Source: an uncultured Pelagibacteraceae bacterium
Lineage (GTDB): Bacteria; Pseudomonadota; Alphaproteobacteria; Pelagibacterales; Pelagibacteraceae
Direction of reading: 5' to 3'
Length of the DNA: 64,000 nucleotides
Assembly: GCA_902608385.1 (NCBI GenBank)
Contig: CACLNT010000001.1
Span: 1-64,000, forward strand
Part shown: positions 1-64,000 of the stretch, in pieces
How the letters are laid out: each line of letters starts with the position of its first letter
Numbering within the stretch: the first letter of the stretch is position 1
Program-made: the position numbers and the translations under genes
The notes under the pieces: model-generated
What the model saw: only the letters and a program-made list of their open reading frames with translations
What the model was told of the DNA's origin: nothing
Database searches by the model: none

Positions 1-279
1 TCCATTGACAAAAATAATTTTGTTATGATTAAAATTATTAACAATAGTTGATTGATCAAATTCATCAGGTTTTGTTATATTGTTAAAAAATTTTAATTCC
101 TTTATGTTAGATGAAATTATTTGATTTAAATCTGAAAATTTCCAATCTTCTATCCGTTTGTTGGGAAAACCATTTTTGATAAATTCATTAAGATTTTTTT
201 TTCTTAATTCAATATCTTTTTTTGAAGATTTTAAGTTTTCAATAACTTTATCAAAATCTGTTTTTAATTGTTTTTCCAT
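1..279 (-). CDS. sufD: Fe-S cluster assembly protein SufD, N-terminal part (truncated by window edge)
   Basis: Reverse-strand frame from ATG at 277-279 reads MEKQLKTDFDKVIENLKSSKKDIELRKKNLNEFIKNGFPNKRIEDWKFSDL..., SufD-like 'KRIEDWKFSDL'; directly follows sufC. Confidence 0.85.
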   Translation of the reverse strand, partial: MEKQLKTDFDKVIENLKSSKKDIELRKKNLNEFIKNGFPNKRIEDWKFSDLNQIISSNIKELKFFNNITKPDEFDQSTIVNNFNHNKIIFVNG

Positions 280-1014
280 TTAATGAAAACTTTCATACCC
301 TTTCTTCTCTAAATCTAGCGCTAATTCTGAGCCCCCAGACTTGACAATTTTTCCATTAATTAAAACATGAACAAAATCTGGTTTGATATAATTTAATAGC
401 CTTTGATAATGGGTAATAATCAAAAAAGAATTTTTTTTATTTCTTAAGGCATTAACTCCTTTTGAAACTACTTTAAGAGCATCTATATCAAGACCTGAAT
501 CTGTTTCATCTAAAATTGACAATTTTGGGTTTAATACCGACATCTGAAGAATTTCATTTTTCTTTTTTTCTCCGCCAGAAAAACCAACATTTAATTGTCT
601 GCTTAAAATTTTTTCATCAAATTTTAATTTTAATGCTTTTTCCTTAACTATTTTTAAAAACTCAATCGCATCTAATTCTTTTTCACCTCTAGATTTTTTA
701 ATTGCATTCAGAGTAGTCTTTAAAAAAATACTTGTATTTACCCCAGGAATTTCTAATGGATATTGGAAAGCTAAAAAAATTCCTTTATGTGCTCTTTCTT
801 CTATTGCAAGATCAAATAAATTTTTATCTTCAAAAATTACATTTCCGCTTATCTCATAGCCTTTTTTTCCAGATAGTACATTCGATAGCGTGCTTTTTCC
901 TGAACCATTGGGTCCCATTAATGCATGCACTTCCCCAGGTTTTATTTCAAGATTAAGACCAGTAAGTATGTCTTTTTTATCAATTCTAGCTTTAAGATCT
1001 TTAATTTTTAACAT
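280..1014 (-). CDS. sufC: Fe-S assembly ATPase SufC
   Basis: Walker A GPNGSGKSTL, 'GFSGGEKKKNEILQM' signature, sufBCD order. Confidence 0.96.
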   Translation of the reverse strand: MLKIKDLKARIDKKDILTGLNLEIKPGEVHALMGPNGSGKSTLSNVLSGKKGYEISGNVIFEDKNLFDLAIEERAHKGIFLAFQYPLEIPGVNTSIFLKTTLNAIKKSRGEKELDAIEFLKIVKEKALKLKFDEKILSRQLNVGFSGGEKKKNEILQMSVLNPKLSILDETDSGLDIDALKVVSKGVNALRNKKNSFLIITHYQRLLNYIKPDFVHVLINGKIVKSGGSELALDLEKKGYESFH

Positions 1015-2451
1015 TTAACCAACGCTTCCTTCCAAACTAATTCCAACTAGTTTTTGCGCTTCAACAGCAAATTCCATAGGCAATTGTTGTAAAACTTCTT
1101 TACAAAATCCATTCACTATTAAACCTACTGCTTCTTCTTGGTTTAGTCCTCTTTGATTGCAATAATAAAGTTGTTCATCACTAATCTTAGAAGTGGTTGC
1201 TTCGTGCTCAATATTTGAACTAGAATTTTTATTTTTAATGTATGGCACTGTGTGTGCTCCACATTTGTTACCCATTAATAAAGAGTCACATTGAGTAAAA
1301 TTCCTGGCATTTTCAGCCTTGGGAGAAATATCTACTAACCCTCTGTAGGTATTATCTGCAAACCCGGCTGAAATTCCTTTTGAAATAATTTTACTTTTTG
1401 TATTTTTTCCAAGATGAATCATTTTTGTTCCTGTGTCTGCTTTTTGATGATTGTTTGTAATTGCTATTGAATAAAATTCTCCTATGGAATTATCCCCTTT
1501 AAGAATGCAACTTGGATATTTCCAAGTAATTGCAGAACCAGTTTCAACTTGTGTCCATGATATTTTTGAATTTTTTCCCTTACATAATCCTCTTTTAGTA
1601 ACAAAATTATAAATTCCACCTTTGCCATCTTTGTCTCCTGGGTACCAATTTTGCACAGTAGAATATTTGATTTCTGCATCGTCTAAAGCTACTAACTCAA
1701 CATTTGCTGCATGTAATTGATTTTCATCTCTCATCGGTGCTGTGCAGCCTTCTAAATAACTTACATAACTACCTTTATCTGCAATGATTAACGTTCGTTC
1801 AAATTGTCCCGTTTCAGATGCATTAATCCTAAAGTAAGTTGATAATTCCATTGGACATCTAATACCTTCTGGTATGTAAACAAATGAACCATCTGTAAAA
1901 ACTGCTGAATTTAATGTTGCAAAGTAATGATCAGTTAATGGAATTACAGACCCCAAATATTTTTTAACAAGTTCAGGATGTTTTTGGATAGCCTCTGACA
2001 TAGAGCAAAAAATAATACCTTGTTCTGTCAATTTATCTTTAAAAGTAGTAGCAACAGATACAGAATCAAATACTGCATCAACAGCAATGTTATTTAACCT
2101 TTTTTGTTCCACTAGAGGTATTCCAAGTTTACTGTAGGTTTCCAGTAACTTAGGATCTAAATCTTCAAGGCTTTTTGGTTTATCTGTTAAACTTTTTGGA
2201 GCAGAATAATAATATAAGTCTTGGTAATCAATTTTTGGAAATTTTGGTTTTTGCCAATCAGGTTCTTTTAATTGTTGGAGTCTTTCATATGCCTTTAATC
2301 TCCAATCTAACATCCATTGAGGTTCTTTTTTAATGTTTGAAATAAACTTAATGACTTCTTTGTTTAGTCCTTTCGGTGCTCTAATATTTTCAATTTCTGT
2401 AGAAAATCCATATTTATATTCCTTTATTTTTTCTAGTTCTTTTTCTCTCAT
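1015..2451 (-). CDS. sufB: Fe-S cluster assembly protein SufB
   Basis: Full-length SufB motifs ([43 protein letters not shown]). Confidence 0.97.
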
Positions 2452-2453
2452 TT

Positions 2454-2879
2454 TTAAATTCTTTTTTCTAAGTTGTTCTTTAAAAGATCTCCAAGATTTT
2501 TTTTATCAAAAAATTCATTAATATGCGTCTCAAGATCATCCCATAGATTATGTGTGATACATTTTGTTAATTTGCCATTACATGCTTTTTTAGATTCTTT
2601 TTTGCACTGTACTGTCTTGACTTTTTCATCTACTGCTAAAAAAATATTTGATAATTTAATCTTTTCAGGGTCTTTTATTAGTATATAGCCACCATTAGTG
2701 CCTCTTATACTTTTAACAATATTATTTTTTTTTAATTTTGAAAAAATTTGTTCTAGGTAAACTAACGAAATGTTTTGTCTTAAGGAAATATCGCGAAGAG
2801 ATACTGGGTTTTGCGTGCTGAAGCTGGCTATATCAGCTAAAGCCATTACAGCATATCTGCTTCTAGTGTTTAATTTCAT
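2454..2879 (-). CDS. Rrf2/IscR-family transcriptional regulator
   Basis: N-terminal [18 protein letters not shown] winged helix; Cys residues in C-terminal loop ([17 protein letters not shown]); first gene of suf cluster. Confidence 0.9.
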
Positions 2880-2903
2880 ATTATTCCTTTAATTACTGGT
2901 CTT

Positions 2904-2931
2904 TATATATATACCTGACTAAAATAGTCAA
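2904..2931 (-). promoter_or_regulatory. Candidate promoter/operator of the rrf2-suf operon: TTGACT -35 overlapped by inverted repeat TGACTA-AAA-TAGTCA
   Basis: Perfect inverted repeat at 2916-2930, TTGACT on minus strand at 2931-2926, AT-rich TATATA/TATAAA -10-like block about 17 nt downstream. Confidence 0.5.
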
Positions 2932-3017
2932 GATTAGGTAAAATAAAAAAGTTAGCAAAATGTCGCTCACATGTGATAAGTGTATTTTTTTTTTGAGAAC
3001 GATAATCAATAACATAT

Positions 3018-3674
3018 ATGGACAATAAAATAATTGAAGTTTTTATACCTGGGCCAGCTGGAAGACTAGAGGCTAAATATTTTAAAAGTAAAAAAAACAC
3101 ATCTCCAATTGCATTAATTTTACAACCTCATCCTCAATATGGAGGCACAATGAATAATAAAGTTATTGTAGATGCTTTTCATACATTTATGAATAATGGT
3201 TTTTCTGTTTGCAGGATAAATTTTAGAGGTGTAGGGAAAAGTGATGGAGAGTTTGATAATGGACAAGGTGAATTAGCTGATGCAGCAGCATCATTGGATT
3301 GGTTAGAAAAAGAAAATTTTGAAAATTCTCAATGTTGGATATCTGGATTTTCTTTTGGATCTTTAATTGCTATGCAACTGTTAATGAGAAGACCTGAAAT
3401 AAATAGATTTATATCAATTTCACCTCAACCTAATGTTTATGATTTCTCTTTTTTGTCACCATGTCCAGCATCAGGTTTGGTGGTCTGCGGAAAAAAAGAT
3501 GAACTAGTTCCTCAAGATCACATAAAAGAATTAAATAAAAGATTAAGCGCTCAAAAAGGAATAAAAGTAGAGTTTCAAATTGTACCAGAGGCAAATCATT
3601 TTTTTACAAAATCTAGTGATGATTTGATCAAAACTTTAGATAAATATATTAAAAAAGAAACAACTCTTTTTTAA
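3018..3674 (+). CDS. Alpha/beta hydrolase
   Basis: QPHPQYGGTMNNKVV-type N-term, GFSFGS nucleophile elbow, C-terminal HFF. Confidence 0.85.
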   Translation: MDNKIIEVFIPGPAGRLEAKYFKSKKNTSPIALILQPHPQYGGTMNNKVIVDAFHTFMNNGFSVCRINFRGVGKSDGEFDNGQGELADAAASLDWLEKENFENSQCWISGFSFGSLIAMQLLMRRPEINRFISISPQPNVYDFSFLSPCPASGLVVCGKKDELVPQDHIKELNKRLSAQKGIKVEFQIVPEANHFFTKSSDDLIKTLDKYIKKETTLF

Positions 3675-4849
3675 AAATTCTTAACTAATACTCCGCCTGT
3701 ACATGGTTTATCACAACCAGTAGTTTTAGGAAATGAAATTGGTAATTTAAGATATGATCTTATGGCTAAGTACCCAAAAGCTTGAGACTCTATAAAGTCT
3801 CCATCAATATTAAAATCATCAATTTTAATTAAAGGACAATCTATTTTTTTTTCAAAACTTTTCATTAAAAATTTATTTTTTCTTCCTCCACCACAAACAA
3901 TTACTGCATTTGGATTAACGTCTACTAATAATTTATTTATAAAATGTGAATAAATTTCGGAAGAATATTCAGTTATTGTGGCCGCTCCATCTTCTAAAGA
4001 TAATTTGTTAGCAAAAGAATAATCATAATCACCTATGTCATGAGATATCAATTTTCTTCCGTCTGTACTATCTATATTGCCAACCCAATTACTTAACGCT
4101 TTATCTAAAATTGCTTTATTAATTTTTCCAGATTTTGCTAAGGTTCCATTCTCATCATATTTTTTTTTGGATTTTTCTCTTATCCATTTATCTATTAAAC
4201 AATTTCCAGGACCAATATCTGAAGCAAATAATTGATCATTTTTACTGTCATCATAATGATTTATACCTGTAACATTAGCTATTCCTCCTATATTTAGAAT
4301 CAATACAGGCAACTCATTTTGTCTAAACTTTTTCTTAGTTAGTAATAAATGAAAAATAGGTGTTAACGGAGCTCCTGCTCCTCCATTTTTAAGATCATTT
4401 TCTCTAAAATTATAAATAACAGTTTTATTTGTTAGTTTTGAAAGAAGTTTTCCATCTCCTAATTGTATAGATTTATTTTTTTGAGGGTTGTTTTCTGAAG
4501 GATTATGAAAAATAGTTTGTCCGTGAAAACCAATTAAATCAACTGATAAGCCTGCTTCTTTAAGAACTTTATTCACTACATCTGCATGAAATAGTGTAAT
4601 TTTTTTTTCTATATCATTAAATTCTTTAGATAAACTCTCTAACAGAGCATTATTATAATTAGTCTTTCTATTGCTAGTAATTTTATCTCTTAAATTTAAT
4701 AAATTTCTATAAATATCACTGTTATATTCAAAATACCTGCTAAACAATTCATCATACTGATCCTCACCACTTGATTGAATTATAGAAGCATCTACTCCAT
4801 CCATTGAAGTCCCACTCATTAATCCTAAAGCTGTATATATCTTTCCCAT
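3671..4849 (-). CDS. anmK: Anhydro-N-acetylmuramic acid kinase
   Basis: LGLMSGTSMDGVDA, GFHGQTIFH, LNIGGIANVT, CGGGRKN motifs. Confidence 0.95.
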   Translation of the reverse strand: MGKIYTALGLMSGTSMDGVDASIIQSSGEDQYDELFSRYFEYNSDIYRNLLNLRDKITSNRKTNYNNALLESLSKEFNDIEKKITLFHADVVNKVLKEAGLSVDLIGFHGQTIFHNPSENNPQKNKSIQLGDGKLLSKLTNKTVIYNFRENDLKNGGAGAPLTPIFHLLLTKKKFRQNELPVLILNIGGIANVTGINHYDDSKNDQLFASDIGPGNCLIDKWIREKSKKKYDENGTLAKSGKINKAILDKALSNWVGNIDSTDGRKLISHDIGDYDYSFANKLSLEDGAATITEYSSEIYSHFINKLLVDVNPNAVIVCGGGRKNKFLMKSFEKKIDCPLIKIDDFNIDGDFIESQAFGYLAIRSYLKLPISFPKTTGCDKPCTGGVLVKNF

Positions 4850-4896
4850 TCTTATTTTTTTTTATTAAATATTGTATATTGTCAAACTATAGACCT

Positions 4897-6126
4897 ATGA
4901 ATAAATTTTTAAAAGAATTTAAAGATAGAGGATACTTTTATCAATGCACAAGCGAAGATGAATTATCTGATTTGCTAAATAAAAAAAGTATTAATGCATA
5001 CATAGGCTTTGATAGCACTGCTTCAAGTTTACATGTTGGAAGTTTATTGCAAATTATGTGTTTAAGATTATTACAAAAACATGGCCACAGACCAATTGTC
5101 CTTCTTGGAGGAGGAACCACAAGAATAGGAGATCCTTCAGGAAAAGAAGAAACAAGAAAAATTTTATCAGAGAAACAAATTGAAAAAAATATCAAAAATA
5201 TCGAAAAAGTTTTTAAAATTTTTTTAAAAACAAATAATCCAAAGCTTAAACCAATTTTTGTAAATAATTATAAATGGCTTGGTAAATTAAATTACATAAA
5301 ATTCTTAAGAGAAATTGGAAAACATTTTACTATAAATAAAATGCTTAGTTTTGATAGTGTTAAGTTGCGACTAGATAGAGAACAATCTTTAAGCTACATG
5401 GAGTTTAATTATATGATTTTACAAGCTTATGATTTCCTTGAACTTAATAAAAATAAAAACTGTCTTATGCAAATTGGAGGTTCTGATCAATGGGGTAACA
5501 TCGTTAACGGAGTAGAACTTATTAAAAGACATTCTAGTAAACAAGTTTTTGGATTAACAACTCCTCTAATAACTTTAGCTTCTGGGGCTAAAATGGGCAA
5601 AACAGAAAGAGGAGCTATTTGGTTAGATAAAAAACTTTTATCTTCATATGATTATTGGCAATTTTGGCGAAACACAGATGACAAAGATGTTTTAAATTTT
5701 ATTAAAATGTTTACAGATGTTACTTTAGAAAAAATTGAAAAAATTAAAAACAATAATATTAATAAACTAAAAATTCTCTTAGCTAATGAATGCACAAAAA
5801 TGCTTCATGGTAATGCTGAAGCAAAATTAGCTGAGGAAACTGCAAAAAAAACTTTTGAAGACAACTCTGTAGGTTTGGGTCTTCCAACAATATCTATTAA
5901 TCAAAAAAAAATAAGTGAAAAAATTAATATTATTGATCTAGTAATTCTGTCTAAACTAGAAAGTTCTAAAAGTGAAGTCAGAAGATTAATAAAAGGAAGT
6001 GGTATCAAAATAAATAATCAAGTAATTAATGATGAAAAATTTCCTATTACTGAAAAATTGTTCAGTGAAAATTTTATCAAACTATCAATTGGTAAAAAAA
6101 GACATATTAAAGTTAAATTAAATTAG
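4897..6126 (+). CDS. tyrS: Tyrosyl-tRNA synthetase
   Basis: YIGFDSTASSLHVGSLL, KMGKTERGAIWL (KMSKS-like), C-terminal S4 domain; start moved from 4804 to ATG 4897 (MNKFLKEFKDRGYF). Confidence 0.95.
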   Translation: MNKFLKEFKDRGYFYQCTSEDELSDLLNKKSINAYIGFDSTASSLHVGSLLQIMCLRLLQKHGHRPIVLLGGGTTRIGDPSGKEETRKILSEKQIEKNIKNIEKVFKIFLKTNNPKLKPIFVNNYKWLGKLNYIKFLREIGKHFTINKMLSFDSVKLRLDREQSLSYMEFNYMILQAYDFLELNKNKNCLMQIGGSDQWGNIVNGVELIKRHSSKQVFGLTTPLITLASGAKMGKTERGAIWLDKKLLSSYDYWQFWRNTDDKDVLNFIKMFTDVTLEKIEKIKNNNINKLKILLANECTKMLHGNAEAKLAEETAKKTFEDNSVGLGLPTISINQKKISEKINIIDLVILSKLESSKSEVRRLIKGSGIKINNQVINDEKFPITEKLFSENFIKLSIGKKRHIKVKLN

Positions 6127-6133
6127 TTTTTTT

Positions 6134-6598
6134 ATGAAATTAGTTGAAGGAAATTTTGATAACTCAGAAGTGGATAAATTGCTAAGGAAACATTTTATTG
6201 AATTGAGATCGGTATCACCAGCAGGAAGTACACATGTTTTAAATATTGATGGACTTAAAGATCCAAGTATTAAGTTTTGGAGTTTATGGAAAAATGAAAA
6301 ACTTATGGGTTGTGGAGCGTTAAAATTTTTAAATGAAAACCATGGAGAATTTAAATCAATTAGAGTTGCCGATCAGTATAGAGGAAAAGGATATGGTCAA
6401 AAAATTATTGCCCACCTTATTGCAGAAGCAAAAAAATTAAAAATAAAAAAAATCAGCATTGAGACTGGATCCGGAGAATTCTTTAAATCAGCCAGAGGTC
6501 TCTTTAAAAGCTTTGGTTTTAAAAAATGTGAACCTTTCAGTCACTACAAGACTGATCCAAATTCTTGCTATATGACTTTAGAAATTAGTTCTTTTTAA
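6134..6598 (+). CDS. GNAT-family N-acetyltransferase
   Basis: SIRVADQYRGKGYGQKI acetyl-CoA loop. Confidence 0.85.
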   Translation: MKLVEGNFDNSEVDKLLRKHFIELRSVSPAGSTHVLNIDGLKDPSIKFWSLWKNEKLMGCGALKFLNENHGEFKSIRVADQYRGKGYGQKIIAHLIAEAKKLKIKKISIETGSGEFFKSARGLFKSFGFKKCEPFSHYKTDPNSCYMTLEISSF

Positions 6599-8789
6599 TT
6601 TTTTCTATTGTTCGAGTAATAAATCTTGGAGTTAAAGTTTTTATAGGGTTAACAGTTGTTTTTGTTTTTTTGGGAGGACCTTTAATTTTAAAACTAACAC
6701 CGAATACTCCTTCTCCAGTTTTTTTTCCAACCAAAATATCTCCTAGTAAAGGTAATGAACCTATAACTTTATTTAAAGTCGTAGCTGGGACCAAAGTTCC
6801 TCTTAAACTAATTAATTTGTCTTTTTGAACATAACCATCCATCATAAGTGAAATAGCAGGTCCAATTGCATAAATTTCATCAATTGTCATAAGCTTATTT
6901 TCATTTTTAAATTTCATTTCAAATTCTTTAAATCTAATTCCTTCACCAGTAAGTAAATCAGCAATACCTTGAAGTGAAGCTAACGTAAGAATTTTAGTAA
7001 GTGCAGGTAATTCTTTTAGTTTAAAATCATTAATTTTAAGAGTAGAGTTTGATACATTATTTTTTTTAGAAGAATAAAAATCTAAATAACCTTCTTCAAA
7101 TCCTTTTATAAATTTATATTTTTTTACTAAAGGTTTTGCATATTCTGAATATAATGTAGTAATTTTTTCATTATTTTGATTTGTATTAATAGTAAAAGTA
7201 ATTTTTTTATCATGAAAAAAATTTCCACGCAGATTCAAATTTTTCAAGTTACTTTTTTTAAATTTTAAAGTTCCATTAAGATTATTAAGGTGATTAGTTT
7301 TATCAATAAAGACTTTATCTATACCGATGTTAACATTTGAATTAAAATCATTAAGAATATCAAAAACATTTTCTTCATTATCGGATTCTAAAATTTGATC
7401 TAAAAGAATTGTTCCGTCAAAGAATTTTCCTGATAATTCATAATTCTTATTATTTTTTTTAAACAAAATTTTATTTTTCTTTTTACTATCATTTAAAAAA
7501 TCAAAATTAAATTCTTCAATATAATTTATTTTATAATTTGGACTTACGCTAAGGTTATTTATTTTGAAATAATTTTTTGATTCTTTAAACAAAATTTCTT
7601 TGAAGTGAATTTTTTTGTTTTTTTTATATGAACCTTCAATGCTTAGTAAAGAATTTTCTTTTTCTTCTTTCGTGTAATCAAAAAGTTTAATATGTAATGG
7701 AATACTGTTTAATTCAATTTGTGTTTTAAAATTATATATCTCGTCACTAATATTAATTTTGTAATTTATTTTTTCAATTTTTTCATCAATTGAAAAATTT
7801 CCATTACCTTTAATTAATAGTTTATTTTTACTCGCAGATAAATCAATTTTATGATCAATTAGTTCAACAGAATCATTATAGACTGTAATATATTTTTTTA
7901 TAGTATTGTTTTTTTTTTTGTAAATTAATTTTTTTAGATCAATTTTAGAGTCAACTTTAAAATTTGAAATTTTGAATTTTTTTTCTAATCTAAATGAAAA
8001 ATTATTTTCAGATCTAAAGTTAATATTATCTATACCTATATTTTTTAAGTTTTTTTTGAAAATAACTGTCAACAAACCTGAATTGCTAGAGTTCTGAGGA
8101 CTCAATATATTTCCTTCAAACAAAAAGTACTTTCCTTTATTCTCAACTTTAATTTTTTTAGAAGTAAGTTTTAATTTTTCATATTCAATTTGACCATCTT
8201 CAATTAAATATTGATCTTCTTTAATATTAAAATTCAAACTGATGTTATTAACATTTTTTTTATTTAGGAGTTTTATCTTTCCATTTTTAACTGATCCATT
8301 AACATTGTAGTTATTATTTAATTTGCCATTCTCATCGAAACTTAAATTAATATCAGCAATTACCAGTCCTCCTTTTACCATTTTATTAAAAATAAATAAT
8401 TGTGGCGTATTTTTAAAAGTTCTTGCTATATTTGAAATATTTTTAAGACTATTTTCTTTAGTCGATATTTTTACATTCTTGATTGCAAATTTTTTTTTAA
8501 AAAAAGAATTGATTGAAAAATCAGTTCCTATTTTCTCTAGTTTTATTTTACTATTTTCAACAATTATATTTGGATTTTCGGTTTGAATACTGATTGTAAA
8601 ATTCTTTAAATTTAAAATAGCTTTTACTTTGTTTAATTCAATATCAATTTTGCTACTACTTTCTGTAATTTTGTCTTTAATTATCTTATTAAATTTATTT
8701 GTCTCAATGCCATAATAACTTAAATAAAAAATCCCAATCGACATTAAGATTAAAAAATATAAAAAATATTTAATAGTTTTTTTAATCAT
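6585..8789 (-). CDS. AsmA/YhdP-like large envelope protein with N-terminal TM segment
   Basis: N-terminal TM helix; C-terminal region ITSLQGIADLLTGEGIRF...IGPAISLMMDGYVQKD...GSLPLLGDILVGKKTGEGVFGVSFKIKGP typical of AsmA-like C-terminal domains. Confidence 0.75.
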   Translation of the reverse strand: MIKKTIKYFLYFLILMSIGIFYLSYYGIETNKFNKIIKDKITESSSKIDIELNKVKAILNLKNFTISIQTENPNIIVENSKIKLEKIGTDFSINSFFKKKFAIKNVKISTKENSLKNISNIARTFKNTPQLFIFNKMVKGGLVIADINLSFDENGKLNNNYNVNGSVKNGKIKLLNKKNVNNISLNFNIKEDQYLIEDGQIEYEKLKLTSKKIKVENKGKYFLFEGNILSPQNSSNSGLLTVIFKKNLKNIGIDNINFRSENNFSFRLEKKFKISNFKVDSKIDLKKLIYKKKNNTIKKYITVYNDSVELIDHKIDLSASKNKLLIKGNGNFSIDEKIEKINYKINISDEIYNFKTQIELNSIPLHIKLFDYTKEEKENSLLSIEGSYKKNKKIHFKEILFKESKNYFKINNLSVSPNYKINYIEEFNFDFLNDSKKKNKILFKKNNKNYELSGKFFDGTILLDQILESDNEENVFDILNDFNSNVNIGIDKVFIDKTNHLNNLNGTLKFKKSNLKNLNLRGNFFHDKKITFTINTNQNNEKITTLYSEYAKPLVKKYKFIKGFEEGYLDFYSSKKNNVSNSTLKINDFKLKELPALTKILTLASLQGIADLLTGEGIRFKEFEMKFKNENKLMTIDEIYAIGPAISLMMDGYVQKDKLISLRGTLVPATTLNKVIGSLPLLGDILVGKKTGEGVFGVSFKIKGPPKKTKTTVNPIKTLTPRFITRTIEKIKKN

Positions 8790-9880
8790 TTATTTTAAAT
8801 AAAGAACTTTCTAAAAAATCATCAATCGCACCATCTAAAACTTTGTCAGGATTTGAGTTTTCATAGTTTGTTCTGTTGTCTTTAACTAATCTGTATGGAT
8901 GTAGTACATATGATCTTATTTGATGCCCCCATCCAATTTCAGATTTTGTACTTTCTAAGTTTTTTGATTCTTGTTCCTTTTTTTTAATTTCAAAATCATA
9001 CAACCTAGCTTTAAGCATATTCATACATGTTTCTTTATTTTTATGCTGTGATCTTTCATTTTGACACTGGACAACTATTTTCGTTGGAATATGAGTAATT
9101 CTTACGGCGCTATCAGTTGTATTAACATGTTGCCCTCCTGCTCCACTAGATCTATAAGTATCTATTCTTAAATCTTTTTCTAAAATTTCAATATCAATAT
9201 TATCATCAACTATTGGATAGATCCAAACACTTGCAAAACTTGTATGTCTTCTTGCTCCTGAATCGAATGGTGAAATACGGACTAATCTATGAATTCCAGA
9301 TTCTGATTTGAGCCAGCCATAAACATAATCACCCTCGATCTTAATAGTTGATGACTTAATTCCTGCTTCGTCTCCTTTGTGTTCATGGACTATTTGAGAT
9401 TTAAATTTTTTATTAGATGACCACTTCATATACATTCTTCTTAACATTTCAGCCCAATCTTGACTTTCCGTTCCACCAGCGCCAGCATGTATTTCAATAT
9501 AACAATCTAAACTATCGCTTTCATTTGAAAGAAAACATTTAGTTTCATTTTTTTTTACTTCAAGTTTTAAATTTTTTAAATTTTGTAAAGTTTCATTAAT
9601 TATTGGTTTGTTATTTTCATCTTTAGCAAGTTGATATAAATCATTTAATTCAGAAAGTTTTTTTATTGAATTTTCGTATGAATTAATTAGATTTTCATGT
9701 AATTTCTTCTCCTTAATTGTCTTTTGAGCAGAAGATTTATCTTGCCAGAAATTGGCATCTAACATTTTTTTATTATTTTCTTCTAAGATAAAATGGATTT
9801 TATTTTTTTCAAAGATACTCCTTTATTCTTTGATTAATTTTTTCTATTTCATACTTACAATTTAAAAAATCAGCTTCCAT
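8782..9880 (-). CDS. prfB: Peptide chain release factor 2, expressed through a programmed +1 frameshift
   Basis: Main ORF 8782-9765 has GAGGQHVN and RF2 core. Upstream minus-strand ATG (9878-9880) reads MEADFLNCKYEIEKINQRIKEYL then CTT TGA; +1 shift joins it to EKNKIHFILEENNKKMLDANFWQDKS. SD-like AAGGAG precedes CTTTGA. Confidence 0.93.
9809..9823 (-). promoter_or_regulatory. RF2 programmed +1 frameshift signal AAGGAGTATCTTTGA
   Basis: Minus-strand AAGGAG-TAT-CTT-TGA, same layout and spacing as the classical RF2 site. Confidence 0.93.
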
Positions 9881-12225
9881 TAATAGAACCTTAATATATT
9901 ATTGTTTTTTAATCTATTATTAATATCTAAATTTTGATTTAACTTAATATTAATTTTATCTTTTTTAAAAGCTTCTATTAATGTCTCTTTCGAATCAAAG
10001 TTGGCTTTTTTACCTGTCAATCTATCAATGACCATCATAGTAATATTATCTGCAACTTTAAAAGGTCTTGCATCTTTCTTTTTTATTGCCTTTTTTACAA
10101 AATTTTTAAATATTGGCATTGCTGTTTTTGCACCTGTTTCACGTCTACCTAATGATTTGGGTTCATCAAAACCTACATAGACACCTATAACTAATTTAGA
10201 TGTAAATCCAACAAACCAGGTGTCTGTATTTTTATTTGTTGTTCCAGTTTTTCCAGCAAGATCTAAATTAAGATCTTTAAGTCTTCTTCCGGTTCCTCTC
10301 TTTACAACACCTTCAAGCATTGATGTCATTTGATATGCAGTTTCAGGCGAAAATATTTTTGTAAAATTATCTGTTATTTTTGGTACCTCTTCGCTTAAAA
10401 AAGATATGTGATCACAATTAACACATTTTCTTGTTTCACTATTGAAAATAGTATTTCCTTCACTATTTTGAATTCTGTCTATCAATATTGGTTTAACTAA
10501 TTTTCCTCCATTAACAAATGAGCAATATGCAGAAGTTAATTTTAACAACGTTGTTTCTGCTGAGCCTAAAGAAATAGACAAAAGTTCATTTGGATAATCA
10601 TAAATACCAATTTGCTTTGAAAAATTAACTATTTTTTTTAAACCTAAATCCCGTGCTATTCTGACTGTCATTAAGTTTCTTGATTTTTCCAAACCCATTC
10701 TTAGAGTTGATGGTCCATAAAATTTTTTACCATAATTTTCTGGTTTCCACATTTTTAAATCTGATCCTTGTTCTAAAACTAATGGTGCGTCAAGAATTAA
10801 TGTTGATGGAGAATAATTATTTTCTAAAGCAAGTGCATAAATAAATGGTTTAAACGCCGATCCTGGCTGTCTTAAAGCTTGTGATGCTCTATTAAACTCA
10901 CTTTTTTTAAAACTAAATCCTCCACTTAGAGCAAGAACTCTTCCTGTAAACGGGTCCATTACAACAATTCCACCGTTAACTTTTGGTAATTGTTTTAATT
11001 CATAAATTTTTTTATTAATTTTTTTAACGTAGATGATGTCTCCAACACTAACTAATTCGCTAAATTCTTTTTTAGTCCAAGATATATTTTCATAATTAAT
11101 TTTGCCTACTGTTTTTTTTTCTGTTTCAATTTCAATTGAAAACTGATCAATTTTTTTTACTATAGCTAATTCCCAACTAATTGATTTTTCTAATTTAAAT
11201 TTTTTTAAATCTTTATCTTTGTGCCAATTATTTGAAATTTTTATATTACCTAATGAACCTCTCCATCCTTTTCTTTTATCATAAACTTCTAAGCCTTCTC
11301 TTAAAGTTTCATTTGCAATATTTTGTAAACTTAAATTTAAAGGAGTTTTAATAATAAATCCTTGTTTATAAACTTTATCAAAGCCAAATTGATAAACAAT
11401 TTTCTTTCGAATATCTTCAACATAATATCTTGTATCTTCTAAAAATATTTTTTTTCTTTTTTTTAAAATAATTTTTTCATTTACAAATTTTTTATGGCTT
11501 TTTTTGTTAATGTAATTATTGTCTAAGAGATTATTCAATACTAAATCTCTTCTAAATTTTGCAATCTTGATATTTTTGTAGGGATTGTATCTACTGGGTG
11601 CTTTGGGTAAAGCCGCTAACAATGCAGCTTCAACATAGTTTAAATCATTAATAGGTTTGTCAAAATATTCAAGGCTAGCTGAAGCTACACCGTACGCTCC
11701 TTCACCTAAATAAATTTGGTTAAGATATAATTCTAAAATTCTTTCTTTTGATAAAGCTCTTTCTATTCTAAATGCCAATATTGCTTCTTTTAATTTTCTA
11801 TTAAGACTAACTTCATTTGTTAATAAAAAATTTTTAGCCACTTGTTGAGTTATTGTTGAAGCACCTTCTAATCTTTTAGATGATAAATAATTTGATATAT
11901 TGTTAATGGTGGCTCTTACAATTCCCTTTGCATCAACACCTGGATGAGAAAAGAAATTTTTATCTTCTGCAGACAAAAAAGCATTAACTACCTTAGCGGG
12001 AATAGCGTTATAAGGAACAAAAATTCTCTTTTCAGATGAAAAATCACTTACAAGTTCTCCATCTCCAGAATAGACTTTGCTTGAAACTGGAGGTTTATAA
12101 TTTAGTAAAAACTTATAGTCAGGCAAATTGTTAGAAAAAACCCACAAAATTGAAAGTATTGAGATACCTAACAGTAATGTGATGCTTGAAACCAGTATGA
12201 ATATTTTTTTCAAAATTTTGTTCAT
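9880..12225 (-). CDS. mrcA: Penicillin-binding protein 1A (bifunctional transglycosylase/transpeptidase)
   Basis: GT51 motifs (EDKNFFSHPGVD, RRLEGASTITQQVAKN-like, YLNQIYLGEGAYGV), transpeptidase SxxK (QPGSAFKPF), KTGTT. Confidence 0.95.
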   Translation of the reverse strand: MNKILKKIFILVSSITLLLGISILSILWVFSNNLPDYKFLLNYKPPVSSKVYSGDGELVSDFSSEKRIFVPYNAIPAKVVNAFLSAEDKNFFSHPGVDAKGIVRATINNISNYLSSKRLEGASTITQQVAKNFLLTNEVSLNRKLKEAILAFRIERALSKERILELYLNQIYLGEGAYGVASASLEYFDKPINDLNYVEAALLAALPKAPSRYNPYKNIKIAKFRRDLVLNNLLDNNYINKKSHKKFVNEKIILKKRKKIFLEDTRYYVEDIRKKIVYQFGFDKVYKQGFIIKTPLNLSLQNIANETLREGLEVYDKRKGWRGSLGNIKISNNWHKDKDLKKFKLEKSISWELAIVKKIDQFSIEIETEKKTVGKINYENISWTKKEFSELVSVGDIIYVKKINKKIYELKQLPKVNGGIVVMDPFTGRVLALSGGFSFKKSEFNRASQALRQPGSAFKPFIYALALENNYSPSTLILDAPLVLEQGSDLKMWKPENYGKKFYGPSTLRMGLEKSRNLMTVRIARDLGLKKIVNFSKQIGIYDYPNELLSISLGSAETTLLKLTSAYCSFVNGGKLVKPILIDRIQNSEGNTIFNSETRKCVNCDHISFLSEEVPKITDNFTKIFSPETAYQMTSMLEGVVKRGTGRRLKDLNLDLAGKTGTTNKNTDTWFVGFTSKLVIGVYVGFDEPKSLGRRETGAKTAMPIFKNFVKKAIKKKDARPFKVADNITMMVIDRLTGKKANFDSKETLIEAFKKDKINIKLNQNLDINNRLKNNNILRFY

Positions 12226-12330
12226 TTTAGTATTATTTAATATACGAATTTGTTAAACTTAAGGCATCAGAATTTAATAAAATTTATAAGGCAAGATAAA
12301 TAATAAAATGAAACTATTAATTAAAATTAT

Positions 12331-14097
12331 ATGGAAAAGAATTTATATATTGATGCATCGCATCCAAATGAAACTAGAGTTGTACTCAAATCAAATGGCA
12401 ACATTGAAGATTACGAATACGAAGGTATAAAAAATACTCTAATAAAAAATAATATTTACCTGGGTAAAGTTAGTCGTGTAGAACCGTCTTTGCAAGCTGC
12501 TTTCGTAGACTTTGGAAGAGAAAGACACGGTTTTTTATCTTTTAATGATATACAGTCAGACTATTATCAAATTCCACAAAGTGATTTAGAAAAAATTAAA
12601 AAAGAAGAAAAGGAAGAAAGAGAAAAGTTACAAAAAGAAAGTGAACAGCAAGAAGAAAAAAATCTAAACGAAGGCAATCTGGAAATAGAAGATCCAGTTG
12701 AAAAAAAACCAGATTCAGATTCAACAACAACTGAAGAAATTAAAAAACCCATTATAAAATACCAATCGAAGAGATACAAAATTCAAGAAGTAATAAAACC
12801 TAATCAGGTAATACTTGTTCAGGTTTTAAAAGATGAAAGAGGATTAAAAGGAGCTGCATTGAGCACTTTTATCTCAGTTGCTGGCAAATATATTGTTTTA
12901 ATGCCCAATACTCCAAAAGGTGGTGGTATATCTCGTAAAATTTTTAACCCAAATGATAGAAAAAAAATTAGAACCATTTTAAATGAAATAAAAATCCCAA
13001 AAGAAATGGGTTTAATTGTTAGAACAGCCGGATCAAATAAAACAAAAAATGAAATTGATCATGACCTTCAAAACTTAATTAAAACTTGGAACTCAATCAA
13101 AGAAAATGCAATAAATGCAATTGCTCCATCATTAATTCATCAAGAAAGTGAGATAATAAAAAGAACTTTAAGAGACATGTATGATGAAAATACAAAAAAT
13201 GTAATTATTGAAGGTAACGAAGGTTATAAAAAAGCCCAAAATTTTATGAAAATGATGATGCCCACACACGTTAAAAAAATAAAAAAATATAGAGATAAAA
13301 TTCCTTTATTTTTTAAAGAAAATATTGAACAAAAATTAAATGAAATTTTTGAAACAGAAGTAAAATTAAATTCTGGAGGATACTTAGTTATAAATCCAAC
13401 TGAAGCTCTAGTTTCTATTGATGTAAATTCTGGTAAATCTATCAAGCAAAAAAATATTGAAAATACTGCTCTTAATACAAATCTTGAATCTGCTGAAGAA
13501 ATATCAAGACAAATTAAAATAAGAGACTTGTCTGGTCTAATAATAATAGATTTTATTGATATGTTAAATTATGGAAACAGAAGACTAGTTGAAAGAAAAT
13601 TAAAAGAAAAATGTAGAGCTGATCGAGCAAGAATACAAATAGGACGGATTAGTAACTTTGGATTATTAGAAATGTCTAGACAAAGACTAAGAGAAAGTAG
13701 TGTTAAATGGAAAGTTTCTTTGACAGAAGAATCGCTTTCTAGAAAAATATTAAAAATTGTTGAAACCAAATCAATTCAGAACAAAGCTAAATATGTAGAC
13801 CTCAAAATTTGTGAAAAATTATCAAATTTTATTAAAGAAAATTTCTTAGAAGATTTGAAATATTTTGAAAAAAAAAATAAAATTAAAATTGATATAATTT
13901 ATGATCATTCATTAGATGTTCCAGAATATAAAATTGATTTTAAAAATAAAGGCAAAAAAATTATAGAAAAAATTGAATCATTAACAAAACTTACAAATCT
14001 AAAAAATTTAAAAAAGGAAAATAATGTTTACAGTTTAAACAAAAAAGTTAAAAAAATTAGATTTTATAAAAAAAAATTCTACAAAAAAAAAAATTAA
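12331..14097 (+). CDS. rne: Ribonuclease E/G family, short form
   Basis: S1-like N-term with acidic insertion, [41 protein letters not shown]. Confidence 0.93.
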
Positions 14098-14870
14098 ATA
14101 ATTCCTTCTTTTGGAGAAGAAGCATTGCCAAATAAAAACTTTTCTATTCTGCCAGATAAATAAGATTGTCTGCCTGCTACAACTGCATTTTTAAAAGCTA
14201 AAGCCATTTGAAATGGGTTTTTAGCTCGTGCAATTGCCGTGTTAACCAAAACACCATCACAACCAAGCTCCATAGCAATTGTTGCATCTGATGCTTGACC
14301 TAAACCTGCATCAATAATTAAAGGCAATTTTGTTTGTCTTCTAATTATTTTAATATTTGTATAATTTTGAATTCCCAATCCAGATCCTATTGGTGCGGCC
14401 AATGGCATGATTGCTGACGCTCCACTATTTTCTAATCTTTTAGCCATTAAAGGATCATCTGTGCAGTAAACCATTACTTTAAATCCTTCTTTAGTTAAGA
14501 TTTCAGTTGATTTTAAAGTTTCAATCATATCAGGAAATAATGTTCTTTTATCTCCTAAAACTTCTAGCTTCACTAATTTCCATCCGCCTATTTCTCTTGC
14601 TAACCGTAATGTTCTTAAAGCTTCTTTTGAATTAAAACAACCAGCTGTATTTGGTAAATAAGTAATTTTTTTTGGATCAATATAATCCATCAACAAAGGT
14701 TTTTTTTTATCTGTTATATTTACCCTTCTTACTGCAACTGTAACTATTTCAGCGCCAGAAAACTTTATAGCTTTAGCGCAATCTGACATATTTTTATATT
14801 TTCCAGTTCCAACAATTAGACGTGATCTAAATTTTTTTTTAGCAATTATTAAATTATCTATTTTTTTCAT
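14094..14870 (-). CDS. thiG: Thiazole synthase
   Basis: [50 protein letters not shown]. Confidence 0.96.
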
Positions 14871-15088
14871 TAACCCCCGCCAATAAAATGAACTATTTCA
14901 ATTTTATCATTTTTTTTAATTTTAGTTCTACTTAATAGCTTCTTGTTAATTATTGTTTCGTTTAATTCAATGGCAACCTTATTGATTGGCGTTTTTAGTT
15001 TCTTTATGAAACTTAATAAAGTAGTTTTGTCTTGAATTTTGATGAATTTTCCATTCAACTTAATTTTTATTTTATTTATTTTTTTCAT
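14870..15088 (-). CDS. thiS: Sulfur carrier protein ThiS
   Basis: Ubiquitin-like small protein ending in VHFIGGG (diglycine tail); start trimmed to ATG at 15088. Confidence 0.9.
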
Positions 15089-15104
15089 AATATATAAGAG
15101 TTCA

Positions 15105-15554
15105 ATGAAAAATAATATTATTGTTATTAATGGTCCAAATCTTAATCTATTAGGTGAAAGAGAACAATCACAATATGGCTCAGTTACGTTTGATGAGTTA
15201 AAAAACAATTGTATTCAACATTCAAAAGCCTTAGAAATTAATATTGAATTTACACAGTCAAATATTGAAGGTGAAATTGTAACTATTATACAGAAAGCAA
15301 AAAAAAAATATGATGGCTTAATAATTAATGCGGGAGGATTCACTCATACGTCTGTTGCTATCCGCGACGCACTGGCTATTTTCAAAAAACCTAGCATTGA
15401 GCTACATATATCAAATATATATAAAAGAGAGGAATTTAGACATAAATCCATGATCAGTGACATAGTAACTGGAATAATTTGTGGACTAGGTACCAATGGT
15501 TATATTTTGGCCATAAATGCAATGCATGAATTGCTAAAAAATGGAAATAGATAA
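15105..15554 (+). CDS. aroQ: 3-dehydroquinate dehydratase type II
   Basis: INGPNLNLLGEREQSQYG, NAGGFTHTSVAIRDAL, ELHISNI; start trimmed to ATG 15105. Confidence 0.96.
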   Translation: MKNNIIVINGPNLNLLGEREQSQYGSVTFDELKNNCIQHSKALEINIEFTQSNIEGEIVTIIQKAKKKYDGLIINAGGFTHTSVAIRDALAIFKKPSIELHISNIYKREEFRHKSMISDIVTGIICGLGTNGYILAINAMHELLKNGNR

Positions 15555-15897
15555 AAAAATAATTAAAAAATTAATAGAAACTTTAGAAGATCTAAAAAAA
15601 TCAATAGATAACAAAGAAATTATTAATAGTGAAGAAACTGTTGAAGAAAAAATTGATATTTCAGGCATACCTGTAAAAAGCCCTATAGTTGGAACGGCAT
15701 ATTTATCTCCTGAACCAGGAGCTAAACCTTTTATTTCAGTTGGAAAAAAAATTAAAAAAGGTGAAACTTTATTAATTGTTGAGGCAATGAAAACAATGAA
15801 CCACGTTCCTGCTACAAAAGATGGAGTTGTTAAAAAAATTTGTGTTGAAGATGGTCAAGCAGTTGAATTTGGTCAAACTATTATTATTCTTGAATAA
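15541..15897 (+). CDS. accB: Acetyl-CoA carboxylase biotin carboxyl carrier protein
   Basis: Biotinylation motif VEAMKTMN; followed by accC. Confidence 0.95.
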   Translation: MEIDKKIIKKLIETLEDLKKSIDNKEIINSEETVEEKIDISGIPVKSPIVGTAYLSPEPGAKPFISVGKKIKKGETLLIVEAMKTMNHVPATKDGVVKKICVEDGQAVEFGQTIIILE

Positions 15898-17234
15898 TGT
15901 TTAAAAAAATATTAATTGCTAATCGTGGCGAGATAGCAGTTAGAATAATTAGAGCCTGTAAAGAATGGGGTATTCAAACTGTAGCAGTTCACTCTGATGT
16001 AGATAAAGACAGTATGCATGTGAGATTAGCAGACGAAAGTGTTTGTATTGGTTCTCACCAGCCATCAAATAGTTATTTAAATATACCTGCAATAATGTCT
16101 GCAATTGAATTAACAGGATCCGAAGCTGTTCATCCTGGTTATGGTTTTTTGTCAGAAAATGTTAGCTTTGCAAAGATTCTTGAAGAAAACAAAATAAAAT
16201 TTATTGGACCATCTTCAAAATTAATAAAAATGATGGGTGATAAAATTGAAGCAAAAAGAATTGCAAAAGAATATGGACTACCTGTTATAGAAGGTTCTGA
16301 AGGTGGAGTTTCAGACTCAAAACAGGCTAAAGAAATATCAAAAAAAATAGGATTTCCTGTATTGATTAAAGCAGCAGGTGGTGGTGGCGGTAAAGGAATG
16401 AAAATTGTCCATAATGAAAAAGATTTTGATTTATCTTTTTCTGCTGCAAAAATCGAAGCAATGAAATATTTTGGTAATGATGAAGTCTACATAGAGAAGT
16501 TTTTTCAAAACCCTAGGCATATTGAGGTTCAAATATTGTCTGGAAAAAATAGAACTATACATTTACACGAAAGAGATTGTTCTGTTCAAAGACGTCATCA
16601 AAAACTTATTGAAGAAACACCAAGTCCAATTTTAACCGATGAAATAAGGAAAGATTTGTTTGAAAAAACAGTAAATATGGTAAGCAAAATTGGATATGAA
16701 GGAGCCGGAACTGTTGAATTTATTTATGAGGATGAAAAATTTTTTTTCTTGGAAATGAATACAAGAGTTCAAGTAGAACATCCAGTAACAGAAGTTGTTA
16801 CTGGTATAGATATTATAAAAGAACAAATTCACATTGCTTTCACTGGAGAAACTGCATTAACACAAAGTGATATAAAACCAAGAGGACATGCAATTGAATG
16901 CAGAATAAATGCTGAAGATCCAAGTAAAAACTTCCAACCCTGCCCCGGTACAATTGGAATATGTCATCAACCGTCAGGCTTTAGAACTAGAGTAGATGGT
17001 TCTATTTTCCAAGGGTATAAAATAACTCCTTATTACGATAGCATGATATGTAAGTTAATATGCCATGGAAGAAACAGAAATGAAGCAATACAAAGAATGT
17101 TACGTTCTTTGGATGAATTTGTAATTGATGGAATTACTACAACCATAGAATTACATAAGAAGTTATTAAAACATGAAAAATTTATTAAATCTAACTTTAA
17201 TGTTAGCTGGTTAGATAATGAAAAAATTATTTAA
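15897..17234 (+). CDS. accC: Acetyl-CoA carboxylase biotin carboxylase
   Basis: KKILIANRGEIAVRIIRAC, GGGGKGM, HLHERDCSVQRRHQK, FLEMNTRVQVEHPVTE. Confidence 0.98.
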   Translation: MFKKILIANRGEIAVRIIRACKEWGIQTVAVHSDVDKDSMHVRLADESVCIGSHQPSNSYLNIPAIMSAIELTGSEAVHPGYGFLSENVSFAKILEENKIKFIGPSSKLIKMMGDKIEAKRIAKEYGLPVIEGSEGGVSDSKQAKEISKKIGFPVLIKAAGGGGGKGMKIVHNEKDFDLSFSAAKIEAMKYFGNDEVYIEKFFQNPRHIEVQILSGKNRTIHLHERDCSVQRRHQKLIEETPSPILTDEIRKDLFEKTVNMVSKIGYEGAGTVEFIYEDEKFFFLEMNTRVQVEHPVTEVVTGIDIIKEQIHIAFTGETALTQSDIKPRGHAIECRINAEDPSKNFQPCPGTIGICHQPSGFRTRVDGSIFQGYKITPYYDSMICKLICHGRNRNEAIQRMLRSLDEFVIDGITTTIELHKKLLKHEKFIKSNFNVSWLDNEKII

Positions 17235-17644
17235 TAACATTTCGTAAGCCAAATATCATATACGGGATGATCAAAAGGCTTCACGGTAGGACTTGAAGAA
17301 AAAGTCCATCCATTAAAAATAAATACTTCATCGTTATTTTTATTAGTTAAATCTTTAACTTGAAGATATGCTGTAATTTCAGGATCATCATCAAATTCAG
17401 AATTTTTACATTTTAAGGATTTAATTGAAAGATTTTTAAATTTTTGTTCTTGGCCAATTTTTATTATTAAAATATTATTTTTTGAACTAACTTTATCCAA
17501 AATCTTAATTTCAATAAAGCTGCCCTCGAATGATTCTGAATTTTCTATTGCATTTATACTTGAATTATAAAATATAAATATAGCAATAATAAATAATTTT
17601 AAAAAATTAACTTTTCCAATTTTTATACTTTTTCTCAATTTCAT
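17231..17644 (-). CDS. DUF2155-type secreted protein
   Basis: N-terminal hydrophobic segment; 'VFNGWTFSSSPTVKPFDHPVYDIWLTKC' resembles alphaproteobacterial DUF2155 proteins. Confidence 0.75.
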   Translation of the reverse strand: MKLRKSIKIGKVNFLKLFIIAIFIFYNSSINAIENSESFEGSFIEIKILDKVSSKNNILIIKIGQEQKFKNLSIKSLKCKNSEFDDDPEITAYLQVKDLTNKNNDEVFIFNGWTFSSSPTVKPFDHPVYDIWLTKCY

Positions 17645-17966
17645 TATTATTTTTGTTTGGGTGATAAGAATTTTCGGTGCCTGTTTGATTTGATTGATGA
17701 GGTTTTTGCCAATCGTATTTTTCTAAATCGTGAGAATTTTGAATTTTATTAGGAGTAAAATGTATCCAAGAATACCACTCAATAGGAATTTTAGATGCAT
17801 CCACTTCGTCTTTATAAATGACCCATCTTTTGCCAGATTTACTTTCATAATATTTATTACCAAAAGAATCTTTTCCAATTAATTTTCCAAAAAGCAATGT
17901 TTGAATTTTAGTTCCTAATGTCTCTTGATTCCACCAAATGAAAATTTTTTTAAAAAATGTCAACAT
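17607..17966 (-). CDS. NADH:ubiquinone oxidoreductase 17.2 kDa subunit-like (NDUFA12/B17.2 family)
   Basis: GKLIGKDSFGNKYYESKSGKRWVIYKDEVDASKIPIEWYSWIHFT. Confidence 0.88.
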   Translation of the reverse strand: MLTFFKKIFIWWNQETLGTKIQTLLFGKLIGKDSFGNKYYESKSGKRWVIYKDEVDASKIPIEWYSWIHFTPNKIQNSHDLEKYDWQKPHQSNQTGTENSYHPNKNNNEIEKKYKNWKS

Positions 17967-18081
17967 ATAAATTTTTATATTTCTTCAATTCAAAATTGTA
18001 TAAATTAAATTAGACTAAAGTATGAATTTGTATATAAATTAATTATCTAAAGATTCAAAATAAATTTTATTTAGAGAAAAA

Positions 18082-18906
18082 ATGGCCAAATACCTAGTAG
18101 AAACTTATTATACATGCAGCTTTAAAACTAGTCACTATTTAGATGATATAAATGAAAAAGAACTATCTAATCTAGAAAAAAGAGATGACGGGAGATTTGA
18201 AATATTGGATGTTAAATTAGATAATAGAAAAACAAAAAATTTAGACACGAAAAATAATATTATTGATAATAAAAAAATAGATGTAGTTTCTGAAAAAAAT
18301 GAAGCAAAAATTATTTCTAAAGATGCAAACCAAGGATTTGTAAAAAAACTTAACGAAAGTGTTGGAAGAAGATTCAGCATGCCAGATAGAAGAAAAGGCT
18401 ATATTCAAAAAGCAACTATAGGTGATCACAAAGTATACCTACATACAGGAGAATACGAAGATGGCAAAATAGGAGAAATTTTTATTGATACGAGTAAAGA
18501 AGGTGAACTAGTAAAAGCATTAATGAATAACTTTGCAATAGCTATATCTCTTGGTCTTCAGTATGGAGTGCCTTTAGACGAATTTATAAGCGCTTATGTA
18601 AACACAAAATTTGAACCGTCTGGAAAAGTTTATGGAAATGACAGAATACTGAGCGCTTCATCAATACTTGATTATATTTTTAGAGAATTAGCTATATCTT
18701 ATCAAAATAGAGAAGATTTAGCTCATACGCCTTCAATAGGAAGCTCTGATAAATCTCCTAATAATGATGAGGAAACTTCAGAAGACAAAAAACAGTTTTT
18801 AAAAATTGTTAAAAATATTACAAGCAAAGGTTTTGTTAGAAGTAATTATAAAAAAAACTTGGTTGATTTGTCAGATATTAAAATTGATTTAAAAGGAAAA
18901 AAATAA
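18082..18906 (+). CDS. Orphan C-terminal-domain protein of B12-dependent (class II) ribonucleotide reductase (NrdJb-like)
   Basis: [105 protein letters not shown] matches the NrdJ C-terminal region; no catalytic NrdJ in the window. Confidence 0.8.
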
Positions 18907-18908
18907 AG

Positions 18909-20693
18909 CTACTTTTTATTTTTTAAATTTAAATTCAGCTCCTTAAGCTGTTCCTCTGATACCTTGGAAGGGGCTTCCATCATTAAATCTTGAGCATTCT
19001 GGTTCATTGGAAACATAGTTACTTCTCTAATATTTTTCTCATTAGCTAACAACATAACTATTCTGTCAATACCAGGAGCTATACCACCGTGTGGTGGAGC
19101 TCCATAGCTCAATGCATTTATCATTCCTTTAAATTTTTCATCGACTTGATTTTTGTCATATCCCGCAATCGAAAATAATTTGTACATTAGCTCTGGAATA
19201 TGATTTCTAATCGCTCCAGATGATAGCTCAACGCCATTACAGACAATATCATATTGATAAGCTTTAATGTTTAATGGTTTTTTAAAATCTACATTTTTAA
19301 TATCTCCTTGAGGCATTGAAAATGGGTTATGACTAAATTTAATTTTTTTTGTCACTTCGTCTCTTTCAAACATTGGATAATCAACTATCCAGCAAAAAGC
19401 AAATTTAGTTTCATCAATTAAATTTAAATCCTTTGCTATTTTTTCTCTAGCAAGAGAAGAAATGCTTTGAACTTCTTCAATTTTCCCACATGCAAGAAAT
19501 AGGCTGTCACCAACTTCAGCATTAGTAATTTTCATAATATCTTTAAGTGAATCCTCGGAGAAAAACTTGCCCACAGGTCCTTTTGCTGAAAGATTTTGAT
19601 TTTTCTCTATTGTAAAATAAGCTAGGCCTGAAGCCCCTTGATCTTTGGCCCATTTGTCAACATTATCGAAAAAACTGCGAGGTTTATCTTTAGTTTTTTT
19701 AGTTAAAATTGCTTTTACTCTCGAACCTGATTTTACTAATTTTTTAAAAATATCAAATTTAACATCTTCTCTAGTAAAAATATTTGTTATGTCATTTATT
19801 AATAATGGATTTCTCAAATCTGGTTTATCGGTTCCATATTTAAGCATGACTTCTTCATATGAAATTCTTGGGAATTTTTCATGAAGTAATTTTTTTGACG
19901 AAAAATTTTTAAATAAACTAATCATTAATTTTTCGACAACTTGAAATATATCTTCTTGTTCAACAAATGACATTTCTAAATCTAGCTGGTAAAATTCACC
20001 TGGGCTACGATCAGCTCTTGCGTCTTCATCTCTAAAACAAGGTGCAATTTGAAAATATTTATCAAATCCAGAAACCATAATAAGTTGCTTAAATTGCTGA
20101 GGTGCTTGTGGAAGCGCATAAAACTTTCCTGGATTTAATCTACTGGGAACTAAAAAATCTCTTGCGCCTTCAGGACTCGAGGATGTTAATATTGGAGTTT
20201 GAAATTCTAAAAAACCTAATTCAGACATTTTATTTCTTATAAATGAAATTACTTTAGATCTTAAAATAATATTATCATGAATTTTTTTTCTTCTTAAATC
20301 TAAAAACCTATATTTAAGTCTAATCTCTTCAGCATAATCTTGCTCACTAAAAACAGGCATAGGTAGTTCTTTACAGTAACCAAGTATTTCAAATGAAATT
20401 ATATTTACTTCTATTTCTCCAGTTTTAAGATCATGATTAATTGTTTCTTTATTTCTTTCAACAATCTTTCCATTAATTTTTACAACGCTTTCAAGTTGAG
20501 TTTTCTCTAATTCTTTAAAAAATTTATTGCTTCTATCAATTACACATTGTGTTAAACCGTAATTATCTCTTAAATCAACAAACAGAAGATTTCCATGATC
20601 ACGTTTTTTGTGTATCCAGCCTGATAAAATAACATCTTGGTCTTTATTTTTCTTGCTTAAATCTCCACAATTATGTGTTCTATACTTGTTCAA
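18909..20693 (-). CDS. aspS: Aspartyl-tRNA synthetase
   Basis: GWIHKKRDHGNLLFVDLRD, FRDEDARADRSPGEFYQLDLEMSF, GAPPHGGIAPGIDRI. Confidence 0.97.
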   Translation of the reverse strand: MNKYRTHNCGDLSKKNKDQDVILSGWIHKKRDHGNLLFVDLRDNYGLTQCVIDRSNKFFKELEKTQLESVVKINGKIVERNKETINHDLKTGEIEVNIISFEILGYCKELPMPVFSEQDYAEEIRLKYRFLDLRRKKIHDNIILRSKVISFIRNKMSELGFLEFQTPILTSSSPEGARDFLVPSRLNPGKFYALPQAPQQFKQLIMVSGFDKYFQIAPCFRDEDARADRSPGEFYQLDLEMSFVEQEDIFQVVEKLMISLFKNFSSKKLLHEKFPRISYEEVMLKYGTDKPDLRNPLLINDITNIFTREDVKFDIFKKLVKSGSRVKAILTKKTKDKPRSFFDNVDKWAKDQGASGLAYFTIEKNQNLSAKGPVGKFFSEDSLKDIMKITNAEVGDSLFLACGKIEEVQSISSLAREKIAKDLNLIDETKFAFCWIVDYPMFERDEVTKKIKFSHNPFSMPQGDIKNVDFKKPLNIKAYQYDIVCNGVELSSGAIRNHIPELMYKLFSIAGYDKNQVDEKFKGMINALSYGAPPHGGIAPGIDRIVMLLANEKNIREVTMFPMNQNAQDLMMEAPSKVSEEQLKELNLNLKNKK

Positions 20694-20694
20694 T

Positions 20695-21357
20695 TTATAC
20701 CTTTAATACTTCTTTAATAATTTTAAAATCAATTGGTTTTTTTTTTTTTAAACTTATCTGATCAATTTTATATATGAATTCGAATATTTTGTCATATGAT
20801 CTGTCTACTCTTTTAATGATAAAATTAATCAATTTTTTATCTATTACAATTTGACGGTCTGAAAAATTTTTCAAAATAAGAGCAAACATTAAATCATCAT
20901 CTGGTTTATCAATTTTGGCAACTAAACAATTTTTAGTTCTTGATTTTAAATCATTTAATTTAAAGTTCATTTCATTAATAGGATTTAAAGAATTTATAAT
21001 CAAATACTTGTTATCTTGATCTATAACATTAAATAAAGAGTAAATTAAATTTTCATCAATATTTTTATCAAAATTATCTAATATGATATTTTCATAAATC
21101 TTTATTTCATTTAAATTTTTATTTTCAAATAAATTAGCTTCAATTTTAATACCTTTAAATTTTTTTATAAAAATATTTGTCAAATGTGTTTTGCCTGAAT
21201 ATTTTTCTCCACATATGTTTAAAAAGTTTTTCTCCCATTTTGGCCAAGTACTAATCAGATTAAAAGCATAATAATTACTGCTACTCACGTAAAAATCTTC
21301 ATCTTTAAAATTTTGTTTATATTCAAAATTTAACAAAAGTTGATTTAAATCTCTCAC
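20695..21357 (-). CDS. hdaA: HdaA/Hda-like DnaA-related AAA+ protein
   Basis: CGEKYSGKTHLTNIF Walker A, WPKWEKNFLNI; GTG start gives a 4-bp GTGA overlap with the upstream gene stop. Confidence 0.75.
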   Translation of the reverse strand: MRDLNQLLLNFEYKQNFKDEDFYVSSSNYYAFNLISTWPKWEKNFLNICGEKYSGKTHLTNIFIKKFKGIKIEANLFENKNLNEIKIYENIILDNFDKNIDENLIYSLFNVIDQDNKYLIINSLNPINEMNFKLNDLKSRTKNCLVAKIDKPDDDLMFALILKNFSDRQIVIDKKLINFIIKRVDRSYDKIFEFIYKIDQISLKKKKPIDFKIIKEVLKV

Positions 21358-22433
21358 TGTGCTTCCCAAATCTGATTTTGAGTATTAATTTCAACTCCTT
21401 TATTTTTAATTTCACTAATAAATCTATTAGGTGATCCATTGTAAATGATCTTAAAATAAATATTTTTATTATTTAATCTTAGAATTTCAAAATTTGAAAC
21501 TAAATCTAATTCATCCAAAGCATATTCCAAAATTCTAATTTTTTTATGCTTGGTTGCATTGATAGAAATTGTCAATGGAAGTTTAATTGATGTATTTATT
21601 TGATTTATACTTTTCCAATAATTTTCATATGTATTTTTTAAGCTAACTAGTATCAAATTAAGATCTTTTTCTTTAAATAAATCTATTGTTTCAAATTTTT
21701 TATTGTCAACTTTAAGGGATTTATTCAATTGAATTTTCGATAATACTGCTATCTTGTCATTATTTTTGTATATTATTGTTATTATAAAATCATTTAAATC
21801 ATATTTCCTTATTACTTTTTTAAAATCATAATCTTCAATTGATTGACTATTTTGTGAAAGAAGACCAACGTCTTCTAAATCTTCACTTGGTAGTATGTAA
21901 TTTAATAAATAATGTCTTTCATGGTTGTTATTCCATTTATCATAAAAAACATTGCTATCAAATAATGAAATTTTATTTAGCTGTAAATCAACCATAACTG
22001 GAATTAACAATAAATTTTTTTTTTTAGGAATTGATGGAAAAATATTTTCTCGTTCAAAAAATTTTAAAGTATTTTTCTTATTAAAATTAACATCAAACAT
22101 TGCATGATATTCATTATTTACAAATCGTTCATCGCTCATTGTAAAAGAATCGATAAGACCTTTAATTGTTGAAAGGGATGTATTTTCAATTTTTTTTTTA
22201 TCACCTGAAGTTGTAATCATAGAAACTAACTCAAGGAATGCCACTTTGAAACCTTTGTCTATAACTTTTTCTTTATTAAAGTTAAGTTCAAAAGGTTCTG
22301 AAATCTCAAGATTGGTTATTTTAAAAGAATTTGCACTTAAAGAAGTCGGAAAAATAACATTTATAAATAGAACGGAGTAAAAAAAAATTATATATAGTTT
22401 ATTCAAGTTTTTAATTTTTTTTTTAAGTTGCAT
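21354..22433 (-). CDS. DUF2066-like exported protein
   Basis: N-terminal signal/TM segment; position upstream of hda and divergent from purM; sequence pattern resembles DUF2066. Confidence 0.6.
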   Translation of the reverse strand: MQLKKKIKNLNKLYIIFFYSVLFINVIFPTSLSANSFKITNLEISEPFELNFNKEKVIDKGFKVAFLELVSMITTSGDKKKIENTSLSTIKGLIDSFTMSDERFVNNEYHAMFDVNFNKKNTLKFFERENIFPSIPKKKNLLLIPVMVDLQLNKISLFDSNVFYDKWNNNHERHYLLNYILPSEDLEDVGLLSQNSQSIEDYDFKKVIRKYDLNDFIITIIYKNNDKIAVLSKIQLNKSLKVDNKKFETIDLFKEKDLNLILVSLKNTYENYWKSINQINTSIKLPLTISINATKHKKIRILEYALDELDLVSNFEILRLNNKNIYFKIIYNGSPNRFISEIKNKGVEINTQNQIWEAQ

Positions 22434-22444
22434 ATTTTATACTA

Positions 22445-23473
22445 ATGAAAAAACATAAATTTACATATGAAAAAAGTGGCGTAAATATAAATGCTGCTGA
22501 TAATTTTGTTAAATTTATATCCAATATTTCATCAAAGAATAAAGGCAATAAAAAGTTTAAAAATATTGGTGGTTTTGGCTCAATTTCAGATATACCAAAA
22601 AATTTTAAAAAGCCAAAAATCGTCGCCAGTACAGATGGTGTGGGTACAAAAATTGAAATAGCTAATAAATTAAATAAATATGATACCATTGGTATTGATC
22701 TAGTGGCAATGTGTGTGAATGATCTTATTGTCCAAGGTGCAAAACCATTATTATTTTTAGATTATATTTCAATAAATAAAATAGATTTGAAAAAACTTAA
22801 ATCTATTATCAAAGGGATTGTCAAAGGTTGCAAAATATCGGGTTGTGAATTAGTTGGAGGTGAAACCGCTGAAATGCCAGGAACTTATGAAAAAGGCAAA
22901 TTTGATATAGCTGGATTTTCTGTAGGTGTAGTAGATGAAAAAAAAATTTTAAATAAAAAAAAAATTGTAAAAAATAATTTAATTTTAGCAATTCCATCTA
23001 GTGGCGTTCATTCAAATGGATATTCCTTAATTAGAGATATACTTAATAAAAAAAAAATTAATTTAAAAAAAAAAAAATTTCTTAAAAAAGAACTTTTAAA
23101 ACCAACTAAAATTTATGTTAAAGAAGTTTTGAGTTTAATCAAAAAAAATCTTATAAACGGTTGTGCCAATATTACTGGGGGTGGAATTAGTGATAATATT
23201 AAAAGAATTATTCCTGACAGATTAACAGCTAATATTAATTTAAATAAAATAAAAATTAAAAAAATATTTAGTTGGCTTAAAAAAAATAATATTGCAGATA
23301 AAGAAATGTTAAGAACGTTTAATTGTGGTGTCGGATTTTGTCTTATAATTGATCCCAAAAATTTAGATAAAGTTAAAAAATTTTTCACTGGTGAATACAA
23401 GCCATATGTTATAGGTAAAATTATTTCAGGTAAAAGCAAAATTAAACTGAATGAAAAAATTAATTGGTCTTAA
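22445..23473 (+). CDS. purM: Phosphoribosylformylglycinamidine cyclo-ligase
   Basis: STDGVGTKIEIA, DLVAMCVNDLIVQGAKPLLFLDY, GCELVGGETAEMPGTY. Confidence 0.97.
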   Translation: MKKHKFTYEKSGVNINAADNFVKFISNISSKNKGNKKFKNIGGFGSISDIPKNFKKPKIVASTDGVGTKIEIANKLNKYDTIGIDLVAMCVNDLIVQGAKPLLFLDYISINKIDLKKLKSIIKGIVKGCKISGCELVGGETAEMPGTYEKGKFDIAGFSVGVVDEKKILNKKKIVKNNLILAIPSSGVHSNGYSLIRDILNKKKINLKKKKFLKKELLKPTKIYVKEVLSLIKKNLINGCANITGGGISDNIKRIIPDRLTANINLNKIKIKKIFSWLKKNNIADKEMLRTFNCGVGFCLIIDPKNLDKVKKFFTGEYKPYVIGKIISGKSKIKLNEKINWS

Positions 23474-24029
23474 AAAGACTAAAACTGCTGTTTTTATTTC
23501 TGGTAAAGGAAGTAATTTAGAAAATCTAATAAAATTTTCTAAAAAAAAAATTTCTCCAATTTCAATAAACTTAATTATTTCAAATACAAGTTATGCCAAA
23601 GGTTTAAGGTATTCTAAAAAATATAATATCCAAAAGAAAGTAATTTTGTTTAAAAATAAAAAACTAGCTGAAAAAAAAATTTTTAAAATTTTACTAAAAA
23701 AAAATATAAATTTAATTTGCCTGGCTGGATTTATGAAAATTTTATCAAGAAATTTTATCAAGAAATTTAAAGGAAAAATTATTAATATCCATCCTTCCCT
23801 ATTGCCAAAATATAAAGGATTAAATACGCATAAAAAAGCTATTGAAAATAATGATAAATTTGCCGGCTGCTCAGTACATTTTGTAACTGCAAAAATTGAT
23901 TCAGGTAAAATAATTATGCAAAAAAAAGTTAAAATAAAAAAAAATGATACAGTTGAATCACTTTCAAAAAAAGTTCTAAAAAAAGAACATTTACTTTATT
24001 CAGCTGCTATAAAAAAAATTTACAATTAA
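23451..24029 (+). CDS. purN: Phosphoribosylglycinamide formyltransferase
   Basis: FISGKGSNLENLI, LAGFMKILS, INIHPSLLPKYKGLNTHKKAIE. Confidence 0.96.
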   Translation: MKKLIGLKKTKTAVFISGKGSNLENLIKFSKKKISPISINLIISNTSYAKGLRYSKKYNIQKKVILFKNKKLAEKKIFKILLKKNINLICLAGFMKILSRNFIKKFKGKIINIHPSLLPKYKGLNTHKKAIENNDKFAGCSVHFVTAKIDSGKIIMQKKVKIKKNDTVESLSKKVLKKEHLLYSAAIKKIYN

Positions 24030-24436
24030 TCTTTAAAGAAAAAATCAATTTCTATTTTTGCATTTTCTACGCTATCAGAACCGTGTACAGAATTCTTATC
24101 TATAGAAATTCCATATTTTTTTCTTATTGTTCCTTCTTCAGCATCTTTTGGGTTGGTTGCTCCCATTAAATGTCTATTTCGTAATACAGCACTTTCATGC
24201 TCAAGTATCATAACTACAATTGGTCCAGATGATAAATATGCACATAAATCATTATAAAATGGCTTTGTTTCATGAACCTTATAGAATTGTTCTGCTTCTG
24301 TTTTTGTTATATGTATTTTTTTTTCTTTATGAATATTAAATCCTGTATTCTTAAACATTTCTTTAATTACATTTTCTAATTTTCTTTCGACTGCATCTGG
24401 TTTAATAATTGATAATGTCTGTTCAATATTACTCAT
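24026..24436 (-). CDS. ndk: Nucleoside diphosphate kinase
   Basis: EQTLSIIKPDAVERK, RHLMGATNPKDAEEGTIRKKYG, NSVHGSDSVENA. Confidence 0.98.
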   Translation of the reverse strand: MSNIEQTLSIIKPDAVERKLENVIKEMFKNTGFNIHKEKKIHITKTEAEQFYKVHETKPFYNDLCAYLSSGPIVVMILEHESAVLRNRHLMGATNPKDAEEGTIRKKYGISIDKNSVHGSDSVENAKIEIDFFFKD

Positions 24437-25880
24437 AGTTATCCTCTACAAATTTATTTAATAATCTTACACCATACCCTGTGGCACCACTTGGGTTTAA
24501 AGCCCCTCCATATTTAGAAAAAGCCATTCCAGCTATATCAAGGTGAGCCCAAGGTGTTTTATTAATTATAAATCTTTGTAAAAATTGTGCTGCTGTTGTT
24601 GAACCAGCACCTCCTACATAATTTATATTTTGCATATCTGCAGTTTTTGAGTCCATAAGCTTGTCATAGTTTTTATGTAAAGGTAATCTCCATACTTTTT
24701 CATCAACCTTTGCTCCAGCATCAAAAATCTGTTTTGACAGTTTGTCGTCATTTGAAAAAAGTCCTGCATATTCAGATCCTAAACTAACAATTATAGCTCC
24801 TGTTAATGTAGCTAGATCTATCATTAGTCGAGGTTTGAATTTTTTTTCTGTAAAAGTTAAAGCATCTGCTAAAACTAATCTTCCTTCTGCATCAGTATTT
24901 AAAACTTCTATAGTTTTACCGCTGTATGATTTAACTATATCACCTGGTCTTTGCGCATTTCCGCCTGGCATATTTTCAACAAGCCCCACAACTCCAACGG
25001 CATTTATTTTTGCTTTTCTTGCTGCAAAATTTTTCATCAAACCAACTACTACAGCTGATCCTGCCATATCATATGTCATGTCTTCCATAAATTTTGCAGG
25101 CTTTAAAGATATACCTCCTGTATCAAAACAAACTCCTTTGCCAACAAAACCTAAAGGTTTTGATTTTGATTTAGATCCTTTCCATTCAATAGTTACAAGA
25201 TAAGTTCCTCTTATGCTTCCCTGACCTACTCCTAATAATGCATTTAAACCTAATTTTTTTAATTTTTTCTTATCATAAACTGTAACTTTTAATCCATATT
25301 TTTTTAATTTAACTAATCTTTTCGCATATTCATCTGGATGTAAAATATTTCCAGGTTCTGATACTAGATCTCTTGTAAAAAATGTTCCTTCTTCTAATGC
25401 TTTAAATTTTAACTCATTTTTAATTGTTAAATTATTTTTTTTACCAGTTACATTTATAAGAATTATTTTTTTTTCTTTCTTTGTTTTATAAATATTAAAC
25501 TCATAAGATTTCAATTTTAAACCATGTAAAAAATGACCAATAAAATTTTTTTCAGATCTAGAATTTAAAGTATTAGAAATTATTGATAATTTGTTTATAT
25601 TTCTACTCTTAATATAATTATAAAAATCAGCTCCAAGATTTTCTATATCAGAACTTTCTAGTTTCTTTTTAACAGATACTAAAATTAATCTTTTTTTGGA
25701 GTTTAAATCCAAACTTAAAATTTTCTTCTCTAAATCGTTATTTTTTAATATTTCTTTAATGTAAGAAAGGTCAGCACTTGAAACATGTTTTTTTATGGAG
25801 TTTATATTGTAGCTTTCTTCAACAAATAAAACTTGATTATTTGAATTATCATTATTTTTGTAGAAAATTTGAACTATCAT
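24429..25880 (-). CDS. pepA: Leucyl aminopeptidase (M17)
   Basis: NTDAEGRLVLADAL, GKGVCFDTGGISLKP. Confidence 0.96.
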   Translation of the reverse strand: MIVQIFYKNNDNSNNQVLFVEESYNINSIKKHVSSADLSYIKEILKNNDLEKKILSLDLNSKKRLILVSVKKKLESSDIENLGADFYNYIKSRNINKLSIISNTLNSRSEKNFIGHFLHGLKLKSYEFNIYKTKKEKKIILINVTGKKNNLTIKNELKFKALEEGTFFTRDLVSEPGNILHPDEYAKRLVKLKKYGLKVTVYDKKKLKKLGLNALLGVGQGSIRGTYLVTIEWKGSKSKSKPLGFVGKGVCFDTGGISLKPAKFMEDMTYDMAGSAVVVGLMKNFAARKAKINAVGVVGLVENMPGGNAQRPGDIVKSYSGKTIEVLNTDAEGRLVLADALTFTEKKFKPRLMIDLATLTGAIIVSLGSEYAGLFSNDDKLSKQIFDAGAKVDEKVWRLPLHKNYDKLMDSKTADMQNINYVGGAGSTTAAQFLQRFIINKTPWAHLDIAGMAFSKYGGALNPSGATGYGVRLLNKFVEDNYE

Positions 25881-26047
25881 AAATTTTTAAATATAAACTT
25901 TGATTGAATAAGGAAAGATAATCCTGGTTTTATATAAGTAAAATGACATAATTTGTATAATGTTCTTGTTTTGTTCTTAAAAATATACTCTATAATTATA
26001 TATCCTTTAAGTTGCATGGTATATATGTAAAAAAACATCAAATTTCA

Positions 26048-27175
26048 ATGGAAAAAATTATTTTTAAAAGTTTTTTAAGAGAAATATCGTTTTTTTTTAT
26101 ACTCTCGAGTATATCAATTGCACTAATTATTTGGATCATACAAGCAGTAAATTACTTAGATTTTGTTTCAGAGGATGGTCATAATTTTAAAGTTTATTTT
26201 CTCTATACAATTTTAGTTTTACCAAAAATTTTTAGTAGAGTTTTGCCATTTATGTTTTTCATATCTGTATTTTATATTCTAATAAAATATGAAGAAAAAA
26301 ATCAGTTATTAATTTTTTGGTCAAATGGAATTGATAAAAAAAAATTTTTAAATATTCTTATTAAATATTCTTTACTTTTTTTTTTAATACAAATCTTTTT
26401 AACAGCAGTAGTGGTGCCTGAAACTCAAAACAAAGCTAGATCTTATATTAGATCCTCAAATATTGATTTTTTTCCTTCGTTAATTAAAGAAAAAAAATTC
26501 ATTGATACTGTTGAAGATTTAACAATTTTTACAAATTCAAAAGATGCTGATGGAACTCTAAGAAACATAATATTGAAAGATAACTTAAAGAATGCAAGCT
26601 CACAAATAATTGTAGCAAAAAAAGGAAAGATTATTCAGTCCAATAATAATAAATTTTTAGTTTTGAACAATGGAAAAATAATCAATATAAGCGCCAAAGG
26701 GCGTACAACAATATTTGATTTTAAAAAAACAGAATTTGATTTAAATAAATTTTCTACTAAAAGTACTACATTTCCAAAAATTCAAGAGCAATCAACTCTT
26801 AAATTATTTAATTGTGCCCGATCTTTATTAAATGAAAATATTAAATTTTTATATTCTGAAAATATGATTTGTAAAAAAGATTATTTAAAAAATATAAAGC
26901 AAGAACTTTTAAAAAGAATTTACTTACCTTTCTATTTACCTTTATTGGCTTTAATTGCATGTTTTTTAATATTAAAATCAAAAAATAATCATGAATATTC
27001 AAACTTTAAATTTCAATTATTTATAATTGGAATTATATTTTTAATCATATCAGAAGTTTCTATACGTTATGCTGGACTTAGTGATAAAAATAATCTGATT
27101 TTTATTATAACGCCAATTATTTTATTTATTTCAATGCGTATAATTTTTAACAATAAACTAAGGTTTGAAAAATAA
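26048..27175 (+). CDS. lptF: LPS export permease LptF
   Basis: Six-TM YjgP/YjgQ-type permease, upstream of lptG-lptD; start trimmed to ATG 26048. Confidence 0.88.
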   Translation: MEKIIFKSFLREISFFFILSSISIALIIWIIQAVNYLDFVSEDGHNFKVYFLYTILVLPKIFSRVLPFMFFISVFYILIKYEEKNQLLIFWSNGIDKKKFLNILIKYSLLFFLIQIFLTAVVVPETQNKARSYIRSSNIDFFPSLIKEKKFIDTVEDLTIFTNSKDADGTLRNIILKDNLKNASSQIIVAKKGKIIQSNNNKFLVLNNGKIINISAKGRTTIFDFKKTEFDLNKFSTKSTTFPKIQEQSTLKLFNCARSLLNENIKFLYSENMICKKDYLKNIKQELLKRIYLPFYLPLLALIACFLILKSKNNHEYSNFKFQLFIIGIIFLIISEVSIRYAGLSDKNNLIFIITPIILFISMRIIFNNKLRFEK

Positions 27176-28261
27176 ATGTTTTATCTTAAAACATATCAAC
27201 AATATATTCTTAATAACTATTTAAGTACGCTTGGAAAAATTTTTGCAATTTTTTTTAGTCTTGCTTTTGTTTTGACTATATTTGAAGAAATTTCTTTTTT
27301 TAAAGATATTGAAATTAGTTTTATCGTTCCATTTTTATTAACATTATTAAATGTACCTTCGGTTTTATATGAAATATTTCCATTTATTTTTTTGATAAGC
27401 ACCCAATTTTTCTTTATTAAATTAGCTGATAGACATGAGCTAATTGCTTTCAAAAATTTTGGTTTAGATAATACAAAAGTCTTAAAGTTAATTTCTTTTA
27501 CAACGTTATTAATAGGAATGCTTATTATAATTATATTTTATAATGCTTCAGCAAGTATGAAATTTTTATATCTTGAAATAAAAAACAAATATACTAATGA
27601 CCATAAATATTTAGCTGCAATTACAGAAAATGGAATCTGGGTAAAAGATGAAATCAACGAAGAAATAAATATTATAAATGCTGAGCTGATTGAGAAAAAT
27701 AAACTGCTCAATGTAGATATATTGCAGTTTGATGAAAACTTTAACTTGTTACAAATTATTTATGGGAATGAAGCGGATATTACTAATAATATTTGGAAAA
27801 TTGATAATGCAATAATTTCTAAATATGATCATCTTGAAAAAGAAATGGTTAATTTAGAATTTCCAACAAATTTTAACTATGAAAAAATAAATAGTCTTTT
27901 TTCAAATCTTTCTTCTTTAAATATGCTTGAGCTAAGAAAAATTAAAAAGGATTATGAATCTATGAATTACTCAACAACTGAGATCAATTCACATGTTCAA
28001 AAAATTTTTTCATATCCAATATATTTAATGATTATGACAATTTTATCAGCAACAATTATGATGAATATAAAATATGACAAGTCAAAAGTATTTCATTTGA
28101 TTTTTGGGATATTACTATCTGTAATAATTTATTATATTCATTACTTTCTGAGTGTATTGGGAAAAAGTGAAACAATACCAGTTGTAGTTTCTATTTGGAT
28201 GCCAATAATTTTGCTCACCATTATATCTTCTATAGGGTTAATTAGAATAAATGAAAAATAA
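27176..28261 (+). CDS. lptG: LPS export permease LptG
   Basis: YjgQ-type permease immediately after lptF. Confidence 0.88.
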   Translation: MFYLKTYQQYILNNYLSTLGKIFAIFFSLAFVLTIFEEISFFKDIEISFIVPFLLTLLNVPSVLYEIFPFIFLISTQFFFIKLADRHELIAFKNFGLDNTKVLKLISFTTLLIGMLIIIIFYNASASMKFLYLEIKNKYTNDHKYLAAITENGIWVKDEINEEINIINAELIEKNKLLNVDILQFDENFNLLQIIYGNEADITNNIWKIDNAIISKYDHLEKEMVNLEFPTNFNYEKINSLFSNLSSLNMLELRKIKKDYESMNYSTTEINSHVQKIFSYPIYLMIMTILSATIMMNIKYDKSKVFHLIFGILLSVIIYYIHYFLSVLGKSETIPVVVSIWMPIILLTIISSIGLIRINEK

Positions 28262-30641
28262 ATTTATTTTTGCTCTTGCTGTTTGTTTATTTATCAACAT
28301 TAATTGCCATGATGTTACAGCAGAAGAATTTATTTTTGAAAGTGAAGTTATAAAAATCACCAATGATGGAAATAAAATTCAAGCAAAAAATGGTGTTAGG
28401 GTATCCACCAAAAATAATATAGAAATTACAGCTGACGAAACTACATATGACAAAATTAAATTAATTCTTTCATTAATAGGCAATATTAAAATAATTGATC
28501 AAGAGAATAATATAAAAATTTCAGGCGAAGATATAACCTATTACAAAAATAAAGAGAAAATTATTTCAAAAGGAAACACCGCCATAGATATTAATGGTGA
28601 GTATTTAATAAACACAAGTGATATTATTTATTTAAAAAAAGAAAACATCATTAAATCAGAAAAAGTAGCAACATTAAAAGATAATTTTGAAAATAAATTT
28701 AGCACAGAAAATTTTACTTATTCAGTTCTAGATAAAATTTTTAAAAGTAAAAAAATTAATCTTTTAGACAGTGAAAAAAATAACTATAGTTTTAAGGAAT
28801 CTATGGTTAATATGAACACAAAAGAAGTGATTGGTAAAGATATTGAAATTAATTTTAGAAATGATGTTTTTGGAAATAGTGAAAATGAACCAAGACTAAA
28901 AGGAAATTATGCATTATCAAATAAAGAAGAAACAATTATTAAAGGTGGAATTTTTACAACTTGTAAAAAAAATAAAAAAAAATGCCCTCCATGGACAATT
29001 AAATCAGCTGAAATTAAGCACGACAAAAAAAATCAAATTATAAATTATAAAAATGCATGGCTGCAAGTTTATGATAAGCCTATTTTTTATTTTCCAAAAT
29101 TCTTTCATCCTGATCCTACTGTAAAAAGAAAATCTGGCTTTTTAATCCCACAAATGGGAAATTCTTCTTCTTCGGGAGTTTCATTTCAAATACCTTATTA
29201 TCATGTAATTTCAGAAAACAAAGATTTTACATTTAAACCTAATATCTATTTTAACAATGATGTAATGTTGCAAAACGAATATAGACAAGTTAACAAAAAT
29301 TCAAATCACATCACAGATTTTAGTCTAGCTAAAATTGGAAATGCCTCAAAAAGTCATTTTTTTTCAAATACAATAATGAACTTGGAATCAAATTTTTTTG
29401 AAAATAGCGATATAGAGTTAAACTTTGAACAAACATCTAATAATACTTATTTAAAAAATAACAATATCACCTCTTCAATAAATAGCAGCTCTTCTCTTCT
29501 TAATTCGTTTTTTGATTTTAGCGCAAGCAAAGAAGATCTTAGCATAGAAACAAGATTTGAAGTGTTTGAAGATCTTACTAAAGGTAGAAGTGATAGATAT
29601 CAATATATTTATCCAGATTTTTCAATTTCAAAATCAATAAATACTGAAACAGATCTAAAAGGAGATCTGAAATTCACAACATCAGGATCTCAAAAAAATT
29701 ACGATACAAATGTATATGAATCTGTCTTGGTTAATAATTTTAAATATGATTCAATTCCTTTCTTTTTAAAAAATGGGATCACAAATAACTTAAAATTTTT
29801 ATTAAAAAACGTTAATACAAAAGGAGAAAAATCTGCAAATTATAAAGATGAATTAAGTTCAGAAAACCTTGCTGCGTTTTCATTTAACTCCTCACTTCCA
29901 TTAAAAAAAATTGGAAAAAATACTAATAGTTATTTTACACCAAAAGCATCATTTAGAATTAGTCCAAATAAGTCAAGTAAACTATCTGATTTAGACAGAA
30001 GAATAGATTATAATAATATATTTTCTTTAAATAGAGTTTCTGGAAATGATTCTGTTGAAGGGGGTCAGTCATTAACTATTGGAAGTGAATACATATTAAA
30101 GAAAAAAAATGATGATGAGCTTCTATCCTTAAATTTAGCAACAAATTTTAAAGATGTTAACGATTCAAGATTACCCACAAATTCAAAATTAGGAAATAAA
30201 TCTTCAGATATCGTTGGAGAGCTAACAATACATCCAAATAAGTATATTGATTTAAATTATAATTTTTCTTTAGATAATAGTTTAAATACATCTAATTATA
30301 ACTTTATAGAATCAACAATTACTATTAACAATTTTGTCACCTCGTTTGAATTTTTGGAGGAAAACAACGAATTGGGCTCTGAAAGTTATCTGTCAAATAG
30401 TATTGGGTACACTTTTGATAAAAACAATAAATTAAAATTTGAAACGAGAAAAAATAAAAAAACAAATTTAACTGAGTTTTACAATTTAATATATGAATAT
30501 AAAAATGATTGTCTTATAGCAGCAGTTGAATATAATAAAGATTATTATTCAGATGGAGACATGGAGCCTAGTGAAGAATTATTTTTCTCACTAACAATAG
30601 TTCCTTTCAGCAAAATTTCTTCACCTAATACCAAACAATGA
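28251..30641 (+). CDS. lptD: LPS assembly outer membrane protein LptD
   Basis: OstA-like N-terminal domain, CKKNKKKCPPWTIKSAEIKHDKKNQIINYKNAWLQVYDKPIFYFPKFFHPDPTVKRKSGFLIP. Confidence 0.93.
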   Translation: MKNKFIFALAVCLFININCHDVTAEEFIFESEVIKITNDGNKIQAKNGVRVSTKNNIEITADETTYDKIKLILSLIGNIKIIDQENNIKISGEDITYYKNKEKIISKGNTAIDINGEYLINTSDIIYLKKENIIKSEKVATLKDNFENKFSTENFTYSVLDKIFKSKKINLLDSEKNNYSFKESMVNMNTKEVIGKDIEINFRNDVFGNSENEPRLKGNYALSNKEETIIKGGIFTTCKKNKKKCPPWTIKSAEIKHDKKNQIINYKNAWLQVYDKPIFYFPKFFHPDPTVKRKSGFLIPQMGNSSSSGVSFQIPYYHVISENKDFTFKPNIYFNNDVMLQNEYRQVNKNSNHITDFSLAKIGNASKSHFFSNTIMNLESNFFENSDIELNFEQTSNNTYLKNNNITSSINSSSSLLNSFFDFSASKEDLSIETRFEVFEDLTKGRSDRYQYIYPDFSISKSINTETDLKGDLKFTTSGSQKNYDTNVYESVLVNNFKYDSIPFFLKNGITNNLKFLLKNVNTKGEKSANYKDELSSENLAAFSFNSSLPLKKIGKNTNSYFTPKASFRISPNKSSKLSDLDRRIDYNNIFSLNRVSGNDSVEGGQSLTIGSEYILKKKNDDELLSLNLATNFKDVNDSRLPTNSKLGNKSSDIVGELTIHPNKYIDLNYNFSLDNSLNTSNYNFIESTITINNFVTSFEFLEENNELGSESYLSNSIGYTFDKNNKLKFETRKNKKTNLTEFYNLIYEYKNDCLIAAVEYNKDYYSDGDMEPSEELFFSLTIVPFSKISSPNTKQ

Positions 30642-31870
30642 AGAAATTTAGATTATTTAAACTAATATTGTTAACATTATTTTTTTTTAAAATATTCTTA
30701 ACCCAATCATCGTTTGCAAATTATGATTTGGAAACTGAAAGTAAGCTTTGGGAGAAACTTGATAAAAACTTAAAAGAAAAGAAACAAGAAAAACAAAGAG
30801 AAAAAGAACAAGAGGAACAAAGATTAAAACAAGCTGAAGAAGAAGAAAAACAAAAAGAGCAAGAGGAAAAAAGACAAAAAGAGCAAGAGGAGAAAAAATT
30901 AAAACAAGCGGAAGAAGAAAAAAAATTAAAAAAAACAGAAGAAGCACAAAGAAAAAAAGAGCGAGAAAAACAAAAAATTTTATTAAGTAAATTATTTCCA
31001 AAAAACGAAACATCGATAATTGCAAAAATTAATAACGAAATTATTACGAGTCATGATCTGATAGTTGAGATTAAATATTTAGAAGCACTTAATCCAAGCT
31101 TAAAAAATTTAACAGGGGAACAGAAAACAAAAGTAGCAAGAGAATCAATAATTAGAGAAAAAATAAAAACCATTGAAATTCTTAAATATTTCAAATTAGG
31201 CAAAGATTCAAATTACCTAAATGAAATTATAGCTAAAAATTTCGAAAAATTAGGTTTAAAAAACAAAATTGAATTTGAGAACTATTTATCAAAATATGAT
31301 CTTACAATTGATGACGTTAAAAAAAAATTTGAAATTGAAACTACTTGGAACTCATTAATATTTCAAAAATACAAGGAACAAGTTAATATTGATGTAGAAA
31401 AGTTGAAAAAAAAATTAAATGAAGAAAAATCTAAATTAAATAAACAAGAAGTATTTTTATTATCAGAAATACTTTTTAATGCTGAAAGTAAGGAAGCATT
31501 AGAAGAAGAGTATAAAAAAATATTAAAAAGTATAAAAGAAATAGGATTTAAAAACACAGCAAACATATACAGCGTTTCAGATACAGCAAAATTTGGAGGA
31601 TTATTAGGATGGATTCAAAAAAATCAAATCTCAAAAAAAATTTATAATGAATTGTCAAAAATAAATGTTGGAGAATTTACAAGCCCAATTAATATACCTG
31701 GTGGAGTAATTATAATAAAAATAAATGAAAAAAAAATAAGTGAATTAGAAATAGATTTTAATCTTGAGTTAAAAAAAATGATTCAGTTTGAAAAAAATAG
31801 GCAACTAAGACAATTTTCATCAATATATTATAAAAAAATAAAAAATAACGCTGAAATATATGAAAATTAA
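30638..31870 (+). CDS. surA: SurA-like periplasmic peptidyl-prolyl isomerase with charged coiled-coil insertion
   Basis: Signal peptide, charged repeat, SurA N-domain 'IIAKINNEIITSHDL', parvulin domain; lies between lptD and pdxA. Confidence 0.85.
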   Translation: MKKFRLFKLILLTLFFFKIFLTQSSFANYDLETESKLWEKLDKNLKEKKQEKQREKEQEEQRLKQAEEEEKQKEQEEKRQKEQEEKKLKQAEEEKKLKKTEEAQRKKEREKQKILLSKLFPKNETSIIAKINNEIITSHDLIVEIKYLEALNPSLKNLTGEQKTKVARESIIREKIKTIEILKYFKLGKDSNYLNEIIAKNFEKLGLKNKIEFENYLSKYDLTIDDVKKKFEIETTWNSLIFQKYKEQVNIDVEKLKKKLNEEKSKLNKQEVFLLSEILFNAESKEALEEEYKKILKSIKEIGFKNTANIYSVSDTAKFGGLLGWIQKNQISKKIYNELSKINVGEFTSPINIPGGVIIIKINEKKISELEIDFNLELKKMIQFEKNRQLRQFSSIYYKKIKNNAEIYEN

Positions 31871-32846
31871 ACCAATAATAGTTGTATCAGGAGAGCCTTA
31901 TAGTATTTTTTTAGAAATTTTTTTTAAAACTTTAAAAAATAAAAAAATTAAAAATTGTAAATCTCCTATTTTAATTATTGCTTCTTATGATTTGCTCTTA
32001 AAACAAATGCGTAAATTAAAATATTCTTTTAAAATAAAATTACTTGATAACAATTTTACTAATTTAAATATGCTTAGTAATAAAAATATTAATCTCATAA
32101 ATATAAATTTTAATTACAATAAAACATTTGATAAAATTTCAACTAAATCAAACAAATATATTGAACAATGTTTCAATTTAGGGCTAAAGCTTATGAAGCA
32201 AAACAAAGGACGTGCACTAATTAATGGGCCAATTTCAAAGAAACATTTTTTGAAAAAAAAATTTCCTGGTATTACTGAATATATTTCATCTAAAACTGGA
32301 CATTCGGGAAAAGAAGTTATGCTTATATATAATAAAAATCTTGCTGTAAGCCCAATTACTACTCATTTGCCATTAAAAAATATTTTCAAAAAAATAACAA
32401 AAAAAAAAATAATTAAACAAGTAATTACTATAAATAAATTTTACAAAAAATTTTTAAACAAAGTGCCAAATATTGCTATTACTGGTTTAAATCCTCATTG
32501 CGAGTCTTCAAAAGACAAAAATGAAGAAAAAGAAATAATTAATCCTGCAATAAAAAAATTGTCAAAAAAAAAAATTAAAATTTTAGGTCCTTTTGCTGCA
32601 GACACATTGTTTATAAAAAAAAATATAAAAAAATTTGATGTAATTATTGGTATGTATCATGATCAAGTATTAACACCAATTAAAACTCTTTATGAATTTA
32701 ATGCTATAAACATTACGTTAGGATTGCCATTTATTAGAATTTCTCCAGATCATGGTACAAATAATCAAATGTTAGGACAAAAAAAATCTGATCCTTCAAG
32801 TTTTCAAGAAGCTATAAACTTTGCTGATAAAATCCGTGTTAACTAA
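31860..32846 (+). CDS. pdxA: 4-hydroxythreonine-4-phosphate dehydrogenase
   Basis: NGPISKKHF, GHSGKEVMLIY, GLNPHCESSKDKNEEKEII, GPFAADTLF, MYHDQVLTPIK. Confidence 0.95.
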   Translation: MKIKPIIVVSGEPYSIFLEIFFKTLKNKKIKNCKSPILIIASYDLLLKQMRKLKYSFKIKLLDNNFTNLNMLSNKNINLININFNYNKTFDKISTKSNKYIEQCFNLGLKLMKQNKGRALINGPISKKHFLKKKFPGITEYISSKTGHSGKEVMLIYNKNLAVSPITTHLPLKNIFKKITKKKIIKQVITINKFYKKFLNKVPNIAITGLNPHCESSKDKNEEKEIINPAIKKLSKKKIKILGPFAADTLFIKKNIKKFDVIIGMYHDQVLTPIKTLYEFNAINITLGLPFIRISPDHGTNNQMLGQKKSDPSSFQEAINFADKIRVN

Positions 32847-33627
32847 ACCCAAAAAAAGCTTAGGCCAAAATTTTTTAATTGATAAAAATATATTACAAAA
32901 AATTGTTAATAGCGTCTCAATATATAAAAATAAGGAAATTTTAGAAATAGGACCTGGGACAGGAAATCTTACTCATTATCTTGTTAAAAAAAATCCAAAA
33001 AAAATTTTTGTCGTTGAAAAAGATAGTGAATTATCATTATTTCTCAGTGAAAAATTTAAGAACAAAATAAATATTATTAACGAAGATGTATTAAAAATTT
33101 CTGAAAATTTAATTTCAAAGCAGAAATTAATTGTTTTTGGCAATCTACCTTATAATATTTCTACTAAAATTTTATCAAAATGGATAATATCTACAAATAA
33201 AAGCTTCTGGTTTAGTAAGCTTATTTTAATGTTTCAAAAAGAAGTTGCGGATCGGATTGTTTCTGAAATTAACACGTCTAGTTATGGTAGATTATCGATT
33301 TTATCTAATTGGAAACTGGATATTGAAAAAGTTATGGATATTAGTCGAAACAGTTTTTTTCCAAAACCAAAGGTGGAAAGTTCTTTGTTAATTTTTTCAC
33401 CAAAAAATAAATTTTATAAAATAAAAAATTCTAAAAATCTTGAAATGATTACTCGAATTTTTTTTAACCAAAGAAGAAAAATGATAAAAAAACCTTTTAG
33501 TCAAATATTTAAAAATCCAAATCAAATTGCTAAAAAACTTAATATTGATTTAAATTTAAGGCCACAAAATCTTTCACTTGACATCTACTATAAAATTACA
33601 AAAGAATATGAAAATTTAAGATGTTAA
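32836..33627 (+). CDS. rsmA: 16S rRNA dimethyladenosine transferase
   Basis: [36 protein letters not shown] start at 32836 preferred over TTG 32821. Confidence 0.95.
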
Positions 33628-34248
33628 TTTCTTAACATGTTTTAAAACTAATTCCTTGTTGTATTCATTAGTGGAGTTATTAATTTCAGATTCTATTAAA
33701 TTGCAAATTTGATTAAAGCAACCTTGTAAGTTATCATTAATAACAACGTAATCATAATTTTTCCAATGTAGTATATCTTTGTCAAATTGTTTCATTCTTT
33801 CTTCTGCTATTAATTTATCTTTCATGTCTCTATTTGATAACCTATTAAACAAAACTTCTTTACTTGGCGGTAAGACAAAAAAAGTTATTAGTCTATATTG
33901 TAGTTTTTTACTTTTAATTTGCTGTGCCCCTTGCCAATCAATATCAAAAATAACATTTTTCCCATTTTTAAGGTTATTTATTACAGGTGTTTTTGTGGTT
34001 CCGTAAAAATGATTAAACACCTCTGCGTATTCTAGGAATTCATTTTTTTTTATTAAATCTTTAAATTCATCATTATTAATAAAATGATAATCTTCATCTT
34101 GAGTTTCATTTACTCTTGGTTTTCTTGTTGTGTGTGAAATGGAAATATGAAAATCTTTATTCTTTGATAGCAGCTTTACGAGTGTTGTTTTTCCTGCTCC
34201 AGATGGTGAAGATAATATTAACATTATCCCATCTTTATTTGAGGACAT
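33616..34248 (-). CDS. gmk: Guanylate kinase
   Basis: [42 protein letters not shown]. Confidence 0.97.
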
Positions 34249-34258
34249 TTAATATTAA

Positions 34259-34498
34259 CTAATTACTTTTGCTCTCTATAAATTTAATTGCGTCACCTAC
34301 AGTTAAAATTTTTTCTGCTTCACTGTCAGAAATTTCTGAACCAAATTCCTCTTCAAAAGCCATAACCAATTCAACTGTATCTAAACTATCAGCGCCAAGA
34401 TCATCAATAAAACTTGATTCGTCTGTTACTTTAGCTTCATCAACACCTAGGTGATCCACAACAATTTTTTTCACTTTGCTTGAAACGTCTTGTGACAT
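34259..34498 (-). CDS. acpP: Acyl carrier protein
   Basis: [23 protein letters not shown]. Confidence 0.98.
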
Positions 34499-34547
34499 AA
34501 TTATTCCTTTTCGTTATATTTTGTTATTAGATTAAAAAGTAGTTTTG

Positions 34548-35285
34548 TCAACCCATATACATGCCGCCGTTAACATGCATAGTTTGCCCTGTAATATAGC
34601 TTGATGACTCCGATGATAAGAATATTACTGTATTTGCAACATCTTTAGGTAAACCAAACTTATCCATAGGAATTTTTGATTTAATAATTTCCTTCCATTT
34701 TTCATTAATTTGGTCTGTCATATTTGTTGTTATGTAGCCTGGAGATATACAGTTAACTGTAATATTTTTTTTTGCGTATTCTAAAGCTAAACTTTTTGAC
34801 ATTGAAATAATTGCTGCCTTTGATGCCGCGTAATTAGACTGACCCACATTTCCAGTATGTCCTATTACTGATGTAATGTTTACTATTTTTCCATATTTAT
34901 TTTTAAGCATTTTTTTTATAGCAAATTTTGATAATAAAAAAGTTGAAGTCAAATTTATATCAATAACTTTTTTCCACTCTTCAATATCCATTCTTATAGA
35001 CAAGTTGTCTTGATTGATGCCCGCATTATTAATTAAAATATCAACATTGCCACCTAGTTCATTGGATGAGTTATCTATAAATTTTTCAATATCTTCGTGT
35101 TTAGATGTATCAAAGCTAAGAGTTTTTAAATTTTTAAATTTATTTTTTAATTCTTCTAATTTATTAGCATTTCTACCAGTTGCTAAAACAGTAGCTTTAG
35201 CTTCAATAAATTTTTCTACAACAGAACTTCCTATACCTCCGGTTGCACCAGTTACAATTACTTTTTTATTTTCTAAACTAGTCAT
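34548..35285 (-). CDS. fabG: 3-oxoacyl-ACP reductase
   Basis: VTGATGGIGSSVV, NNAGINQDNLSIRM, YAASKAAIISMSKSLALEYA. Confidence 0.96.
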   Translation of the reverse strand: MTSLENKKVIVTGATGGIGSSVVEKFIEAKATVLATGRNANKLEELKNKFKNLKTLSFDTSKHEDIEKFIDNSSNELGGNVDILINNAGINQDNLSIRMDIEEWKKVIDINLTSTFLLSKFAIKKMLKNKYGKIVNITSVIGHTGNVGQSNYAASKAAIISMSKSLALEYAKKNITVNCISPGYITTNMTDQINEKWKEIIKSKIPMDKFGLPKDVANTVIFLSSESSSYITGQTMHVNGGMYMG

Positions 35286-36210
35286 CTATATTTATTAACT
35301 TTATATCCTCTTCTGTATTTATTGCACTAACTTTTACGTTTTTATCAATTCTTTTAATTAATCCAGACAAAACTTTACCTGGTCCTATCTCAATAAATTT
35401 ATCAGTACCTTTTGCTATCATTAATAAAACACTTTCTCTCCAACGCACTCTGCTCTCGATTTGTTTAATTAACAATTTTTTTATTAATTTTGCATCTGTA
35501 GTTTCTTTACCAGTAACATTTGAAATTAAAGCATTTTTTGGATTTTTAAATTCTAAATTTTCAATTTCTTTACTCATTATTTCTGTGGCTTTCTTCATTA
35601 AATTACAATGAAAAGGAGCGCTAACTGGCAATTTAATATTTTTAATGTTATTTAATTTTAAATCTAAAGAAAATTTATCTATATCGTTAATCTTTCCACT
35701 GACCACTACCTGTCCTTCAGAATTATCATTTGCTATAAAACATTCATATTTGTTTTTGTTTTCTTGAATAATTTTTTCTATTTTTGTTAAGTCTGAACCC
35801 AATATAGCTAACATTCCACCTTCACCTTTTGGAACAGCGCTCTGCATAGCATTTCCTCTAACTTTTAAAATTTTTAATGTATCAGAAAAACTTAATACAT
35901 CAGCTGAGGCTAATGCAGTATATTCTCCTAAAGAATGTCCGGCAAAAAAACTAGCTTTGCTTAAATCTAAATTGAATTCTTTTTTTAATAATTGAAATAT
36001 CGAATATCCCACCAAAAAAATTGCGGGTTGTGTATTTTCTGTTAAATCTAATTGTTCTTTTGTTCCTTCTAAAATTAAACTAGATATTGAAAAATCCAAT
36101 ATATTGTCTGCTTCATTAAAAAGTTTTTTTACAATATCAAATTTTACATGAAGTTCTTTGCCCATACCTACTGTTTGAGAACCTTGACCTGGAAATATTA
36201 GCGAAAACAT
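35278..36210 (-). CDS. fabD: Malonyl-CoA:ACP transacylase
   Basis: FPGQGSQTVGMGKEL, GHSLGEYTALA, SAPFHCNLMKKA. Confidence 0.97.
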   Translation of the reverse strand: MFSLIFPGQGSQTVGMGKELHVKFDIVKKLFNEADNILDFSISSLILEGTKEQLDLTENTQPAIFLVGYSIFQLLKKEFNLDLSKASFFAGHSLGEYTALASADVLSFSDTLKILKVRGNAMQSAVPKGEGGMLAILGSDLTKIEKIIQENKNKYECFIANDNSEGQVVVSGKINDIDKFSLDLKLNNIKNIKLPVSAPFHCNLMKKATEIMSKEIENLEFKNPKNALISNVTGKETTDAKLIKKLLIKQIESRVRWRESVLLMIAKGTDKFIEIGPGKVLSGLIKRIDKNVKVSAINTEEDIKLINIDD

Positions 36211-36297
36211 TTAAATATTTAAAATTTTATTATGCTTTTAAGTGTTGTAATTAAAGAATTATAATAGTATATCCTGATTTTTTATAAAAAATCAAAT

Positions 36298-36651
36298 ATG
36301 AATTTATACGAACATACAATTGTAATAAAACAGGATGTTGGCGCTACACAAATAAAGAAATTAACTGAAAAATATTCAAAAATCGTTGAAAGCAATGATG
36401 GAAACATAGTTCAAACTGAAAATTGGGGATTGCTAAACTTATCTTACATAATTAAAAAAAACAAAAAAGCCAACTACATACATTTCAAAATCAAAGGTGG
36501 TGGAAATATTATTAAAGAATTAGAAAAAAATGAAAGTTTAGATCAAAATCTTTTAAGGTACATGACTGTAAAAGTTAAAAAATTTGATTTAGAGGCAAAT
36601 TATTTTGCAAAAAGAGAAGAAAAAACGAAGAAAGAAAATAACAATAATTAA
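36298..36651 (+). CDS. rpsF: 30S ribosomal protein S6
   Basis: S6 fold sequence, rpsF-rpsR-rplI order. Confidence 0.94.
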
Positions 36652-36653
36652 TT

Positions 36654-36929
36654 ATGATAAAAAAGAAAAGAATACAAAATAAAAAAAATAAACAAAGTAA
36701 TTTTTCAAAACTAAGTATATTTCAAAATAATAAATATAAATTCAAAAAATCTTGCCCACTTTCAATAAAAGGAGCACCAACTATTGACTATAAAAATATA
36801 AAATTATTAAAAAGATATACATCTGAAAATGGAAAAATATTACCTTCAAGAATTACTAATGTTTGTCAAAAAAAACAAAGGGAACTTTCGCTTTCAATCA
36901 AGAGAGCAAGAAATTTGGCGTTAATTTAA
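36654..36929 (+). CDS. rpsR: 30S ribosomal protein S18
   Basis: [48 protein letters not shown]. Confidence 0.96.
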
Positions 36930-37388
36930 ATGAAAGTAATTTTGCTAGAAAATCTAAGAAAAATTGGATCAATAGGAGAAGTTATTGATGTTAAAAGAGG
37001 TTTTGCAAGAAATTATTTAATTGCTAAAAAAAAAGCTCTTTACGCATCAAAAGAAAATATAAAAGAAGTTGAAAAAATTAAATCTGCTCTAGGAAAAAAA
37101 GATTTAGAAAAGAAAAAAGAAGCAAAACAAATTTTTGAAAAAATTAATAATAAAATATTTTCAATTAAAAAATTAAGTACCGAAAATGATGAGTTATATG
37201 GTTCTGTAAAACCTACTGAGATTTCAAAAATAATCTTAGAAAATATAAAAATAGATATAAATCCTTCATTAATTCAACTAATGAATGAAATTAAAGCACT
37301 TGGAAAATTTAAAGTTAAAATAAATTTACATTCTGAAATACAAGCTGAAATATCTATAAATGTAGTTGCGGCTGAATCTGTTCATTAA
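36930..37388 (+). CDS. rplI: 50S ribosomal protein L9
   Basis: MKVILLENLRKIGSIGEVIDVKRGFARNYLI. Confidence 0.97.
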   Translation: MKVILLENLRKIGSIGEVIDVKRGFARNYLIAKKKALYASKENIKEVEKIKSALGKKDLEKKKEAKQIFEKINNKIFSIKKLSTENDELYGSVKPTEISKIILENIKIDINPSLIQLMNEIKALGKFKVKINLHSEIQAEISINVVAAESVH

Positions 37389-37460
37389 TTAAATTATACA
37401 ATTTTTTCCCCAGTGTATTTTTCTTATTTGATTTAAGTTTTTTTCATATACCATTTAGAT

Positions 37461-38879
37461 ATGAATAATAACTTAAGTGTAGTTAAAGATGTATTTAAAG
37501 AATTACCAAATAATATAGAAGCGGAACAAGCAGTATTAGGCTCAATACTAGTATCAAATGAAATATTTGATGAAATTAATATAATTATTTCAAATATTAA
37601 TTTTTATGATCCTATGCACCAAAAAATTTTTTCTGCAATTGAAAATCTTATTTACAAAGGAATGCTTGCTAATCCAATTACTCTAAAAAATTATTTTGAA
37701 AATGAAAAAGATGATTTAAATATTCCAGAATACTTGGTCAAAGTTACAAAATTTTCAACTTCATCAAGGCAAGCAATTGAATACTCTAAAATTATTTATG
37801 ACATGTTTGTTAGAAGAGAATTAATTAAAATATCCGAAACGACAATTGATTCAGCTAAACTAAATGATCTCAATGTTAGTGGACAAAATATTATAGAAAA
37901 TTCTGAAAGATTATTATTTGACCTTGCGGAAAAAGGTTCCTTTAATTCTTCATTGGTAAAATTTGATGAAGCTATGAAGTACACAATTGAAATGGCTTCA
38001 AATGCATACAAAAATGATGAAGGAATTGTAGGAGTTCCAACAGGATTAAGAGATTTAGATGATAGACTTGGTGGTCTTCATAAATCAGATTTAATAATTA
38101 TTGCTGGGCGCCCTTCTATGGGTAAAACAGCTTTAGCAACTAATATTGCATTTAACGCCGCACAAAAAATACAAAATGAAGGCAAAAAATCATCTATTGC
38201 ATTTTTTTCTTTAGAAATGTCATCTGAACAATTATCAACAAGAATTTTGGCAGAGCAATCTAGAATAAAATCAAATGATATAAGACGAGGCAGAATTTCT
38301 GAAGAACAATTTGACAAATTTATTGAAACTTCAAAAAATATTTCTGAATTACCTTTGTTTATTGATGAAACTCCAGCAATTAGTATTGCAGCAATGAGCA
38401 ACAGAGCTAGAAGAATTAAGAGATTATTTGGATTAGATATGATTGTTGTTGATTACATACAATTAATGAGAGGAACAACTTTTAATAAAGATGGAAGAGT
38501 CCAGGAAATTTCACAAATTACCCAAGGTCTTAAAGCAATAGCAAAAGAATTATCAGTTCCTGTGGTTGCACTCTCACAATTATCTAGACAAGTTGAACAA
38601 AGAGATAATCATAAGCCTCAACTATCAGATCTGAGAGAATCAGGTTCAATAGAACAAGATGCCGATGTTGTAATGTTTGTTTATAGAGAAGCTTACTATT
38701 ATGAAAGACAGCAACCAAGACCAAACACCGTTGAACATGCTGAATGGCAGGCGAAAATGAATGAAGTGGCAAATTTAGCTGAAATAATTATTGGAAAACA
38801 AAGACATGGACCAACAGGAAACGTAATGCTAGAATTTGAGCCAATGTTTACCAAATTTAAAGATACTCAAAATAGCTAA
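37461..38879 (+). CDS. dnaB: Replicative DNA helicase
   Basis: LPNNIEAEQAVLGSIL, AGRPSMGKTALATNIA, LSQLSRQVEQRDNHKPQLSDLRESGSIEQDADVVMFVYR. Confidence 0.98.
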   Translation: MNNNLSVVKDVFKELPNNIEAEQAVLGSILVSNEIFDEINIIISNINFYDPMHQKIFSAIENLIYKGMLANPITLKNYFENEKDDLNIPEYLVKVTKFSTSSRQAIEYSKIIYDMFVRRELIKISETTIDSAKLNDLNVSGQNIIENSERLLFDLAEKGSFNSSLVKFDEAMKYTIEMASNAYKNDEGIVGVPTGLRDLDDRLGGLHKSDLIIIAGRPSMGKTALATNIAFNAAQKIQNEGKKSSIAFFSLEMSSEQLSTRILAEQSRIKSNDIRRGRISEEQFDKFIETSKNISELPLFIDETPAISIAAMSNRARRIKRLFGLDMIVVDYIQLMRGTTFNKDGRVQEISQITQGLKAIAKELSVPVVALSQLSRQVEQRDNHKPQLSDLRESGSIEQDADVVMFVYREAYYYERQQPRPNTVEHAEWQAKMNEVANLAEIIIGKQRHGPTGNVMLEFEPMFTKFKDTQNS

Positions 38880-38902
38880 TATAAAATATATAATGGTACT
38901 AA

Positions 38903-41293
38903 ATGTTTTCACATTTATATCAAAATAATGTTCTTAAAAAACCTAAAGCAATATTTATACTTTTAATTATCGCATTATTAGGATTTGGATATTTTTCTAA
39001 AAATTTTAAACTAGACGCTTCATCTGATACCCTTTTAATTGAAGGTGATCCAGATTTAAAATATCTCCGAGAAATTACTGAAAGATACGGTGCAAAAGAA
39101 TTTTTAGTTTTAACTTATACTCCTAAACAAGCCATGGTCTCTGAAAGTTCAATGAACAATCTTCTAAGTTTAAAGTATAAAATTCAAAGCTTAGATTGGG
39201 TTCATGGCGTTATAACGCTATTAGATATTCCATTATTACACAGTACAGATGATACATTAACTGAAAGACTCAAAAATTTCAGTACATTAAAAAGTGAAGG
39301 AATTGATAAAGAAAGAGGTTTCAATGAAATTTTAAATAGCCCAGTTTTTAGAAATTTTGTAATAAGCGAAGATGGAAAAACTACTGGAATTATTGTTAAT
39401 CTTAAAAAAGATGAAAAATTAAAACAATTAAAAAATAAAAGAGAGATTGAAAATTACAAAAATGTCTTAAAAAAAAAAAATCATGAGAATATTCTTGAAA
39501 TCAGAGAAATAATTAAAAGCTACAGTGACGTAGGAAAAATTCATCTTGGTGGAATACCTATGATAGCTGATGACATGATGACATTTATTAAAAGTGACAT
39601 TATTGTTTTTGGCATTGGAGTTTTATTATTTATTATTGCAACACTCTGGTTTGTTTTTAGAAAAGTTGTATGGATTATAGTTCCAATAAGTAGCTGCTTC
39701 TTTTCTGTTTTAATTATGACAGGTCTGCTTGGTCTGCTAGGCTGGAAAGTTACAGTAATATCCTCAAACTTTATTGCTCTAATGTTAATTTTAACAATGG
39801 CAATGAATATTCATATGAGCACACGTTTTTTGCAATTAAAAAAAAACAATCCTGATTTAAAGAACTCTGAAATAATTTTAATGACAACTTCTAAAATGTT
39901 TTGGCCTATAATTTACACTGTCTTAACTACAATTTGCGCTTTTCTTTCATTAATTTTTAGTGAAATTAAACCAATTATTGATTTTGGGTGGATGATGTCT
40001 TTAGGTTTAATAACATCTTTCATAATCACTTTTACTTTATTGCCAACAATATTAAATTTTTTATCTTCAGAAAAAACAACTATCAAAGAACAAGGTAATT
40101 CTAAAATAACTGAATTTTTTGGAAAAGTTTCAATAAAAAATAAAACAACAATTTTTTCAGTAACCGGCCTGGTTATTATTTTAAGCATATTAGGTATTAG
40201 TCGATTAGAAGTGGAAAATAGTTTTATTAATTATTTTAATAAAAAAACTGAAATTTATAAAGGCATGAAACTTATAGATGAAAAACTAGGAGGAACTACT
40301 CCACTTGAAATAATTTTAAAATTTCCATCTAAACAAAAAAATGAAACAAATGATGACGAAAACTTTGATGATTGGGAAGATGAAGAAGAACAAGATGATA
40401 AAAAATACTGGTTTACCAAAGATAAAATTGACAAAATTGAAAAAGTTCATAATTACCTAGAAGAATTACCATTTATTGGTAAAGTTTTATCCTTTTCATC
40501 AATCATTCAAGTCGCAACTCAATTAAACAATAATGAGCCACTTGGAAGTTTAGAAATGGGAGTTCTTTATACTAAAATTCCAGAAAACATAAAAAAAGAA
40601 ATTGTTGATCCTTATATTTCCATTGAAGATAACGAAGCAAGAATAAGTTTAAGAATTAAAGATTCAGAAAAAAATTTAAGAAGAAATGAGTTAATAAATA
40701 AAATTCAGCATGACTTAGAAAATAAACTTGGATTTAAAAAAGAAGAATTTAAATTAGCAGGCGTTCTAATATTATTTAACAATCTTTTACAAAGTTTGTT
40801 TAAATCTCAAATACTAACATTGGGCTTTGTCATGATGGGAATTTTTTTAATGTTTTTAGTATTATTCAAAAATATAAAACTATCTTTAATTGGTGTAGTT
40901 CCAAACTTTATTGCCGCATTTTTTATTTTAGGAATTATAGGATTACTTGGTATTCCTCTAGACATGATGACAATAACTATTGCCGCTATTACCATTGGTA
41001 TAGCGGTTGATAATAGCATTCATTATATTTATAGATTTAAAGAAGAGTTTAGCAAAACAAATAATTATGAAGATACATTAAAATTATGTCACTCAACAGT
41101 TGGAATAGCAATACTTAACACTTCTATTACTATTGTTTTTGGTTTTTCAATTTTAGTTTTTTCTAATTTTATTCCAACTATTTATTTTGGAGTTTTTACA
41201 GGCATAGCTATGTTATTAGCGATGATTTCTGTTTTGACTCTCTTGCCCTCATTAATATTAATAACTAAGCCTTTTAATAATAAGCTTAGCTAA
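38903..41293 (+). CDS. RND/MMPL-superfamily transporter-like membrane protein
   Basis: Two 5-6 TM blocks, ITIGIAVDNSIHYIYRFKEE motif, large loops. Confidence 0.88.
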   Translation: MFSHLYQNNVLKKPKAIFILLIIALLGFGYFSKNFKLDASSDTLLIEGDPDLKYLREITERYGAKEFLVLTYTPKQAMVSESSMNNLLSLKYKIQSLDWVHGVITLLDIPLLHSTDDTLTERLKNFSTLKSEGIDKERGFNEILNSPVFRNFVISEDGKTTGIIVNLKKDEKLKQLKNKREIENYKNVLKKKNHENILEIREIIKSYSDVGKIHLGGIPMIADDMMTFIKSDIIVFGIGVLLFIIATLWFVFRKVVWIIVPISSCFFSVLIMTGLLGLLGWKVTVISSNFIALMLILTMAMNIHMSTRFLQLKKNNPDLKNSEIILMTTSKMFWPIIYTVLTTICAFLSLIFSEIKPIIDFGWMMSLGLITSFIITFTLLPTILNFLSSEKTTIKEQGNSKITEFFGKVSIKNKTTIFSVTGLVIILSILGISRLEVENSFINYFNKKTEIYKGMKLIDEKLGGTTPLEIILKFPSKQKNETNDDENFDDWEDEEEQDDKKYWFTKDKIDKIEKVHNYLEELPFIGKVLSFSSIIQVATQLNNNEPLGSLEMGVLYTKIPENIKKEIVDPYISIEDNEARISLRIKDSEKNLRRNELINKIQHDLENKLGFKKEEFKLAGVLILFNNLLQSLFKSQILTLGFVMMGIFLMFLVLFKNIKLSLIGVVPNFIAAFFILGIIGLLGIPLDMMTITIAAITIGIAVDNSIHYIYRFKEEFSKTNNYEDTLKLCHSTVGIAILNTSITIVFGFSILVFSNFIPTIYFGVFTGIAMLLAMISVLTLLPSLILITKPFNNKLS

Positions 41294-41295
41294 TT

Positions 41296-41838
41296 ATGGA
41301 AATATTAAAAAACTTTTATAATGAAGTTTCAGGTTTTGACTTAATTTATATTTTTTTTACAGTTCTTTCGTTAATTAAATGTTCTAGAAAAGGTTTTGTA
41401 TTAAGTATACTTGCAGCTTTTAAATGGTTGTTAGCCTATGTTGTTACGCTTGTTATGTTTCCTAGAGCCAAACCTTATGTAAAAGACATAATTGAGAATG
41501 AATATATTCTAGATGTTGTTTTAGGAGTTTCAATTTTTGTCTTAGTTGCTTTTGTAATATTGATGATTAATAAAGGAATAAGTAATGCAGTCAAATATTC
41601 TGGTCTTGGAAAACTTGACACTCTATTTGGATTCTTTTTTGGATTTATAAGAGGATATGTTATTTGCGTATGTATATTTGCAACTGTAAATATATTCTAT
41701 AATCATAATAATTGGCCATTAAATATTAAAAAATCATTGACCTTTCCATATGTTAAAAAAGGTAGTAGTTATCTAATTAAAGAATTCCCTAATGAAAAAA
41801 AATATAAAGAATCTAAAGAAAAGATTGAAGAATTATAA
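41296..41838 (+). CDS. cvpA: CvpA family membrane protein
   Basis: SLIKCSRKGFVLSILAAFKWL, FFGFIRGYVI; immediately upstream of purF. Confidence 0.88.
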   Translation: MEILKNFYNEVSGFDLIYIFFTVLSLIKCSRKGFVLSILAAFKWLLAYVVTLVMFPRAKPYVKDIIENEYILDVVLGVSIFVLVAFVILMINKGISNAVKYSGLGKLDTLFGFFFGFIRGYVICVCIFATVNIFYNHNNWPLNIKKSLTFPYVKKGSSYLIKEFPNEKKYKESKEKIEEL

Positions 41839-43273
41839 TCCAAAAATAAAAGAAGAATGTGGTGTTTTTGGAATTAGTAATAGCACTGATGCGTCTACTC
41901 TTGTAGCTTTAGGGCTGCATGCTTTGCAACACAGGGGTCAAGAAGGTTGTGGTATTGTTTCTTTTGATGGTAAAAAATATCATTCAGAAAAAAGATTTGG
42001 ATTGGTTGGTGACAACTTCAATAAAGAAAAAGTATTAAAAAATTTACCTGGTAATTATGCCATAGGTCATAATCGATATAGCACCACTGGTGGAACGACT
42101 ATAAGAAATGTACAACCTTTTTTTGCTGATACTAACGCAGGTGGTATTGGAGTTGCTCATAATGGAAATTTAACAAACGCAATTACTCTAAGAACTAAAC
42201 TGGTTGAAGATGGTGCAATTTTTCACACAACATCTGATACAGAAACAATTGTTCAGTTAGTAGCAAAATCAAAAAGAAATACAACAATTGACAAAATAGT
42301 TGACGCATTGTTTCAAATTCAAGGAGGATATGCATTGGTTATGCTTACACAAAACACTTTAATTGGAGTAAGAGACCCTTTTGGAATAAGACCTTTGGTG
42401 ATTGGAAAGTTAAAAAATTCCTATGTTTTTGCATCAGAAACTTGTGCATTAGATATTATAGGAGCAAAATTTGTTAGAGATGTAGAAAATGGTGAAATTG
42501 TTTATATAGAAAATGATGAATTAAAAAGCATTAAACCTTTCCCAATTAAAAAAACTAGACCATGTGTTTTTGAATATATTTATTTTGCAAGACCAGACAG
42601 TGTTCTTAATGGAAAATGTGCCTATGAATATAGAAAAAATTTTGGCATTGAACTTGCCAAAGAAACAAATGTGGAAGCAGACCTAGTGGTGCCCGTTCCA
42701 GATTCTGGAAATGCTGCTGCAATTGGATATAGCCAACATATAGGTAAAAATTTTGAACTTGGAATAATACGAAACCATTATGTTGGAAGAACCTTTATTG
42801 AGCCAGCACAAAAAATAAGAAGCTTAGGAGTTAAATTAAAATTAAATGCTAATAAATCATCAATTAAAAATAAAAAAATTATTTTAGTTGATGATTCACT
42901 CGTTAGAGGAACCACTTCACACAAAATAGTGAAAATGCTTTATGATGCTGGAGCTAAAGAAGTCCATGTTAGAATTGCTTCTCCTGAAATAAAATTTCCT
43001 GATTTTTATGGTGTAGATACGCCTACTAAAAAAGAACTCTTAGCTGCAAATAAAACAAATGATGAAATTTGTGAATATATAAATGCAAAGTCTTTAAAAT
43101 TTTTATCGATCGATGGAATGTATAGAGCAATGGGTTTTGATAAAAGAAATGATACATATCCCCAACTTACAGATCACTATTTCACTGGAGAATACCCAGT
43201 TAAACCAATTGACAATCTAGGCGATGATAAAATAACTCAATTATCTTTATTAAGTACAGCTTCTAACAATTAA
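41792..43273 (+). CDS. purF: Amidophosphoribosyltransferase
   Basis: EECGVFGI N-terminal nucleophile Cys after a propeptide, LHALQHRGQEGCGI, VDDSLVRGTTS. Confidence 0.97.
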   Translation: MKKNIKNLKKRLKNYNPKIKEECGVFGISNSTDASTLVALGLHALQHRGQEGCGIVSFDGKKYHSEKRFGLVGDNFNKEKVLKNLPGNYAIGHNRYSTTGGTTIRNVQPFFADTNAGGIGVAHNGNLTNAITLRTKLVEDGAIFHTTSDTETIVQLVAKSKRNTTIDKIVDALFQIQGGYALVMLTQNTLIGVRDPFGIRPLVIGKLKNSYVFASETCALDIIGAKFVRDVENGEIVYIENDELKSIKPFPIKKTRPCVFEYIYFARPDSVLNGKCAYEYRKNFGIELAKETNVEADLVVPVPDSGNAAAIGYSQHIGKNFELGIIRNHYVGRTFIEPAQKIRSLGVKLKLNANKSSIKNKKIILVDDSLVRGTTSHKIVKMLYDAGAKEVHVRIASPEIKFPDFYGVDTPTKKELLAANKTNDEICEYINAKSLKFLSIDGMYRAMGFDKRNDTYPQLTDHYFTGEYPVKPIDNLGDDKITQLSLLSTASNN

Positions 43274-43277
43274 ATTT

Positions 43278-43832
43278 ATGGAGACAGCAAAATTTGTACA
43301 AATGAAAGATGGTACAAAAGAAGACTATCTATTGTTAGAAAAACATGAAAAAAAATATATTGAAAGCACTGGTGATCGATTAATCAAATTTATGAGTGGG
43401 CTAAGTAATACTTTGGAAGGTTACCAAATAACTAGACTTGAACATTCATTACAGTCAGCAACTCGAGCTTTAAATGATAAAGCTAGCGATGAAATGGTTG
43501 TTGCTACTCTTCTACATGATATTGGTGATGAGTTAGCTCCCTTAAATCATTCAGAATATGCTGCTGCGCTTCTTAAGCCTTACGTAAGTGAAAAAACCCA
43601 TTGGATTATAGAAAAACATGGTGAGTTTCAAATGTACTACTATGCCCACCACTTAGGTGGTAATAGAAATCAAAGAGATAAATATAAAGGACACAAATAC
43701 TATAAAGATACTGTAGATTTCTGTGAAAACTGGGACCAAAAATCTTTTGATCCAAATTTTAAATCATTACCTTTAAAAGATTTTGAACCAATGGTTAAAA
43801 AAATATTTTCTAGAAAACCTTATTCGCAATAA
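43278..43832 (+). CDS. HD-domain protein, PhnZ/TmpB-like putative non-heme diiron oxygenase
   Basis: YQITRLEHSLQSATRA, LLHDIGD, NHSEYAA, IIEKHGEFQ, ENWDQKSFD: apparent HD-domain metal-ligand set. Confidence 0.75.
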   Translation: METAKFVQMKDGTKEDYLLLEKHEKKYIESTGDRLIKFMSGLSNTLEGYQITRLEHSLQSATRALNDKASDEMVVATLLHDIGDELAPLNHSEYAAALLKPYVSEKTHWIIEKHGEFQMYYYAHHLGGNRNQRDKYKGHKYYKDTVDFCENWDQKSFDPNFKSLPLKDFEPMVKKIFSRKPYSQ

Positions 43833-43850
43833 AATTGCGTACTTTTTATT
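43825..43850 (+). terminator. Intrinsic terminator overlapping the stop of the HD-domain gene
   Basis: CGCAAT-AAA-ATTGCG hairpin (43825-43839) followed by TACTTTTTATT. Confidence 0.7.
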
Positions 43851-44223
43851 TGCTAGGTAGACCCGATTTTTTCCAACCCAGATTTTCAGAGTTGCCTAAA
43901 AAGCCATCTGAAATATTTACACAATTGTAACCTTCTTTTGTTAAAAGTTCTGCAGTCGATTGAGATCTAACACCCCCCATGCATATGGTTAATATTTCAT
44001 GGTCTTTTTCAATATTTAGCTTTTTAAAATCTTCAATAAAATTTTGATTAAAAGTTTTGTCAGCAAACTGAATTGTTAAAAAATGGGTTTTTAATAAAAT
44101 TTTTTCACCATCTGGCTTTCCATCAGAATTCCATTCTTCTTCAGTTCTCACATCAAGTAACACTGATTTAGGATTATTTTTTACATAATCCTTTACCTCT
44201 TTGCTTAGCATTTGTTTAATCAT
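43846..44223 (-). CDS. Rhodanese-like domain protein
   Basis: LLDVRTEEEWNSDG, ICMGGVRSQSTAELLTKEGY. Confidence 0.92.
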   Translation of the reverse strand: MIKQMLSKEVKDYVKNNPKSVLLDVRTEEEWNSDGKPDGEKILLKTHFLTIQFADKTFNQNFIEDFKKLNIEKDHEILTICMGGVRSQSTAELLTKEGYNCVNISDGFLGNSENLGWKKSGLPSK

Positions 44224-44251
44224 AATTTATGAATGACAAATTATAAGATAA

Positions 44252-45310
44252 TTATGCTTTATTTCTATAGTCTTTTATATGTTTTGGAATTCGTTTATTT
44301 TTTCCAAACATATAATGATTTTCCATGTTTTCTCTATATTTGCTAGCAGGAACTTTTAATCCCACTGATTCAGCAACTTCTCTAATTAACATAGGGGTTG
44401 CTCCACAACAAACACCTAAATAATTTATTCCTAAATCATAAGCTTCTTTTGCAAACTGTCCAATTTCATATCTGCTACATTGCATTGGATCTAAGGCTGT
44501 AGGAAAAGTTGTTTCATGAGGTGAAGGGCAAGAACATCCATTATCATCAGGCAAATTAAAAAAAGTTGGATGATCATCAGTTGTTCTATAAGTGATGGGT
44601 AGTCCAGCAACATGGCACTTTAGCTCTTTTCTAATCTCTTTTAGATAAGGCATCATTGTATTGGGTCCCCTATGACAATTCATCCCTACTACGTCTCCTC
44701 CTATTTGCTCTAATTCCTTACAAGTATCAAGAATAGAAATTCCATCTCTCATAATATTTTCACCATATGGAGCAATAGTAATCACAGACGGAAGTCCGGT
44801 TTCTTTCATTATTTTTAAAGCTGTGTATGCTTCTTCTGCATAATAAAAAGTTTCACCAATTAAAATGTCTGCGCCTTCATCTACTGCCCAAGCCACCATT
44901 TCCTGAAACATTTTTTCTACTTCTAATTGGGATTTTTTATCATTTTGATTCCAAATGTTTGAATTTGAAATATTTCCAGCCATTAAATTTTCTTCTTTAC
45001 CCATTGGACTAATTGCAACATCTTTTGCAATTTGTAATGCTGCTCTATTAAGAGGTTCTAGCAACTCCTCTTTGCCAATAACACGCATTTTTTCTCTGTG
45101 TCCGTTATAAGTAAATGCCTGGACAATATCTGAACCTGCGTGCTGAAAATCTCTATGTAAATTTAATAAAGCTTCAGGATTTTCTAATGAGACCATTGGA
45201 ACAAACTCTCCAGAAGACATATAGCCTCTCTTTTCTATTTCAAAAAGAAAACCTTCTGCACATATAACGGGACCTTTGTCTAATCTTTCTTTTAAACTTC
45301 TTTTTTTCAT
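44252..45310 (-). CDS. bhmT: Betaine/homocysteine S-methyltransferase family protein
   Basis: Homocysteine-methyltransferase Cys motifs (GMNCHRG, GVCCGATP), ICAEGFLFEIEKRGY; start moved to ATG 45310 with GGAG 7 nt upstream (track start 45322 is a TTG). Confidence 0.9.
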   Translation of the reverse strand: MKKRSLKERLDKGPVICAEGFLFEIEKRGYMSSGEFVPMVSLENPEALLNLHRDFQHAGSDIVQAFTYNGHREKMRVIGKEELLEPLNRAALQIAKDVAISPMGKEENLMAGNISNSNIWNQNDKKSQLEVEKMFQEMVAWAVDEGADILIGETFYYAEEAYTALKIMKETGLPSVITIAPYGENIMRDGISILDTCKELEQIGGDVVGMNCHRGPNTMMPYLKEIRKELKCHVAGLPITYRTTDDHPTFFNLPDDNGCSCPSPHETTFPTALDPMQCSRYEIGQFAKEAYDLGINYLGVCCGATPMLIREVAESVGLKVPASKYRENMENHYMFGKNKRIPKHIKDYRNKA

Positions 45311-45379
45311 TTTTTTCTCCAAACTAATGGAGAAAAGAAGCCCATTAAATTAACTAAATGGGAAATAAATTGAGCCCTT

Positions 45380-45440
45380 TTCTCCTTTTTAGTGCTTTAG
45401 CTTTTACTGGGTGCACAATATGGTTCAAATACCCGGTTTA
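45380..45440 (-). promoter_or_regulatory. SAM-V riboswitch aptamer
   Basis: Minus strand ACCGGGUAUUUGAACCAUAUUGUGCACCCAGUAAAAGCUAAAGCACUAAAAAGGAG: H-type pseudoknot GGGU/ACCC (45431-34 with 45409-12) and GUGC/GCAC (45413-16 with 45392-95), GCUAAA core; 5' of bhmT. Confidence 0.85.
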
Positions 45441-45458
45441 TTAATTGAGAAATGATTC

Positions 45459-45488
45459 AAAAAAAAACCACCTACTAAAGAGGTGGTT
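45459..45488 (-). terminator. Intrinsic terminator downstream of the SAM-II aptamer
   Basis: Minus strand AACCACCU-CUUUAGU-AGGUGGUU followed by a run of U. Confidence 0.93.
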
Positions 45489-45497
45489 CACGTGGAA

Positions 45498-45558
45498 ACA
45501 TCTATTTAGCAGGATTTTATATAGCGCCCCGCAATTCGACTTAAATCAGCGCTGATGT
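45498..45558 (-). promoter_or_regulatory. SAM-II riboswitch aptamer
   Basis: Minus strand ACAUCAGCGCUGAUUUAAGUCGAAUUGCGGGGCGCUAUAUAAAAUCCUGCUAAAUAGAUGU: P1 AGCGC/GCGCU, pseudoknot GCGGG/CCUGC, conserved GCUGAUUUAA and GCUAAA segments. Confidence 0.9.
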
Positions 45559-45627
45559 AAAGTTATTGTAAGCAAATTAATAAATCAATGATAAAAAATA
45601 TATATATAAATTTATAACAATTTTTAA

Positions 45628-46485
45628 ATGAACCTTACAAATCAAAAAAAAGGCTCCCTTCTAGCATTTATAGCTGTATTTCTTATTACTCCAGACTCTC
45701 TACTAATTAGATTATCCAGTATAGAGACCTGGGGAATGTTGTTCTATAGAGGAGCAATACCTTTTGTGTTTGTTTTAATCGGTACATTGATTTTTTATAA
45801 TAAAAATTTTCTTAAAGTGCTGTTTGGAATAGGTTATCCAGGAATATTTTACATTTTCAGTTTCTCTGCATGTAATATTACTTTTATAATATCTATTCAA
45901 AATACTAACGTTGCCAATACTTTGGTAATGATTGCTCTAGCTCCCATGCTTTCTGCTATATTGGGGTCCATATTTTTAAAAGAAACGCCAGACAAAAAAA
46001 CCTGGACTGCAATAATAATAACTTTTCTAGCTTGTGTTTATATTTTCTATGACTCGCTTAATTTAGGTAACTTTTATGGGGATTTTTTCGGCCTAGTGAC
46101 AGCATTTGGTCTTGCTTGTAATGCTATTTTAGCAAGATATGCCAAAGATAGAGATCTTGTTCCATCGGCAGTAATAGGTAAGCTATGTGTTGCTATATTT
46201 GCCTTTTTCTTTGTAAAAAACTTCGAATTAGTTGGAAATGATATAATTTTTGTTCCTCTGATGTGTATTATGTGCGTAGCCATACCTTTTGTTTTAGTTA
46301 CGATAGCTCCAAGATTTATTACTGCTGCTGAGGTTAATCTTTTTTTTCTACTAGAAACTATACTGGGTCCAGTTTGGGTATGGTTAGTTATTAAAGAACA
46401 ACCTAGTTTAGAAACTATATTAGGTGGCTCAGTGATCATATTAACAATTGGAATTCATTCTTTCTTAGCCTTAAAAAAAATATAA
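45628..46485 (+). CDS. EamA/DMT-superfamily transporter
   Basis: About 10 TM helices in two repeated EamA halves. Confidence 0.85.
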   Translation: MNLTNQKKGSLLAFIAVFLITPDSLLIRLSSIETWGMLFYRGAIPFVFVLIGTLIFYNKNFLKVLFGIGYPGIFYIFSFSACNITFIISIQNTNVANTLVMIALAPMLSAILGSIFLKETPDKKTWTAIIITFLACVYIFYDSLNLGNFYGDFFGLVTAFGLACNAILARYAKDRDLVPSAVIGKLCVAIFAFFFVKNFELVGNDIIFVPLMCIMCVAIPFVLVTIAPRFITAAEVNLFFLLETILGPVWVWLVIKEQPSLETILGGSVIILTIGIHSFLALKKI

Positions 46486-46536
46486 TAAATAATTAACTAC
46501 TTGCTTTTTTATACAAAAAGCATACTCACTCAAAAA

Positions 46537-47868
46537 ATGGGCAAAATATTAAAAAATACCTGGGCTTTATTTACCGGAATAGGAATAATTCTTCTAGCTA
46601 ACGGACTTCAAGGCAATCTAATGGGAGTAAGATCTGTAATAGAAAACTTCAGTTCTTTATCAACAGGAATAATTATGTCAGGATATTTTGTAGGATATTT
46701 CGTTGGTTCTAATTTAACTCCTAATATGGTTTCAAGAGTAGGCCATATTAGAGTCTTTGCTGCTTTTGCATCAACAGCATCATTAAGTATTTTAATTATT
46801 GCAACATATGTAAATCCTATTGTTTGGACCTTGGGAAGATTCTTAACAGGATTAAGTTTAGTAAGTTGTTATGTTGTGGCTGAAAGCTGGCTTAATGATA
46901 GAGCTAACAATAGAACCAGAGGAAAATTACTTTCCATATATATGATTATAAATTATCTGGCTTTAGGATCTGGAGCTCTTCTATTAAATTTTGATGACCC
47001 AACAAGTTTTAAACCTTTTATTTTAGTTTCTATTTTATTATCAATAGCTTTGGTTCCAATACTGCTTACAAAACGTCCTGCTCCAAAATTTAAAAAAATT
47101 GGCACTTTAAATTTATCAGAACTTTATAAAATTTCTCCTTTAGGTACGATCAGTTCATTTTGCACAGGTGCAATTTATTCTGCGTTGTTTGCAATGTTCG
47201 CCGTATACGCCACAAAAATCAATTTTTCTCTCTTTGAAATTTCAATACTGCTTTTTTTAACAACAATTGCAGGTGCTTTCTTTCAAGCTCCAATAGGATA
47301 TCTTTCAGACAAATATAATAGAAGAATTATAATTATTCTATGTAATTTATTTAGCGCTGTTTTTTGTTTTTCATTAATTTTTATATCAAGTGATAAGCTT
47401 TCTAATTTAAATGCCCTACATATGCTTTTGGATATTAATGTATTTAAAGATTTCAGTTTGTTAACTTATGCCGGAACAAGTAAATTAAATTTCTTTGTTA
47501 TTATAACAATTTATGCTGGTATAGCGCTTACTATTTTTTCATTAAATCTTGCTCATACCAATGACTTTGTTCCAAAAGAAAAGTTTGTTGCTGCAGGAGG
47601 AGGTTTGCAATTTGTTTTTGGATTGGGGGCAATGGGAGGTCCGTTAGTTTGTTCTATTGTAATGGATAAATTTGGTCCCAATGGTTACTTTATCTATTTA
47701 CTTTTTTTTCATGTTGTTATTGCTTTATTTGGAATGTATAGAATGGCAGTAAGAAAAGTTGCCGAAAACCCAGACAACACTTTTACTCCTCTTCCAAGAA
47801 ATATTACACCAGCCGGGATAGAACTTGATCCTGACACAGGTGTAGATCTTTCAAATACTAAAGATTAA
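46537..47868 (+). CDS. MFS transporter (YcaD-like)
   Basis: 12 TM pattern, MGVRSVIENFSSLSTGIIMSGYFVGYFVGS, GYLSDKYNRR; start trimmed to ATG 46537. Confidence 0.85.
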   Translation: MGKILKNTWALFTGIGIILLANGLQGNLMGVRSVIENFSSLSTGIIMSGYFVGYFVGSNLTPNMVSRVGHIRVFAAFASTASLSILIIATYVNPIVWTLGRFLTGLSLVSCYVVAESWLNDRANNRTRGKLLSIYMIINYLALGSGALLLNFDDPTSFKPFILVSILLSIALVPILLTKRPAPKFKKIGTLNLSELYKISPLGTISSFCTGAIYSALFAMFAVYATKINFSLFEISILLFLTTIAGAFFQAPIGYLSDKYNRRIIIILCNLFSAVFCFSLIFISSDKLSNLNALHMLLDINVFKDFSLLTYAGTSKLNFFVIITIYAGIALTIFSLNLAHTNDFVPKEKFVAAGGGLQFVFGLGAMGGPLVCSIVMDKFGPNGYFIYLLFFHVVIALFGMYRMAVRKVAENPDNTFTPLPRNITPAGIELDPDTGVDLSNTKD

Positions 47869-48593
47869 TTTTTTTTAGAATGTTTTGTTTCAAAGTTCTC
47901 TAATCTAGAGACCAATTCTTCTTCTGGTAGATCTTGTTTTTCCTCTATTGAAACTGTTCTTTCTTGCTGTTTTCTTGCTATTTTTTCAGCTTTTAACTCT
48001 TCACGTTTTTCTTCTAACCGTCTCTCTTCTTCAAATCTTCTTTCCCATTCTTTTATTCTGATTTCTTCTTTATCTTTTAATTGTTCTTCATTGTTAGCTT
48101 TAAGTTTAAGCTCTTTGTATTTTCTTCTATTTTCTTTTTGGTCTTTTCGTTTTTGTTCTTCTTCTCTGACTGCTAAATCTACATCTTTTCGTTTTTGTTC
48201 TTCAGCTTTTAATATCAATTGTTTATCTCTTCGATTTTGATCAACATCTTTACGTCTTAAATCTGTATCTTTTAATCTTAAGTCTTCATCTTTTTTTCTT
48301 TGTTCTTCAGTTTTTAATTTTATCTCATTTTCCTTTTGTTTTAGTTCTTCTTCTTTTAATTTTAATCTTTCTTCTTCTTTTTCTATTTTTTCTGTTCTTG
48401 ATGATAGTTTCTTTTTTTCTTGAACAATATTTTTAGTTTCTTCTCTTTCTTCAAGTTTAATTTTTCTTAAATTGTCAATTTCTTTTTGTTTTTTATAACC
48501 TTGATAAAACTTACTAATTGTATAAGGCAATCTCTCTAAACTAATTGCGTCGGTAGTTTTATTTTTTCTTTTAATTTTTTTTCTTTTTGGCAT
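47865..48593 (-). CDS. Highly charged coiled-coil protein of unknown function
   Basis: Basic N-term MPKRKKIKRKNK then long heptad-like E/K/R repeats; no signal peptide from the preferred ATG at 48593. Confidence 0.75.
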   Translation of the reverse strand: MPKRKKIKRKNKTTDAISLERLPYTISKFYQGYKKQKEIDNLRKIKLEEREETKNIVQEKKKLSSRTEKIEKEEERLKLKEEELKQKENEIKLKTEEQRKKDEDLRLKDTDLRRKDVDQNRRDKQLILKAEEQKRKDVDLAVREEEQKRKDQKENRRKYKELKLKANNEEQLKDKEEIRIKEWERRFEEERRLEEKREELKAEKIARKQQERTVSIEEKQDLPEEELVSRLENFETKHSKKN

Positions 48594-48702
48594 TTTTTTA
48601 CAGTAATAATTTAAGCAAAATTTTTTCGTACATACAAGACAATGATTGTTAATAGTGTCTAAATTGGTTTTCAACCTGAAAATGTATAAAAGTATTATAA
48701 AC

Positions 48703-48753
48703 AAAGAAAACGCAAGTAAACTCTGGAAAATTATTCAGGAAGCTGGTGATTAT
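48703..48753 (+). repeat. 51-bp exact direct repeat, copy 1 (partner 52391-52441)
   Basis: aaagaaaacgcaagtaaactctggaaaattattcaggaagctggtgattat. Confidence 0.95.
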
Positions 48754-48765
48754 TTGAGGCACTAG
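48703..48765 (+). pseudogene. Truncated 5' fragment duplicate of the small gene at 52385
   Basis: 48703-48753 is identical to 52391-52441 (51 bp); reads NKENASKLWKIIQEAGDYLRH then TAG. Confidence 0.8.
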
Positions 48766-48985
48766 AGGTACACCCTACCTCACACTAGGCTACACTACTC
48801 TACACTAGTTATACAAACTATTTACAATTCATACAAAATAATTCGCCTAAAGACTCGTCAAATTAAGTAACAAACTGTACCTGGACTATACTTTTTAGAG
48901 ATAAATCAAATAGTCAAATTTTAGTGAGACATTAGATTTTTTTAAGTTTTCATATTAAGTAATTAATGTATAAGAGCCTCAAAAT

Positions 48986-50818
48986 ATGACGAACACTATT
49001 CGAAACATTACAATCATTGCTCACGTTGATCATGGTAAGACAACTATGATTGATTCATTAATGAAACAAAGTGGATCATTTAGAGAAAATGAAATTGTAG
49101 AAGAAAGATTAATGGATTCTGGAGAATTGGAAAAAGAAAGAGGAATTACAATTTTAGCAAAACCTGCATCAATTAATTGGCAAGGTTCAAGAATAAATAT
49201 TATAGACACTCCAGGTCACAGAGATTTTGCAGCTGAAGTTGAGCGTGTTTTAAGTATGGCTGATGGCGCACTATTACTTATAGATTCTGCAGAGGGAGTA
49301 ATGCCTCAAACAAAATTTGTGCTATCTAAAGCTCTTAAACAAGGACTTAAACCAATTGTAGTAATTAATAAATTAGATAAATCAGATCAAAGAGCTAAAG
49401 AAGTTTTAGATGAAACTTTTGATTTATTTGTAAGCTTAGACGCAAATGAAGAACAGTTAGATTTTCATGTTTTATATGCTAGCGGAAGATCTGGTTGGGC
49501 AAATAAAGATATGGAAGGTTCTAGAGAAAATCTTCATCCATTATTAGATTTGATTATTGAACATGTTAAGCCTGCAGACTTTGATAAAACAAAACCTTTT
49601 GCAATGTTGTCTACTCTTTTATATGCGGATACTTTCTTAGGGAGAAGTTTAGTTGGAAGAATATCACAAGGAACTGTTAAAGCTAACCAGCAAATTAAGG
49701 CAATCAATCTCCAGTGTAAAAAAGTTGATGAAGGTAGATTAACTAAAATTTTTAGATATGAAGGAACTAAAAAAGTCCCAATTGAAGTTGGCGAAGCTGG
49801 TGATATTGTTGTAATTGCTGGATTAGAAAAAGCCAATGTTGCAGATACTATTTGTGATATTGATGTAAATGAACCTATACCTGCAACACCAATAGATCCG
49901 CCTACTATGTCTATTAAGATAACAGTTAATAGTTCACCACTTTCTGGAACAGAAGGAAAAAAACTAACAAGCACTCAAATTAGAGATCGTTTAATTTTAG
50001 AGGCTCAAAATAATGTTGGTATTACTTTTTCAGAAAATGAAAATAAAGATGCATTTGAAATTAGTGGCAGAGGCGAATTAATGCTTGAAATTTTACTAAC
50101 ACAAATGAGACGTGAAGGGTTTGAAATGACCGTAAGTCCTCCAAAAGTATTGTTTAGAAAAGATAAAAATGGAAATAAACTAGAACCTATTGAAGAAATT
50201 ACCATGGATTTAGATGAAGAATATTCATCAAAAGTGATTGACTCAATGAATAGAAGAAAAGGCAAACTAATTGATCTTAAAGATACTGGTAAAAATAAAA
50301 AAAGATTAGTTTTTCATGCTCCAACAAGAGGCTTAATGGGTTACACAAGTAGATTTCTAACATTAACGAAAGGTAATGGAGTGATTAATAGAATATTTCA
50401 TTCTTATGGAAAGTATGAAGGTGATATGGAAGGAAGAAGAAACGGTGCATTAATTTCAATGGAAAATGGAAAAGCGGTTGCTTTTGCAATATTTAACTTA
50501 CAGGCAAGAGGTGAAATGTTTGTTGCTCACAATGATCCTGTTTATGTTGGAATGATAGTGGGACTTGCACCTAAAGCTGGAGATTTACAAATTAATGTTA
50601 TGAAGGGGAAAAAATTAACTAACATGAGAACTCAAGGAACTGATGAAAACGTTGTGCTAACTCCAGTGAGAAAAATGTCAATTGCTGAACAATTAAGTAT
50701 TTTAAATACTGATGAAGCTTTAGAAATTACTCCTAAATCTTGTAGATTAAGAAAAGCTATACTTAACCCTCATGAAAGAAAAAAAAATGAAAAAGTATCA
50801 GCTAGATCTGTTGCTTAG
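48986..50818 (+). CDS. typA: Translational GTPase TypA/BipA
   Basis: IAHVDHGKTTMIDSLMKQSG, DSGELEKERGITILAK, DTPGHRDFAAEVER, MRTQGTDENVVLTP. Confidence 0.97.
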   Translation: MTNTIRNITIIAHVDHGKTTMIDSLMKQSGSFRENEIVEERLMDSGELEKERGITILAKPASINWQGSRINIIDTPGHRDFAAEVERVLSMADGALLLIDSAEGVMPQTKFVLSKALKQGLKPIVVINKLDKSDQRAKEVLDETFDLFVSLDANEEQLDFHVLYASGRSGWANKDMEGSRENLHPLLDLIIEHVKPADFDKTKPFAMLSTLLYADTFLGRSLVGRISQGTVKANQQIKAINLQCKKVDEGRLTKIFRYEGTKKVPIEVGEAGDIVVIAGLEKANVADTICDIDVNEPIPATPIDPPTMSIKITVNSSPLSGTEGKKLTSTQIRDRLILEAQNNVGITFSENENKDAFEISGRGELMLEILLTQMRREGFEMTVSPPKVLFRKDKNGNKLEPIEEITMDLDEEYSSKVIDSMNRRKGKLIDLKDTGKNKKRLVFHAPTRGLMGYTSRFLTLTKGNGVINRIFHSYGKYEGDMEGRRNGALISMENGKAVAFAIFNLQARGEMFVAHNDPVYVGMIVGLAPKAGDLQINVMKGKKLTNMRTQGTDENVVLTPVRKMSIAEQLSILNTDEALEITPKSCRLRKAILNPHERKKNEKVSARSVA

Positions 50819-50853
50819 TTAAAAAACTAAACAGAATTATTTTTTTAAGAAAT

Positions 50854-52326
50854 ATGAAAAACTTTACAGAACTAAATCTTAATCCATCTTTAATGCAATC
50901 AATAACAAGAATGCATTTTAAAATTCCTACACCAATTCAAGCGCAGGCTATTCCTCCTGCGCTTATTGGAAAAGATGTTTTGGGAACAGCACAAACTGGT
51001 ACGGGTAAAACGCTTTGCTATGGAATTGCTTGCATTAACAATCTTTTAAATAACAAAGGTAGTAACGCACTTATTATATGTCCAACGCGTGAGCTAGCTG
51101 TTCAAGTTGAAGATGTTCTTAAAGGATTAATAGAAAATACTATGAATATCAAATCTGTTGTACTTATTGGTGGTGAATCCATGCAAAAACAATTGAGGCA
51201 ATTACAAAAACGCCCAAGACTAATTATTGGAACTCCTGGACGCCTCAACGATCACCTAAAAAGAAAAAGTCTAAAATTGCATCAATCATATTTTTTAGTC
51301 CTTGATGAAACAGATAGAATGCTGGATATGGGTTTTACTCCTCAAATAGAACAGATATTAAAGTTTATACCAAAAAAACATCAAACATTATTATTTTCAG
51401 CAACTTTGCCTCAAAACATTCTTAATATTACTGAAAGATATCTAAATGACCCAATAAGAATAAAAGTTGGATCAACAACAACGCCCATTTCAAAAATTAA
51501 ACAAGAAGTTATTCAAGTAAGCGAAGGTGAGAAATATAATAAATTACTGGATGAACTTTATAAAAGGAAAGGATCTATTTTAATTTTTGTAAAAACAAAG
51601 CGTAATGCAGATAAAATGGCAGATCGCTTACATGATGATGGTCACCGCTGTGATTGCATGCATGGAAATTTAAGACAATCAAAAAGACAAAGAACTTTAA
51701 TCGCGTTTCGTTCTGGTAAAATACGTATTCTAATCAGCACTGAGCTTGCTGCTAGAGGTTTAGACGTTCCATCTATTCAACATGTAATTAATTATCATCT
51801 TCCACAAGTTCCAGAAGATTTTATTCATAGAATTGGAAGAACCGCAAGAGCTGGCTCAGAAGGTTGCGCTCTTACTTTTATCACTCCTAATGATATGCAA
51901 ATGTGGAACGGAATTCAAAGATTAATCAATCCAAATTTTAAAGCTGAATTTAAAAACTCTAACAAAAGATTCAACAAAAATAAAAGAGCTAAACAACCAT
52001 TTAATAAAAAAAGAAAATTTAAAGATAAAAAGAAATTCTTTAATAAAGAAAGAAATCATTCTAAACATCCTAGAGATTTAAATGAAAAAAACTTTAATTT
52101 TAAAAGAGGTAAAAAAAGATTTTTTAAAAAAAAAGATTTTCGTTTTGAAGCTTATACAAATAACCCAAAATTTTTAGCCAAACAAAAAGAAAATACAGAA
52201 ACAGATAATAATGAAAGAAAAAAATTTAATTTTAAGAAGGGTAAAAAAAGATTTAAAAATAGAAATCGACCTAAATCATTTAAGTTTAAAAAGCACAGTC
52301 GAAGAGGCAGAAATAGAGCTTTTTAA
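50854..52326 (+). CDS. rhlE: DEAD-box RNA helicase (RhlE-like) with basic C-terminal tail
   Basis: AQTGTGKTL, PTRELAVQ, VLDETDRMLDMGF (DETD variant of DEAD), HRIGRTARAG; K/R/F/N-rich tail. Confidence 0.93.
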   Translation: MKNFTELNLNPSLMQSITRMHFKIPTPIQAQAIPPALIGKDVLGTAQTGTGKTLCYGIACINNLLNNKGSNALIICPTRELAVQVEDVLKGLIENTMNIKSVVLIGGESMQKQLRQLQKRPRLIIGTPGRLNDHLKRKSLKLHQSYFLVLDETDRMLDMGFTPQIEQILKFIPKKHQTLLFSATLPQNILNITERYLNDPIRIKVGSTTTPISKIKQEVIQVSEGEKYNKLLDELYKRKGSILIFVKTKRNADKMADRLHDDGHRCDCMHGNLRQSKRQRTLIAFRSGKIRILISTELAARGLDVPSIQHVINYHLPQVPEDFIHRIGRTARAGSEGCALTFITPNDMQMWNGIQRLINPNFKAEFKNSNKRFNKNKRAKQPFNKKRKFKDKKKFFNKERNHSKHPRDLNEKNFNFKRGKKRFFKKKDFRFEAYTNNPKFLAKQKENTETDNNERKKFNFKKGKKRFKNRNRPKSFKFKKHSRRGRNRAF

Positions 52327-52384
52327 ATAATAAGCTATAGCCTAGACTATAGCAGATTGAGATAAAGCAAAGATTTGAGGAGTA

Positions 52385-52612
52385 GTGAATAAAGAAAACG
52401 CAAGTAAACTCTGGAAAATTATTCAGGAAGCTGGTGATTATCTAGGAGGTCAACTACCCGATCATCCAAATCATCCAAAAGGACGAAACCCTTATGCTCA
52501 TGTAGCAATATGTGTCAAAGATAAATTTCAAATGAGTTACAAAGATATTGATGATAATAAATTTGATGAAGTAGTAGAATATATTGAATTTTTAAAAAAA
52601 AATCCTAGCTAA
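52385..52612 (+). CDS. Small conserved hypothetical protein (75 aa)
   Basis: GTG start at 52385; reading frame conserved in the duplicated fragment. Confidence 0.75.
   Translation: MNKENASKLWKIIQEAGDYLGGQLPDHPNHPKGRNPYAHVAICVKDKFQMSYKDIDDNKFDEVVEYIEFLKKNPS
52391..52441 (+). repeat. 51-bp exact direct repeat, copy 2 (partner 48703-48753)
   Basis: Identical 51-mer inside the 75-aa gene. Confidence 0.95.
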
Positions 52613-52626
52613 TTATTTATTAGCTA
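52606..52626. terminator. Candidate bidirectional terminator between two convergent genes
   Basis: TAGCTAAT-TATTT-ATTAGCTA spanning both stop codons, followed by TAGTTTTTA on the plus strand. Confidence 0.5.
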
Positions 52627-53635
52627 TAGTTTTTAATAGCTTATCGATGTCATTTGATTCTGTATTCCATGCAGCAACAAACCTAGCAGCCTTTCCATCT
52701 AATTCATCATGATTTACTTCGTAACCCTTATCATTTAAATGTTTTACTATTGAATTAGGAAGATTTACAAAAACTTCGTTAGCTTGTGTAGGATGTACTA
52801 ATTTAATATCAGGAAAAGCAGACAAACCTTTACTAAGTAAAGAAGCCATAGCATTTGCATTTCGAGCATTGCGTAGCCATAGATCGTTAGACAAATACGC
52901 TTCAAGCTGAGCTGATATAAAACGCATTTTAGAAATTAAATGACCAGATCTTTTATGCAAGTATGGAAAATTTCCAACTAATTCTTGTTTAAAAAATATA
53001 ATAGCTTCTGCAGCCAGGCATCCATTTTTTGTTCCACCAAAAGAAAGTACATCAATCCCAGATTTCCATGTCATTTCTGCGGGACTAACATTAAGTGAGG
53101 CAACTGCATTAGCAAAACGTGCTCCATCCATATGAACTTTTAAACCGTTAGCATGCGCTATTTCTGAAATAGCTGAAATTTCATCAAGTTGATAAACAGT
53201 ACCTGTTTCACAAGACTGTGTCATACTTATAACTGCAGGCTGAGTAAGATGAACATTGCCAGTTCCTCTAATGCTTTCTGAAAATTCTTTTGAAGTAATT
53301 TTGCCATTTGTTCCACGCATGGGAATTAATTTTGCTCCTCCAGTAAAAAATTCAGGTGCACCACATTCATCAGTATTAATATGAGAGATTTCATGACAAT
53401 AGATTTTTCCAAATACAGGGCTTAATACTGATAAAGCAAGTGAATTTGAAGCTGTTCCTGATGTAGCAGGAAAAATTATGACATCAGTTTCAAATATTTC
53501 TGAAAATTTCTTTTGTAAGTTTGATGACCATTTATCATTGCCATAGGACGCTGCAACACCTGAATTTGCTTTAACCAAAGCATCCATTACTTCAGGGCAA
53601 GCGCCAGTGACATTGTCTGAGGTAAATAAAGCCAT
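52613..53635 (-). CDS. ltaE: Low-specificity L-threonine aldolase
   Basis: HMDGARFANAVASL, SFGGTKNGCLAAEAIIFF (PLP lysine), FPATSGTASNSLAL. Confidence 0.93.
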   Translation of the reverse strand: MALFTSDNVTGACPEVMDALVKANSGVAASYGNDKWSSNLQKKFSEIFETDVIIFPATSGTASNSLALSVLSPVFGKIYCHEISHINTDECGAPEFFTGGAKLIPMRGTNGKITSKEFSESIRGTGNVHLTQPAVISMTQSCETGTVYQLDEISAISEIAHANGLKVHMDGARFANAVASLNVSPAEMTWKSGIDVLSFGGTKNGCLAAEAIIFFKQELVGNFPYLHKRSGHLISKMRFISAQLEAYLSNDLWLRNARNANAMASLLSKGLSAFPDIKLVHPTQANEVFVNLPNSIVKHLNDKGYEVNHDELDGKAARFVAAWNTESNDIDKLLKTIANK

Positions 53636-53649
53636 ATAAGTTTTATTTA

Positions 53650-54765
53650 TTATTGTTTTGGAAAATAATCTTCCAACTTTCCTTCTCTATAAACATCTGC
53701 AGTACAGCAGTGAAGTCCTCCTCCAAAAGCATAAGCATCTCTTAAATCAACTGGTACTACTTCCATTCCAAGTTTATCTAATTGTTCAGCTTGATAAACT
53801 TCACTTTTTTCTACACAAACAGTTTTTGGATCTAAAACTAGCACATTCATAGATAACCAAACTGATGAATAACATAATAGAGGTGGTGAGTTATGAGCAG
53901 GTTGTGCTGAATCAATTATTTTCCAATCGTTATCTTCAAAAAGTTTTCTTTGTTCTTTAGGAAGTTTTCTTTGAGGGTTGTTAATAATTAAACCAGGTTT
54001 AATTGGAGTGAAAGTTGCATCAATGTGTATTGGATATGGATCTCCAGGAAAGTTAACTCCATGAACTCTGTGGTCTTTATAATGACGACTTAACCAATCA
54101 ATACCTTTTAAATTTGTAGTGAAACCATGCTGAACTATTAAATCCTTTCCAAATCTTAAAACATCCGCTGCATCAAAAAGAGGCTCTTCTTCAGTTGTTA
54201 CAAAAAATTTTTTTTCTGTCCATTCTAAACGTTTTTGAATTCCAATCTTGTCAGACAAATAATCTTTTCTATAATCAAGATCTGTTAGTCTAGGTTTAGG
54301 TGCAGACTCATGTTTCATATTTGGGTCTTGTTCATAATATTTTTTAATAAGTGGTCTATAATTTAAATATTCAAACCATCTACATCTATAACTCATTGTG
54401 GCTTCTAACATTTCATTACCTACAGTTAAAATCACATCACGAGCTGGCATACAGCCAAACATACTTTCGGCTTTCCAGTCCGGTGTTGAAATTTCCTGAT
54501 TAAATTTTAGTGGAACTGGTCTATCAACTTTAATCCCTCTTTTTTCAAGAAGATTGACAAAATCATCTAGTAATTGATTTGCTTTATCTACTGTATCTTT
54601 TGTACGTGGACCATATTGACCTTTCATGTCAGAGTCCTCTGGTACTTTTGCATCTAGAGCTGGCTCAGGTGGAGGTATACAGCATCCATCTGCTCTTCCA
54701 ACAATTACATGTTTTAAGGGATCCCACTCATTCCAAGAATTAACAATAGTCTTTTTTTCTTTCAT
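53650..54765 (-). CDS. Amidinotransferase (glycine/inosamine-type, AGAT-like)
   Basis: VNSWNEWDPLKHVIVGRADG N-term; FDAADVLRFG, HIDATF and AFGGGLHCCTADVYR catalytic motifs. Confidence 0.88.
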   Translation of the reverse strand: MKEKKTIVNSWNEWDPLKHVIVGRADGCCIPPPEPALDAKVPEDSDMKGQYGPRTKDTVDKANQLLDDFVNLLEKRGIKVDRPVPLKFNQEISTPDWKAESMFGCMPARDVILTVGNEMLEATMSYRCRWFEYLNYRPLIKKYYEQDPNMKHESAPKPRLTDLDYRKDYLSDKIGIQKRLEWTEKKFFVTTEEEPLFDAADVLRFGKDLIVQHGFTTNLKGIDWLSRHYKDHRVHGVNFPGDPYPIHIDATFTPIKPGLIINNPQRKLPKEQRKLFEDNDWKIIDSAQPAHNSPPLLCYSSVWLSMNVLVLDPKTVCVEKSEVYQAEQLDKLGMEVVPVDLRDAYAFGGGLHCCTADVYREGKLEDYFPKQ

Positions 54766-54773
54766 AATTTTAA

Positions 54774-55679
54774 TTAATTGAGCGCTATAAATCTTCTATT
54801 AGTTTTAATTGTTAAACTGTAATAAATAATAGAAATAAAAATTAAAAAACCACCAATAATCGTACTATTTGTTGGGACTTCATTAATTCCTAACATTGGC
54901 AACCAAACCCAAAAAATTCCACCTATAATTTCTGTTAAAGAAAGCAAAGTTAATTCTGCAGCTGGTAAAGCTTTAGATCCAATTGAATATAAAATTAAGC
55001 CTAAACAAACCAAAGTTCCATGAATAGCAAATAATCCTTGGTTGTGACTCGAAGACAAAAGATTACCATCATTGATTATAATAACTGCTAATGACACTGC
55101 CGCACAAAATAAGCCAGCAATAGAAACTGTGGTAAATTTTGGCGTTTCTTTTTTCCATCTCAATGAAACTGAAAACACTGAAAAACCAGTTGCAGAAATT
55201 AAACCAAATATTAGACCAAATAGAGATTCTTGACCAGTTTTGCCTGAAGCTATAATGGCAATACCAATTGTTGCAATGATAATTGAAAACCAAACATTCA
55301 TCGAAATTTTTTCCTTTAAAAATAAAAAACCTAATAAAGCTGTAATAAATGGCATGGCTGCTAAACAGAGTAATGTTATAGCCGCGCTAGTATTTGTAAT
55401 TGACCAAATAAAAGTAATCATTGCAACACCAAGTCCAACACCACCTATAATGCCTGAAAAGCCTATTTTTAAATAATTTTTATAAAATTTTATTCCTTCT
55501 TCAAAAAATAAATAAATATTTATGATGCAAAAAATTGTTATTCCTCTTGTTAGCAAATATTGCCAAGGTACCAGATTAGGTTGATGCATATAGCGAACTA
55601 CCAGGGGACCAAATGACCATAATACTCCTGCGAACAATACTACGGGAATAGCGAGTTTATGATTTTTTAATTCTAACAT
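54774..55679 (-). CDS. EamA/DMT-superfamily transporter
   Basis: 10 TM pattern with two EamA halves. Confidence 0.85.
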   Translation of the reverse strand: MLELKNHKLAIPVVLFAGVLWSFGPLVVRYMHQPNLVPWQYLLTRGITIFCIINIYLFFEEGIKFYKNYLKIGFSGIIGGVGLGVAMITFIWSITNTSAAITLLCLAAMPFITALLGFLFLKEKISMNVWFSIIIATIGIAIIASGKTGQESLFGLIFGLISATGFSVFSVSLRWKKETPKFTTVSIAGLFCAAVSLAVIIINDGNLLSSSHNQGLFAIHGTLVCLGLILYSIGSKALPAAELTLLSLTEIIGGIFWVWLPMLGINEVPTNSTIIGGFLIFISIIYYSLTIKTNRRFIALN

Positions 55680-55727
55680 TTTGAAACATTTAATGCTTAT
55701 TCATACCTACTACAATAAAAATTATAT

Positions 55728-56984
55728 CTAATAAAATATATTTTTGTTAGATGTAATTGAGGAATGGCATTCAATTATTTGTTCTTTTTTAAATACTGAT
55801 TGACCAGCTTTAAAAACTCCCCATACATTTGACTTAACAAATGATTTTATCCTGAAAGACTCTTGACCTTTTAAAACTTCAATTTGCAAATTTCCATTAT
55901 TAGTTGAAGTAAGTTTTCCTTTTAAAAACCTAGTGAAATTTTTTTTCTTAACAAACTTATTTTTTAATCTAGCTTTAATTGGTTTTTCTTCATGTATATT
56001 AAGGATGTCTGAAAGAAAAGGATATACAAAAAACCTAAAACATGCTGCTGAAGAAATTGGATTACCTGGAAGACCAAAAAAAACTTTTTCTTTATTTTTA
56101 AATTTTGCGAATAAAATTGGTTTTCCTGGCCTAATAGCAACATTTTTAAAAAAATTAGATAATTTAAATTTTTTTATTACTTGCGGTACAAAATCAAATC
56201 TTCCAGCCGATACTGCTCCAGATGTAATTATTATATCTGTTTTAGATTTAATATTTTTATTTATTAATTTTTTAAAAATGTTTTCATCATGATCTTTTAA
56301 AATACCTCCATCTATAAAATTAAATAAAAAATTATTTTTTAATGATTTAATATAATGACTATTTGAATTTCTGACTTGCCAATTAGCAATTTTTTGCTTA
56401 TCTGAAATTTCATTGCCTGTTGAAAAAAATAAAATGTTTGGTTTTGCTTTGACATCAATTTTTTTAATTCCAAGACTTTTAAAAGCTAAAATGTGAGAAG
56501 ATTGTATTAAAGTTCCTTTTTTAATAACTAATTCATTTTTTTTATAATCAGAACCTAAATATCTAATGTACTCATTTTTTCTAATTTTTTTATCTACTAA
56601 AATATATTTCTTATTTTTAAAGTTTGGATAAAATTTAATTTGTTCTATTGGAATCACTGTATCAAAAGGTTTATCTATTATAGCACCAGTCATTACTTCA
56701 ACAGTTTGAAGTTTTTTTACATTTTTGATTTTTGGGTTATCTCCTGCTGCTATTGTTTTTAAAATTTTAAATTTTTTTGAGTTTGTCTTGTTTAAATTAA
56801 TTGTATCTTTTGAATTAACTGCATACCCATCAAATGCAGTGTTATTTCCTGCAGGATAATTTACAGGTGAATAAATATCTTTAGCACAAACTCTATTTAA
56901 TGATTTTAGAGAATCGACTGTCTCTTTTTTAATTTTAATATTTGATTTTAATAAAATTTTTTTTGCTACTTTATAACTAATCAT
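55728..56984 (-). CDS. moeA: Molybdopterin molybdenumtransferase
   Basis: YPAGNNTAFDGYAVNS, VEVMTGAIID, TGNEI, ITSGAVSAGRFDFV, FGLPGNPISSAACF; start trimmed to ATG 56984. Confidence 0.94.
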   Translation of the reverse strand: MISYKVAKKILLKSNIKIKKETVDSLKSLNRVCAKDIYSPVNYPAGNNTAFDGYAVNSKDTINLNKTNSKKFKILKTIAAGDNPKIKNVKKLQTVEVMTGAIIDKPFDTVIPIEQIKFYPNFKNKKYILVDKKIRKNEYIRYLGSDYKKNELVIKKGTLIQSSHILAFKSLGIKKIDVKAKPNILFFSTGNEISDKQKIANWQVRNSNSHYIKSLKNNFLFNFIDGGILKDHDENIFKKLINKNIKSKTDIIITSGAVSAGRFDFVPQVIKKFKLSNFFKNVAIRPGKPILFAKFKNKEKVFFGLPGNPISSAACFRFFVYPFLSDILNIHEEKPIKARLKNKFVKKKNFTRFLKGKLTSTNNGNLQIEVLKGQESFRIKSFVKSNVWGVFKAGQSVFKKEQIIECHSSITSNKNIFY

Positions 56985-57600
56985 TTTTATATTTTTGTAA
57001 TAATTTATTAGCCTCCTCAAGATCAGTTTTTGTATTTATATTAAAAAAACTATCAAATTTATTATTTTTAATATTGATTATTTTAACACCAATTTTATCT
57101 GCCCATTTTTCTACTTTTCTATAGTTGTTATCTACTAAATCTTTTTCTAATGTATCTATTAATTTAATAGACCATAGTCCAAATATATTATGTCTTTTTT
57201 CATTTGATTTTACAAAATATAATGAACTTTCATTTAGATTTATTTTACTTTTATATTCATCAACAATTGATGCATCAAAAAAAGGAGTGTCACATGGAAA
57301 AGTTGCGACCCATTGGTATTTTTCATTATTTTTTTTGATCCATTTCATTGCAGTCAACACACCAACTAGTGGTCCAAGATTTCCTTGGATACAATCTGGA
57401 ACTATGGTCACTGAGTCTATTTTTTTAATATTTAAATTTCGGTTTGAAATAATTAATGTTTTTTTGAACTTTTTAGTAACTTTTTTTAGCACATGCTCTA
57501 ACAAAGTTATGTTGCCAAGTTTAGCCATGTTTTTATCTTCTCCAAATCTCTTAGATTTGCCTCCGGCTAGCACAACAGCTAAAATATTGTTATCATTCAT
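56977..57600 (-). CDS. mobA: Molybdenum cofactor guanylyltransferase
   Basis: VVLAGGKSKRFGEDKNMAKLG, ATFPCDTPFF. Confidence 0.93.
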   Translation of the reverse strand: MNDNNILAVVLAGGKSKRFGEDKNMAKLGNITLLEHVLKKVTKKFKKTLIISNRNLNIKKIDSVTIVPDCIQGNLGPLVGVLTAMKWIKKNNEKYQWVATFPCDTPFFDASIVDEYKSKINLNESSLYFVKSNEKRHNIFGLWSIKLIDTLEKDLVDNNYRKVEKWADKIGVKIINIKNNKFDSFFNINTKTDLEEANKLLQKYKND

Positions 57601-57643
57601 AAAACAAAATATAAAACATTAATATTTTAATTAAAGAATTATA

Positions 57644-58048
57644 ATGGATTTAAAAATTTTAGAAATTGCAGCAAATACTGAAAATCACAAAATAGTTAAA
57701 AATCATACTCATTCATCAAAAAATAAAAACCCTATATGTGGTGATGAAATGGAGATTAGATTGTTAGTAAAAAATGATCTAATTGAAGACATAGGGTATC
57801 AATGTAAATCATGCGTATATTGCCAAGCATCAGTAAGTTTACTTTCGAAAAAAATTAAAAATAAAAAAATAGATCAAATTAAAAGCTTGTTCAGTTTTGT
57901 TGAAAATTTTTTTGATAACACAGAAATCAAAATTAATAAAGAATGGGAAGATTTTAAAAAAATCCTTAATAAAAAAAATATATCTAGAAAAGAATGTTTG
58001 CTTTTACCTTTTAGAACTATATCTAAAGCTTTAAAATTTAAATCATGA
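57644..58048 (+). CDS. NifU/IscU-like Fe-S cluster scaffold protein
   Basis: NPICGDEMEI, YQCKSCVYCQASVS, KECLLLPFRTISKAL: three conserved scaffold Cys positions. Confidence 0.87.
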   Translation: MDLKILEIAANTENHKIVKNHTHSSKNKNPICGDEMEIRLLVKNDLIEDIGYQCKSCVYCQASVSLLSKKIKNKKIDQIKSLFSFVENFFDNTEIKINKEWEDFKKILNKKNISRKECLLLPFRTISKALKFKS

Positions 58049-58521
58049 TAAATATTAATAAAAATAATATTTTTAAAGCATTTTTGGTTGGTCTTTTTTC
58101 ATCAATTACTATTGGTGCTCTAACGGTATTAACTTATAAAACATCTCTAGGTTTATTTCTTGTCACTTCTTTTGGCTCTTCAATGGTATTGCTATATGGA
58201 TTTCCAGAAAGCCCATTTGCCCAACCTAAGAATATTTTTTTTGGACATTTGGTAACCGCATTTATTGGAGTTTTATTTTTAAATTTCATTTCTTTGCCAA
58301 TTTTTATAAATATAGCTTTATCTGTTGGTGTTGGAATTTTTTTTATGATTATATTTAATGTTATTCATCCTCCTGCTGGTGCAAATCCAATCATTGTAAT
58401 AATTGGAGGAGCTTCCTACGAATATCTAATAAATCCAATAATTTTTGGGTCTCTAATAGTTTTATTTTTTGGAGTAGTATTAAATAAGTTTATTTTGAAA
58501 AAAAAATATCCTTTGAAATAA
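58045..58521 (+). CDS. HPP-family membrane protein
   Basis: SSMVLLYGFPESPFAQPKNIFFGH and VIHPPAGANPIIVII. Confidence 0.87.
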   Translation: MININKNNIFKAFLVGLFSSITIGALTVLTYKTSLGLFLVTSFGSSMVLLYGFPESPFAQPKNIFFGHLVTAFIGVLFLNFISLPIFINIALSVGVGIFFMIIFNVIHPPAGANPIIVIIGGASYEYLINPIIFGSLIVLFFGVVLNKFILKKKYPLK

Positions 58522-58530
58522 AATATTTTT

Positions 58531-59373
58531 ATGAATTCTAATTATAAAGTATTAAAATATAGATCTAACAAAACAAATGAGGTTGATGACTCGGTCTCTA
58601 TTGAAGAACCTCTTGAAATTATAATAAAATTTAAAGAAGGAGGAAACTGGATTGAAAACACTATTTCTATTACAATGAGAACCCCCGGTAATGATGAAGA
58701 TTTAGTCAGAGGATTTATTTTTAATGAACAAATTATCGAAAAAATTGAATATATAGACAAAATTGAAAGTGTTGGGGAAAATGTTGGTCAATATAATTTA
58801 AAAAATAAAATTATTACTACAATTAATAATTCAGAAAATGTTGATATAGATAAAATTAAAAGAAATTTTTTAACAAATTCTTCTTGTGGTGTTTGTGGTA
58901 AAACTTCATTGGACTCTTTAGAAGTTATTAAAAAAGATAAAGTTGTAAAATCTCTTCCTAAAATAGATCATAAAATTATAATGAAATCACCTACTACACT
59001 TCGTGAAAATCAATCAGAATTTTCTAAAACTGGAGGAATTCATGCTAGTGGACTATTTTCAAATAAAGGAGATGTTATTGCCATAAAGGAAGATGTGGGA
59101 AGACATAATGCACTAGATAAATTAATTGGTTATGTTCTTAAAAATAAATTGCTAAATCCTTCAAATCAATTTCTAACATGTTCTGGTAGGTTAAATTTCG
59201 AATTAGTGCAAAAAGCATTAATGTCAAATATAGGAGTTTTAATTGGTGTAGGTGCGCCAACAAGTCTCGCTATAGATTTAGCTAATAAATTTGATATGAC
59301 TTTAGTTGGTTTTGTTAAGGAAGATAGTTTTAATATTTATAGCAATAAAGAAAGAATTATAATAAAAAATTAA
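58531..59373 (+). CDS. fdhD: Formate dehydrogenase accessory sulfurtransferase FdhD
   Basis: SSCGVCGKTSL, EDVGRHNALDKLIGY, CSGRLNFELVQKALM. Confidence 0.95.
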   Translation: MNSNYKVLKYRSNKTNEVDDSVSIEEPLEIIIKFKEGGNWIENTISITMRTPGNDEDLVRGFIFNEQIIEKIEYIDKIESVGENVGQYNLKNKIITTINNSENVDIDKIKRNFLTNSSCGVCGKTSLDSLEVIKKDKVVKSLPKIDHKIIMKSPTTLRENQSEFSKTGGIHASGLFSNKGDVIAIKEDVGRHNALDKLIGYVLKNKLLNPSNQFLTCSGRLNFELVQKALMSNIGVLIGVGAPTSLAIDLANKFDMTLVGFVKEDSFNIYSNKERIIIKN

Positions 59374-59393
59374 AAACTTAATAAGGGTAAATT

Positions 59394-61052
59394 GTGTCAA
59401 AAAATATTAGTAACTTATCTGGAAGAATTGGATTAAAAAATAATTTATTTCAAAAAATTTCTGATAGATCATTAAATTCTAATAATGATGAAGGTATTAA
59501 AGAAATTGCTAATGAATATAATATGGGTGTTTCAACTATCCATGGAGCAGAAAGTTTTTATGAATTTTTAAGACCATCGCATAGAGAAAAAAAAGCTTTT
59601 GTTTGTAATGGCAGCGCTTGCATGTGTGCTGGCACTCAAGACTCTTTAAAGAAAAAATTAAAAGAAAAACTAGGTGATAATAAAGTTGGTGAAATGTTTT
59701 GCTTGGGACATTGTTATGAAAATCATGCTTTTCATTACAATGGAGAAAATTATGCTGGAAATGATATTAATAATATTGATCAAATAATTAAAGGTGAAGA
59801 TATTAAACAAGAAAAGTTTTTTTCAAAAAGTTTTGCTTCAACAAGCTTCTTAATGGATGAAAATCTATTAAATTTAGACCAATTCAAAACTTTATTACAA
59901 AAATTCATTAATCTAGACAAAAAAGAAATAATTAAATCTCTTTTGGATTCTAATCTTTCTGGTAGAGGTGGAGCTGGATTTCCTACTGGATTAAAGTGGG
60001 ATTTTTGCAGTAAAGAAAAATCAAAAAAAAAATATGTAATTTGCAATGCTGATGAAGGAGACTCTGGAGCTTTTTCTGATAGATACTTGTTAGAAGACCA
60101 ACCTTTAAAAGTTTTATTTGGGATGATTATTTGTGGTTATGTAATAGGAAGTGATGAAGGTGTTTTATATATTAGAGGAGAATACCCAAAATCAATTGAA
60201 GCTATAAATGGATCTATAAACGCATTAAAATCTTCGAAACTTTTAGGTGAAAATATTTTAGGAACAAATTTTTCATTTGATTTAAATATTTGTATTGGAC
60301 AAGGTGCGTATATTTGTGGAGAAGAAACAGCTTTAATCGCCTCAATTGAAGGAAGGAGAGCAGAAGTAGATGTGAGACCTCCTTTTCCTGTAACTGAAGG
60401 TTTGTATAAAAAACCCACAGTAGTGAACAATGTCGAAACTTTGGCAGCTGCTACAGGTATACTTATAAATGGATCTGAAAAATTTTCTTCTATAGGTAAT
60501 AAAAAATCTGCAGGAACTAAATTAGTATGTTGTGATAGTTTTTTTAATAACCCAGGCGTTTATGAAGTTGATATGTGTACACCAATGAAAAAAATTATAA
60601 ATGAAATCGGTGGAGGATTCAAAGAACCTATAAAAGCATTACAAATTGGTGGTCCACTAGGTGGAGTTGTTCCTATTAAAGAAGTAGAAAAGTTAAATTT
60701 AGATTTCCAAGAATTTACTGTTGCTGGGTTTATGTTGGGTCACGCAAGTATAGTGAGTATTCCAAAAGATTTTAATATGGTTGAATATATTCATCATTTG
60801 TTTGAATTTTCAGCAGAAGAATCATGTGGAAAATGCTTCCCAGGAAGGCTTGGCTCATATAGAGGAAAAGAAATGTTTGATCAGGCAATAAGTAAATCCA
60901 AAAAAATTCCTTTAAAATTACTTAATGAATTACTCGTTACAATGAAAAAAGGGTCTTTATGTGCGCTATGTGGCGCAATACCTGTTCCAATAATGAATAT
61001 TTTAAAGTATTTTAGTGATGAAATGAAAAGTTATATAGTTCAGGAAAATTAA
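59394..61052 (+). CDS. fdsB: NAD-dependent formate dehydrogenase gamma-beta fusion subunit (NuoE-like + NuoF-like)
   Basis: NuoE-like 2Fe-2S region (CNGSACMCAGT...CLGHCYENHA) fused to NuoF-like domain (GRGGAGFPTGLKW, NADEGDSGAFSDR, ESCGKCFPGR...CALCG); GTG start. Confidence 0.93.
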   Translation: MSKNISNLSGRIGLKNNLFQKISDRSLNSNNDEGIKEIANEYNMGVSTIHGAESFYEFLRPSHREKKAFVCNGSACMCAGTQDSLKKKLKEKLGDNKVGEMFCLGHCYENHAFHYNGENYAGNDINNIDQIIKGEDIKQEKFFSKSFASTSFLMDENLLNLDQFKTLLQKFINLDKKEIIKSLLDSNLSGRGGAGFPTGLKWDFCSKEKSKKKYVICNADEGDSGAFSDRYLLEDQPLKVLFGMIICGYVIGSDEGVLYIRGEYPKSIEAINGSINALKSSKLLGENILGTNFSFDLNICIGQGAYICGEETALIASIEGRRAEVDVRPPFPVTEGLYKKPTVVNNVETLAAATGILINGSEKFSSIGNKKSAGTKLVCCDSFFNNPGVYEVDMCTPMKKIINEIGGGFKEPIKALQIGGPLGGVVPIKEVEKLNLDFQEFTVAGFMLGHASIVSIPKDFNMVEYIHHLFEFSAEESCGKCFPGRLGSYRGKEMFDQAISKSKKIPLKLLNELLVTMKKGSLCALCGAIPVPIMNILKYFSDEMKSYIVQEN

Positions 61053-63820
61053 TGAGTTCTGAAAAAAGAAAAATTGCATATATTGATGGAAAACCATATG
61101 AAATTGGTTCTAACCATACATCAATATTAAAATTTGTAAGAAGCTACGTTGGAGAAAAAAAAATTCCAACTTTATGCGATGACCCCAATTTAGTTCCCTA
61201 CGGTGCGTGTAGAGTTTGTTCTGTTGAAGTTGCCTTAAAAAAAGATGGCCCAACAAGAGTAGTTGCTTCGTGTCATACTCCTGTAGCTGAAAATCAACAT
61301 ATTTTTACTAATAATGAAGATTTACATTCACTTAGAAAAAATATTGTTGAATTGGTTTTAACTGACCACCCAATGAATTGTAGTACATGTGAGGTTGACA
61401 AAAATTGTGAGCTTCAAGATGTTGCTAACGATTTAGGAATATCTGATCATAGATATAATAACCCTAAACAAAATAAAGGAATTCCCAAAGATACATCTCA
61501 TGCTTATATGAGAATGAACTTAGACAATTGTATAAATTGTGGACGTTGCGTTAGAGCTTGTGATGAAATCCAAGGTTCATTTGTTCTGACTATGAGCGGT
61601 AGAGGTTTTGAATCAAAAATTACAACTGATAATGATATGTTATTTGGAGACTCTTCTTGTGTATCATGTGGAGCATGTGCTCATACCTGTCCAACAGATG
61701 CTATTTCAGATGTATTTGCATCAAAATCAGCAGACTATGATAAAAAAGTTAGAACAACATGTTCGTATTGTGGTGTTGGTTGTAATTTAGAAGCTTCAGT
61801 AAAAAATGGCAAAGTAGTTTCAATTGATACTCCCAAAAAGACAGAGGTTAATGCAGGACACACATGTTTAAAAGGTAGATATGCATTTGGATTTTATGAT
61901 CATGAAGACAGATTAAGGTCTCCGTTAATTAAAAGAAATGGAAAATTTGAAAAAGCTTCATGGGATGAAGCTTACGATTACATAAAAAACAAATTAGAAA
62001 AAATTATAAAAGAAAATGGACCTGATGCTATTGCAGGTATTTCTTCAGCAAGATGCACAAATGAAGAAAATTATGTTTTCCAAAAAATGATAAGAGCAAC
62101 AATAGGAACAAATAATATTGATTGTTGCGCAAGAATTTGTCACTCACCAACGGCTTGGGGTATGCAACAAACATTTGGAACAGGAGCAGCAACTAATTCA
62201 ACAGAAGATATATATCATGCAGACCTTTTCTTGGTAATTGGTGCAAATCCTACTAATGCGCATCCAGTAACAGGAGCAAAAATTAAACAACAAGTAATGA
62301 AAGGTAAAAAACTAATCGTATTAGACCCAATAACAACTGAAGTAGCAAAATTAGCGGATTATCATATTAGATTAAGACCTGGAACTAATGTAGCGGTTCT
62401 AAATATGATGTTGTATTTCATTGTAAAATCTAAATTACACAAAGAAGATTTTATTTTAAGTAGAACAGAAGGTTTTGAAAACTTCATTAAAAAAATTGAA
62501 AAACTAGATATTGATCATTTAGCTAAAGTTGCAGGAGTTGACAAACAACAAGTAAAAGAAGCTGCTATTGCTTACGCCACTGCAAAAAATTCAATGGAGT
62601 TTCATGGCCTAGGAGTTACTGAACAAGAACAAGGATCAAAAACAGTAATGTTAATTGCAGATCTTGCAATGATAACAGGAAATATTGGAAGAAGAGGTGT
62701 TGGAGTTAATCCATTAAGAGGCCAAAATAATGTTCAAGGTGCTGCAGACATGGGCTGTCAACCTCATCAAGGTGCTGGATATTTTCCCGTTGCCGATAAA
62801 AAAATTCAGGATTTTTATACAGAAAAATATGGAGCTGTTCACCCAACAAAGGCTGGATTAAAAATTCCAGAAATTTTTGATGCAGCAATAAGTAGAGAAT
62901 TAAAAGCAGTGTGGATTATTGGTGAAGATGTTGTTCAAACAGATCCTAACAGTGCTCACGTAGCAAAAGCAATGAATTCATTAGACTTATTAGTGGTTCA
63001 AGAAATATTTATGAGCGAAACAGCTAAGCATGCAGATGTTGTTTTGCCTGGAACAACTTTTTTAGAAAAAGATGGTACTTTCACAAATACTGAACGAAGG
63101 GTTCAAAGAGTTAATAAAGCTGCAGAACCTCTTCCAGGAACAAAACCAGATGGATTAATTGTTACAGATATGATGCAAAAACTTGGCTATGATCAAAAAT
63201 CATATGATGCTGATGAAGTATTAGCTGAAATTGCAGATGTGGTTCCTTTCTTTAAAGGTATAACTCGAGAAAGACTTGGAAAATTAGGATTACAATGGCC
63301 AGTAAAAGAAGATGGAACGGATACAAAAATTTTACATGAAAAAGAATTTAAATTAGGAAAAGGTAGAATTAAGTATTTTGATTGGAAAGAGAGCAATGAA
63401 GTAGAAAAAAATAAAAAAGATTTTCCACTAATATTAACTACAAGTAGAGTTTTAGCGCACTACAATGCAGCAACAATGACGAGAAGAACTAATAATATTG
63501 ATATTGTAGATGAAGACATTTTGTTGGTTCATCCAAAAGATGCAAAAAATAGAGAGTTAAACACGGGTGATGTTGCAAGGCTTTATTCTGGAAGAGGAGA
63601 AGTTTCTTTAAAGGTTGAAGTAACAGACAGAGTTAAAGAAGGTATCGTATTTACTACATTTCACTTTCCAGAACATATGGTTAATATGGTTACTGGACAT
63701 GGTAAAGATGAAGAAACTATGTGCGCTGAATATAAAGTTTCTTCAGTAGAAGTGCAGAAAATTTCTAATAAATTTAAAACAGAAGTTGTTGCAGAAAAAG
63801 ATCAAGCTCAAGTAGTTTAA
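61052..63820 (+). CDS. fdsA: Formate dehydrogenase alpha subunit (molybdopterin oxidoreductase, Cys type)
   Basis: N-terminal 2Fe-2S and ferredoxin domains, TCSYCGVGCNLE, CARICHSPTAWGMQQTFG. Confidence 0.95.
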   Translation: MSSEKRKIAYIDGKPYEIGSNHTSILKFVRSYVGEKKIPTLCDDPNLVPYGACRVCSVEVALKKDGPTRVVASCHTPVAENQHIFTNNEDLHSLRKNIVELVLTDHPMNCSTCEVDKNCELQDVANDLGISDHRYNNPKQNKGIPKDTSHAYMRMNLDNCINCGRCVRACDEIQGSFVLTMSGRGFESKITTDNDMLFGDSSCVSCGACAHTCPTDAISDVFASKSADYDKKVRTTCSYCGVGCNLEASVKNGKVVSIDTPKKTEVNAGHTCLKGRYAFGFYDHEDRLRSPLIKRNGKFEKASWDEAYDYIKNKLEKIIKENGPDAIAGISSARCTNEENYVFQKMIRATIGTNNIDCCARICHSPTAWGMQQTFGTGAATNSTEDIYHADLFLVIGANPTNAHPVTGAKIKQQVMKGKKLIVLDPITTEVAKLADYHIRLRPGTNVAVLNMMLYFIVKSKLHKEDFILSRTEGFENFIKKIEKLDIDHLAKVAGVDKQQVKEAAIAYATAKNSMEFHGLGVTEQEQGSKTVMLIADLAMITGNIGRRGVGVNPLRGQNNVQGAADMGCQPHQGAGYFPVADKKIQDFYTEKYGAVHPTKAGLKIPEIFDAAISRELKAVWIIGEDVVQTDPNSAHVAKAMNSLDLLVVQEIFMSETAKHADVVLPGTTFLEKDGTFTNTERRVQRVNKAAEPLPGTKPDGLIVTDMMQKLGYDQKSYDADEVLAEIADVVPFFKGITRERLGKLGLQWPVKEDGTDTKILHEKEFKLGKGRIKYFDWKESNEVEKNKKDFPLILTTSRVLAHYNAATMTRRTNNIDIVDEDILLVHPKDAKNRELNTGDVARLYSGRGEVSLKVEVTDRVKEGIVFTTFHFPEHMVNMVTGHGKDEETMCAEYKVSSVEVQKISNKFKTEVVAEKDQAQVV

Positions 63821-63877
63821 GCACATATTCCACTTATATATAGTGACAAATTTAATTTCTAGATATAAATTATTGTC

Positions 63878-64000
63878 ATGGAAGTAAAACTTTTATCCGG
63901 AGCGCTTGGAGCTGAAATTAAAGGCATAGATCTTAAAGACACATCTGATAAAAACTTTATTAAAATTAACGATTTATTGCTTGAACATAAAGTAATTTTT
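63878..64000 (+). CDS. TauD/TfdA-family dioxygenase, N-terminal part (truncated by window edge)
   Basis: MEVKLLSGALGAEIKGIDLKDTSDKNFIKINDLLLEHKVIF resembles TauD/TfdA N-terminus. Confidence 0.7.
   Translation, partial: MEVKLLSGALGAEIKGIDLKDTSDKNFIKINDLLLEHKVIF

Follow-up and report, generated by a model that had tools for sequence, protein, structure and literature searches.

A candidate anti-Shine–Dalgarno relay between a distant SAM-V aptamer and bhmT in the tandem SAM-II/SAM-V leaders of Pelagibacteraceae

In 'Ca. Pelagibacter ubique' HTCC1062, the bhmT gene is known to be preceded by a SAM-II aptamer, a terminator and a SAM-V aptamer, in this order (PMC2704228; the founding SAM-V paper, Poiata 2009, as cited in PMC5069961). 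Both the RNA and the protein of HTCC1062 bhmT are increased under sulfur limitation (PMC5069961). Binding of SAM by the SAM-V aptamer of this leader has been shown (PMC6061858), and probing of the full tandem RNA has been published (PMC11508383). This literature treats SAM-V as an element that itself conceals the ribosome site, and the two hairpins described below as H1 and H2 do not occur in the passages of PMC2704228, PMC5069961 and PMC11508383 dealing with the HTCC1062 bhmT leader.

We analyzed the bhmT leader of an uncultured Pelagibacteraceae bacterium in a stretch of 64,000 nucleotides (referred to here as the window). The elements follow each other in the same order as in HTCC1062, namely SAM-II, terminator, SAM-V and bhmT. 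The SAM-II/SAM-V tandem before bhmT is already published for Pelagibacter and is not new. The features of the window are the following:

45565-45594, minus strand: putative sigma-70-like promoter, TTATCA - 18 - TACAAT, ending just before SAM-II
45485-45562, minus strand: SAM-II aptamer (RF00521), also conserved before bhmT in relatives
45553-45549 (AGCGC) with 45527-45523 (GCGCU), minus strand: P1 of SAM-II
45532-45528 (GCGGG) with 45513-45509 (CCUGC), minus strand: P2 of SAM-II
45472-45512, minus strand: predicted antiterminator, SAM-II core CUGCUAAA (45512-45505) with terminator strand UUUAGUAG (45479-45472)
45459-45489, minus strand: intrinsic terminator, a hairpin and U tract (U9), with the same hairpin in relatives
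45379-45443, minus strand: SAM-V aptamer (RF01826), with GGAG at 45385-45382 and the CC of P2a at 45423-45422
45329-45385, minus strand: H1 hairpin, SAM-V strand GGAGAAAAG (45385-45377) with CUUUUCUCC (45337-45329) and an upper stem; it folds in prediction and its pairing is conserved
45329-45337, minus strand: switch strand CUUUUCUCC (anti-SD), shared, as it pairs with either the SAM-V GGAG or the bhmT SD
45316-45340, minus strand: H2 hairpin, UCUCCA (45333-45328) with UGGAGA (45321-45316), masking the bhmT SD
45317-45320, minus strand: Shine–Dalgarno (SD) sequence GGAG of bhmT, 6 nt before the ATG
44252-45310, minus strand: bhmT, betaine-homocysteine S-methyltransferase family, ATG start
43846-44223, minus strand: rhodanese-domain protein, directly downstream of bhmT

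The preliminary description of this locus had claimed a SAM-V aptamer at 45380-45440, built as a pseudoknot of the helices GGGU/ACCC and GUGC/GCAC, and had named an Infernal search with the Rfam model as the check. The cmscan search of the whole window gave a match to SAM_V RF01826 on the minus strand that scored 68.3 bits against a gathering threshold (GA) of 41, with an E-value of 5e-9, and covered the full length of the model (1-66 of 66). It was the sole match above its gathering threshold in the whole window. The outcome named in the preliminary description as refuting the claim, absence of a match to the model, did not occur. Both helices were located on the minus strand (GGGU 45434-45431 with ACCC 45412-45409, and GUGC 45416-45413 with GCAC 45395-45392), and the covariance-model alignment contained an H-type pseudoknot with the conserved UUUGAAC, UAUUGUGC and CUAAAGCACUAAAAAGGAG. 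P2a was placed by analogy with PMC6061858. The aptamer core and the GGAG at its 3' end are shared with the SAM-V of metY (PMC6061858). The copy in the window would probably bind SAM. The same search found no second SAM-V in the same genome assembly (1.18 Mb in 37 contigs, 85% complete).

The surroundings of the aptamer agree with the tandem that had been described, as the SAM-II aptamer and the terminator hairpin with its U9 tract lie just 5' of SAM-V and bhmT lies 3' of it. However, bhmT does not follow directly, as had been claimed: the SAM-V GGAG (45385-45382) is separated from the ATG at 45310 by 71 nt, and no ATG, GTG or TTG occurs 3-14 nt after this GGAG. The gene's SD is thus not placed in or beside the aptamer with a start codon within about 10 nt. 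As this placement is given as what is 'typically' found (PMC2704228), the gap rules out the usual mechanism but not membership in the SAM-V class. The layered transcriptional and translational control by SAM proposed in the preliminary description agrees with the published model (PMC5069961, PMC11508383). What it missed is that bhmT uses a ribosome-binding site other than the mimic in SAM-V, and the translational step therefore needs an additional device.

The bhmT product matches homocysteine methyltransferase models at scores under the curated cut-offs, and its orthologues are approximately 70-97% identical across Pelagibacteraceae, which places the genome in SAR11. When the 59 open reading frames of at least 100 aa in the window were inspected from their first ATG, just one of them, bhmT, was preceded by a GGAG SD at the usual spacing. 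The rhodanese-domain gene at 43846-44223 is possibly co-transcribed with it.

For the comparison with related genomes, 109 distinct bhmT leaders were classified by the distance between SAM-V and the bhmT ATG. In 40 leaders (type A) the distance was 3-10 nt and in 57 (type B) it was 64-137 nt, while 12 fell outside the rule. It should be noted that L159 is type A by the rule and type B by eye, and that L158 and L173, which are outside the rule, are type B-like. Type B, to which both the window and P. ubique HTCC1062 belong, makes up 57 of the 97 SAM-V-bearing bhmT leaders. The type B leader L070, with 69 nt from GGAG to ATG, is very probably that of HTCC1062, since its bhmT start at 1127292 adjoins the published intergenic region 1127293-1127553. 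Meanwhile, each of the 29 scored metY loci has its SAM-V 4-6 nt upstream of the ATG; therefore, among the SAM-V genes examined, type B is restricted to bhmT. The metY layout (PMC6061858) is also without the relay proposed below, in contrast to the window with its 71 nt. Among the bhmT leaders L041-L187, the SAM-V subtype UUUAAC was present in 38 of the 40 type A leaders and UUUGAAC or a near form in 55 of 60 type B leaders. The leaders L068, L076 and L077 have SAM-II without SAM-V; two of them, L076 and L077, have a terminator U tract that passes directly into the GGAG before the ATG.

The insert of the type B leaders contains two alternative hairpins. H1 (the SAM-V GGAG with UCUCC) and H2 (UCUCC with the bhmT SD) are mutually exclusive. 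H2 of the window was obtained by folding with the SAM-V GGAG made unavailable, and it could be extended by pairing 45340-45334 with 45303-45297 inside the coding region. Of the 57 type B leaders, 55 have CUCC just before the second SD, that of bhmT. By itself, the pattern TCTCC-GGAG-ATG is not rare, as a search for it gave 3 matches versus 3 for a reversed-pattern control. The median length of H1 was 20 bp. Stem sequences vary widely among the type B leaders while the pairing is retained. As the MAFFT alignment of the inserts misplaced the stems, pair counts from it were not used and arm-swap tests were performed instead. With GGAG and CUCC left out, the H1 arms (47 distinct pairs) had a mean energy of −10.9 kcal/mol versus −6.4 kcal/mol after exchange of arms among leaders (0 of 2000), and the values for 14 divergent representatives were −10.6 versus −6.4 (0 of 5000 permutations). 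The H2 arms gave −10.5 for their own pairs versus −9.0 for permuted ones (0 of 2000). Thus, the alternative pairings are conserved, and the anatomy and conservation of this platform are well supported by the compared sequences.

Two Rfam families matched in the insert, mir-7940 and STnc630, were rejected, as E-values of 0.2-0.3 are at the level of chance. A pyrimidine motif (CCCUC, UUCCC or CCUCU), picked after inspection of the loops, was seen in 40 of 46 distinct H1 loops versus 3.8 expected from shuffles and lies at approximately 45365-45355 in the window. This conserved motif is left unexplained by the relay.

The effect of SAM on these pairings was approximated by barring the four bases of the SAM-V GGAG from pairing as a mimic of the SAM-bound state, since ViennaRNA models neither the pseudoknot nor SAM. 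In the type B inserts, the bhmT SD was predicted to be unpaired with a mean probability of 0.43, which fell to 0.05 once the GGAG was barred, versus a change from 0.26 to 0.19 in shuffled inserts. The mean drop in SD exposure was 0.39, compared with 0.03-0.11 across 20 shuffle rounds, and for the window insert the probability fell from 0.44 to 0.00. In this model, the change in SD exposure runs in the direction needed by an OFF switch. P2a has just 2 bp in the crystal-structure model and is hence in competition with the longer H1. In about one-third of the type B leaders, H2 was predicted to win even with a free GGAG. These are mainly the 17 leaders of the genus g4, together with L067, L152, L154, L156 and L163. 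Because H2 wins in both states there, the relay alone would not open those leaders, chiefly those of g4.

The SAM-II part of the leader was examined in the same way. The match to RF00521 is below the gathering cut-off (22.5 bits versus a GA of 36; E-value 0.005 in a 351-base search) and, taken alone, the score in the window is weak; the element recurs before nearly all of the orthologous genes examined. The P1 and P2 pseudoknot and a CUAAA core precede the terminator, and the layout is the same in relatives. The 3' end of SAM-II is CUAAAUAGA in the window, whereas its HTCC1062 counterpart is CUAAAGCGA. A second SAM-II-like match in the same genome (G000:C5:78468-78542, L002) scored 25.2 bits, which is sub-threshold and above the score of the bhmT leader. 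The promoter agrees with the consensus at 9 of 12 positions in a scan whose number of matches was no higher than chance, and its position matches that of TTGACA/TATATT-like boxes at the same place in relatives. The terminator hairpin and its U9 just 5' of SAM-V span 45489-45465, and 0.3 such terminators were expected by chance.

The antiterminator pairing was predicted at −9.7 kcal/mol in the window and at −15.6 kcal/mol in HTCC1062 (L070). Over 48 distinct arm pairs, the own arms gave −12.8 versus −10.2 for permuted arms, with 0 of 2000 permutations as low. The pairing is kept despite sequence change, with GCG/CGC in most leaders and UAG/CUA in others. In the full-length tandem RNA, SAM-II reportedly showed no response to SAM, its binding of SAM being blocked by the linker (PMC11508383). 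The conserved antiterminator could explain this block.

Taken together, we consider it probable that the bhmT leader combines two SAM sensors with two outputs: SAM-II would act through the antiterminator and terminator, and SAM-V through a relay of H1 and H2. Without SAM, the 3' core CUGCUAAA of SAM-II would pair with the 5' arm of the terminator as the antiterminator; SAM binding to SAM-II would release the terminator, and transcription would stop. In transcripts without SAM, the SAM-V GGAG would be paired with UCUCC in H1 and the bhmT GGAG would be left free. With SAM, the SAM-V GGAG would enter P2a of the aptamer fold and set UCUCC free, and the freed strand would form H2 with the bhmT GGAG, blocking translation. 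Both arms would thus be OFF switches for one ligand. The action of the relay, its direction and its effect on translation, is what we infer from the predicted folds.

The classical action of SAM-V, in which SAM hides the bhmT SD directly within the aptamer, is the published mechanism of the class (PMC6061858, PMC2704228), and its layout holds for metY and the 40 type A bhmT leaders. For the window it is very unlikely: the SAM-V GGAG is too far from the ATG for this layout, no start codon follows within 3-14 nt, and a separate GGAG belonging to bhmT stands 6 nt ahead of the ATG. It is somewhat less improbable, though still quite unlikely, that the insert serves another purpose, such as mRNA stability or a site for a protein or other signal (for instance, the pyrimidine loop), and that SAM-V acts on it weakly. 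The loop motif, which is outside the reach of the relay, and the high stability of H1 would fit this explanation, but a mere stabilizer needs neither UCUCC between two GGAG copies nor the outcome of the SD exposure test, both of which are predictions of the relay.

An explanation that we regard as unlikely, albeit less so than the two above, is translational coupling: ribosomes would bind at the SAM-V GGAG to translate a short upstream frame ending over the bhmT start. Translation of this frame would melt H2 and supply ribosomes to bhmT, and SAM would stop both by hiding the GGAG. An ATG is found 3-14 nt after the SAM-V GGAG in 31 of the 57 type B leaders, and nearly all of these frames end just inside bhmT; yet the remaining 26, the window among them, have no ATG within 14 nt. 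Moreover, the bhmT start by itself leads one to expect short frames that stop over ATGAGTAA, which makes the overlap weak evidence. HTCC1062 (L070) has an upstream frame of 23 codons, whereas the nearest candidate frame of the window (MGFFSPLVWRKK, approximately 36 nt after the GGAG) is without an SD. The ATG is also lost within close groups, being present in L067 and L069 but absent from L104, L110, L111 and L146. As it is not conserved among the type B leaders, the upstream frame was rejected as a general mechanism. Coupled translation nevertheless looks like a real alternative in g4 (L078-L088, L090-L095), where an ATG 6 nt after the GGAG opens a frame of 20-21 codons ending 4-8 nt inside bhmT, and in L058, L059, L074 and L075, where a frame of 44-48 codons starting 3 nt after the GGAG reaches 1-14 nt into bhmT. 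The inserts of these four leaders are long (127-137 nt), and their upstream frames begin with codons similar to those at the start of type A bhmT (ATGAGCAAT), as though the insert had split a former N-terminus.

When the type A and type B labels were placed on the bhmT protein tree, approximately 15 changes were needed, of which at least 10 are forced by well-supported branches; L159 was labelled A and is probably B, and relabelling would slightly lower this count. The leaders L041 (type A) and L104 (type B) have the same coding start and different aptamers and platform. That their aptamers differ while their coding starts agree points to whole-leader exchange, and the idea that type A arose when the stretch between the two GGAG repeats was directly deleted was rejected on account of such pairs. 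The simplest reading of the A/B distribution would be an exchange of whole leader cassettes. A wider picture can be offered only tentatively, as we find it possible and rather doubtful: a three-layer SAM unit in which SAM-V acts remotely, its own SD having turned into an anti-anti-SD that signals to a second, real ribosome site, in which leader cassettes of both kinds were often swapped before bhmT, and to which some lineages added the upstream frame.

Translational riboswitches with anti-SD and anti-anti-SD strands exist, e.g., the thiM-type TPP switches. There, as in the proposed relay, the ligand sets the partner of the anti-SD strand. Unlike in those switches, the anti-anti-SD here would be the former SD of SAM-V, and two SD copies would compete for one strand. 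As far as PMC2704228, PMC5069961, PMC6061858 and PMC11508383 show, the relay from SAM-V to bhmT would be a new translational riboswitch output.

SAM-V is regarded as the textbook aptamer for the direct hiding of a ribosome site, and its tandem form has been studied best in the leader of HTCC1062 bhmT. Should the relay be true, this leader itself works otherwise than assumed, and the aptamer-only constructs omitted the segment acting on the gene. The bhmT leaders would also offer a direct test system for the refitting of one aptamer with a new output. SAR11 bacteria, which are among the most abundant in the sea, would then control their supply of methionine by more elaborate means than has been assumed.

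Follow-up and report, generated by a model that had tools for sequence, protein, structure and literature searches.

SAM-II and SAM-V in tandem before bhmT of a SAR11 bacterium: a probable OFF switch with a covarying antiterminator

Introduction

The leader of bhmT in the SAR11 genome investigated here contains two riboswitch aptamers in series and very probably acts as an OFF switch at two levels. On the minus strand of the 64-kb stretch of DNA that was analysed (the window), the elements run in the order SAM-II aptamer, intrinsic terminator, SAM-V aptamer, further hairpins, bhmT. Few cells in the ocean are as abundant as those of SAR11 bacteria, which depend on riboswitches in handling reduced sulfur.

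Judged by sequence, the leader belongs to a published tandem arrangement in which SAM-II, an intrinsic terminator and SAM-V precede a methionine gene. The SAM-II/SAM-V tandem was described in 2009 by Poiata et al., as cited in PMC5069961, PMC11508383 and PMC9481103. In 2016 'Ca. P. ubique' was described as the only sequenced organism with the pairing (PMC5069961), and a 2022 survey, which counts 149 tandems, has SAM-II terminating transcription and SAM-V then controlling the ribosome-binding site (PMC9481103). An initial annotation of this DNA had placed SAM-II, a terminator and SAM-V in this order upstream of bhmT and had called the system known. Both statements hold, on the SAM-V score (68.3 bits), the match of the protein to BHMT structures (E 5e-47) and the published tandems (PMC9481103, PMC5069961, PMC11508383). 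What that annotation missed is the switch itself, the pairing of CCUGCUAAAUAG with the loop and 3' arm of the terminator. How does SAM-II throw its switch? Comparison of about 60 relatives probably fills this in.

The bhmT locus

The gene and its surroundings are as follows.

43846..44223, minus strand: rhodanese-domain protein of 125 aa (PF00581, E 5.9e-9), starting 28 nt after bhmT
44252..45310, minus strand: bhmT, betaine-homocysteine S-methyltransferase of 352 aa, ATG at 45310 (PF02574, E 1.8e-34)
45565..45594, minus strand: candidate promoter with TTATCA and TACAAT 18 nt apart, some 12 nt ahead of SAM-II P1

The nearest solved relatives of the protein are BHMT structures, and it is 77% identical to bhmT of strain HTCC1062. 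From the spacing, the rhodanese-domain gene probably shares a transcript with bhmT. The candidate promoter matches the consensus at 9 of 12 positions, which is no better than chance for the region; of the 62 leaders, 53 have a -10-like hexamer 10–24 nt ahead of P1, but in AT-rich DNA.

Among 78 distinct upstream regions, 62 contain SAM-II, the terminator and SAM-V. These tandem leaders divide into 31 with an extended stretch between SAM-V and the gene (including the window and HTCC1062), 28 direct and three longer leaders.

The SAM-II aptamer

45501..45554, minus strand: SAM-II aptamer (model R1 58.0 bits, E 1.1e-13; RF00521 22.5 bits, sub-threshold)
45553-45549 and 45527-45523, minus strand: P1, AGCGC with GCGCU
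45532-45528 and 45513-45509, minus strand: pseudoknot (P2), GCGGG with CCUGC
45510-45505, minus strand: SAM-contacting segment GCUAAA

The conserved GAUUU, UUGC and GCUAAA segments and an H-type pseudoknot with P1 and P2 are all present. The elements that the initial annotation had named on the minus strand, GCUGAUUUAA among them, were recovered in place, and the named segments together exceed chance. Only one leader among the 62 has the outer ACAUC/GAUGU pairing that it had added, and even the nearest relatives (L084, L033 and L034) lack it, so it has been dropped. Over the 62 leaders P1 is paired in 98.4% and P2 in 87.9%, and UUGC and GCUAAA are invariant; since both helices are almost invariant, covariation speaks neither for nor against them.

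A covariance search for SAM-II, suggested as a check on the element, gave a split result. The Rfam SAM_alpha model (RF00521) reached 22.5 bits (E 0.021 in 1.6 kb), short of its gathering score of 36, and SAM-V was the sole match above threshold in an Rfam search of the whole window. The experimentally verified SAM-II of HTCC1062 bhmT, for which a KD of 1.2 uM has been reported (PMC5069961), scores 15.5 bits with RF00521, below both the window element and the cut-off. Because the verified element fails too, this cut-off is not a valid criterion for SAM-II before SAR11 bhmT, and the lack of a significant RF00521 match is a false negative. R1, a covariance model made from 36 relatives whose antiterminator strand is GCG, the HTCC1062 element included, gave the opposite answer. 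The window and its near kin, which have the other antiterminator type, were left out of its training, and it nevertheless scored the window at 58.0 bits (E 1.1e-13 in 64 kb, filters off), with SAM-V as runner-up at 12.4 bits. R1 has five base pairs only, so this score tests homology to the HTCC1062 element more than structure. The sequence thus identifies the window SAM-II as a homologue of an experimentally verified SAM-II, and it is predicted to bind SAM. In the rest of the same genome R1 finds one further SAM-II-like place (31.6 bits), preceding a same-strand gene that we take from its context to be metX.

The terminator and a proposed antiterminator

45459..45488, minus strand: intrinsic terminator, AACCACCU (45488-45481) with AGGUGGUU (45473-45466), and nine U (45467-45459)
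45502..45513, minus strand: antiterminator 5' strand CCUGCUAAAUAG, which shares bases with the 3' strand of the pseudoknot and with the SAM pocket
45471..45482, minus strand: antiterminator 3' strand CUCUUUAGUAGG, which shares bases with the loop and 3' arm of the terminator

The strong hairpin and U-run reported downstream of SAM-II were confirmed as the only terminator in a scan of 45200-45800, where 0.4 would be expected from shuffles; its stem is 97.8% paired over the 62 aligned leaders. Intrinsic terminators are commonly intergenic, and this one might belong to a neighbouring transcript and form no switch, but that can hardly be so: the gene upstream of the leader (45628-46485) lies on the opposite strand and reads away from bhmT, so no minus-strand gene ends here.

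In the best fold of 45562-45452, the 3' segment of SAM-II, CCUGCUAAA, pairs with UUUAGUAGG in the loop and 3' arm of the terminator. An alignment was made of 62 distinct stretches, from SAM-II to the U-run, upstream of bhmT relatives. In it the proposed 12-pair antiterminator helix has 90.7% of its cells paired, and three of its pairs change on both sides. Pair 53x78 is CG in 42 leaders, AU in 18, GU in one and UG in one, and is broken in none of the 62. Pair 52x79 is G-C in 43, U-A in nine and unpaired in ten, including the window; pair 45x86 is unpaired in 32 of 62. Taken together, P1 and the antiterminator helix have 31 compensatory cells, against a shuffled mean of 9.0, and a covariation score of 0.113, against 0.048 for shuffled and at most 0.014 for slid alignments. 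Column 53 is unpaired in both the aptamer and the terminator state. Some of the variation in column 78 is shared by two states, since this column also pairs inside the terminator (78x86). The leaders' own antiterminator strands pair at -15.25 kcal/mol, compared with -12.35 kcal/mol when strands are swapped, and none of 5000 permutations was as good, in a test that, like the other strand swaps here, ignores the relatedness of the leaders.

On the bhmT protein tree, column 53 changes at least ten times and column 78 at least eight; on well-supported branches the independent changes number three concordant, none discordant and one unchanged, too few for significance. Over the 62 relatives in the bhmT tree, the type of leader (extended versus other) switches 12 times or more, and the upstream neighbours differ, which suggests that leaders or gene-plus-leader cassettes have been exchanged between genomes. 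Because of this possible exchange, the tree counts of covariation are a guide only.

Folding of partial transcripts gives a pattern that looks like that of a switch decided during transcription. Every one of the 62 leaders has the antiterminator in its predicted minimum-energy fold when the RNA ends just past the first GG of the terminator 3' arm; once the arm is complete, the number falls to 48. With the whole terminator included, the best fold in the window is the terminator, so its antiterminator must win by forming first.

Published work on HTCC1062 can be set beside this. There the antiterminator strands are nt 44-52 and 66-78 in the published numbering, anchored on U82-U90, and U46 and A47 fall in the SAM pocket, in agreement with PMC11508383. 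In the same study SAM-II in the refolded tandem RNA gave no response to SAM unless linker contacts were disturbed, truncated SAM-II did respond, the SAM-sensitive linker was C68-C110, and primer 3 restored SAM-II binding (PMC11508383). The antiterminator strands lie within or adjoin this linker, and primer 3 pairs downstream of both. The antiterminator may account for the unresponsiveness of SAM-II to SAM in RNA that includes the linker; the data are consistent with this and are not proof of it.

The same experiments could be read as showing that SAM-II is present but hardly used, with the terminator a constant partial stop and SAM-V the sole regulator, in that the SAM-II domain of the full-length HTCC1062 RNA barely responds to SAM in vitro (PMC11508383). 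We think this improbable. The RNA probed was full-length and refolded, a state in which the antiterminator would mask SAM-II, and the truncated aptamer responds. Moreover, SAM-II and the terminator are kept in nearly all of the bhmT leaders found, even in two without SAM-V (L105 and Francisella L079), and the antiterminator covaries with a strand outside the SAM pocket.

The two-level OFF switch would then work as follows. SAM-II is transcribed first. At low SAM, CCUGCUAAAUAG would be free to capture the emerging CUCUUUAGUAGG before the rest of the terminator 3' arm appears, and the polymerase would pass. At high SAM, the pseudoknot would sequester CCUGC and the SAM pocket UAAA, barring the antiterminator; AACCACCU would then pair with AGGUGGUU and transcription would end at the U-run. 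In transcripts that are read through, SAM-V would sense SAM again and govern translation. This order of folding, and all of the translational control by SAM-V, we infer. Both bhmT mRNA and protein of HTCC1062 rise on sulfur exhaustion (PMC5069961), which, by analogy, is the direction expected of an OFF switch.

SAM-V and the extended platform

45379..45443, minus strand: SAM-V aptamer (RF01826 68.3 bits, E 5.1e-9; gathering score of 41 passed)
45423-45422, minus strand: CC, probable P2a partner in SAM-V, by analogy with PMC6061858
45385-45382, minus strand: GGAG1, at the SAM-V 3' end
45329..45385, minus strand: hairpin H1, GGAGAAAAG... from 45385 with ...CUUUUCUCC ending at 45329, pairing GGAG1 with CUCC
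45332-45329, minus strand: CUCC, anti-Shine-Dalgarno (anti-SD) strand
45313..45336, minus strand: hairpin H2, UUUUCUCC (45336-45329) with GGAGAAAA (45320-45313)
45320-45317, minus strand: GGAG2, the Shine-Dalgarno sequence (SD) of bhmT, hidden by H2

SAM-V is typically at most ten nucleotides from the start codon (PMC2704228). In the extended leaders GGAG1 lies roughly 60-80 nt before the AUG (71 nt in the window), and these leaders keep the aptamer GGAG1, a CUCC-like strand and a second SD, which can form mutually exclusive hairpins. In 30 extended leaders H1 folds at -19.6 kcal/mol with its own arms and -14.3 with swapped arms (0 of 5000 as good, relatedness ignored); H2, at -9.1 versus -7.9 kcal/mol, is less well supported than H1.

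A tentative reading, which we rate as somewhat short of probable, is that GGAG1 serves as a decoy SD: a single anti-SD strand would pair either with it or with the real SD, 61 nt further on. This relay of H1 against H2 might, with the same reserve, apply to half of the SAR11 bhmT leaders, HTCC1062 included. In the published model of SAM-bound SAM-V, helix P2a takes in part of the SD (PMC6061858); SAM should therefore free GGAG1 from H1, letting H2 hide GGAG2. With SAM, the aptamer would probably hold GGAG1, and CUCC would pair with GGAG2 and block bhmT; without SAM, GGAG1 would pair with CUCC and GGAG2 would be released. In the window H1 can extend into P2 of SAM-V (ACUAA with UUAGU), which would sharpen the competition. 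In predicted folds of the extended leaders, mean pairing of GGAG2 is 0.99 with GGAG1 blocked and 0.62 with it unblocked. For the window copy the relay is only a proposal, because its GGAG2 is paired at 0.99 even with GGAG1 free, and its folding points only weakly to a function for the extended platform.

Could SAM-V act more simply, by occluding only GGAG1, which would recruit ribosomes to the AUG 71 nt on while H1 and H2 merely shape the leader? Such action at a distance has a precedent in Sinorhizobium metA, where an SD controlled by SAM-II reportedly contributes to initiation at a site 74 nt further along (PMC9373788), and GGAG1 is invariant in 30 extended leaders. We nevertheless consider direct occlusion unlikely, since a proper SD (GGAG2 or GAGG) adjoins the AUG in all extended leaders compared and H1, which sequesters GGAG1, covaries strongly. 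It is far less likely still that GGAG1 starts a short leader ORF to which translation of bhmT is coupled. Leaders L106-L111 have an ATG 6 nt after GGAG1 and, read from sequence, an ORF ending at or just inside the bhmT start. In the window, however, none of ATG, GTG and TTG occurs in the 16 nt next to GGAG1, and a frame is open to bhmT in only 15 of 30 extended leaders. General coupling was rejected for the window on these grounds and would at most be a feature of one clade; in L106-L111 the short ORF (e.g. MKSINSLNRFHLSPVK...) spans H1/H2 to the bhmT start and coupling is possible.

Two other readings of H1 were discarded. It is not a second intrinsic terminator, as it is without a U-run after it and the scan gave one terminator only, and the similarity of H1 to mir-7940 at 45384-45328 (19.6 bits, cut-off 80) is due to chance. 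A C-rich motif (CCCUC, UUCCC, CCUCU or CUCCCUC) is present in the H1 loop of nearly all extended leaders, in sequences otherwise unlike; in the window it is CCC (45363-45361). No pairing partner for it was found that fits all extended leaders.

Comparison with known systems

The HTCC1062 leader is the closest of the known systems compared. It precedes the same gene, with SAM-II, a nine-U terminator, SAM-V and an extended platform before bhmT, and it shares both the antiterminator and the GGAG/CUCC/GAGG layout with the window. The antiterminator is UAG/CUC in the window, whereas it is GCG/CGC in HTCC1062; P1 and the loops differ too, and the HTCC1062 leader has been verified in vitro, whereas the window copy is known from sequence. 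Sinorhizobium metZ likewise has SAM-II followed by an intrinsic terminator that is predicted to form on SAM binding (PMC9373788); the window, in contrast, adds SAM-V and bhmT downstream. With the SAM-V of metY (PMC6061858) the window shares the whole aptamer, including its AAAAAGGAG 3' end, but differs in that its AUG lies behind H1/H2 with its own SD.

Distribution and variant leaders

SAM-II, the terminator and SAM-V precede bhmT across many SAR11 genomes. The same series, in extended and direct forms, is found in genus g5 (L134, L138-L140, L145 and L146), where the gene that follows looks like metY, encoding an O-acetylhomoserine sulfhydrylase-like protein.

Four leaders (L069, L073, L076 and L080) are long, at 150-215 nt. 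After SAM-V these have GGAGAAAATGAGCAA or a similar sequence, what may be an upstream ORF of some 45 codons and a UGAGCAA/UUGCUCA hairpin, and then a CUCC-like strand and second SD. One tandem leader (L132, G141:C7) has H1 with no second SD or long ORF found after it, and is possibly the remnant of a lost bhmT. Another, upstream of bhmT in L070, looks decayed, with GCAAAA for GCUAAA, a mismatched terminator (GGUAGU) and UGUGUACC in SAM-V. Upstream of three bhmT relatives of SAR86 or gammaproteobacterial origin (L074, L075 and L077) there appears to be a SAM-II-like element without terminator or SAM-V; R1 matched L074 only, at 18 bits. A Gracilibacillus bhmT relative (L085) has, as read from its sequence, an apparent SAM-I (S-box) leader with a terminator.

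In HTCC1062, SAM-V places at 1127359, 1005818 and 732787 lie within the intergenic regions that PMC2704228 gives for bhmT, metY and mmuM. A fourth SAM-V (L118:664-728, minus strand, 57.6 bits), directly downstream of bhmT, is not one of the three quoted from the 2009 table and could explain the induction of osmC alongside bhmT.

Conclusions

The gain from this comparison is mechanistic detail for a known tandem system, together with the under-calling by RF00521 of SAM-II before SAR11 bhmT. The Rfam SAM_alpha cut-off misses these elements, and the tandem would be undercounted in surveys using it. If a covarying antiterminator competes for the strand with which SAM-II binds SAM, the silencing of SAM-II by the linker in refolded tandem RNA has a simple reading: the switch would be thrown while transcription is under way, and RNA that has been read through should be insensitive. 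If the relay is true, an indirect SAM-V expression platform stands behind the SAM-II antiterminator switch.
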